Below the pieces are notes generated by a model. The model saw only the letters and a program-made list of their open reading frames with translations, was not told the origin of the DNA and searched no databases. Below, one piece after another: positions 1 to 30,204 of a stretch of DNA of 30,204 nucleotides. Positions within the stretch are counted from its first letter, which is position 1. Every line of letters begins with the position of its first letter. Source of the stretch: a virus. The stretch lies in IMG/VR virus record IMGVR_UViG_3300015194_000010, positions 1 through 30,204 of that record; one strand, 5' to 3'. Both the position numbers and the translations under genes were made by a program.

Positions 1-2
1 AG

Positions 3-668
3 ATGATGCGCGCGATGCAGGTAAACGAGGGCATCACGCTGCTCGATAAGCTAGACGAATTTCAGAGCACGTCGTACTCCTTCGCGGGTCTCTCGGACAT
101 GCTCCTTCAGTTCGGACAGCAGCTCTCGGGCGCCTGCGACATCCCCCTGGTGAGACTCTTCGGACAGAGCCCGGCGGGGCTTTCGGCGACCGGCGAGAGC
201 GACCTCCGGATGTACTACGATTCGATCAACGCCCAGCAGGAGGCGCGGCTTCGTTCTCCGTTCGAGACTTTGATCCGCGTCTGCTGGCAGTCCATTTTCG
301 GTAGTCCCGCGCCGAAGGATCTAGAATTCAAGTTCACGCCGCTCTGGCAGATGTCCGCTCTCGATAAGGCGACCGTCGCGAAGACGAACACGGATAGCGT
401 CGTCGAAGCCTTCAATACCGGGCTCCTCTCGAAACCTGCAGCCGTGAAGGACCTCCGGGCGATGTCGACCGAGACGGGTCTTTACTCGAACATCACGGAC
501 GAGGAAGTTATCGAAGCGGAGGAAGAGCCGCCGCCCGCGCCAGACGCGGAGATTCCGGGCGATACCACAAACGTGGTACCGGAAAAAGGCGATACCACAA
601 ACGTGGTACCTACGAAGGCGGCTGACGCGAAGCTCGCGGCCTGGCGGCGTTGGTTCGGAGCGCGTTAA
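3..668 (+). CDS. Phage portal protein, C-terminal part (DUF1073 type), truncated by window edge
   Basis: This is the C-terminal part of a portal protein, the dodecameric ring at the capsid vertex through which DNA enters and leaves. The stretch SYSFAGLSDMLLQFGQQLSG followed by DIPLVRLFGQSPAGLSATGE and then DLRMYYDSI is the conserved signature of DUF1073-type portals. Full-length members are roughly 450-550 residues; only 221 are seen, so the gene starts outside the window and the ATG at its left end is internal. The last 60 residues are acidic and proline-rich and include a duplicated GDTTNVVP octapeptide encoded by a 30-bp tandem repeat. The stop codon is immediately followed by the ATG of the head morphogenesis gene. 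The family is a recognition call from motifs; the repeat is seen directly. Confidence 0.9.
   Translation: MMRAMQVNEGITLLDKLDEFQSTSYSFAGLSDMLLQFGQQLSGACDIPLVRLFGQSPAGLSATGESDLRMYYDSINAQQEARLRSPFETLIRVCWQSIFGSPAPKDLEFKFTPLWQMSALDKATVAKTNTDSVVEAFNTGLLSKPAAVKDLRAMSTETGLYSNITDEEVIEAEEEPPPAPDAEIPGDTTNVVPEKGDTTNVVPTKAADAKLAAWRRWFGAR
558..610 (+). repeat. Tandem repeat of a short hairpin inside the portal gene
   Basis: A 23-bp unit occurs twice without mismatch at 558-580 and 588-610, with a period of 30 bp, and encodes GDTTNVVP twice. Each copy contains the inverted repeat TACCACAAACGTGGTA (6-bp stem, AAAC loop), so the RNA or single-stranded DNA could form two identical hairpins. It lies in the poorly conserved acidic tail of the portal protein. 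It could be a simple replication-slippage duplication or a pair of protein-binding sites. Only two copies are seen, so it is not a CRISPR. Confidence 0.8.
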
Positions 669-1457
669 ATGATTCTCACCACGGATGCCGTGAAAACGAT
701 CCGAGGAAAGTTTAAGCCCTCGCGCGCGGCCGAGAACGAGTTCTATCGCCAGCTTAAGAAAGTCGCGCAGTATTCCGGGCACATCGTGGAGATGCACGCG
801 CGCGGCGCGGTCCTCCTGAACCACGAAGCGATGACCGCCGAACTCGACGCCTACGCGAGAAAGCTCGGTCCCTGGGCGACGCGCCAAAGCGCGAAACTTC
901 TGGAGCAGGTCCAGAGATCCAATAAGCGGGCGTACCAGGAAAAATCGAAAGCGATGGGCCTCGCCTTGAAAGCCGGTCTAGGCGATTCGGATGTCGCGGG
1001 TATCGCTTACGCGCTGCTCGACGAACAGGTCGAGCTGATAAAGTCCATCCCGCTCGAAGCCGGTCAGCGCGCGCAGCGGATAGCTTTCGAGGCCGTCCTC
1101 ACGGGGACGCGCGCCGAAGCCGATACGGACACCATCAGGCAGCTCGAAGAAGAGATGGGTTTTTCAACGCAGGCCGCAACGTCTCGGGCCTATCTCATCG
1201 CGCGCACGGAGACCGCTCGCGCGAACTCCGCGTTCGTCGAAGCGAGAGCCCGCGCGGTCGGCTCGGGCCAGTACCGATGGCACAACTCTGGTGATGAGGC
1301 CGTCCGCGAGTCGCACCGGATCTATCGGGGGCGGAAACTTCAGGGTATGATATTCTCTTGGGATGCCCCGCCCACATTGAGTGACGGGATGACCGGACAC
1401 CCTGGAACCTTTCCCAACTGTCGGTGTTTCCCGGAGCCCGTTTTCGATAACGAGTGA
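669..1457 (+). CDS. Phage head morphogenesis / minor capsid protein (SPP1 gp7 / Mu gpF-like)
   Basis: This 262-residue protein resembles the minor head proteins that associate with the portal during prohead assembly. The C-terminal half carries the family signature: LIARTETARANSAFVEARA at about residues 176-194, then YRWHNSGDEAVRESHR, and a terminal HPGTFPNCRCFPEPVF block with the conserved C-R-C after a P-N. The N-terminal half is alpha-helical and charged. The ATG follows the portal TAA directly, consistent with translational coupling. Its place between portal and protease/scaffold is normal for DUF1073 phages. Confidence 0.88.
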   Translation: MILTTDAVKTIRGKFKPSRAAENEFYRQLKKVAQYSGHIVEMHARGAVLLNHEAMTAELDAYARKLGPWATRQSAKLLEQVQRSNKRAYQEKSKAMGLALKAGLGDSDVAGIAYALLDEQVELIKSIPLEAGQRAQRIAFEAVLTGTRAEADTDTIRQLEEEMGFSTQAATSRAYLIARTETARANSAFVEARARAVGSGQYRWHNSGDEAVRESHRIYRGRKLQGMIFSWDAPPTLSDGMTGHPGTFPNCRCFPEPVFDNE

Positions 1458-1556
1458 AATCTCGACTAGACAAACCGAATCTCCCTCATCAGAGTTATGC
1501 CCATACGCTTTTCAGCCGATGAGACTTCGAAACATTTAAACCCAAGAGGTTTTCCC

Positions 1557-2285
1557 ATGCGCCTGTTCTTTCTCTTCACGGTTCTCCTAACGAGTCTCGC
1601 GAGCGCGGGACCTTCGAAGCTCGCTACCGTAAACGAGTTCGGGGAGAAGCATCAGCTTATCAACGTCGGAACCGTTCTCCCTCTTCCCGGCACCACGAAC
1701 GTAGTCTTCATGACCGGCGCGGGCGCTCCCGTAGACGGAACGACCGGACTTAACGTCGCGGCGAAAGGCTCCTTCTACGTCAGAACGAGCAACGGCGCTT
1801 TCTACTCGAACACCGGCACTATCTCTTCCCCAGCATGGTCAGTCGCTACGGCTTCCGCGCTCACCGCGACGCTTTCCGGGTTATCGATCGCCGCTGGTAC
1901 TGTCTCTTCTGCTGACACCGTTCTTCAGGCTTTTAATAAGCTCGCTGCGCTTAATAACGCGACTTTCGTTCCGCTCTCGCAGACGGTCTCCGTCGCGGGC
2001 GCGATCAATACGACGTCGATGCTCACCGTTCTCGCGAACGCGGCGGGCGCGCCCTACGCGGCGACTCTCGCGGCTCCTTCTTCTCAGGACGGACAGATAA
2101 AGATCCTGAAGATGACGACCGCCACGAACGCCGTGACGCTCGCCTGCACCAACATCGCTTTCTCCGGCGCCTACACTCCGACCGGCACCACGACTCTGAC
2201 TTTTTCCGCGACCGACCATAGCGCGATCTTCATGGCGGTCGGTTCGAAATGGGTCTACCTGGGCGGCTCGGCGGCTGCGACCTGA
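1557..2285 (+). CDS. Signal-peptide-bearing fibre-like or head-decoration protein of unknown function
   Basis: The start at 1557 is chosen because AAGAGG lies 7 bases upstream and the protein then begins with a textbook Sec signal peptide, MRLFFLFTVLLTSLASA, with an A-S-A cleavage site. A longer frame beginning at 1497 has no convincing ribosome binding site. The mature part (about 225 residues) is rich in Thr, Ala, Ser and Gly. Segments such as GTVSSADTVLQAFNKLAALN and a C-terminal block ending KWVYLGG look like modules of phage tail or head fibres, probably beta-rich. It sits between two head-assembly genes, so a head fibre or decoration role is possible. The export signal is odd for a protein of a cytoplasmically assembled particle. 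No family is firmly recognised. Confidence 0.75.
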   Translation: MRLFFLFTVLLTSLASAGPSKLATVNEFGEKHQLINVGTVLPLPGTTNVVFMTGAGAPVDGTTGLNVAAKGSFYVRTSNGAFYSNTGTISSPAWSVATASALTATLSGLSIAAGTVSSADTVLQAFNKLAALNNATFVPLSQTVSVAGAINTTSMLTVLANAAGAPYAATLAAPSSQDGQIKILKMTTATNAVTLACTNIAFSGAYTPTGTTTLTFSATDHSAIFMAVGSKWVYLGGSAAAT

Positions 2286-2299
2286 TTTCTTCTTAACTG

Positions 2300-3607
2300 A
2301 TGAAATTCTTCACGACATCGAAGCTATCGGAGAACATGCATGAGACGCCGGAAGGCTTTCTCGTCTGCGTGGGCGTCTCGATAGCTCGTCTCGGGGAGAT
2401 GGAATACCTCGCCTCCGAACTCGTCCACGACGACGGCGAGGCCGTTCTCGAAGCCGGGCCGGACGGAAAGATTCTCGTCGAGAACACGGCCGAGGAACTC
2501 TTCCGACCGGAGACCATCGCCTCCTTCGAGGGCAAGGACATCACGGTCCGCCATCCGTCCGAATTCGTCGACTCTCAGAACCACGCTTCTCTCACCAAGG
2601 GAATCCTAAGCGACGTCCGCCGAGGCGTGGGCGAGCAGGAATCAGATCTCGTCGCCGACCTTCTGGTGAAGGATTCGGAAGCGATTCGTCAGATTAAAGG
2701 GGGACTTCGCGAAGTCTCCTGTGGTTATAATGCCGAATATTATCAGACTGGAGTTGGCCGAGGAACGCGACGAAATATCGTCGGGAACCATCTCGCTCTC
2801 GTCGAGGAAGGCCGCGCTGGCTCCTCCTACGCTATAAACGATCAAAAAGGAAAGGGTTCCCCGATGAAATTAAAAGACCGGATCAAGGCTCTCTTCGTGA
2901 AAGCCCAAGACGAGGCCATGAAGATGTGCGCCGACGAATTCCCCGAAAAGAAAGACGACAAGAAGGAAGAAAAGAAAGAGTCAAAGGACGCTGATCCGAA
3001 AGACGAGAAGAAAGAAGATAAAAAGGAATCGAAAGACGCCGACCCGATGGCCGACCCCTCGGGCGCCCCGGTCTTGAGCGTCGAAGAGCGTCTCTCCGTT
3101 TTGGAACAGAAGCTCGACGCCCTCATGTCGGACGAAGACGATGAGGAAGAAGTCGAATCGGACGACGCTGACAGCGAAGAGGAGTCCGAGGAATCGGAAG
3201 ACTCCTACGGCGAAGAGAAGAAGGTCGAAAAGAAAGTCGGCGATTCCAAAGCGGACGAAGAGGATGAAGAACTCGCCTCCCGCGTCGAGATTCTCGCCCC
3301 CGGCATGAAGGCCGAAGGCCGCGACGTGAAAGCGCGCGCCGTGAAAGCCGCCTACGCCACGAAGGACGGCAAGGCTCAGATCTTGAAATTGACGAACGGC
3401 AAAGAGCCGAACCTGAAGGACGCCGATCAAGTCTCGACCCTGTTCGTCGGAGCGAGCGAGCTTCTGAAGATGAGCCGCACCAGCGATTTCGCGAAGACCA
3501 AGACGCAGACTCAGGACGGTTTCGGGGAAGAAGACGGCAACGGCTCTTCCGCGACGACGCCCGAGATGATCAATGAGGCGAACGCGAAACGCTTCGGCCG
3601 GAAGTAA
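2300..3607 (+). CDS. DUF2213 prohead protease with C-terminal scaffold-like region
   Basis: The N-terminal ~180 residues match DUF2213. There is a beta-rich start with VCVGVSIARLGEMEYLASEL, then FEGKDITVRHP, GGLREVSCGYNAEY and the hallmark NHLALVEEGRAGSSYAIND. Such proteins sit directly upstream of decoration and DUF2184 capsid genes and are thought to be maturation proteases. Residues ~189-330 are extremely charged (Lys/Glu/Asp runs, a duplicated KKESKDADP segment and a predicted coiled coil), as expected of an internal scaffold. The last ~100 residues include a Ser/Thr-rich tail. No catalytic residues could be assigned with confidence. A good in-frame internal start lies at 2864, see the separate entry. 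Confidence 0.85.
   Translation: MKFFTTSKLSENMHETPEGFLVCVGVSIARLGEMEYLASELVHDDGEAVLEAGPDGKILVENTAEELFRPETIASFEGKDITVRHPSEFVDSQNHASLTKGILSDVRRGVGEQESDLVADLLVKDSEAIRQIKGGLREVSCGYNAEYYQTGVGRGTRRNIVGNHLALVEEGRAGSSYAINDQKGKGSPMKLKDRIKALFVKAQDEAMKMCADEFPEKKDDKKEEKKESKDADPKDEKKEDKKESKDADPMADPSGAPVLSVEERLSVLEQKLDALMSDEDDEEEVESDDADSEEESEESEDSYGEEKKVEKKVGDSKADEEDEELASRVEILAPGMKAEGRDVKARAVKAAYATKDGKAQILKLTNGKEPNLKDADQVSTLFVGASELLKMSRTSDFAKTKTQTQDGFGEEDGNGSSATTPEMINEANAKRFGRK
2864..3607 (+). CDS. Possible nested scaffold protein from an in-frame internal start
   Basis: An ATG in frame with the DUF2213 gene, at its codon 189, is preceded by the purine-rich AAGGAAAGGG about 7 bases upstream. It marks exactly the junction between the protease-like domain and the charged, coiled-coil scaffold-like region. 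The shorter product would have 247 residues, starting MKLKDRIKALF. Protease/scaffold pairs made from one gene by internal initiation are well known (lambda C/Nu3). Here the internal start is an inference from the ribosome binding site and domain boundary. The alternative is that the protease releases the scaffold by cleavage. Confidence 0.4.
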   Translation: MKLKDRIKALFVKAQDEAMKMCADEFPEKKDDKKEEKKESKDADPKDEKKEDKKESKDADPMADPSGAPVLSVEERLSVLEQKLDALMSDEDDEEEVESDDADSEEESEESEDSYGEEKKVEKKVGDSKADEEDEELASRVEILAPGMKAEGRDVKARAVKAAYATKDGKAQILKLTNGKEPNLKDADQVSTLFVGASELLKMSRTSDFAKTKTQTQDGFGEEDGNGSSATTPEMINEANAKRFGRK

Positions 3608-3638
3608 CCTTTCAACCTTTCAAAGAGGAGTTTCAACT

Positions 3639-4136
3639 ATGACCGCTTATCTTAAAAATGCCCCCGTAGGTTTCGCCGGAGACGTGTCCCGTCCCGACGT
3701 TTCCGTCATCGCGCCTGCGGCTCTCGTCGCTCTCGCTTCCGTTTACGTTCAGCGCTTCGGCGAAGCCATGCGCTACGTGACCGGCGGAATCCAGCAGTGG
3801 ACGACCGGCCTCACGAAGGCAGCGTTCGCGGGCGTCCTCATTCGCGAAGTCCCCGGCATCTCGGGTTCTTCGGTCGATGAAAATATTCCGAACCCGGACC
3901 AAGTCGGGGGATTAATGACCTCCGGTTTCGTCATCGTCAAGTGCACGGCCGGAACGCCTGCGCGGGGCGGCGTCGTCTACGTCCGTATCGTTTCCGCGAC
4001 TGATCGCCCCATTGGTGCGTTCGAAGCGGATTCCGATTCCACGAACAGCGTCGCGCTCGACGCGAACCAGGCGGAATGGGCCACGGACGGCAAAGATGTC
4101 GACGGCATGGCGGAACTCCGGTTAGTCGCGAACTAA
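3639..4136 (+). CDS. Capsid cement/decoration protein (gp24-like)
   Basis: This 165-residue protein lies between the DUF2213 gene and the major capsid gene, the usual place of the structural cement protein in DUF2184 phages. The start at 3639 has AAAGAGGAG upstream; a longer frame overlapping the previous gene is rejected. Features include an N-terminal MTAYLKNAPVGFAGDVSRPD, a Gly-rich middle with GVLIREVPGISG, and CTAGTPARGGVVYVRI near residue 105. These are compatible with the beta-barrel proteins that clamp capsomers from outside. Family assignment rests on context plus general sequence resemblance. Confidence 0.7.
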   Translation: MTAYLKNAPVGFAGDVSRPDVSVIAPAALVALASVYVQRFGEAMRYVTGGIQQWTTGLTKAAFAGVLIREVPGISGSSVDENIPNPDQVGGLMTSGFVIVKCTAGTPARGGVVYVRIVSATDRPIGAFEADSDSTNSVALDANQAEWATDGKDVDGMAELRLVAN

Positions 4137-4175
4137 GAAAATCTTTCAAACCCTTTCAGAGAGGATCTCTTCAAT

Positions 4176-5156
4176 ATGAGAAACAGACTCCAGCCCCGCC
4201 CCCGTCCGCACCGTACCCGGGATAGCCAGCTGGCTTACTTCCTCAACCAGTTGGAGAACTTCGATCCGAAGCTCCACGAACCGTTGGTCAGCGTGACCTG
4301 GGGTCGGGACATCAACCTGCGCCCTGGCATCACGATGGAGTTCGAATCGACGAGCTTCACGCGCCAGAGCTTCGGCGGCGCCGGTTCTCTCCAGAACTCC
4401 GTGGGTAACATGCCCTGGATTTCTCCGGAGACGAGTGCGATCCTCGGAGTCTCGGTCAATGGCGAGAAGCTGTTGAAGCCTCTCCGTCCTCTCGCTCGCG
4501 AGATTTCCTATACGTCCATCGAGCTGAATCGTTCGCAACGGACGCAGCAGCCGATCGACGTTCAGAAGCTCTACGCGCTGAATCAGCTCTACCAGATGAA
4601 CACCGACCAGATGGTGTACATCGGTTCGGCCGATGTCGGCGCGACGGGCCTCATCAACGACGCCGACGTCACCGCGACGACCGTCGCGAACGGCGTTTCG
4701 GGATCTCCGCTCTGGATCAACAAGACCCCGCCGGAGATGCTGAAGGACGTCGACACATTACTCAACGGCTCGTGGGCCGCTTCCGCATATTCGGTTCTCC
4801 CCTCGAAGCTGCTCCTGCCGCCCGCGCAGTATTCGTATCTCGCGTCTCAGCTCATCAGCTCGGCCGGAAACTCGTCCGTCCTGAAGTTCCTCTCCGAGAA
4901 CTCGATCGCGAACAACGTCAACGGCCGTCCTCTCGACATCCAGCCCCTCAAGTGGTTGCCGGGCGCGGGCGTCGACGGAACCGACCGCATGATGGTCTAT
5001 ACGAACGAACTCGACCGGGTTCGTTTCCCCATGGTGCCTATCCGTCGCGAGACGGCGTACTACCAGGGAATCCGCTTCGCCGCTCCCTACGTCTGGGCGT
5101 TCGGCGAAATGGAGTTCGTGTATCCGGAAACGGCCAGATATGCGGACGGAATCTAA
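4176..5156 (+). CDS. Major capsid protein (DUF2184)
   Basis: This 326-residue protein is the main shell protein. It has the DUF2184 pattern: an N-terminal FLNQLENFDPKLHEP block, the middle AREISYTSIELNRSQ, QPIDVQKLYALNQLYQMNTD, and a C-terminal part with RFPMVPIRRETAYYQGIRFA followed by YVWAFGEMEFVYPET. The C-terminal motif (R-x-P-hydrophobic ... Y-x-G) is the best marker of this HK97-fold group. A strong AGAGAGGA lies upstream of the ATG, fitting the high expression expected. It stands directly after the cement protein. Confidence 0.92.
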   Translation: MRNRLQPRPRPHRTRDSQLAYFLNQLENFDPKLHEPLVSVTWGRDINLRPGITMEFESTSFTRQSFGGAGSLQNSVGNMPWISPETSAILGVSVNGEKLLKPLRPLAREISYTSIELNRSQRTQQPIDVQKLYALNQLYQMNTDQMVYIGSADVGATGLINDADVTATTVANGVSGSPLWINKTPPEMLKDVDTLLNGSWAASAYSVLPSKLLLPPAQYSYLASQLISSAGNSSVLKFLSENSIANNVNGRPLDIQPLKWLPGAGVDGTDRMMVYTNELDRVRFPMVPIRRETAYYQGIRFAAPYVWAFGEMEFVYPETARYADGI

Positions 5157-5183
5157 AAAGCAGTAGAAAGGACAAACCGAATC

Positions 5184-5573
5184 ATGATGTTGCTATTCAA
5201 GTCCGCCCATTGTGTGGGCGGGAAGGACTATAAGAAAGGCGTCCACGAAGTTCCCAAGGAAGCCCTAAAGGACCCGTATCTTTTGAAACTCGTGAAGATG
5301 GGACTCGTTTTCGAGGCCCCAGAGGTTAAAAAGAACGAGGCCCCGAAGGTTTCCAAGAAACTTCTCGCGGCGCTTGAATCGGAAGCCGTGGAAGAAAAGG
5401 TCGAGGCCCTCCCCGTCGTCATCATCGGCGACGTCTCTGACGACTACGAAGAGTCGGAAGAAGACGAAGCCGACGAAGACACTGAAGAAGAGGCCGAATC
5501 CGAAGAAGACTTCCTGGAAGAGCCGAAAAAGAAAGCCAAGAAGAAAGCGAAAAAGAAATCCGGGGGCCGATAA
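5184..5573 (+). CDS. Small protein with acidic then lysine-rich tail, unknown function
   Basis: This 129-residue protein follows the capsid gene. The first ~50 residues look folded (MLLFKSAHCVGGKDYKKGVH and PKEALKDPYLLKLVKMGLVF) and resemble the short domain often encoded after phage capsid genes. Residues ~88-115 are almost all Glu/Asp. The final 15 are almost all Lys/Ala (KKAKKKAKKKSGG). This opposite-charge layout suggests a flexible tail that could contact DNA or another virion protein, but no function is recognised. An AAAGGA lies about 11 bases upstream; the first of two adjacent ATGs is used. Confidence 0.75.
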   Translation: MMLLFKSAHCVGGKDYKKGVHEVPKEALKDPYLLKLVKMGLVFEAPEVKKNEAPKVSKKLLAALESEAVEEKVEALPVVIIGDVSDDYEESEEDEADEDTEEEAESEEDFLEEPKKKAKKKAKKKSGGR

Positions 5574-5576
5574 GCC

Positions 5577-5966
5577 ATGTCCTTTAACGTCGGCGCATTT
5601 CGGACATCTTTCCCGGAGTTCTCGAGCGCCATCGTTTACCCCGATCCGATGATTACGATGTGGGCCGGACTTGCCGAGAGGCAAGTCCGGTCCTGCGTCT
5701 GGAAAGACTCGGTAACACTCGGTCAGAGCCTCTACGTCGCCCACGAGCTGACGATTCAAGCGCAGAGCATCAAAGCCGCAAGTGTCGGCGGCGTCCCCGG
5801 GACTTCGGGCGGGATCGCGAACTCGAAGACGGTCGGCTCGGTCTCGGTCGGCTACGACACCACGTCGACGGCCGAAAAAGACGCCGGATGGTGGAATCAG
5901 ACGACCTACGGAAAACAGTTCATCCGGCTCGCGCGGATTTTTGGGGCGGGCTGCGTTCAATTATGA
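5577..5966 (+). CDS. Head-tail connector/adaptor (DUF4054)
   Basis: This 129-residue protein matches the DUF4054 pattern of head-completion adaptors that bind beneath the portal. It begins with FRTSFPEFSSAIVYPDPMI, is helical through ERQVRSCVWKDSVTLGQ and YVAHELTIQAQ, and ends with VSVGYDTTSTAEKDAGWWNQTTYGKQFIRLARI. The G-W-W/T-Y-G-x-x-F segment near the end is typical. It overlaps the next gene by ATGA. Confidence 0.87.
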   Translation: MSFNVGAFRTSFPEFSSAIVYPDPMITMWAGLAERQVRSCVWKDSVTLGQSLYVAHELTIQAQSIKAASVGGVPGTSGGIANSKTVGSVSVGYDTTSTAEKDAGWWNQTTYGKQFIRLARIFGAGCVQL

Positions 5967-6454
5967 AACCCACGCTCGTAGTCACGTCGGACTTCACGAA
6001 GAACTTCAACGATATCGTGAAGCGTTTCAAGAAGGACGACGTTCTCGTCGGAATCCCCGAGGACGATACGACCCGGAAAGACGGGGACCCGATAAATAAC
6101 GCGACGATTCTCGCGATAAACAATTTCGGCTCGCCAGCCAATAACATCCCCGCGTGGCCTGTGATGGAGATCGGGATACGAAACGCCCAGGACGCCATCA
6201 CAGATCAATTCAAACAGGCCGCTATCGGGGCTCTTTCCAAAGGACTCTCGGCGCTAAGCCCCGCGTATAACCGCGCGGGAAGTATCGCCGCGAACTCCAT
6301 CAAGAAGGTCATCAACTCGCAGGAACAAGCCCCGGACCTCGCTCCCGGAACTCTCGCCGCGCGAAAGTCGAAAGGCTTCGCCGGAACGAAGCGGCTCGTC
6401 GTCAGCGGACAACTCAGGAATGCGATCACTTGGGTTCTTCGGGGGGAGGAATAG
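5963..6454 (+). CDS. Neck / tail-completion protein (HK97 gp10-like)
   Basis: This 163-residue protein starts at the ATG overlapping the stop of the DUF4054 gene (ATGA). The N-terminal half has DDVLVGIPEDDTTRKDG then NATILAINNFGSPANNIPAW, the pattern of the gp10/gpG-like neck proteins (E/N-x-G-T/S ... I-P-x-R/W-P). The C-terminal block APGTLAARKSKGFAGTKRLV and VVSGQLRNAITW is the equivalent of the family L-x-D-T-G-x-L-x-x-S-I motif. It acts at the head-tail interface. Confidence 0.82.
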   Translation: MKPTLVVTSDFTKNFNDIVKRFKKDDVLVGIPEDDTTRKDGDPINNATILAINNFGSPANNIPAWPVMEIGIRNAQDAITDQFKQAAIGALSKGLSALSPAYNRAGSIAANSIKKVINSQEQAPDLAPGTLAARKSKGFAGTKRLVVSGQLRNAITWVLRGEE

Positions 6455-6823
6455 ATGCCTCCCCAGATAGACGTCAGCGAGTTACTCTCGGACCCCGATT
6501 TCGTCGGGCCCGTCTCGCTCGTCACGCGCGTCCCGACCGTGAATTCTCTCGGGGAAAATTCCACCAGAGATAATTCGCACGAGACCGTCGGTTCCGTTCA
6601 GCCCGCGAATTATAAGACGATTCTCCGCGCGCCCGAGGCTCTCCGCGAAGAAAATCTGATGAGTTTCTGGGTCAAAGCGAAGATCGAGACGACGGGCGCG
6701 GGGAAATACCCCAGCATTTTGGTTTTTCAGGGTACTAGATTCGAAGTAAAGACCGTCGCCGACTGGTCTAGCTGGGGCGCTGGGTGGTCTGAAGGATTAT
6801 GCGTCGCGATGAGGCCCGCATGA
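6455..6823 (+). CDS. Probable head-closure / head-tail joining protein
   Basis: This 122-residue protein starts directly after the preceding TAG. It contains VSLVTRVPTVNSLGENS near residue 20 and ends with the family-like FQGTRFEVKTVADWSSWGAG followed by a short hydrophobic tail. Stopper proteins of this kind usually have a small beta-barrel ending in F-x-G-x-x-Y/F-x-V...D-w-s-x-y/w-G-x-G, which fits. Position between gp10-like and neck-terminator genes supports the call. Confidence 0.68.
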   Translation: MPPQIDVSELLSDPDFVGPVSLVTRVPTVNSLGENSTRDNSHETVGSVQPANYKTILRAPEALREENLMSFWVKAKIETTGAGKYPSILVFQGTRFEVKTVADWSSWGAGWSEGLCVAMRPA

Positions 6824-7395
6824 TGCCGTATCTTCAGCCGGTCACGTCTTCTGCTCCACCGCGCGGGCTCTCGCTCGTTCAGTTTCTTCAGACAGTAGTC
6901 GTCGGCGTTTCTGGGCTCGACGGCACGCTGGTGCGCCCGCTCTGGCAGAGAAAGCCGCCGAAGAATCCCGACGTCGACGTGAACTGGATCGGCATGGGCA
7001 TCGACGCCATGACGCCCGAGGGCCCGTTCGGCTATCTCGGCGTGAACTCCGACGACGAAACGATTTCTCAGCGGCACGAACTTCTCGAAGTCAGTCTTCA
7101 CATCTACGGGCCGGACGCTATAGATATCGTCGACCTTATCCGAGACGGCTTTCAAGTTCCGAATAACCTCGAAGCGCTCCGCTCTGTTAATATGGGTTTC
7201 GTCGAATCCGGCCTGATTCGACATCTCCCCGATCTCGTAAACGAGCAGTGGATTGACCGGGCCTTGATGAGTTTATTTTTCCGCAGAGAAATTCAACGCG
7301 TCTACCCGATAGCGACTCTCATGTCCGCTTCGGGCGTGATTCATACAGTCGTCGGGAACGAGCCGTATCTTCTTGATTGGGCCACGGAAAGCTAG
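6820..7395 (+). CDS. Neck/tail terminator protein (gp12-like, LIC_12616 type)
   Basis: This is a terminator protein that caps the tail at the head side. The middle part has the pattern NPDVDVNWIGMGIDAMTPEG, then RHELLEVSLHIYGPDAIDIV and LIRDGFQVPNNLEAL, ending with DRALMSLFFRREIQRVYPI. These match the phage neck terminator gp12-like family found with DUF3383 sheaths. The ATG at 6820 overlaps the previous stop (ATGA), so it is preferred over the in-frame ATG at 6799. The product has 191 residues. Confidence 0.82.
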   Translation: MMPYLQPVTSSAPPRGLSLVQFLQTVVVGVSGLDGTLVRPLWQRKPPKNPDVDVNWIGMGIDAMTPEGPFGYLGVNSDDETISQRHELLEVSLHIYGPDAIDIVDLIRDGFQVPNNLEALRSVNMGFVESGLIRHLPDLVNEQWIDRALMSLFFRREIQRVYPIATLMSASGVIHTVVGNEPYLLDWATES

Positions 7396-7408
7396 GAGAC
7401 TTCTCACT

Positions 7409-7819
7409 ATGAAACTTTTATTTCTCGCATTTCTTCTGACCGGGTTTTCAGCCCAAGCGACCATCACTAACTCGCTAGCGTCTCAGGGGCGACTCATCTC
7501 GGGAGTCCCCGTCGTCATCGCGAACGGTGGAACCGCAAGCGCGGCCATCTCGCTCGCCGGAATGTCCTTGGTGGGGATTCAGTTCCCGGCCGCGTTCACT
7601 GGCACGACCGTCACTTTCACCGCGAGTGATGCGGTCGCCGGGACCTACGTCGTCGTAAAGACCGGAACGGGCGGCAGCTCGCTCTCCTACACGGTCGCAC
7701 AGGGGACCTTTGCGGCTATCGACCCGAAAGATTTTCAAGGGATGTCTTTCTTAAAGATCGTTTCTGGGAGCGCCGAAGGCGGTGCCCGGACTCTTCTCGT
7801 TTCTCTGAAAGGAATTTAA
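7409..7819 (+). CDS. Signal-peptide-bearing small virion-like protein
   Basis: The start at 7409 lies 11 bases after TAGGAGA and gives a clear Sec signal peptide, MKLLFLAFLLTGFSAQA, with an A-Q-A site. The mature ~119 residues contain AAISLAGMSLVGIQFPAAFT, VTFTASDAVAGTYV and a C-terminal FQGMSFLKIVSGSAEGGART. This resembles small beta-sandwich proteins commonly encoded among phage structural genes, here preceded by an export signal. It lies between neck terminator and sheath genes, overlaps neither, and is otherwise ordinary in composition. Its role is unknown. Confidence 0.75.
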   Translation: MKLLFLAFLLTGFSAQATITNSLASQGRLISGVPVVIANGGTASAAISLAGMSLVGIQFPAAFTGTTVTFTASDAVAGTYVVVKTGTGGSSLSYTVAQGTFAAIDPKDFQGMSFLKIVSGSAEGGARTLLVSLKGI

Positions 7820-7823
7820 TACC

Positions 7824-9959
7824 ATGAGTTTATCCGTATCGGGACTCGTTCGCGTCGTCGTCAATCTTAGCCCCCTAGCGGCCGCCGCGCGCTCCTTCGG
7901 CGTTCTCTGTATCGCCGGGGATTCGAACGTCATCAACGGCGGGGAGAGACTCCGGACATACCTCGGCATCGACGGTGTCGCCGCTGATTTCGGCGTAGAC
8001 GCCCCCGAGTACCACGCGGCCGTTCTTTACTTCGGTCAATCCCCGAAGCCTCGGACTCTGATGATCGGCCGCTGGCTCCGCACGGCTTCCGCCGCGCAGA
8101 ACGTCGGCGGTATCTTATCGAGCGCTGAATCGCTGCTCGCGACCTGGACCGCCATCTCCTCGGGCGGGCTCGTCATCGTTATCGACGGCGTGACGAAGAC
8201 CCTCACCGGTCTCGATTTCTCCGCCCAGACGAACTTAAACGGAGTCGCTTCGGTCATCACCACGGCGCTCTCGGGCGCGGGGACCTGCGTCTGGAACGGT
8301 TCTTATTTCACCATCAAGAGCGCGACCTCGGGCGCGGGCGCGAAAGCTTCCGGGACCGTCACGGTTGACACGAATCCTTCTTATGGTGTGCAAGCCTCCG
8401 GAACGATCACGCTCTCGGGTCAGCCTTCGAACGGCGATACCGTCACCATCGAGGGGACGGTCGTTACCTTCGTCTCGGGAACCCCCTCGGGAAATCAGGT
8501 CCAGATCGCGGGCTCCGCGCTCCTGACTGCTGCGGCTCTTCAGACTTTCCTTCAGGGTTCGGCGGATGTGAACCTCGCGGCCTGTACCTACAACACCATC
8601 GCGCTCGTGACGACCATCACGGCGCGCGCCTACGGCACGGCCGGAAATGCCTACGGTCTCTTAAAGAGCGGCGCGAACATCGCGGTCTCGGGCGCTACGC
8701 TTGCAGGCGGAGTCGCGGCCGATACGCTCACCGTGAACGGCACGGCGATCACTTTCGTTGCGGCGTCTCCCAGCGGGAACCAAGTTCTCGTCGGAGCGAC
8801 GGCTCTCGCAACGGCGGCGAATCTTCAAGCCTTTCTCGCGGCCTCGGCCGATACGAACATCGACGACGCGGTCTATACCCGGGCGAACCTGGTCATCACG
8901 GTCGTAGCGGTACTTGCCGGAACGGCCGGAAACTCTTTCACGCTCGCAAAATCGAGCAGTCATATCACGCTCTCGGGCGCGGTCCTCTCCGGCGGAACGG
9001 TCCCCTCGTCGGTCGGCTACGCGACGGCCGGAAGCGGCACGGATATCTCGGCTCTTCTGAAACTGACCTCCGGGACGGACCAGGCGCTTATCGCGGGTTA
9101 CGACGCGGAGTCTCCCGTCGAATGCGCGGCGGCGCTCGCGAACAAGTCTGCCGGATGGTACGGCCTCATGTTCCAGGCATCCGTTCAGCCGACCTCGGAC
9201 CAGAATCTCGCGGTTTCGGGTTTCATCGAAGCGCTGGACCTTACCCGCATCTTCGGCGTGACCATCACGGACGGGAACGTCCTGAGTTCCCTCGTCACGA
9301 ACGACCTAGCTAGCCGGATGAAAGCCGGGGGTTACCGGCAGAGCTTCTGTCAGTACAGCGAGAACGCCTACGCCGTAGCGTCCTTCTTCGGTCGAGCCTT
9401 CTCGGTGAACTTCCTCGGGAACAAGACCACTATAACGCTCATGTTCAAACAGGAGCCCAGCGTGGTTCCGCAGGACTTGACGGAGAACCAGGCCGCCGTC
9501 TTGAAGACGAAACGCTGTAACGTCTTCGTCGCCTACAATAACGACACGGCGATCATCCAGTTCGGCGTCATGAGCGGCCCCGCTTATTTCGACGAGATCC
9601 ACGGTCTCGACTGGCTCCAGAACGCGATTCAGACGGGCTGCTATAACGTCCTCTATCTGTCCTCGACGAAGATTCCGCAGACCGACCAGGGCGTGAACCA
9701 ACTGGTGAATGCCATCGCCGCAGCTTGCGGCCAGGGCGTGACGAATCAGCTCATCGCCCCCGGAATCTGGAACGCCGACGGTTTCGGGGAATTGAACACC
9801 GGAGATTTCTTGAAAACTGGATTCTATATCTACGCGACCCCCGTGGCTCTCCAGAGCCAGTCGGAGCGCGATTCCCGAGCGGCTCCGCCTATCAAGGTCG
9901 CGGTAAAACTCGCGGGCGCGATCCAGAGCCTCGACGTCGAGGTCCAGGTCAATCGTTAG
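7824..9959 (+). CDS. Contractile tail sheath protein (DUF3383) with inserted duplicated domain
   Basis: This 711-residue protein is the sheath subunit. The N-terminus (MSLSVSGLVRVVVNLSPLAA), YFGQSPKPRTLMIGRWL near residue 70, GTDISALLKLTSGTDQ near 405, and the C-terminal part with FIEALDLTRIFGVTITD, GLDWLQNAIQT and LAGAIQSLDVEVQVNR are DUF3383 signatures. Usual members have about 470-500 residues. The excess lies at about residues 176-398, where two copies of a ~95-residue beta-rich domain interrupt the sheath fold. AAAGGA stands ~10 bases upstream. Sheath followed by tube is the normal order. Confidence 0.92.
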   Translation: MSLSVSGLVRVVVNLSPLAAAARSFGVLCIAGDSNVINGGERLRTYLGIDGVAADFGVDAPEYHAAVLYFGQSPKPRTLMIGRWLRTASAAQNVGGILSSAESLLATWTAISSGGLVIVIDGVTKTLTGLDFSAQTNLNGVASVITTALSGAGTCVWNGSYFTIKSATSGAGAKASGTVTVDTNPSYGVQASGTITLSGQPSNGDTVTIEGTVVTFVSGTPSGNQVQIAGSALLTAAALQTFLQGSADVNLAACTYNTIALVTTITARAYGTAGNAYGLLKSGANIAVSGATLAGGVAADTLTVNGTAITFVAASPSGNQVLVGATALATAANLQAFLAASADTNIDDAVYTRANLVITVVAVLAGTAGNSFTLAKSSSHITLSGAVLSGGTVPSSVGYATAGSGTDISALLKLTSGTDQALIAGYDAESPVECAAALANKSAGWYGLMFQASVQPTSDQNLAVSGFIEALDLTRIFGVTITDGNVLSSLVTNDLASRMKAGGYRQSFCQYSENAYAVASFFGRAFSVNFLGNKTTITLMFKQEPSVVPQDLTENQAAVLKTKRCNVFVAYNNDTAIIQFGVMSGPAYFDEIHGLDWLQNAIQTGCYNVLYLSSTKIPQTDQGVNQLVNAIAAACGQGVTNQLIAPGIWNADGFGELNTGDFLKTGFYIYATPVALQSQSERDSRAAPPIKVAVKLAGAIQSLDVEVQVNR
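8394..8996 (+). repeat. Tandem duplicated ~95-residue domain inside the sheath gene
   Basis: Residues ~191-296 and ~299-391 of the sheath protein align with one another. NGDTVTIEGTVVTFVSGTPS corresponds to ADTLTVNGTAITFVAASPS, and GNQVQIAGSALLTAAALQTF to GNQVLVGATALATAANLQAF. YGTAGNAYGL corresponds to AGTAGNSFTL, and VSGATLAGG to LSGAVLSGG. The DNA is diverged, so the duplication is old. The module resembles small beta-domains found as add-ons in many phage structural proteins and would decorate the outside of the sheath. Confidence 0.8.
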
Positions 9960-9984
9960 AATTTAACCGAAAGGAAATGCTCTT

Positions 9985-10425
9985 ATGGTCTACTCGTTTC
10001 TGAATGTGAGCTGCGCCTTCGTCGGGCCCGGCGGAGTTTTTAATCTCGCGGCCGGGGCGGCAGTCGCCGAAGAAGGTATTTCTATCGAGCCGGTCGAGGA
10101 CAAGAACGTCATGACCATCGGTGCCGACGGCAAAGGGCAGCATTCTCTCGTCGCCTCCGACGCGAAGAAGATCACCGTGCGGCTGCTGAAGACCTCGCCG
10201 GTCAATGCGCAACTTATGATCGCTTACAACCTCCAGAGCGCGTCTTCCGCTCTCTGGGGCAAGAACACCATGACCGTAGCGGACTCCGGACGTAACGACC
10301 TCACGATCTTACAGAACTGTGCGTTCCGGACTCCGCCGACCCTGAACTACGCGAAAGAAGCGGGCTTGAACGAATGGGTATTCGATGTCATCTCCGGGAA
10401 CTCGATTCTCGGAGCTGGTCAGTAA
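9985..10425 (+). CDS. Tail tube protein (DUF3277)
   Basis: This 146-residue protein forms the inner tail tube. The DUF3277 pattern is clear: MVYSFLNVSCAFVGPGG at the start, then EEGISIEPVEDKNVMTIGAD, GQHSLVASDAKKITVRLLKT and a C-terminal LNEWVFDVISG. AAAGGA lies about 9 bases before the ATG. It follows the sheath gene by 25 bases, and a 208-base gap with strong inverted repeats separates it from the chaperone gene. Confidence 0.9.
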   Translation: MVYSFLNVSCAFVGPGGVFNLAAGAAVAEEGISIEPVEDKNVMTIGADGKGQHSLVASDAKKITVRLLKTSPVNAQLMIAYNLQSASSALWGKNTMTVADSGRNDLTILQNCAFRTPPTLNYAKEAGLNEWVFDVISGNSILGAGQ

Positions 10426-10431
10426 AGTTTT

Positions 10432-10520
10432 AGATACGGCTGGGGAGAGGAACGAAAAGAAGCTCGGCGGCTTCATCGGTGCCGGATAGCAAACCGGTCC
10501 ACACCCCTCTGGCCGTATCT
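10432..10520. repeat. Intergenic inverted repeat enclosing a possible structured RNA (element A)
   Basis: In the only long gap of the late operon, AGATACGGC at 10432-10440 is perfectly complementary to GCCGTATCT at 10512-10520. Inside lies a smaller hairpin, GAAGC (10459-10463) with GCTTC (10470-10474). The 89-base element is followed by an A-run, not a U-run, so it does not look like an intrinsic terminator on the + strand. It is not a tRNA: no T-arm or anticodon stem fits. A structured leader for the chaperone gene or a processed small RNA are possibilities. Confidence 0.5.
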
Positions 10521-10532
10521 GAAAAAAGAATC

Positions 10533-10608
10533 ACCGAGGCGTCCCCGGGCGCGCCGGGGCGGGATTTGATTCATCCTGTCCTCCGGTCGGGTAAATCCGG
10601 CCCTCGGT
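10533..10608. repeat. Second intergenic multi-helix element (element B)
   Basis: ACCGAGG at 10533-10539 pairs with CCTCGGT at 10602-10608. Inside are a strong GC hairpin CCCCGG-GCGCG-CCGGGG (10543-10559) and the pair GGATTT (10562-10567) with AAATCC (10593-10598). The three helices nest like a small three-way junction. It ends about 25 bases before the chaperone start codon, so it would form the 5' leader of that gene. A GTG-initiated frame of 43 codons (10479-10610) also runs through it without a convincing ribosome binding site. Confidence 0.45.
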
Positions 10609-10633
10609 AAAATCGAAAAGAGGACGAAAAAGA

Positions 10634-11068
10634 ATGGAAAGAAATTTCACGTACGGGGGTCGAGAGTTCCAGCTCGGAAAGATCGACGCCTTCAAACAGT
10701 TTCACATAGTGCGCCGGGTCGCTCCGATTCTCGCCGACCTCCTGCCCGCTCTTCAAAGTTCTTCGAAGTTTAAAGACCTGAAATCCGTCGACTCGCTTCC
10801 GGAGTCCGACCAGCTCGATATGATCGCGAAGGTCGCGGGCCCCGTCATGAATGGTCTCTCGAAGCTTTCCGACACCGACGCGGAGCTGGTCCTCTACGGG
10901 CTTCTCGGCTCGGTCGAGATGAAACAGACGACCGGTAACTGGGCGAAGGTCGCCTCCGGGTCGATGCTGATGATGCAGGACCTCGAACTCGCGGCCCTGC
11001 TTCAGATAGCGGGGAGAGCTTTCGTTTTCAATTTATCTTCTTTTTTCGCCGCAAGCCCGCCCAAGTAA
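10634..11068 (+). CDS. Tail assembly chaperone, short form
   Basis: This 144-residue protein, made without frameshifting, begins MERNFTYGGREFQLGKIDAF and is mostly helical. It lies between tail tube and tape measure genes, where the tail assembly chaperones (lambda G/GT equivalents) are encoded. Near its 3' end it contains the slippery heptamer T TTT TTC in frame, which would lead to the longer form. The chaperone role is inferred from position, size and the frameshift signal. Chaperones of this group usually bind the tape measure and recruit tube subunits. Confidence 0.82.
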   Translation: MERNFTYGGREFQLGKIDAFKQFHIVRRVAPILADLLPALQSSSKFKDLKSVDSLPESDQLDMIAKVAGPVMNGLSKLSDTDAELVLYGLLGSVEMKQTTGNWAKVASGSMLMMQDLELAALLQIAGRAFVFNLSSFFAASPPK

Positions 11069-11277
11069 CCGGGGGCGCGGTAGATACGAAGAGGCCGGTT
11101 ACCTGGGCACAGATGGGAGACGAGGACGACTGGGTCATGAGGCCCGCACTAGAAGGAGTCTGTAGGTACGAGAGTCTCAAGGATGGCACCCTGGACCTCG
11201 CCGATGTCGCGAAGATGAACGAGGGCCTGGACGTGAAAGCAGAGAACGAGAAACGCTATAGAAAGGCGAATGACTAG
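10634..11277 (+). CDS. Tail assembly chaperone, -1 frameshift long form
   Basis: A -1 shift at 11041-11047 would join the first 138 codons to a 76-codon extension that runs to the TAG at 11275-11277, giving 214 residues. The extension is not random. It reads through TKRPVTWAQMGDEDDWVMRP, then GTLDLADVAKMNEGLDVKAE and NEKRYRKAND, an acidic then helical sequence like the T-domain extensions of other phages. It would otherwise leave more than 200 bases uncoding in a packed operon. The frameshift signal and open frame are seen; its use is inferred from the lambda G/GT precedent. Confidence 0.8.
11041..11047 (+). other. -1 ribosomal slippery site TTTTTTC
   Basis: The heptamer is phased as T TTT TTC in the chaperone frame, a canonical X-XXY-YYZ slippery site where both tRNAs can re-pair one base back. 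It occurs seven codons before the zero-frame stop. About 10 bases downstream, CGCCC (11058-11062) can pair with GGGCG (11073-11077), a modest candidate stimulatory hairpin. Confidence 0.78.
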
Positions 11278-11282
11278 CGACC

Positions 11283-11399
11283 ATGATTCGGATGAAACCC
11301 AAATTTCCGGTTAATTTTCTTTCGGGCTGCGATAGCCTTTTCAACCGTGCCGTGAACTCCACCATAGGCGTACCGGCCTTCGATCTGAGCAGCACATGA
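11283..11399 (+). CDS. Small 38-codon protein between chaperone and tape measure
   Basis: An ATG five bases after the stop of the chaperone extension opens a 38-codon frame (MIRMKPKFPVNFLSGCDSLF at the start, ending FDLSST). Its TGA overlaps the ATG of the tape measure gene as ATGA. The exact fit between two genes and the usual overlap style of this operon argue that it is real. No strong Shine-Dalgarno is seen, so it would rely on coupling to the upstream stop. It also fills what would otherwise be an empty 118-base gap. Function unknown. Confidence 0.55.
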   Translation: MIRMKPKFPVNFLSGCDSLFNRAVNSTIGVPAFDLSST

Positions 11400-12679
11400 G
11401 CGGAGACGTGATAAAGAGTTTTCTCGTTTCGCTGGGATTCGATGTTGATACCGCGTCGCTCGCGAACTTTAACCGTTCCATCGCCTCCGCCACGCTGAAA
11501 GTTACCGCTCTCTACGCGTCCACCAAAATCGCGGCGACCGGGATCGCCTACGGGATTTCCAAAATCTCCGAGAGTTTCGAACAGCTCGGCTACGAATATA
11601 AGCTGGTCGCTCCCGCCATCAACCGGACGATCCTACTCCGAAAGGAGATGCTGAAAGCCTACTCGGCGGCAGGCGTCAATCTGGTGAAGGTCATCCAGGA
11701 TTCGGTGAAGCTGAACTTCTCGCTCACCAAGACGAAATACGCTTTCGAAGCGATCTATAAGTCGGTCGCCTCGCGCTTCTTCCCGCTGCTGACGAAGCAG
11801 TCGGACATCTTCCGAAAGAAGCTATATGACAACATGCCGAAGATCCAGGCGGCGCTGGAGAGATTCGTCAGTTTCGTTTTCAAGGCGTTCGAGATAACGA
11901 CCGATTTCGGTGCCCGCTTGTGGTCTATTCTTTCTCGCGTCTACGATCTCTTCGTTCAACTAGACCGCGCGACGAGCGGCTGGTCGACGATTCTTCTCGG
12001 CGCTCTCGTCGCGTGGAAGGCTTTTAATCTCGGGTTTCTTGCGACTCCGCTTGGAATGATTCTCGCTCTCGGAACGGCTCTCGTCGTGCTTTACGACGAT
12101 TTCATGACCTTCAGGGAAGGCGGGGAGTCCCTCATCAACTGGGGATCGGAGACGACGAAAGTATTCGTCGGCCTTGCGGGAGCGATCCTGGGGATTTCTG
12201 CGGCGGTAGTCGCCGTCAGTTCCGCCTATAGACTCTGGGTCAGTTTCACCAAAGCGCAGACGATCGCGCAGTGGGCTTTGAATCTGGCGATGTCCGCAAA
12301 CCCGATAGGGCTTATCATCGCGGGGGTCACTGCTCTTCTCGGCCTCCTCGTGCTTCTTGATTCTAAATGGAATCTTTTCGGGGGCCACGTCTCTGGGTTC
12401 TTCGGAGGTATCGGGGGGAAAATCCTGGACTTCGTCGGCGGCGCAAACGTCGCGAACAATCTCGGCGCGGGCGCTCTCGGAGGGGGCGCGCCTCTCCTTG
12501 GTGGGAATACCCAGAACACATCTCACTCGAATCAGCAGATCACCAGTAACGCGAATTTCAATATCGTCTCTCCGGATGCCGCCGCCGCTGGCAGCTCGGT
12601 CCAGAACGCCTACCAGAACGTGGTGAGAGATATGCAGGGGTCGATTCGCCCCGCTGGCGTGGGGTTGCTTAAACCATGA
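11396..12679 (+). CDS. Tail tape measure protein
   Basis: This 427-residue protein sets tail length and is ejected during infection. The N-terminal ~190 residues are helical. Three hydrophobic segments follow (about residues 197-235, 256-278 and 301-322), which could help DNA cross the host inner membrane. The C-terminal region is Gly/Ala/Asn-rich, ending in NANFNIVSPDAAAAGSS and a short helix, as in other contractile-tail tape measures. It is short for the family. Its position right after the chaperone genes is diagnostic. It overlaps the next gene by ATGA. Confidence 0.85.
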   Translation: MSGDVIKSFLVSLGFDVDTASLANFNRSIASATLKVTALYASTKIAATGIAYGISKISESFEQLGYEYKLVAPAINRTILLRKEMLKAYSAAGVNLVKVIQDSVKLNFSLTKTKYAFEAIYKSVASRFFPLLTKQSDIFRKKLYDNMPKIQAALERFVSFVFKAFEITTDFGARLWSILSRVYDLFVQLDRATSGWSTILLGALVAWKAFNLGFLATPLGMILALGTALVVLYDDFMTFREGGESLINWGSETTKVFVGLAGAILGISAAVVAVSSAYRLWVSFTKAQTIAQWALNLAMSANPIGLIIAGVTALLGLLVLLDSKWNLFGGHVSGFFGGIGGKILDFVGGANVANNLGAGALGGGAPLLGGNTQNTSHSNQQITSNANFNIVSPDAAAAGSSVQNAYQNVVRDMQGSIRPAGVGLLKP

Positions 12680-13230
12680 GCTTTCTCACTCAGCCCATTA
12701 CGTTGCAGTCTCTCTTCGGGAAAGACCGGACGATCGGAGATATCTCGGTAAACGTCATCCTGTCGGAGTCCACGAACGACGCGCTCACCATCACGAAGCA
12801 GCCGGTGCAGACCGGGGCGTCTATAACCGACCACGCGTATCTGGAGCCGACGACGCTCTCGATGCAGATTCTCCAGCAGGATAACGAGTTTTCCTTCGCC
12901 GGGCTTCTACCCTCGGGCGCGGCTTCGGGGCTCGCCGCCCTCTATAAGAAATTCTTGAAACTCCAGAGCGATAGAGTCCCGTTCGCCGTATTCACGCCGA
13001 AGAGACTCTATAAGAACATGCTGCTCTCGGGGATCGCGCTCACGACGGATAAGAAAACGGAAAATATCCTTGCGCTCTCCCTGTCTTTTCAAGAAGTCAT
13101 CATAGTCGCTGTCGCGACGACCTCCGTTCCGCGCTCCAGGCAAAGACTCGCCCCGTCGACTCAGGCGACGCAGAACGCGGGGCAGAAATCGATCGCGAAG
13201 AAAATCGCTAATGCGGTGACTGGACAATGA
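12676..13230 (+). CDS. Baseplate protein with Dit-like N-terminal domain
   Basis: This 184-residue protein shows the Dit_N-like pattern: DISVNVILSESTNDALTITK then PVQTGASITDHAYLEPTTLS near residues 40-60, a core found in the ring-forming proteins that join tail tube and baseplate. The C-terminal ~35 residues are a positively charged Gln/Ala/Lys-rich tail. It is flanked by tape measure and plug genes with ATGA overlaps on both sides. Confidence 0.8.
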   Translation: MSFLTQPITLQSLFGKDRTIGDISVNVILSESTNDALTITKQPVQTGASITDHAYLEPTTLSMQILQQDNEFSFAGLLPSGAASGLAALYKKFLKLQSDRVPFAVFTPKRLYKNMLLSGIALTTDKKTENILALSLSFQEVIIVAVATTSVPRSRQRLAPSTQATQNAGQKSIAKKIANAVTGQ

Positions 13231-13550
13231 CCTCTTTTCTCATACCTCTTCAGAATATCCCCCAGTCTTTCGAGATAGCGCTCGCGGGAGTGACCTACGA
13301 TTTCATCTGTAAATGGAATGCGGCCGACGAAGGAGGCTGGGTCCTAGATATCGGAGACGCGAATTCCGGACTCCCTCTCGCGGCTAACATCCCGCTTATC
13401 GTCGGCGCGGACTGTCTCGCTGGGTTAGAATACCTAGGCATCAACGGGCAGCTTATCGTTTTCACGGACGGGGACGCGAACGCCGTCCCGACGTTCACGA
13501 ACCTCGGTGTCGAGAGCAACCTCTACTTTCTAACGGACGTGGCCGCATAG
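13227..13550 (+). CDS. Baseplate plug protein (Pam3 gp18-like, DUF6983 type)
   Basis: This 107-residue protein has the pattern of the small plug domain of simple contractile baseplates. FEIALAGVTYDFICKWNAAD is followed by GGWVLDIGDANSGLPLAANI, PLIVGADCLAGL, and a C-terminal LGVESNLYFL. The arrangement Dit-like, plug, hub, spike is the usual order. It starts within the previous stop (ATGA). Confidence 0.82.
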   Translation: MTSFLIPLQNIPQSFEIALAGVTYDFICKWNAADEGGWVLDIGDANSGLPLAANIPLIVGADCLAGLEYLGINGQLIVFTDGDANAVPTFTNLGVESNLYFLTDVAA

Positions 13551-14597
13551 ATGGAAAAAGATCCTACAGTTGCGGGAACGGCAGCTTCGGACCTCGCCGA
13601 GTCTCAGATAGACGGTGCGGACCAGTATCTCCGTGTCTGTAAGCTCCTCGTCGTAGGAAAGATAAGTTCTCTCGATAGTAGAAACCGGGACGCTCTCGAC
13701 CTCTCGAAGCTCCGCATCAAGTTCCTGGTGAAGCGCTCCGACACGGAGACCCCTAATACCGCCGACATCCGGGTTTATAACCTCTCGGAAGAGACCGCGC
13801 TCACTATCCGGAAAGAATTTACTTCCGTGATTCTCGAAGCCGGGTATCGAGGGAACTCCGGGGTCATCTTCAGAGGAAATATCCGGCAGGTCGTTCTCGG
13901 CCGAGAGAATGCGACGGACACTTTCATAGACATCATCGCGGGCGACGGAGACCGTTCCTATAACTATTCGGTCGTGAATCTCACGCTCGCGAAGGGGTCA
14001 AAACCTATAGACCAGGTCAACGCCGCTACGGACGCGATGAAATCCCGTGGTGCGACCCCCGGGAACCTAGGGGATTTCCCCTCGAACGAACTCCCGCGCG
14101 GGAAGGTCATGTTCGGGAACGCGAAAGACTACCTCAGAAATTCGGCCATCACCGCGCGGAAAACGTGGTCTATCCAGGATGAGAAGATAACTTTCGTTCC
14201 CGTCGATTCCTACCTCCCAGGAACCCGCGTAGTTCTGACGAGCGATACGGGAATTATCGGAACTCCTCAGCAGACGAACTGGGGCGTGAACGTGAAATGC
14301 CTCCTAAATCCCTTCATCCAGATCGGCGGCCTCGTCGTCATCGACAATAAGAGCGTCGAGCAGCAGAAATTAAACCTCGACCAGATAACGGCGGCCTCTG
14401 TCGCCGCGAAGACCACGGACGACCGGACGAAAGCGATAAACGATCTGACGCCGCGATTTCTCAGCGCCGACGGAACCTATAAGGTCCTCACCATAGAACT
14501 GACGGGCGACACGCGCGGAGTTCCCTGGTATTCGAGTCTCGTCTGTCTGCGGACGGACATCTCGGCGAATCCTCTGAACAGCGTGAGCGGAAACTAA
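13551..14597 (+). CDS. Baseplate hub protein
   Basis: This 348-residue protein is called the hub from order and pattern. It includes LRIKFLVKRSDTETPNTADI and RVYNLSEETALTIRKE (tail-tube-like beta domain), VILEAGYRGNSGVIFRGNIR, and DTFIDIIAGDGDRSYNYSVV. The later part contains GIIGTPQQTNWGVNVKCLLN and PFIQIGGLVVIDN. These match hub proteins that sit on the tube end and hold the spike trimer in small myoviruses. ATG follows the plug gene's TAG directly; the stop overlaps the spike gene's ATG (TAATG). Confidence 0.82.
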   Translation: MEKDPTVAGTAASDLAESQIDGADQYLRVCKLLVVGKISSLDSRNRDALDLSKLRIKFLVKRSDTETPNTADIRVYNLSEETALTIRKEFTSVILEAGYRGNSGVIFRGNIRQVVLGRENATDTFIDIIAGDGDRSYNYSVVNLTLAKGSKPIDQVNAATDAMKSRGATPGNLGDFPSNELPRGKVMFGNAKDYLRNSAITARKTWSIQDEKITFVPVDSYLPGTRVVLTSDTGIIGTPQQTNWGVNVKCLLNPFIQIGGLVVIDNKSVEQQKLNLDQITAASVAAKTTDDRTKAINDLTPRFLSADGTYKVLTIELTGDTRGVPWYSSLVCLRTDISANPLNSVSGN

Positions 14598-15220
14598 TGG
14601 ACGCAAACCAACTCTTAAACGATACGGAGACCGCGCTTCGGCTGATGATGGACGGCCGTCAGGCTGGGACCTGGACCGCGATGCCCGCCATCGTGAAAGC
14701 GGTCGATCTCGTGAAGATGACGGTGAGCTGTCAGCCCGCCATTCAGAGTACGGTCACGGACGAAGACGGAGCCGTGAAAGCGGTCAACCTCCCTCTGCTC
14801 GTCGACGTGCCGATAATTTTCCCTAGCGCCGGGGGATTCTCGATCACTTTTCCGGTAGCCGTCGGCGACGAGGTTCTCGTTCTTTTCGCCTCGCGCTGTA
14901 TCGACTCATGGTGGCAGAACGGGGGCTTCGCGAACGTGCCGATGGAAGCTCGGATGCACGATCTCTCCGACGGCTTCGCGATTCCCGGCCCCCGGTCTCA
15001 GCCCCGGGTCTTGAACGGAATCAGCTCGTCCGCGCTTCAGATCCGAAATGACGCCGGGTCGAAATTCATCGAGGTCACTTCCGGGGGCATAAACATCACG
15101 GGGAACGTGGTCGTGACGGGAACTCTCGTCGCGAATGGGATCTCCCTGACTACCCATACCCATTCGAGTTCGGTACCATCCACACCATTCACTGGCGTTA
15201 CTGGAGTACCGCTTCCATGA
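14597..15220 (+). CDS. Membrane-puncturing spike protein (Gp138-type)
   Basis: This 207-residue protein has an N-terminal Gp138-like OB domain: WTAMPAIVKAVDLVKMTVSC then VNLPLLVDVPIIFPSAGGF, SITFPVAVGDEVLVLFASR, and CIDSWWQNGG. A thin beta-helical part follows (SGGINITGNVVVTGTLVANG). It ends in THTHSSSVPSTPF, the H-x-H motif that binds an iron ion at the spike tip. The trimer forms the cell-piercing point under the hub. Confidence 0.88.
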   Translation: MDANQLLNDTETALRLMMDGRQAGTWTAMPAIVKAVDLVKMTVSCQPAIQSTVTDEDGAVKAVNLPLLVDVPIIFPSAGGFSITFPVAVGDEVLVLFASRCIDSWWQNGGFANVPMEARMHDLSDGFAIPGPRSQPRVLNGISSSALQIRNDAGSKFIEVTSGGINITGNVVVTGTLVANGISLTTHTHSSSVPSTPFTGVTGVPLP

Positions 15221-15582
15221 GAAACCGAAAGCTCAGTTCTACGGGCGACTATATTTTCGGCGGGGGCCAGCGCGACTTCTATCGCGACGTCCCGGCGGCC
15301 GTGGGTCAAGCCGTCCAGACGCGGCTTGCGCTCTGGCTCGGGGAGTGGTTCCTCGACATCGACGAGGGAACGCCTTTCATGGTGGGGATTCTCGGGAAGC
15401 ATTCCCAGGAAATCGCGGATGCGACGATCCGAAATCGAGCGCTCGGAACCCAAGGACTCACGGATATCACGAACTACGAGAGCGCCATCGATCCAGATAC
15501 GCGAAAGATGAACGCCTCGTTTCTGATCGATACCGTTTACGGCCCGACGCCGTTACAAATTTCGAACTACGGGAATTATTGA
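15217..15582 (+). CDS. Baseplate wedge protein (Mu gp46 / T4 gp25-like)
   Basis: This 121-residue protein contains AVGQAVQTRLALWLGEWFLD followed by DIDEGTPFMVGILGKHSQEI and a C-terminal INASFLIDT-like beta segment (MNASFLIDTVYGP). L-x-x-x-x-G-E-w-f-x-D-x-x-x-G-x-P is the hallmark of gp46/gp25-like wedge components, which link hub and J-like protein. It overlaps the spike gene by ATGA. Confidence 0.87.
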   Translation: MRNRKLSSTGDYIFGGGQRDFYRDVPAAVGQAVQTRLALWLGEWFLDIDEGTPFMVGILGKHSQEIADATIRNRALGTQGLTDITNYESAIDPDTRKMNASFLIDTVYGPTPLQISNYGNY

Positions 15583-15583
15583 G

Positions 15584-16765
15584 ATGACACTTTCAGATCT
15601 CGTTTATATCGACGCTACCGGCTACCACTACGCGGACTATCCGAGTTTCCTCGCGTGGCGAAAAAGCCAGCTCCAGACCATCTACGGGGCGGACATCTAC
15701 CTCGAAGCAGATTCCCAGGACGGGCAGCTCGTCGCGATCCAAGCAAAGGCCGACTATGATGCGGCCGTCCAGGGCGCGGCCGTCTATAACTCTTTCTCCC
15801 CGGCGACCGCTCAAGGAACGGGGCTTTCCCGGAACGTGAAGATCAACGGCGTGACTCGCCAGGTCCCGTCCTTTTCTACCGTGACCGTCACCATCGTAGG
15901 GACAGCGGCGACCGTCGTCACGAAAGGCGTCGTAAAGGACACCCTAGAACAGAAATGGAATCTCCCAGCCGTCGTCACTATCCCTGGTGGCGGCTCTATC
16001 GACGTGACGGCGACAGCTCAAGTCGTCGGCTTCGTGAACGCCGCCGCGTCGACAGTGACTTCCATCTTCACGCCGACGCTCGGCTGGCAGACGGTCACGA
16101 ACGCGGCTGCCGCAACTCCTGGTGCGGCCGTCGAGACGGACGCGGAGCTTCGGCTTCGTCAGGCCGTATCGGTCGCCGATCCTTCGCAGACCGTCTTCGA
16201 GGGAACCCTCGGCGCGGTCGCGAACGTGACCGGCGTCACCAAAGTCTCGAACGGTTACGAGAACGATACGACTTCGACGGACGCGAACGGCATCCCCGCG
16301 CATAGCATCTCGGTCGTCGTCGCGGGCGGCGCGAATGCGGATATCGCTCAGTCGATTCTCGACCACAAGACGCCCGGGACCGGAACCTATGGTGACGTGA
16401 CGACGCTCGTCTACGACTCTCACGGCCTTCCTATCAACATCGCTTTCAAGCGCGCGGTCACCGCTACGATCACGGTGCGAATAACTCTCGCGGCGGGCGT
16501 CGGCTGGTCGACAGATTTCGAGGCTCTGATTTCTGCGGCCGTCGCAGCGGTCATCAACGCCGGAAATATCGGCGACACTATCCTTCTTTCTAAAATGTAT
16601 TCGCCCGCGTACCTTAACGGCGCGGTCCAGGGCCAGACCTACAGTATCGCAACGATAGAGCTGAAAAAGAACGCGGGAGCCTTCGCGGCGGCGAACGTCT
16701 CTCTATCCTGGTACGAGAACCCGGTCTGCTCCCCGACGACGGGCTTCACCTACGTGGTCACATGA
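15584..16765 (+). CDS. Baseplate wedge protein J (Mu gp47-like)
   Basis: This 393-residue protein has the baseplate J pattern. The N-terminus has QTIYGADIYLEADSQDGQLV and GAAVYNSFSPATAQGTGLSR. A beta domain follows, then GAAVETDAELRLRQAVSVAD with the conserved E-T-D-x-E-L-R. After that come VTGVTKVSNGYENDTTSTDA and ISVVVAGGANADIAQSIL. It would form the triangular wedge arms of the baseplate. The ATG stands one base after the previous stop. Confidence 0.9.
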   Translation: MTLSDLVYIDATGYHYADYPSFLAWRKSQLQTIYGADIYLEADSQDGQLVAIQAKADYDAAVQGAAVYNSFSPATAQGTGLSRNVKINGVTRQVPSFSTVTVTIVGTAATVVTKGVVKDTLEQKWNLPAVVTIPGGGSIDVTATAQVVGFVNAAASTVTSIFTPTLGWQTVTNAAAATPGAAVETDAELRLRQAVSVADPSQTVFEGTLGAVANVTGVTKVSNGYENDTTSTDANGIPAHSISVVVAGGANADIAQSILDHKTPGTGTYGDVTTLVYDSHGLPINIAFKRAVTATITVRITLAAGVGWSTDFEALISAAVAAVINAGNIGDTILLSKMYSPAYLNGAVQGQTYSIATIELKKNAGAFAAANVSLSWYENPVCSPTTGFTYVVT

Positions 16766-17424
16766 CGGTAGCTGAATATTTAAATCTCATCACGAGCGAG
16801 CATCGGGAGAAGCCCGATTTCAAAGCCGTCGTCACGTTAAACGTCGCCGTTCCCGCGCGCGTTCAGGAACTACTGAAACTGATGATCCCGCTCTTCGACG
16901 TGGACGTCGCCGTCGGGGACCAACTCGATATTATCGGTAAATGGGTCGGCGTTACGCGTGACGTTGCCATCCCCATAGCTGGAATCTTTTTCACCTGGGA
17001 CGGCGTTTTCTCGAACGGCTGGGACTACGGAACCTGGACTTCGGCTATCGTCCCGACAGAAATCACTGTGTTGCCGGACGACGCCTACCGCGTCCTCATC
17101 AAAGCGAAAATCGCCGCGAATCAATGGGACGGCACGATGGAAGGGGCCTACGCCATCTGGGAGAGTCTCTTCTCGACGCTCACCATTCTCATCGTCGATA
17201 ACCAAGACATGTCCTACGACCTGGGCGTCGTCGGCGGAATCGTGGACTCTCTGACCCTCGCTTTGATAACTGGTGGGTATATCCCGCTGAAGCCCGAGGG
17301 CGTGCGCGTCCGGGGATATTTCGTTTCGATAGACTCGGGCCCCGTGTTTTCATGGGATACCGATTCGACTTTACTGAAGGGCTGGGACACGGGGTCCTGG
17401 GTCCGCGAATTTGCCCCGACATAG
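16762..17424 (+). CDS. Tail/baseplate protein DUF2612 (Mu gp48-like role)
   Basis: This 220-residue protein begins VAEYLNLITSEHREKPDF, the DUF2612 signature, followed by DVAVGDQLDIIGKWVGVTRD. Two similar W-D motifs occur: FFTWDGVFSNGWDYGTW near residue 76 and FSWDTDSTLLKGWDTGSW at the end. It is the last baseplate component before the fibre gene and probably attaches fibres to the J-like wedge. It overlaps the J gene by ATGA. Confidence 0.87.
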   Translation: MTVAEYLNLITSEHREKPDFKAVVTLNVAVPARVQELLKLMIPLFDVDVAVGDQLDIIGKWVGVTRDVAIPIAGIFFTWDGVFSNGWDYGTWTSAIVPTEITVLPDDAYRVLIKAKIAANQWDGTMEGAYAIWESLFSTLTILIVDNQDMSYDLGVVGGIVDSLTLALITGGYIPLKPEGVRVRGYFVSIDSGPVFSWDTDSTLLKGWDTGSWVREFAPT

Positions 17425-17436
17425 GAGAATCAGAAT

Positions 17437-18558
17437 ATGGCCACGAATAATTTTCTACCTTTCTGCCCGACCGATAGCGGGACGAATCTTCTCTCGCAGG
17501 GCGACTATGCCGCAGCGGCCGACCGCACCAGTGGGAATCAGCCGGGCGTCGCGAGTTCGAAGCTCAATAACAAAGCGATCCGACAGTCCGCAGCGGTGAC
17601 CGGGCAACTCGCGCAGATGCTTGCCGACGTATGCGGAGCCGACATTCTCGACGACGGCGTGTCGGCCCGGATGCTTTCTCAACTGAAAGCGACTCTCCAG
17701 GCGCTTCCTCCGGTCCGCACGAAATACACATCCGGTAGCGGAACTCATAATGTCACCTACCGATTTTTTATCGCGGCGGTTACGACCGCCCCGACGGCGG
17801 GAGCGACGTATACCAATAACTCGGTGACTTTCACAGTCACGACTACGGTGACGGCCGCCGGAACTTTCGTCCTGATGACTGGCAACGGCGCTCCTGCGGT
17901 TTCCGGAACGCTGACGAAAGCAAGCGGCACTGGCGACGCGACCCTAACTTTCTACGCGGTCCGAGCTCCTCTTTATCTCGCCGTCGAGATGGTGGGCGGC
18001 GGCGGCGGCGGCGGAGGCTCAGGATCTTCGGGTCTCGCCGATGCCGGTAATGGGGGAAATACGACTTTCGGTACTACCCTACTCGTAGCCAACGGAGGAA
18101 CGGGCGGAAAGGAAGGCCGCATCGGGACGGGCGGAACGGCATCGCTCGGCACGGATCCTGTCGGGCTGGCCCTTCAGGGAGCCTCCGGCAATGGACAGGG
18201 TTTTACGGGAACGACCAATTCACAAATTCAAGGCGCCTCCGGGGGCTCGACACCGTTTGGTGGAGCAGGAGCTGGGGGCTGCTATGACGGAGCTGGCTCT
18301 CCATACGCCGAAGGACAAGCCGCTATCGCCAATACCGGATCGGGCGGCGGCGGCGCAGGAGCTGCAAATGTGGGCAACAAGCTCGCGGGCGCGGGCGGCG
18401 GCGCGGGCGGCTACGTCAAGGCGACCATCCTGACTCCTCTATCGACTTACGCTTACGCAGTCGGCGCCCTCGGAGCAGCTGGTGCGGCGGGTACAGGCGG
18501 CCGAGTCGGCGGAGCGGGGGCCTTGGGAGTCATCGTCGTCACCGAGCTTTACCAATAG
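17437..18558 (+). CDS. Tail fibre / adhesin with glycine-rich C-terminal domain
   Basis: This 373-residue protein has a well-placed AGGAGA upstream. Residues 1-95 form an attachment-like region (MATNNFLPFCPTDSGTNLLS; DYAAAADRTSGNQPGVASSK). Residues ~118-175 form a small beta module (GATYTNNSVTFTVTTTV; GTLTKASGTGDATLTFY). From about residue 186 to 366 the protein is dominated by Gly (a run of eight, then many GG-x-G repeats), as in glycine-rich phage adhesins where polyglycine helices form the receptor-binding tip. Receptor binding is inferred from that architecture. No fibre chaperone follows. Confidence 0.8.
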   Translation: MATNNFLPFCPTDSGTNLLSQGDYAAAADRTSGNQPGVASSKLNNKAIRQSAAVTGQLAQMLADVCGADILDDGVSARMLSQLKATLQALPPVRTKYTSGSGTHNVTYRFFIAAVTTAPTAGATYTNNSVTFTVTTTVTAAGTFVLMTGNGAPAVSGTLTKASGTGDATLTFYAVRAPLYLAVEMVGGGGGGGGSGSSGLADAGNGGNTTFGTTLLVANGGTGGKEGRIGTGGTASLGTDPVGLALQGASGNGQGFTGTTNSQIQGASGGSTPFGGAGAGGCYDGAGSPYAEGQAAIANTGSGGGGAGAANVGNKLAGAGGGAGGYVKATILTPLSTYAYAVGALGAAGAAGTGGRVGGAGALGVIVVTELYQ

Positions 18559-18560
18559 AA

Positions 18561-18899
18561 ATGGAAAAGCTTTTCAAAATGGAATACGGGGTCGGGGGGA
18601 TTTGCATCCTCCTGACCCTGATGGTGCTCCTCAGAGTGGGGGAGTTCGTCTGGAAACTTCAGCAGAAGAAAGAAGAGCTTTCCGAGACGACTGTGAAAAA
18701 TCTCGTGAGAGCGGTCGAAGCGAATACCGTCGAGACGCGCCTTCTCGGTCAGAGAGTCTTTCACCTAGAAGGAACGCTAGGAGAAGTAACGAAGCTCAAA
18801 ACGGACGTTCGCCGTTTCTACAGCGCCATCAAGGAACTCGCGGGCGACCGCTGGCCCGCTATCCGAGATGAGATCACGAAGGACGGCTTCACCATATGA
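18561..18899 (+). CDS. Small membrane protein with coiled coil (i-spanin or holin candidate)
   Basis: This 112-residue protein has one hydrophobic segment near residues 10-31 (GVGGICILLTLMVLLRVGEF) and then a charged helical region with heptad-like leucines and valines. This N-terminal anchor plus coiled coil is the shape of an inner-membrane spanin subunit, and also of some single-pass holins. It overlaps the endolysin gene by ATGA, so a lysis role is likely. Its ATG follows the fibre stop by two bases. No sequence family is recognised. Confidence 0.7.
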   Translation: MEKLFKMEYGVGGICILLTLMVLLRVGEFVWKLQQKKEELSETTVKNLVRAVEANTVETRLLGQRVFHLEGTLGEVTKLKTDVRRFYSAIKELAGDRWPAIRDEITKDGFTI

Positions 18900-19435
18900 G
18901 CGACTACTTCGAAAGAGCGCGGGCGTATCTGCTCCCGAATGAGTCGTCGACGTACACGAACGACCCAGACGATCGAGGCGGCCCCACGCGCTGGGGCGTG
19001 ACCCAGAAAGCCTATTCCGAATTCTTGAAAAGACCGGTGACGCCGGAAGAAATCGCGGGCCTCTCCTGGGAAGACACGAAGTCGTTCTACGCGATGATGT
19101 ATTGGCGAAAGCTCTGGTGTGAGAGAATGAAAAGGGCGCCTATCGCGGTCGCCATTTTCGATACGGCCGTCCTTTATGGGTGCCTAGCGTCAAGTACGGC
19201 GGCGCAGTCGGCCTTGATCATGGGCGGCGCGGCGTTGAATCTGGACGGCCACATGGGCGGTAAGACGGTCGCCTATCTGAACATGGCGAGTCCTCGAATT
19301 TTTCTCTCGAATTTCCACCGCTACATCCTGCTCCGCATTGATAAGGTCATCGCGGAGAGGCCCACGAACGAGAAGTACCGAAAGGGTTGGACGAAGAGAG
19401 CCGATAGGCTTCTGACACTGAATACGATTCCCTAG
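18896..19435 (+). CDS. Endolysin, GH108-type N-acetylmuramidase
   Basis: This 179-residue enzyme should cleave the glycan strands of peptidoglycan at lysis. The N-terminal block ARAYLLPNESSTYTNDPDDR followed by GGPTRWGVTQKAY matches the GH108 catalytic region. The catalytic Glu is at about residue 16, though the usual E-G-G-Y is replaced by E-S-S-T-Y. The C-terminal half (AIFDTAVLYGCLASSTAAQS; LNLDGHMGGKTVAYLN) matches the paired peptidoglycan-binding domain. No signal peptide is present, so a holin is needed for release. Confidence 0.9.
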   Translation: MSDYFERARAYLLPNESSTYTNDPDDRGGPTRWGVTQKAYSEFLKRPVTPEEIAGLSWEDTKSFYAMMYWRKLWCERMKRAPIAVAIFDTAVLYGCLASSTAAQSALIMGGAALNLDGHMGGKTVAYLNMASPRIFLSNFHRYILLRIDKVIAERPTNEKYRKGWTKRADRLLTLNTIP

Positions 19436-19446
19436 AAGGAGACCCC

Positions 19447-19908
19447 ATGACCGGTATCCGAATTCTGCTTTTCGTCCTGGTCCTTTCTCTCTACGGCGCG
19501 GTCAACGTGGCCTCCGCCGATATCCAGCCATCGTCGGTAACGGCGAGCGCACCCGCGCCTATCCCGACGCCGGTCCCTGTAGGCACTCCTCCGGGGCCTG
19601 CCGTAGCGGTCGCGGAACCCGCCGCGCCTCCGCCGTGGGCGCAGGAGCTGGTGATGGCAGCCGAAAAACTCCCCGTCGTGGGGCCGGTCATCTCGAAGTT
19701 TCTCCTCTACGCGGGCATCATCGGATCAATCATGACGGCCGTCGTCGTCTGTCTGGTAGGGATTTTAAATACCCTCATCGGCGCTTTCAATATCGCGAAG
19801 CTTGTTCAGATTTCCAACGCGCTCGCGGCCTTTAAGGACGGGAAAATCATGTACTATCTGAAGTTCTTTTCCTTCTTCAATGCGAAGAAGAAAGACTCTG
19901 ATGCTTGA
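19447..19908 (+). CDS. Membrane protein with N-terminal signal segment and proline-rich linker (holin candidate)
   Basis: This 153-residue protein follows AAGGAGA. It has an N-terminal hydrophobic signal ending in an A-S-A site at about residue 24, then a Pro/Ala/Val-rich stretch (residues ~30-62) and a strong transmembrane segment near residues 84-112 (LLYAGIIGSIMTAVVVCLVG). A charged KKK tail follows. It sits right after the endolysin gene, making a holin or other lysis membrane protein likely. If the signal is cleaved, the proline-rich part would be periplasmic. Confidence 0.68.
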   Translation: MTGIRILLFVLVLSLYGAVNVASADIQPSSVTASAPAPIPTPVPVGTPPGPAVAVAEPAAPPPWAQELVMAAEKLPVVGPVISKFLLYAGIIGSIMTAVVVCLVGILNTLIGAFNIAKLVQISNALAAFKDGKIMYYLKFFSFFNAKKKDSDA

Positions 19909-20083
19909 GTTCCTGAAAGCTCTTCCAGAGCTTCTCCGGCTTTTCCGGGTACTCGAAGCCCGGCTTCGCGCGGCCGGAGTAGAGCGGAAAACGGCGGAGG
20001 ACGTGAAAACGATCCACAACGCTTTCGCTTCTAACGACCCGAAGAAATTGAATGAGCTTTTCAATGCCCGACCGAAGACCTGA
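19901..20083 (+). CDS. Small charged helical protein in lysis region
   Basis: The preferred start at 19901 (MLEFLKALPELLRLFRVLEA) overlaps the end of the preceding gene. An ATG seven codons earlier is also possible. The 60-residue product is amphipathic and Arg/Lys-rich, without a membrane segment, and ends NDPKKLNELFNARPKT. It overlaps the following lipoprotein gene by 32 bases in another frame, the kind of overlap seen between lysis accessory genes. No family is recognised. Confidence 0.55.
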   Translation: MLEFLKALPELLRLFRVLEARLRAAGVERKTAEDVKTIHNAFASNDPKKLNELFNARPKT

Positions 20084-20321
20084 GAAATTCGATCCTATCC
20101 GGGTCTTCTGTGCCGTGGCGCTGGTACTGCTCATGGTCTTCGTTTTCTGTCTCATCGTGGGGTGTGCCGCCGAGGCGCCCCGCGCTCCGATCCCCTACCC
20201 GTTCCTGAATTGGCAGTTCCTCGACCAGCCCGGGCTCCCGAGAAAGGCGTGCCTTTCGGAAGAAGACACGGCAAAGTTACGCGAATACGAAATCCAATGC
20301 TCCGAGGTCTCCGCACCATGA
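20052..20321 (+). CDS. Small lipoprotein, o-spanin (Rz1-like) candidate
   Basis: This 89-residue protein has a hydrophobic segment ending in the lipobox I-V-G-C (Cys38), followed by a short proline-rich mature part (AAEAPRAPIPYPFLNWQFLD) with two further Cys. Size, lipobox and location in the lysis region fit an outer-membrane spanin subunit, which joins an inner-membrane partner to fuse the two membranes at lysis. The gene starts inside the previous one, and its TGA overlaps the next ATG. A start four codons later is possible. The likely partner is the coiled-coil membrane protein upstream of the endolysin. Confidence 0.68.
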   Translation: MSFSMPDRRPEKFDPIRVFCAVALVLLMVFVFCLIVGCAAEAPRAPIPYPFLNWQFLDQPGLPRKACLSEEDTAKLREYEIQCSEVSAP

Positions 20322-21361
20322 GAAATTTATTCCTTCTCGCTCTTCTGCTCCGCCCCCTGTCGGGGTTCGCCGACTCTCCGGGGATAAAAGGAAATCTCTG
20401 TCCGACAGGCCCGCAGCAGTACGCAATCGGGATTAAGTCGAGCGGAATCCTGACCTGTATTCCTGGGTCGAGCGGGAGCGGGATCACTTCCTTAAACGGA
20501 TTGACGGGGGCCGTTCAGACTTTCGCGAGGCCAGGAAGCACCGGAACCGCGCCCGCGTGGGTATCTTCCGGAACCGTACACACCTTGAATCTCCCACTGG
20601 CGTCCGTATCGAGCGTGAACGCAGGGCTCATCTCGAAGACCGAATACGACACGTTCAATATGAAAGAATCCGCGCTCTCTTTCACGGCTCCGCTTATCCG
20701 GACGACGAATACCCTCTCGTGTCGCGTAGCTACCGGGTCACTCTCGGGCTGTCTCGCGGCTGCGGATTTCGCGGCGTTCAGCGCGAAGGCACCGCTCGCG
20801 TCTCCGACATTTACCGGCACGGTGAACGTCACAGACCTCACGGCGGCAGGGAAAATAAAAGGAAGCCTCTATACGAGCGGGAATGCGGCCGTCGTCGTTC
20901 CCGACGACGATACGCTCTACGACGAGGCCGGGATCGTTTCCGTAGAGTGGGGAACCCGGCAACTAAATTTCTCGGACGGTAACTTCGCGCTCGACTGGGG
21001 GACCCCCGGGTCCCTGCTGCTCGGCGGTCAGTTCACGTACGGGAATTATCACGTCGAGCCCAGCGAACATAATGCGGGAAACTCTAGTACCGCAGTCACT
21101 ATTGACCTCTCTACGGGGAGCGCGCAGAAGGTCACGCTCACCGGAAATACGACTTTTACGCTAACCAATCCGCAAACGGGGGGCGCATACGTCATCCGAA
21201 TCGCGACGGGAGCGGGAAGCTTCACGGTCACGTGGCCGGGCACGGTGAAATGGTCCGGAGGCACGGCCCCGACGATAACCGCTACTGCCTCGAAAGTGGA
21301 CCTCATCAATCTGTATTGGGATGGGACAAGTTACTACGGAAGTTTTTCCCAGAATTATTGA
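20318..21361 (+). CDS. Fibre-like protein with Sec signal peptide
   Basis: The ATG at 20318 overlaps the lipoprotein stop (ATGA) and gives the signal peptide MRNLFLLALLLRPLSGFA; a longer frame starting further upstream is rejected. The mature ~329 residues look like a tail fibre. ITSLNGLTGAVQTF near residue 57 is followed by a linker with LASVSSVNAGLISKTEYDTF, then LASPTFTGTVNVTDLTAAGK, a repeat common in fibre shafts. A C-terminal beta domain of about 85 residues follows (KVTLTGNTTFTLTNPQTGGA; INLYWDGTSYYGSFSQNY). Fibre similarity is by motif; the export signal is seen directly and is unusual for a virion component. Confidence 0.78.
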   Translation: MRNLFLLALLLRPLSGFADSPGIKGNLCPTGPQQYAIGIKSSGILTCIPGSSGSGITSLNGLTGAVQTFARPGSTGTAPAWVSSGTVHTLNLPLASVSSVNAGLISKTEYDTFNMKESALSFTAPLIRTTNTLSCRVATGSLSGCLAAADFAAFSAKAPLASPTFTGTVNVTDLTAAGKIKGSLYTSGNAAVVVPDDDTLYDEAGIVSVEWGTRQLNFSDGNFALDWGTPGSLLLGGQFTYGNYHVEPSEHNAGNSSTAVTIDLSTGSAQKVTLTGNTTFTLTNPQTGGAYVIRIATGAGSFTVTWPGTVKWSGGTAPTITATASKVDLINLYWDGTSYYGSFSQNY

Positions 21362-21362
21362 A

Positions 21363-22133
21363 ATGAAAATTCTTTTCCTCATAGCTCTGCTCTTTTCTTC
21401 GCAGTCCTTCGCGGGACTGAATTTCCTCACGCCCCTCAAGACTCTCTCGACCCCGTCGTTTCAGGATCTCTACTCTTCGGATCTCTCGGGCGGAACGAAC
21501 TACATCGATTGTGGGGGAGGCGCGAGTCTAGACCCGGACTACCACAGCGTTTCGGTTTCCTTCGGCGCCTGGATTTACCCGACGGGGGCCGGAGTTATCG
21601 TCGGAAACACCAACAACGGCGGCACGTATAAGGGCATGACCTTTACGATGACGAACGATATCGCTATTAAGGACCTCGAACTTTATTTGGTGAGCTTGTA
21701 CCCGGCGAGCACACTCCTCATTAACACTCCGGCGAATACCGTCGTCTACAATACCTGGCAGCACGTTGGATTTAAAACGGACGGGACCTTCTCGGGCACG
21801 GAAATCTACGTCAACGGAGTGGCTCAACCAAAGAACGCTTACTTCAACACGCTCACCACCAGCACTTCGGGCAGCACGCAGCCCTTTACTATCGGATACT
21901 CAAAATTAGAGGGGACAAGCCTGCCCGGCAAAATCGACGAAGCTTTCTTCGTCAACGGAACGGCGCTTCCTGATTCTGATTTTTTGGCGATCTACAATGC
22001 CGGACACCCGGCTTCTCTCGCGGCGTATTCCCCCACCTCGTGGTGGCGAGTAGAAAATAACTATCTCGATACTCAAGGTTTAAATAACTGCGCGGCCGTA
22101 GGGTCGCCCATCTTCAGCAGCTCGGTACCCTAG
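21363..22133 (+). CDS. LamG/concanavalin-like protein with Sec signal peptide
   Basis: This 256-residue protein begins one base after the previous stop with the signal peptide MKILFLIALLFSSQSFA. The mature part carries a laminin-G-like beta-sandwich at about residues 55-220. VSVSFGAWIYPTGAGVIVGN, then TWQHVGFKTDGTFSGTEIYV (the W-x-H-V motif), NGVAQP, and PGKIDEAFFVNGTALPDSD are the typical strands. The domain binds carbohydrates or proteins in many secreted and fibre proteins. After export it could act in the periplasm or at the surface of the infected cell. Confidence 0.78.
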   Translation: MKILFLIALLFSSQSFAGLNFLTPLKTLSTPSFQDLYSSDLSGGTNYIDCGGGASLDPDYHSVSVSFGAWIYPTGAGVIVGNTNNGGTYKGMTFTMTNDIAIKDLELYLVSLYPASTLLINTPANTVVYNTWQHVGFKTDGTFSGTEIYVNGVAQPKNAYFNTLTTSTSGSTQPFTIGYSKLEGTSLPGKIDEAFFVNGTALPDSDFLAIYNAGHPASLAAYSPTSWWRVENNYLDTQGLNNCAAVGSPIFSSSVP

Positions 22134-22148
22134 AGGAGGGGAGAATTT

Positions 22149-22484
22149 ATGGAATTAGCACAAGCAGGGATACCGCTCTCATTCGAGATCACCTTCGATG
22201 CGAACGACCTCCCCGTCGCGATGACCGTCTACGATGACACCGGCTCCGCGCCGGTTCTCCTTCTCTCACCCTTCGCCATGGTGTTGGTGTACGGGAATAC
22301 ATACCGAGGGAAGTTCACGGCGGAAGCCGGAAAGAACTACATCATCGTCAAGTCGGTCTATACGGATTTCAACTACACCGATCTTTCCCCAGACTATATC
22401 CAGGGGTCAGAGAGCATCGTCGCGATGAACCTCATCGCTCCGGTCCAGAGCATCGTCGGCGTCGTCAACTGTGGGAGCCACTAA
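22149..22484 (+). CDS. Small tail-associated protein, unknown function
   Basis: This 111-residue protein has one of the strongest ribosome binding sites here (GGAGGGGAGA). Its sequence (IPLSFEITFDANDLPVAMTV; YGNTYRGKFTAEAGKNYIIV; SVYTDFNYTDLSPDY) looks like a single beta-sandwich domain of the kind found near the end of phage tail modules. It has no signal peptide. It may be a fibre accessory or baseplate-associated protein; this is inference from position. Confidence 0.65.
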   Translation: MELAQAGIPLSFEITFDANDLPVAMTVYDDTGSAPVLLLSPFAMVLVYGNTYRGKFTAEAGKNYIIVKSVYTDFNYTDLSPDYIQGSESIVAMNLIAPVQSIVGVVNCGSH

Positions 22485-22485
22485 A

Positions 22486-22833
22486 ATGAATCCGGTATTT
22501 ACGATCTTCCTCGGCGATAAGAAAACGATGAACCTGAAAGTCGTGGATGACGACTGTAACGGCGGGGGTCCGATAGATCTCACCTACTGTACAGAAATCA
22601 ACGTCTCTCTTCCGAACCAGGACGGGACGATAAAACATCTCACCCGTGGTGGGGCTGAGGTCTCGATCACCGCGCCTGCGGTTCTCGGGAAATTCTCCGT
22701 TCCGATAACCTCCGTGGTCTCGGCGCTTCTCAACGTCGGCGAACTCCAGAACGTGGACGTGACCCTCACCATATCGGGCGAGAAGACTACTGTGCGCTTT
22801 GAGCGGGCTCTCTCGGTTTTCGAATTTCGATAG
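22486..22833 (+). CDS. Small beta-domain protein closing the late operon
   Basis: The start at 22486, eight bases after GGGAG, is preferred over a GTG five codons earlier. The 115-residue product has FTIFLGDKKTMNLKVVDDD, IDLTYCTEINVSLPNQDGT and a C-terminal TTVRFERALSVFEFR. This pattern resembles the small N-terminal domains of baseplate upper proteins that bind other tail proteins. Its last 47 bases overlap, tail to tail, the last gene of the opposite operon. Confidence 0.62.
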   Translation: MNPVFTIFLGDKKTMNLKVVDDDCNGGGPIDLTYCTEINVSLPNQDGTIKHLTRGGAEVSITAPAVLGKFSVPITSVVSALLNVGELQNVDVTLTISGEKTTVRFERALSVFEFR

Positions 22834-23098
22834 AAAAGGCGTCGAAGATCCCAGAGAACGGGTAGCCCATCAGCGTGTCGAATTCTTCAAGCACGGGGAC
22901 GGAGCAGGTCCCTAGAAGCCGCCCGAACTCCGCGCGGAGCGTATCGAGTTTCCGGAAATCGTCACAGACGCGGTTCTCCGCCGCCGCGAGAGATTTCTGG
23001 GCCTCCTGGTAGTTCCGGTACATCTCGCCGATAGCGACGGCGACGACTTTTAGATTCTCGGCCGTCACCTCGGGGCTTTCTTTTTCGATCATCTGCAT
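22787..23098 (-). CDS. Small coiled-coil protein, unknown function
   Basis: This is the last gene of the leftward operon, 103 residues. GAGGGG lies about 6 bases before the ATG. The first ~65 residues form a helical coiled coil (VTAENLKVVAVAIGEMYRNY; EAQKSLAAAENRVCDDFRKL), followed by a short hydrophobic region. The 3' end runs into the late operon, overlapping its last gene by 47 bases. No family is recognised. Confidence 0.68.
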   Translation of the reverse strand: MQMIEKESPEVTAENLKVVAVAIGEMYRNYQEAQKSLAAAENRVCDDFRKLDTLRAEFGRLLGTCSVPVLEEFDTLMGYPFSGIFDAFSIEIRKPREPAQSAQ

Positions 23099-23107
23099 TC
23101 CGGCCCC

Positions 23108-23326
23108 TCATTCAGACTTTATCTTCTTCCGGCTCTCGTGAGTCCGCAAGTGTCTCGCGAAGGCGACGAGCGCTCGGATTTCCTTCGGGCTCAGGAGGAA
23201 ATCCCCCGGCGGCTTCACGAGTACTTTCCGGCAGTCGAGACAGACCGTCAGATGACCGCCCGCTTTCAGCGCGAAGACTACCCGATCGTGGGGCGGGCAC
23301 CGTGTCAAGCTCGGCGCTTTCGTCAT
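23108..23326 (-). CDS. Small Cys/His-containing protein (zinc-ribbon-like)
   Basis: The ATG overlaps the polymerase stop codon (ATGA), which decides this start over a longer frame. The 72-residue product begins MTKAPSLTRCPPHDRVVFAL and contains C-x3-H, then H-x3-C-x2-C (GGHLTVCLDCRKVLV), which could bind one zinc ion. The end is basic. Such small zinc proteins are frequent near phage polymerases, but no role is known. Confidence 0.7.
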   Translation of the reverse strand: MTKAPSLTRCPPHDRVVFALKAGGHLTVCLDCRKVLVKPPGDFLLSPKEIRALVAFARHLRTHESRKKIKSE

Positions 23327-26300
23327 TTCCGGTACCGAGGGCCGACCCAGCCCTTCGCCTCTACGGGGAGCCCCGGAGCCCACGAGGGGATCTCGCAGAG
23401 AATCTTCACGAACTCTTTCAGAGACCCCTCGCCCTTCTTCCGCTCGCAGATCCCTTCGTCGTAGACTTCGAGGAGCGGCCGGTACCCGCGCTTCTCCAGC
23501 CGCAGCAGGGCGGGGAGCATCAGGTCGCGCGCGGTCGCCTGCGTACAGTTATGAACGAGGACCGGGCCTTCCTCGGTCAGGATCATAAAACGACTACGCG
23601 GGCCGCAGTTCTTCAGGTCGAAGACGGGCTCGACCTTTCCGGTAGATTTCCACGACCTGCTCGGGGCTTTTTCCATTTTTAAGATGAAAGGCGATCGCAT
23701 TATAGCTCGCCCATCCCGGGCAGAATCGGTCCCAGAAATCGCAGAAGGAGATCGTTTCTCCCCGGAAACTGAGGTATCGAGTAGACCGTCGATTTCGGCA
23801 ATTAATTTTCCGATCCACGAGGCGCAGATTCCCGGGCTCGTAGTTTCCCTCATTATTTCGCCGGTCCAGGTCGAGACCTTTTTTATCCCAGTCTGAAAGC
23901 GTTTTAATATACAGAAGAAAAACCTTTCGATCTTTCCTCCACGGCGGATGAACCCGGACTCCTCGCCCTCCGTAGTTCGGAAAAGTCTTCGCCTTTCGGT
24001 TATGACATCGCGACACCATTCCGGTGTAACGATGGAGCCAGACGGCCAGAAGTTCGGGATCAGATATGATCTCCTGGTATCCTCGATTCGCCGCCCGACT
24101 CCTCCCCGCTTTCTGGTGTCCGCATTTCTGACAGCGTAGAGAATGCTCTCGGTAGAGACTCCGATTGGTGACGGGTATCTCGACCCCGCAACGGCAACGA
24201 CAGAGAGTTTTTCCGCCATTCCCGACGGCTGCCGAAAGGACGACGAGACCGCCGAACGTCGCCCCGACTTTAGGGCTTCGTCCGTAAGTCGTTCGTCCAA
24301 GTGAATCGCTTTTCGCCACGAGCCGCCAACGAGAACCAAGTGGTCCGGCGTGAGGCTGACTCCCAGCCATTCCCCAGTTTCTTTTTCCCCTCGATAGAGA
24401 AGTCCTCCGTGCCTTGTCCATTCTTCTCCGTCCCAGATTAAATCGTCTTCGGTCACGTCGATTATTCTTTTTACCCCATTCGACGTGAAGACCAGAGTTC
24501 TAGCAGCGAGACAATTTTCCGTCAAGGTCCCGCCCCAGCTTCTCTCCAGGACCCATTTCTTCGTCTTCGAATCGACAGCCCAGAATTCTAGGGTCTTCAT
24601 CGGCTCCGTCCAGCAGGTCTCCGACGTGACGGTGACCGTGCCGTCGGCGTTCTCGGTCTCCGTGATCTTCTCGTACTCGCGGACTCTCCAGGAAATCTGA
24701 GGCTCCCGGTAAGCGAGAGGTCTTCCTGATGGAAGCTCTATCCAGAGGAATCGGTCCTTCAGGAAAAGTTTACAGCGCCCGGCCTTGAAAGTTTTCCCAG
24801 GATTTTCGACAGCCGAAACAGCGGCGGCCTCCAGAGTTTTCCAAAGCGCGGGAACCGCCGCATGAGCTTTTCGGTAGTCGTGGACGGATTTCGTGGACTG
24901 CTTCAGCGACAGTTTCAAAAGGTACGGCGGATTCGCCGCTGTCTTCTGAAACTTCGGCGGACCCATACCGAAGCCGCAACCAAGAATCTCCGCTTTCGCG
25001 AGCTGTCGGGCATCGAGCGCCCAGCGTTCCCCGCGCTCGACGGCTCGCTCGACCTCCTCGTAGGTCTTCCCCGTATCGGCGGCAGCCTGGTAGATATAGG
25101 GATCTTTTCCGCTCCGGAGAATCTGAAGGCCCGCTTCGTTCCCGGCCAACCACCAGAGGACGGCAACTTCGACCTTCGAAAAGTCCGCGACGAAAAGTTC
25201 CCAGCCCTCGGACGGGATGATCATGTTCCGCAGGACGGAAGAGAAGAGAATCCCGAGGGCGTCGCCGTAGAGGAGGCGAAGCATCTCCGGATCGCATTCG
25301 ACGACGTTCTCGACGGCGGCGTAAGGGCGCGCGGGATCGACCGTGAGAAGGCCGCGCGGGAAATTATAGGGATTGATGCCGGTCCCGGCCGAACGCCCGG
25401 TACTCGCACCATGATAGAGAAGGATGTCCCGGACGCGGTCGTCATCGCCTGCGCGCGCGAGAAAGCTCTGATACTTCTTCGTGCTCGCTAACGAGAGGGC
25501 CTGACGAATCTGAAGGAGCCGCTTCATGTCGTCCGACAGGTCGAAACCGTCGAGCTTATCCTGGACGGTATTTTTCTGAAGGTTCGGGATCTCGACCCCT
25601 TCGAGAGCGAGGAACTCGAAGATGGATTTCCGGGAATGCGGCGACTTGACGAGCCCCATGGTGAGGCGGTCCAGCTCTTTTAATTTCCGCGTGCCTTCTG
25701 TTTCCATGATATCGACGATCTTCTTCACGGTCGGGATGTCGACGCGCAGGCCGCGCCAGTTCATCCGCTGATTCATGTGCCAGATTTCCTGTTCCTCCGG
25801 GATTAGATCCGGGAGCGCGTCGTCGAGCGCTTCCTCGGCGAGCACGTCGATTTTGCAGTATTCGTAGAGCACGTTCCAGACGGCCGGGTCCGCGTCGGGC
25901 TCGATAAATTCCGGCGGACAGGGAACCCGGGCCTCGATAAATTTCTTCTGCTTCGGCGTGAGCTTCTTCCCGGCGGCGGTCCGCTTGCCGATTTCCAGAT
26001 TCATCTTATGCCAGGCGTTCCACTCGCGCGAGGGCTTACAGGTTCGGAGCATAGCTTGATACCCGCGAAAGTCTTTTTGAACCGCCAAATTCAAAGCCTC
26101 TCCGGCTCCTGCTAGATTTCTCGGAAGGGCGCAAGCTGCGGCTTTCGCCGCTGTACACCGAAAAAGTTCCAGAGGATAGTCGGGCCAACCGAGTCTCTTC
26201 ACCAGAATATTGAAGTACAGGCATTTTTCGAAGAAGGCATTATGAGAGGAGAATTCGTATCTTTCTAGGATCGCTTTCTTCCAAGCGTCGCGGATCTCGC

Positions 26301-26487
26301 GAGGAAGTTTCGCCCAAGGAGTGTTTATCAGTTTGAAATCGAGGAAATAAATTTTCGGGTCGCCGTGAAATTTGAAGACGAAACAGGTCGGTTGAGTAGA
26401 CTTATCAAGGCTGTACTTATAGGCACCCTCTTTTTTCAGGTCAGACCGACTCCTCGACTCAAAGTCTCCGGTCAAGCGGCGTTTCAT
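23323..26487 (-). CDS. Family A DNA polymerase with 3'-5' exonuclease, interrupted by an intein
   Basis: This is the phage replicative polymerase, 1054 codons, or 732 residues after removal of a 322-residue intein. Exonuclease motifs are GDFESRS (D8, E10), SSHNAFFEK (~80-88) and YCKIDV (~210). Polymerase motif A is VADFSKVEV (Asp ~435). Motif B is RQLAKAEILGCGFGMGPPKF (~494). Motif C is EVYDEG (~1009), lying after the intein. The intein splits LTEN from CTQATARDLM in the conserved E-N-x-x-Q-A-x-A-R-D helix. The ATG at 26487 has AGAGG 7 bases upstream and overlaps the stop of a 37-codon gene; a GTG 12 codons earlier is rejected. Confidence 0.93.
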   Translation of the reverse strand: MKRRLTGDFESRSRSDLKKEGAYKYSLDKSTQPTCFVFKFHGDPKIYFLDFKLINTPWAKLPREIRDAWKKAILERYEFSSHNAFFEKCLYFNILVKRLGWPDYPLELFRCTAAKAAACALPRNLAGAGEALNLAVQKDFRGYQAMLRTCKPSREWNAWHKMNLEIGKRTAAGKKLTPKQKKFIEARVPCPPEFIEPDADPAVWNVLYEYCKIDVLAEEALDDALPDLIPEEQEIWHMNQRMNWRGLRVDIPTVKKIVDIMETEGTRKLKELDRLTMGLVKSPHSRKSIFEFLALEGVEIPNLQKNTVQDKLDGFDLSDDMKRLLQIRQALSLASTKKYQSFLARAGDDDRVRDILLYHGASTGRSAGTGINPYNFPRGLLTVDPARPYAAVENVVECDPEMLRLLYGDALGILFSSVLRNMIIPSEGWELFVADFSKVEVAVLWWLAGNEAGLQILRSGKDPYIYQAAADTGKTYEEVERAVERGERWALDARQLAKAEILGCGFGMGPPKFQKTAANPPYLLKLSLKQSTKSVHDYRKAHAAVPALWKTLEAAAVSAVENPGKTFKAGRCKLFLKDRFLWIELPSGRPLAYREPQISWRVREYEKITETENADGTVTVTSETCWTEPMKTLEFWAVDSKTKKWVLERSWGGTLTENCLAARTLVFTSNGVKRIIDVTEDDLIWDGEEWTRHGGLLYRGEKETGEWLGVSLTPDHLVLVGGSWRKAIHLDERLTDEALKSGRRSAVSSSFRQPSGMAEKLSVVAVAGSRYPSPIGVSTESILYAVRNADTRKRGGVGRRIEDTRRSYLIPNFWPSGSIVTPEWCRDVITERRRLFRTTEGEESGFIRRGGKIERFFFCILKRFQTGIKKVSTWTGEIMRETTSPGICASWIGKLIAEIDGLLDTSVSGEKRSPSAISGTDSARDGRAIMRSPFILKMEKAPSRSWKSTGKVEPVFDLKNCGPRSRFMILTEEGPVLVHNCTQATARDLMLPALLRLEKRGYRPLLEVYDEGICERKKGEGSLKEFVKILCEIPSWAPGLPVEAKGWVGPRYRK
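23548..24513 (-). mobile_element. Intein in the DNA polymerase, with nested out-of-frame endonuclease gene
   Basis: The intein spans 322 in-frame codons. Block A begins CLAARTLVFTSNGVKRIIDV at the Cys1 codon (24511-24513). Block B is GVSLTPDHLVLVGGSW, with the T-x-x-H motif. Block F is VEPVFDLKNCGPRSRFMI. Block G is GPVLVHN followed by extein Cys. All residues needed for splicing (Cys1, block B His, penultimate His, terminal Asn, Cys+1) are present. Between the blocks the intein frame is Arg/Ser-rich without recognisable domain, because the endonuclease is encoded there in another frame. Insertion is at the active-site region, the usual place for inteins in family A polymerases. Confidence 0.9.
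23594..24421 (-). CDS. HNH-type homing endonuclease encoded inside the intein in a different frame
   Basis: This 275-codon frame lies wholly inside the intein, on the same strand but out of frame with it. Its ATG has GGAG 4 bases upstream. Residues ~43-103 form a four-Cys zinc module (VGATFGGLVVLSAAVGNGG; C74, C76/C78, C97, C100) as in phage HNH proteins. Residues ~129-212 carry WLHRYTGMVSRCHNRK, YGGRGVRV and LDRRNNEGNYEPGNLRLVDR then NCRNRR, the pattern of the phage HNH group with L-D-R-x-x-N-x-G-x-Y-x-x-x-N. The C-terminal NGKSPEQVVEIYR is a DNA-binding-like tail. The first ~38 codons merely shadow intein block B, so a later GTG start is possible. Confidence 0.83.
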   Translation of the reverse strand: MDKARRTSLSRGKRNWGMAGSQPHAGPLGSRWRLVAKSDSLGRTTYGRSPKVGATFGGLVVLSAAVGNGGKTLCRCRCGVEIPVTNRSLYREHSLRCQKCGHQKAGRSRAANRGYQEIISDPELLAVWLHRYTGMVSRCHNRKAKTFPNYGGRGVRVHPPWRKDRKVFLLYIKTLSDWDKKGLDLDRRNNEGNYEPGNLRLVDRKINCRNRRSTRYLSFRGETISFCDFWDRFCPGWASYNAIAFHLKNGKSPEQVVEIYRKGRARLRPEELRPA

Positions 26488-26597
26488 CGACGCGCCTCTG
26501 CCTGTTCCTTCCAGGTCTGCCACGCAAGACGCGGCGGAAGCCCCGTCGACCGCATGAACGTCCTGAAGCAGAGACGGCAGACGAGCGCGTAGGTCAC
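26484..26597 (-). CDS. 37-residue Cys-containing protein between membrane protein and polymerase
   Basis: A GTG overlapping the TGA of the upstream membrane protein gene (GTGA) opens a 37-codon frame. Its TGA in turn overlaps the polymerase ATG (ATGA). Both junctions use the overlap style seen throughout this arm, so the frame very likely is a gene. The product has C-x2-C near its start (ALVCRLCFRTFMRS) and a basic, Trp-containing C-terminal half (WQTWKEQAEARR). The C-x2-C could be half of a zinc site. It is too short to classify. Confidence 0.68.
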   Translation of the reverse strand: MTYALVCRLCFRTFMRSTGLPPRLAWQTWKEQAEARR

Positions 26598-26791
26598 AAC
26601 CGACTGCGCCCGTGAAAGATCGGGCCGCCGGAGACGAGGCCGAAGTACCCCAGACACATCCAGATGACGACGAGAATCACGACGACATAGACTATCTGCC
26701 GGATGGTGGAGTCCATCGGGATCTTCGGAAGAATCAGACCGATGACGACGCCGATAACGACGAGTAGGAACAGAAATTCAATCAGGCCCAT
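26594..26791 (-). CDS. Small two-helix membrane protein (Thivi_2564-like)
   Basis: This 65-residue protein has two hydrophobic helices: residues ~3-22 (LIEFLFLLVVIGVVIGLILP) and ~32-55 (IVYVVVILVVIWMCLGYFGL), separated by KIPMDSTIRQ. The hairpin with P-M-D-x-x-I between helices resembles a widespread family of tiny phage and bacterial membrane proteins. AAAGGA lies 9 bases upstream. It overlaps the previous gene by 14 bases. Function is unknown. Confidence 0.78.
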   Translation of the reverse strand: MGLIEFLFLLVVIGVVIGLILPKIPMDSTIRQIVYVVVILVVIWMCLGYFGLVSGGPIFHGRSRL

Positions 26792-27149
26792 GACTATTTT
26801 TCCTTTCGAGAGGGGTTTCTAACTTCAAAGGAGGCGGACCAGGGAACGCAGGCCGGTCCGGATCGGCACCATTAGGGGGAGCCGTGACCGGGTTGTACTT
26901 CGCCTGCCATTTCATTATGCACTCGGCGAGCAGCTCGTCGCCGAGAAACTCCTTCACGTCGTCGAGACGGATGAGCCCGATCTGACCTAGCTGAATAGAA
27001 ATGACGATGTCGGGCGGCTCGGCCTGTGTCGGGCTCATGGTGCCGAGGAGAAAGCCGTAACCGAAGCCACGGAACTTCACGCCCTGCCAGCCCGGAGCCG
27101 TTCCGTTCTGGGCTTCCTTAACGAAAATCAGATTTCCCTGTTTGATCAT
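26778..27149 (-). CDS. Unknown protein of replication arm
   Basis: This 123-residue protein has AAGGA about 6 bases upstream. It begins MIKQGNLIFVKEAQNGTAPG and contains GFGYGFLLGTMSPTQAEPPD, then VISIQLGQIGLIRLDDVKEF, and a proline-rich tail. A 166-base gap precedes it, so it may start its own transcript. No domain is recognised; the beta-rich N-terminal half suggests a small folded domain. Confidence 0.65.
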   Translation of the reverse strand: MIKQGNLIFVKEAQNGTAPGWQGVKFRGFGYGFLLGTMSPTQAEPPDIVISIQLGQIGLIRLDDVKEFLGDELLAECIMKWQAKYNPVTAPPNGADPDRPAFPGPPPLKLETPLERKNSHGPD

Positions 27150-27180
27150 TTTCGTCCTTGAGCGGGAGCCGACGGTACGG

Positions 27181-27217
27181 TTATCGGGAGTATACGGGAT
27201 AAGGACGGTTAATCTTT
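27181..27217 (-). promoter_or_regulatory. Possible weak promoter/operator upstream of the 123-residue gene
   Basis: In the 166-base gap (27150-27315), TATACT on the minus strand (27189-27194) resembles a -10 box. It lies inside a near-dyad with outer arms TTATC and GATAA (27181-27202). No good -35 box stands 16-18 bases before it, and the downstream gene is about 35 bases away. The call rests on this pattern only. Nothing else but a 24-codon frame (27181-27255) is seen in the gap. Confidence 0.2.
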
Positions 27218-27315
27218 TTCCCGGTCTCTCCGCCCGTTTCCGTCGGCCCTCGCATTTTTCAGCCCCTGAACTTGGATACCCTAGCGAAAGTATCTGACCC
27301 GGGGCCGAAAATTAT

Positions 27316-27945
27316 CTATAAGAAATCCCCTTCAGCGTCGTCCGCATCCTCGTCCTCGTCAGCGGAGACGACGGGCGCGAAGACCTGCTCGACCGGCTTC
27401 TTGCCGCCGAAGGCTTTCCCGTCCCGGAGTTTCTGGACGTGGTCCAGGATGAAGCCGACGCCCTGTTTCGATCCGAACTCCCAGACGTAGGCGTAGATGT
27501 ACGCGCGCGCGTAGCAGCCAGGGTAGAGAACGGAGGCTTCCGTGATAGGAACCCCTTTCGCGTCGACGATGCCGGGGCGCTGGTCTTCGCCGGTCGAAGC
27601 CTTGATCGCCCAGTGTCCCGGATAGCCCGGTTTATCGGCGTATTTTTTCGCGTCGCCGTCCGAGGTCGGGGATTCGAGTTCTTCCGGGAAATTCTCCTCG
27701 GACCCGAAATAGGCGAGCTTCGCGGCCTTCATGGCGGAGACGAGCTTGCGGGGTTTCCCGTCAATAGTCTGCCCGATGACGGGAGCGTCTTTAGGGAAGA
27801 GCATGGTGACGGAGAACTTCTTTTTCGAAGCCGTGTCCATCGCGTGCGCTTCGAAGAGATGCGGATAACTGACCCGGAACTCGGGCGTGATGATCCGGCA
27901 TTTCGCTTTCTGTTCGTCGCTGATTTTCGGTCTTTTCGCTACCAT
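27316..27945 (-). CDS. Single-strand DNA-binding protein (DUF2815)
   Basis: This 209-residue protein matches the DUF2815 group. There is RIITPEFRVSYPHLFEAHAM, then KFSVTMLFPKDAP, a middle with KPGYPGHWAIKAST and PGIVDAKG, CYARAYIYAYVWEFGSKQGV and GFILDHVQKLRDGKAFGG. It ends in an acidic tail plus F-L (ADEDEDADDAEGDFL), as in many SSBs that recruit partners through it. AAAGGAG lies upstream. It is encoded next to the DUF2800 nuclease, the usual partner gene, and would protect single strands at the replication fork or during recombination. Confidence 0.88.
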   Translation of the reverse strand: MVAKRPKISDEQKAKCRIITPEFRVSYPHLFEAHAMDTASKKKFSVTMLFPKDAPVIGQTIDGKPRKLVSAMKAAKLAYFGSEENFPEELESPTSDGDAKKYADKPGYPGHWAIKASTGEDQRPGIVDAKGVPITEASVLYPGCYARAYIYAYVWEFGSKQGVGFILDHVQKLRDGKAFGGKKPVEQVFAPVVSADEDEDADDAEGDFL

Positions 27946-27994
27946 CGGTGTTTCTCCTTTTTCGGATTTTTCGGGCTTTTCGGATTCGGAAAAT

Positions 27995-28858
27995 CTATAT
28001 CCGGGGCTCGACGTTTGTAAATATATTTCCAGCCTCTTCGCGCTTCTTCGCGAGCTTCAGAGGACAGATACTTTTCGCCTTGCAGAAAAAACAGTACTGC
28101 CCCTCGACGAAAGTCTCGGGCTCCTTCTTCGCGCGCTCGACGCCGCGCCGGAATTTCTCGACGTAAGCCCGCGCGTTCGTTATCGGGAACTCCCAGAAGA
28201 CCGGGCCGTCGTAACCGCGCGAGCGAGGCTGAACGATCCAGAGCCGGACCCTGGAAAAGTTCCACTGGTATTTCGCCGCGAGACCTACACCATAGAAAAT
28301 GAGCTGGAGATTCTCTTTCGGCGAGACCGTCCAGCTCCCGTACTTATAGTCGAAAACGTGGAGGGTCCCGAAATGGTCGACGACCGCGCCGTCGAATGTT
28401 CCGAACATTTCGGGGTCGATGAAGTCGAGGTATACGCGCGACTCGACCAGGCACTCGGAGCCGGGCGTCCGCCTATGAAGGCCGACGATAAACTTGGTGG
28501 TCTGTACGGCGTGCTGGAACTTTTCCAGGCCCGCGCGAGCGAGCGTCTCGCGAGTCTCCGCTAGGACCGCTTCCGAATTCCCGGAGAGTTCTATCTTCAT
28601 CACGGCCTCCAGGACCTCGTGGGCTTGAGTCCCCTCGGCTGCGGCGGCCGAGGACTTATCCGGAAGCCCTTCCGAGAGAGCGACCGACCCCGGGCAGCTC
28701 ATCCATCTCTCGGCCCCCGAAGCGGCGTATTTCGAATGCGCCCTTTCCGCGTGGCCCGGGCCCGCCAAGCCAGCAGTCGGCCCGGGACCGCGCGGAGTGT
28801 GTTGCGGGTACTCGTGTTGTTTTCGAGCGAGAAGGAGTTTTAGAAACGGGTCGGTCAT
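27995..28858 (-). CDS. DUF2800 nuclease (PD-(D/E)XK, Cas4/RecB-like)
   Basis: This 287-residue protein is of the DUF2800 type. SKYAASGAERWMSCPGSVAL (with C55) opens the fold. FGTFDGAVVDHF (D156) and LHVFDYKYG (D170-x-K172) are nuclease motifs II and III. Q184 in ENLQLIFYGVGL is the conserved Q-L-x-x-Y motif. C256, C259 and C265 near the C-terminus, together with C55, could hold an iron-sulfur cluster as in Cas4/AddB-type nucleases. Its ATG overlaps the previous stop. It probably acts in recombination together with the SSB. Confidence 0.87.
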   Translation of the reverse strand: MTDPFLKLLLARKQHEYPQHTPRGPGPTAGLAGPGHAERAHSKYAASGAERWMSCPGSVALSEGLPDKSSAAAAEGTQAHEVLEAVMKIELSGNSEAVLAETRETLARAGLEKFQHAVQTTKFIVGLHRRTPGSECLVESRVYLDFIDPEMFGTFDGAVVDHFGTLHVFDYKYGSWTVSPKENLQLIFYGVGLAAKYQWNFSRVRLWIVQPRSRGYDGPVFWEFPITNARAYVEKFRRGVERAKKEPETFVEGQYCFFCKAKSICPLKLAKKREEAGNIFTNVEPRI

Positions 28859-29010
28859 TCAGGGATGGCCTTTATCTGTCTCCAGACACTCTGTCCGATA
28901 CGTTCCCACATAGTGCCGTCGTCGCAGAGCGCGACCATATAGCCTTTACCGGGGTCGGCCGGATTCTGCATCATCTGAATCTGGATAACTTTTCGTTTCT
29001 TTTTCTTCAT
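28855..29010 (-). CDS. Small basic protein, unknown function
   Basis: The start at 29010 overlaps the stop of the Acb2-like gene (ATGA) and has AAAGGA just upstream; a longer frame with an Arg-rich extension is rejected. The 51-residue product begins MKKKKRKVIQIQMMQNPADP and ends YMVALCDDGTMWERIGQSVW then RQIKAIPE. The L-C-D-D-G-T-x-W motif occurs in many short phage proteins of unknown role. It is followed directly by the DUF2800 gene. Confidence 0.7.
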   Translation of the reverse strand: MKKKKRKVIQIQMMQNPADPGKGYMVALCDDGTMWERIGQSVWRQIKAIPE

Positions 29011-29246
29011 CCGTCCTTTCGTCTCTCCTGAAGAGGCGCGGAGCCGTTCCGCGCGATCTGCTCGTCGCGGATTCCTTTTCCGATCCACATATAGACCTCT
29101 TCGAGATTGGTGAGGACGAGAGCTTTCGCTCTCCCGTTCGGGAGGTACTCCTCGACCTTCGCTTCCAGCGCGGTGACCAGACCTTTGAAGTGTTCCTGCT
29201 TCATCGCGGCCTGTTCGTCGTACTGGACGTAGTCGAACCGGCTCAC
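29007..29246 (-). CDS. acb2: Acb2-like anti-CBASS cyclic-nucleotide sponge (Acb2/Tad1 hairpin domain)
   Basis: This 79-residue protein, started at a GTG overlapping the previous TGA (GTGA), matches the Acb2/Tad1 hairpin family. FDYVQYDEQAAMKQEHFKGL forms the first helix. After PNGRAKALVLTNLEEV comes YMWIGKGIRDEQIARNG, the strongly conserved block. Characterised Acb2 proteins are hexamers that bind cyclic di- and trinucleotides made by CBASS and so block effector activation; related Tad1 binds Thoeris signals. Family membership is from sequence pattern. Which ligand this one binds is not visible. Confidence 0.85.
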   Translation of the reverse strand: MSRFDYVQYDEQAAMKQEHFKGLVTALEAKVEEYLPNGRAKALVLTNLEEVYMWIGKGIRDEQIARNGSAPLQERRKDG

Positions 29247-29590
29247 GCCTCGACCGCCATGGCGTCGATACATTTCTGGTAGTCTTCCGGTTCGAGATCC
29301 GAGACGGATTCCGTCTTGAACTTCTTCTTCAGAATTGCGAGGACTTCCGCCCGGCCTTTCTTTCCTCCGGCAGCGGCGCGCTTCTTACAGGCGTCGTTCA
29401 CGGAGTCGATAGTGACTTTCTTCGCCTTCGCGACCTCTTCATCGTCGGTGTCGTCCAAGTCCTCGTCGGCGGCTACTTCGGCCGACGGAGGCGTCGCGAG
29501 AGCCTCCATCCGGTCGATCTGTTTGGTGAGCGCCGCCAGGAATTTTTTCGATTCCTCTCCGGCGAGAATCGAGATTTTTAGTTCGGCCAT
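29243..29590 (-). CDS. Possible separate C-terminal product of the methyltransferase gene
   Basis: An in-frame ATG (29588-29590) is preceded by AAAGGGGA 7 bases upstream, a better ribosome binding site than that of most genes here. The 115-residue product would begin MAELKISILAGEESKKFLAA, contain an acidic run, and end in the helical block KGRAEVLAILKKKFKTESVS and DLEPEDYQKCIDAM. Just upstream is a repetitive IYKRIDKRIDKGDEK linker, as expected where two genes fused by loss of a stop codon. Separate synthesis is an inference. Confidence 0.45.
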   Translation of the reverse strand: MAELKISILAGEESKKFLAALTKQIDRMEALATPPSAEVAADEDLDDTDDEEVAKAKKVTIDSVNDACKKRAAAGGKKGRAEVLAILKKKFKTESVSDLEPEDYQKCIDAMAVEA

Positions 29591-30145
29591 CTTTTCGTCC
29601 CCTTTGTCTATGCGTTTGTCGATTCGCTTGTATATACCCGAGTCGACGGTTGTGAAAATCTTTTCCTGAGGTCTCTCGAAAATAACGACGACCGATGCGA
29701 ACGGCGTCCCGGCCGTTCCTTCCGGCTTCGAGGGCGTCCCGAAGGTTCTCCGGCCTTCGAGAAAGACGGTCCGGATTCCCTGACCCGAGTCTCTATAGGG
29801 CTCGATGAATGTCTGCCACCATGGTTGCTCGGTCCGGTTCGCGGGCAGGAGCATGACGACCTTCTCGGCGCGCTTCAGGACGAAGACCTCGTCGAAAGCC
29901 TTCGCGACCCAGAGGTCGAGGCGAGAATAGGGTGGGTTAACCCAGACGTTTCCGAACCAATGGAGTCTCAGACCGTTCTGCTCTTTGGTGAAATAGAACT
30001 TCGCCTTCGCGTTCTTCCGCGTCGCGGCGGCGTCTAGCGTGAACGGGCCGTGGGCGCGATCGAGCGGGTCGAAGGTAGAGGCCAGCGTATGCCGTTCGTC
30101 GTTCTCCGGATTCCCGCGCGTTCGGTGGACTTTCGAGAGGTTCAC
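29243..30145 (-). CDS. Dam-like DNA N6-adenine methyltransferase fused to a C-terminal domain
   Basis: This 300-residue protein starts at a GTG that overlaps the stop of the preceding gene (GTGA) and has GGGGG just upstream. Residues ~20-165 match phage DNA N-6-adenine methyltransferases. FDPLDRAHGPFTLDAAATRK contains the S-adenosylmethionine-contacting D-A-A, and GNVWVNPPYSRLDLWV the catalytic N-P-P-Y (70-73). Residues ~186-300 are a second part with acidic linker and a helical VTIDSVNDACKKRAAAGGKK block, usually a stand-alone small phage protein. An internal start could make that part separately. Confidence 0.85.
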   Translation of the reverse strand: MNLSKVHRTRGNPENDERHTLASTFDPLDRAHGPFTLDAAATRKNAKAKFYFTKEQNGLRLHWFGNVWVNPPYSRLDLWVAKAFDEVFVLKRAEKVVMLLPANRTEQPWWQTFIEPYRDSGQGIRTVFLEGRRTFGTPSKPEGTAGTPFASVVVIFERPQEKIFTTVDSGIYKRIDKRIDKGDEKMAELKISILAGEESKKFLAALTKQIDRMEALATPPSAEVAADEDLDDTDDEEVAKAKKVTIDSVNDACKKRAAAGGKKGRAEVLAILKKKFKTESVSDLEPEDYQKCIDAMAVEA

Positions 30146-30204
30146 GTTTCCCCCAGAGCCTTCCTTGCGACCAGGACGAACTCGCACGCCATGTCGGCGG
30201 CCTC
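30142..30204 (-). CDS. C-terminal end of an unidentified gene, truncated by window edge
   Basis: The last 20 codons of a frame entering from the right edge are visible (AADMACEFVLVARKALGET before TGA). Its stop overlaps the GTG start of the methyltransferase gene. The reading is supported by this junction style, but too little is seen to identify the product. Confidence 0.5.
   Translation of the reverse strand, partial: EAADMACEFVLVARKALGET

What the first reader, a model, noticed from the sequence alone, without database searches (positions are those of the whole stretch)
23548..24513. Homing endonuclease gene dual-coded, out of frame, inside an intein
The polymerase intein keeps all splicing blocks in the polymerase frame, but its middle (about 24300-23640) has no recognisable domain in that frame. 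The same DNA in another frame encodes a 275-codon HNH-type endonuclease with zinc module, L-D-R-x-x-N-x-G-x-Y core and N-R-R motif, and a GGAG ribosome binding site before its ATG. Known large inteins carry their endonuclease in frame, as part of the spliced-out protein. Here the endonuclease could be made independently by internal initiation while the intein frame has stayed free of stops for over 240 codons. That separates splicing from homing and would be an unusual architecture.
Basis: partly seen in the sequence, partly recalled or inferred. Interest (0 to 1): 0.88.

Follow-up and report, generated by a model that had tools for sequence, protein, structure and literature searches.

The report
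Endonuclease gene hidden inside an intein
A phage DNA polymerase gene carries a self-splicing protein insert (intein) whose middle DNA, read in another frame, encodes a separate DNA-cutting enzyme, and the same overlapping design recurs in well over a hundred phage and prophage inteins.

Summary
The PolA-type gene (23323-26523, -) holds a 322-codon intein (24513-23548). An HNH-endonuclease ORF (24421-23594) lies inside it, shifted by two bases.

By profile search I found 75 loci with the same layout, in phage isolates and IMG/VR contigs, at several sites in PolA and helicases. The HNH is never in frame: always +2 in one lineage, always +1 in the others. In a sample chosen by the intein N-block alone, 74 of 80 carry the HNH, none in frame, 72 with the intein frame open. 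Among 19 bacterial loci, 14 show it.

In 58 non-redundant loci the intein frame has 0 stops in the overlap, against 263 expected. HNH omega is 0.1; the intein frame is near neutral, only kept open. SD-ATG sites before the HNH are enriched. AlphaFold folds the HNH in its own frame, and only the two splicing halves in the intein frame. A related phage lacks exactly the 897-nt intein at 95% identity.

I read it as an intein whose homing endonuclease is a nested gene made by internal initiation. Expression, splicing and cleavage are untested. Closest published case: the 'hidden HNH' in a non-splicing methylase insert (PMC11855218). A related 2025 preprint could not be read.

The parts
23323..26523 (-). 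Host gene: phage family-A DNA polymerase ORF (1066 aa) containing the intein
   Evidence: phrog_17 DNA polymerase E=8e-75, phrog_7766 for the C-terminal extein E=6e-32
23548..24513 (-). Intein, 322 codons, in frame with the polymerase, from Cys1 to Asn; next extein residue is Cys (23545-23547)
   Evidence: Blocks visible in the translation; N and C profile hits in one ORF; intein-less relatives such as phage DLP4 join YGGMLVEN to ITQA
24298..24513 (-). N-terminal splicing half (Hint-N, blocks A and B, 72 codons)
   Evidence: intN profile E=1e-29 (the window is among the model's sequences); pLDDT about 97
23548..23637 (-). C-terminal splicing half (blocks F and G, ...VFDLKNCGPRSRF...VHN)
   Evidence: intC profile E=3e-16 (the window is among the model's sequences); pLDDT about 97
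23594..24421 (-). Nested HNH endonuclease ORF, 275 codons, +2 relative to the intein frame; its ends overlap both splicing halves
   Evidence: ORF; phrog_374 E=4e-33; HNH profile E=5e-94 (the window is among the model's sequences)
23792..24271 (-). Confidently folded part of the HNH protein (residues 51-210): CxC/CxxC module, YGGRG and LDRxxNxGxYEPGN motifs
   Evidence: AlphaFold2 pLDDT mostly above 90; invariant columns in 31 relatives
24426..24429 (-). GGAG, Shine-Dalgarno-like, 4 nt before ATG 24421; both lie inside the conserved intein motif W-D-G-E-E-W
   Evidence: Sequence; enrichment over synonymous shuffles in relatives
24419..24421 (-). Likely start codon (ATG) of the nested HNH gene; alternatives ATG 24370 and GTG 24319
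   Evidence: an ATG at the same intein position (nt 92) recurs in most of the +2 class

Best explanation
This is a mobile intein whose homing endonuclease is a separate, nested gene. The polymerase frame is translated through the whole insert. The two terminal halves form the splicing domain and cut the intein out, while the roughly 200 codons between them act only as an unstructured linker that must stay free of stops. From the same mRNA, ribosomes start again at an internal SD-ATG and make a free HNH endonuclease in another frame. That enzyme cuts the intein-free polymerase allele, and repair copies the intein into it. Shown here: the two-frame anatomy, homology of both frames, the fixed frame offset in relatives, strong purifying selection on the HNH frame, stop avoidance in the intein frame, enrichment of internal start sites, and exact presence/absence of the intein between close phages. 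Inferred: internal initiation, splicing activity, cleavage at the empty site, and homing.
For: (1) 75 loci with intein N and C blocks in one open ORF and an HNH between them, out of frame in all: +2 in one lineage, +1 in the others. (2) Sample selected by the N-block alone: 80 inteins, 74 with HNH, none in frame, 72 with host frame open; 53 clusters at about 75% nt identity, 48 of them nested and open. (3) Bacterial genomes: 14 of 19 loci nested, none in frame. (4) 0 intein-frame stops against 263 expected from synonymous shuffles over 58 clusters; third frame 771 against 734. In 121 free-standing HNH loci the other two frames average 7.8 and 13.4 stops and are open in 1 and 2 loci. (5) 586 isolated substitutions: HNH omega 0.07-0.10, intein-frame omega 0.64-0.96, no change to a stop in either frame although about 25 (intein) and 22 (HNH) were expected. 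(6) SD of at least 4 nt plus ATG before the HNH: 25/35 against 5.3 expected and 18/23 against 5.6 expected. (7) AlphaFold2: HNH frame well folded over residues 51-210; intein frame folded only at the two ends; fold search returns inteins. (8) Phage nctD30 is 95.0% identical to spliced LP31 over 1202 nt and lacks exactly the 897-nt intein. (9) Decayed forms, where the HNH is partly deleted but the intein frame is kept (L276, L282, L283), fit a homing life cycle. (10) No group I intron in Rfam at the site.
Against: No expression, splicing or cleavage data. The HNH protein has no Pfam match and no PDB fold match; the HNH label rests on PHROG names and motifs. For this window alone stop avoidance is only P=0.019. 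The SD in the window is short (4 nt) and close (4 nt), and the +2-class ATG is partly a by-product of the conserved intein tryptophan codon. No close intein-free neighbour of the window's own phage was found; mobility is shown in a relative.
Confidence: 0.83

Rival explanations
1. The HNH is reached by programmed ribosomal frameshifting from the polymerase frame, giving a polymerase-N/intein-N/HNH fusion, not by internal initiation.
For: The +2 class is a -1 shift, compatible with frameshifting in principle. Out-of-frame arrangement leaves both routes open.
Against: Slippery heptamers in the overlap upstream of the HNH are not enriched: 3 of 35 loci against 1.7 expected. Internal SD-start sites are enriched in both classes. 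The other classes need +1, so one mechanism would not serve all.
Confidence: 0.07
2. The HNH ORF is a dead relic or a coding accident; only the intein frame matters.
For: Decayed HNH remnants exist in relatives (L276, L282, L283). In the window, the first 44 residues are unstructured.
Against: HNH omega about 0.1 between relatives; substitutions concentrated at HNH third positions (892 of 1529); stop avoidance in both frames; the window HNH keeps the invariant motifs and folds with high confidence.
Confidence: 0.05
3. The out-of-frame relation is a sequencing or assembly artefact (two compensating indels) and the HNH is really an in-frame intein domain.
For: The window is a metagenomic virus contig. 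SS3e (L045, L086) does show broken frames, probably from sequence errors.
Against: The same +2 offset occurs in dozens of independent phage isolates and contigs, and tblastn covers most of the intein in about 158 GenBank phage records. Pairwise DNA alignments of relatives contain only 3n gaps.
Confidence: 0.01
4. The insert is an RNA-spliced group I intron carrying an HNH ORF, as the SO-1 record annotates it.
For: GenBank record of Sodalis phage SO-1 notes 'type I self-splicing intron' for gp38/gp39.
Against: No Rfam intron match in the window or in four relatives; intein blocks and the open frame are conserved; an intron has no reason to avoid host-frame stops.
Confidence: 0.02

Closest known systems
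ShiLan domain: 'hidden HNH' insertion in mycobacteriophage DNA methylases (Arsenault, Gosselin and Gogarten 2025, PMC11855218)
   Same: HNH ORF out of frame inside an insertion that stays stop-free in the host frame; thought to home as a selfish element.
   Different: The authors find no splicing domain there, neither intein nor intron, and no detectable RBS; they suggest leaderless GTG initiation. Here the carrier is a real intein with all splicing blocks, the host is a replication gene, and SD-ATG sites are enriched.
Fractured genes with split inteins (Dassa et al. 2009, doi 10.1093/nar/gkp095; not held in the library, known to me from memory and cited in PMC10448857)
   Same: Splicing and endonuclease functions are separate proteins, with the endonuclease gene between the intein halves.
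   Different: There the intein is split into two genes and splices in trans. Here the intein is one continuous ORF and the endonuclease overlaps it. Fractured versions of this very family occur as relatives (L029, L030, L092, L291, and L240 with a GIY-YIG enzyme).
Canonical large inteins with an in-frame endonuclease (LAGLIDADG or HNH)
   Same: Hint splicing blocks at both ends; endonuclease located between them.
   Different: In the canonical form the endonuclease is part of the spliced-out protein. Here it is in another frame and not part of the excised intein.
Actinobacteriophage inteins with 'non-canonical architecture' (Gosselin, Arsenault and Gogarten, bioRxiv 2025, doi 10.1101/2025.01.02.630785)
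   Same: By title, and as cited in PMC11855218 for overlapping reading frames, it may describe related cases.
   Different: Could not be read, so overlap with the present class is unknown.

Membership tests
Intein (Hint protein-splicing element) | N-terminal Cys/Ser, block B TxxH, C-terminal HN followed by Cys/Ser/Thr, all in the host frame | tested here: met
   C1, TPDH, VHN|C in the polymerase frame
Intein (Hint protein-splicing element) | Hint/horseshoe fold | tested here: met
   Two ends pLDDT about 97; best PDB matches DnaX, DnaB, RecA and gp41-1 inteins, probability up to 1.00, E 0.002-0.02
Intein (Hint protein-splicing element) | Insertion in a gene whose relatives lack it exactly | tested here: met
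   LP31/nctD30: exact 897-nt difference at 95.0% identity; intein-less PolA in DLP4 for the window's site
Intein (Hint protein-splicing element) | Protein splicing activity | not testable with these tools
   Needs expression
Canonical large intein | Endonuclease in the same frame as the splicing blocks | tested here: not met
   HNH at +2 in the window; no in-frame HNH in any intein with open host frame among the 75 + 80 + 19 partly overlapping loci
HNH homing endonuclease | Sequence similarity to phage HNH endonucleases with conserved motifs | tested here: met
   phrog_374, 3377, 8790, 2081; invariant CxC, CxxC, YGxRG, R187, Y194, N198, N210
HNH homing endonuclease | Match to a curated HNH domain or solved HNH structure | tested here: inconclusive
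   No Pfam HNH match, no Foldseek match; only PacI at E=0.7 by profile
HNH homing endonuclease | Site-specific cleavage of the empty allele and homing | not testable with these tools
   Sporadic, exact presence/absence is compatible
Fractured gene / split intein | Intein halves on separate ORFs | tested here: not met
   One continuous ORF in the window; met only in relatives L029, L030, L092, L240, L291
Hidden-HNH (ShiLan-type) insertion | Out-of-frame HNH in an insertion stop-free in the host frame | tested here: met
Hidden-HNH (ShiLan-type) insertion | No splicing domain in the insertion | tested here: not met
   Splicing blocks and Hint fold present
Group I intron | Conserved ribozyme core | tested here: not met
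   No Rfam match

The most novel reading that the evidence does not exclude
A whole, widespread family of phage and prophage inteins encodes its homing endonuclease only as a nested out-of-frame gene, reached at least twice independently. This nested form is the stage from which both mini-inteins (endonuclease deleted, host frame kept) and fractured split inteins (host frame broken) arise.
Probability: 0.5. Interest if true: 0.85.

Novelty: new variant of a known kind. Interest (0 to 1): 0.72.

Why it matters
It separates splicing from homing at the level of reading frame: the phage can make the polymerase and the endonuclease from one stretch of DNA with independent translation control. It offers a large natural set of functional overlapping genes, in which one frame is tightly constrained and the other only kept open, with matched free-standing controls. 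It also offers a concrete, testable path from a continuous intein to a fractured gene with a split intein. Annotation mostly misses these endonucleases: of the isolate records I opened, only SO-1 lists the nested ORF as its own gene alongside an intact polymerase gene, and Ent1 annotates the intein with splicing domains only.

Tried and rejected
Pattern search with the whole polymerase in IMG/VR found no relative, so I moved to the HNH and to the intein N-block as queries. Group I intron: rejected. Programmed frameshifting: no enrichment of slippery sites. Sequencing artefact: rejected because the offset is fixed in many independent genomes; SS3e (L045/L086) is the exception and is two records of one genome. 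PDB and Pfam comparison of the HNH gave nothing usable. The HNH tree has many weakly supported forks. It separates a +2 group, a main +1 group nested among free-standing HNH, and a second +1 group with the fractured cases. I take from it only that there were at least two acquisitions; the bacterial row L294 was labelled +1 by my script, but its HNH falls with the +2 group. The Dassa 2009 paper and the 2025 actinobacteriophage intein preprint were not readable.

Full report
WHAT IS THERE. The window is a complete IMG/VR record of 30,204 bases, a tailed phage with head, tail-sheath and baseplate genes and, on the minus strand, replication genes: Gp2.5-like SSB (27316-27945), an exonuclease (27995-28858) and a family-A DNA polymerase (23323-26523; phrog_17 E=8e-75). 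The polymerase ORF is interrupted in frame by 322 codons (24513-23548) that begin with Cys and end with VHN before Cys. Inside this stretch, two bases out of phase, is a 275-codon ORF (24421-23594) that matches phage HNH endonucleases (phrog_374 E=4e-33). In the 966 nt the intein frame has no stop, the third frame has 17. Between the splicing blocks, GC by codon position is 0.58/0.48/0.55 in the HNH frame and 0.48/0.55/0.58 in the intein frame, while the polymerase extein shows 0.58/0.42/0.70; the periodicity favours the HNH frame as the constrained one.

BOTH FRAMES FOLD WHERE THEY SHOULD. AlphaFold2 on the HNH frame (31 sequences) gives mean pLDDT 78.9, mostly above 90 for residues 51-210, and about 42 for the first 44 residues, which are the out-of-frame reading of the intein N half. 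On the intein frame (26 sequences) residues 1-90 and 282-322 reach about 97 and most of residues 93-280 lie below 50. The two models mirror each other. Foldseek with the intein model returns inteins as its best 10 and nearly all its matches (DnaX, DnaB, RecA, gp41-1).

IT IS A FAMILY, NOT AN ACCIDENT. tblastn of the intein finds 193 phage records, 158 of them covered over at least 80%, and the HNH query hits the same places: Jerseyvirus, Kagunavirus and Dhillonvirus phages of Salmonella and E. coli, Sodalis phage SO-1, Shigella phage EP23, EBPR siphovirus 2, Vibrio phage 97.13, Pseudomonas phage MR14. With profiles for the two intein halves and the HNH I scanned all fetched loci: 75 loci have both halves in one open ORF and an HNH between. 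The HNH is at +2 in all members of one lineage (window, the phages above, many IMG/VR contigs) and at +1 in the others (APSE-5, Caulobacter phage KcrB, Shewanella phage SFCi1, a helicase intein L027, and more). Insertion points vary: in PolA, for example GKA|CELG, GKTTILG|CGYG, ELA|CGFG, EN|CTQA and GGKL|CENV, and also in helicase-type genes (flanks listed). A sample chosen only by the intein N-block, without reference to the HNH, gave 80 inteins: 74 with the HNH (59 at +2, 15 at +1, none in frame), 72 with host frame open, 5 mini-inteins, and one fractured gene with another enzyme; at about 75% identity this is 53 clusters, 48 nested and open. The N-block pattern is built from known cases, so this sample is not free of bias. 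In bacterial genomes 14 of 19 such inteins carry the HNH, none in frame, all with the host frame open; they come from Bacillota, Spirochaetes, Acidobacteria and Pseudomonadota records.

SELECTION. Permuting synonymous HNH codons in 58 non-redundant loci predicts 263 stops in the intein frame; there are none. The third frame shows 771 against 734 expected. The loci were required to have an open host frame, but only seven of 82 HNH-bearing intein places were set aside, for reasons listed. In 121 free-standing HNH genes of the same family the other frames carry 7.8 and 13.4 stops on average and are open in 1 and 2 cases. From 586 isolated substitutions between 21 related pairs, HNH omega is 0.10 (0.08-0.13) where the intein change is non-synonymous and 0.07 where it is synonymous; intein-frame omega is 0.96 (0.67-1.42) and 0.64 (0.47-0.92); new stops are absent in both frames, with about 25 (intein) and 22 (HNH) expected. 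So the HNH is maintained as a working enzyme, and the middle of the intein frame is barely constrained beyond staying open.

HOW THE HNH IS PROBABLY MADE. A start codon ATG with at least 4 nt of Shine-Dalgarno match before the HNH occurs in 25 of 35 (+2) and 18 of 23 (+1) loci, against 5.3 and 5.6 expected when host codons are synonymously shuffled. In the +2 class it sits mostly in the intein motif WDGxEW, in the +1 class next to the block-B motif PDHEV or just after it. The window has GGAG, 4 nt, ATG at 24421. Slippery sites for -1 frameshifting are not enriched. Internal initiation is therefore the best-supported route, but it is inferred.

MOBILITY AND LIFE CYCLE. Salmonella phage nctD30 is 95.0% identical to phage LP31 with the intein removed, over 1202 nt, and lacks exactly its 897 nt. 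The window's own insertion site is empty in the PolA of Stenotrophomonas phage DLP4. Some relatives keep an intact intein but only scraps of the HNH (L276, L283, L282), and some are mini-inteins with 35-57 residue linkers. Others are fractured: the N half and C half are on separate ORFs with an HNH (L029, L030, L092, L291) or a GIY-YIG enzyme (L240; Pfam E=3e-10) between them. This suggests a cycle: empty site, nested intein, then loss of the endonuclease or breakage into a split intein. An HNH tree puts the intein HNHs in at least two separate groups relative to free-standing HNHs, so the nested arrangement probably arose more than once.

WHAT IS KNOWN. The nearest published case is the ShiLan domain, a hidden out-of-frame HNH in a phage methylase insertion that the authors could not classify as intein or intron (PMC11855218). 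The present elements differ in being true inteins. Fractured genes (Dassa et al. 2009, recalled, not read) separate the endonuclease in space, not by frame. A 2025 preprint on actinobacteriophage inteins with 'non-canonical architecture' may contain related cases and could not be read. GenBank already lists the nested ORF in SO-1 as gp39, with an intron note. I therefore call it a new variant of a known kind, with priority uncertain.

CONFIDENCE. Two-frame architecture and its conservation: about 0.97. HNH as a functional, separately translated protein: about 0.85. Homing of the whole intein by this enzyme: about 0.8.

Noticed in passing
L029, L030, L092 (1125-1909), L291: Fractured versions: polymerase N-part with intein N half, an overlapping HNH ORF, and the intein C half with the rest of the gene on another ORF; L291 belongs to the +2 class.
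   Followed up: partly
L240, 2440-3700: Fractured intein with a GIY-YIG endonuclease ORF (Pfam E=3e-10) between the halves instead of an HNH.
   Followed up: partly
L276, L282, L283: Inteins with internally deleted HNH remnants while the intein frame stays open.
   Followed up: partly
L039/L313, 60 nt upstream of the intein site: LP31 and nctD30 differ at 12 of 60 positions just before the insertion point, against 0-7 of 60 in the other 60-nt windows examined; possible trace of co-conversion or of target-site change.
   Followed up: no
L045 and L086 (Salmonella phage SS3e): Annotated as two polymerase genes with an HNH gene between; frames are shifted inside the HNH, probably old sequence errors, possibly a real fractured gene.
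   Followed up: no
L137, L073 and L092: Single contigs with two such inteins; in L137 both are nested and complete, L092 has one fractured and one nested, and in L073 the second runs off the contig end.
   Followed up: no
window 23323-26523: phrog_93 ('endonuclease') matches the intein frame including the dual-coded middle (residues 689-892, E=5e-6), so that PHROG may be built partly from such dual-coded inteins.
   Followed up: no
L048 (APSE-5) 4121-4313: Rfam isrK and C4 antisense RNA matches next to the antirepressor gene.
   Followed up: no
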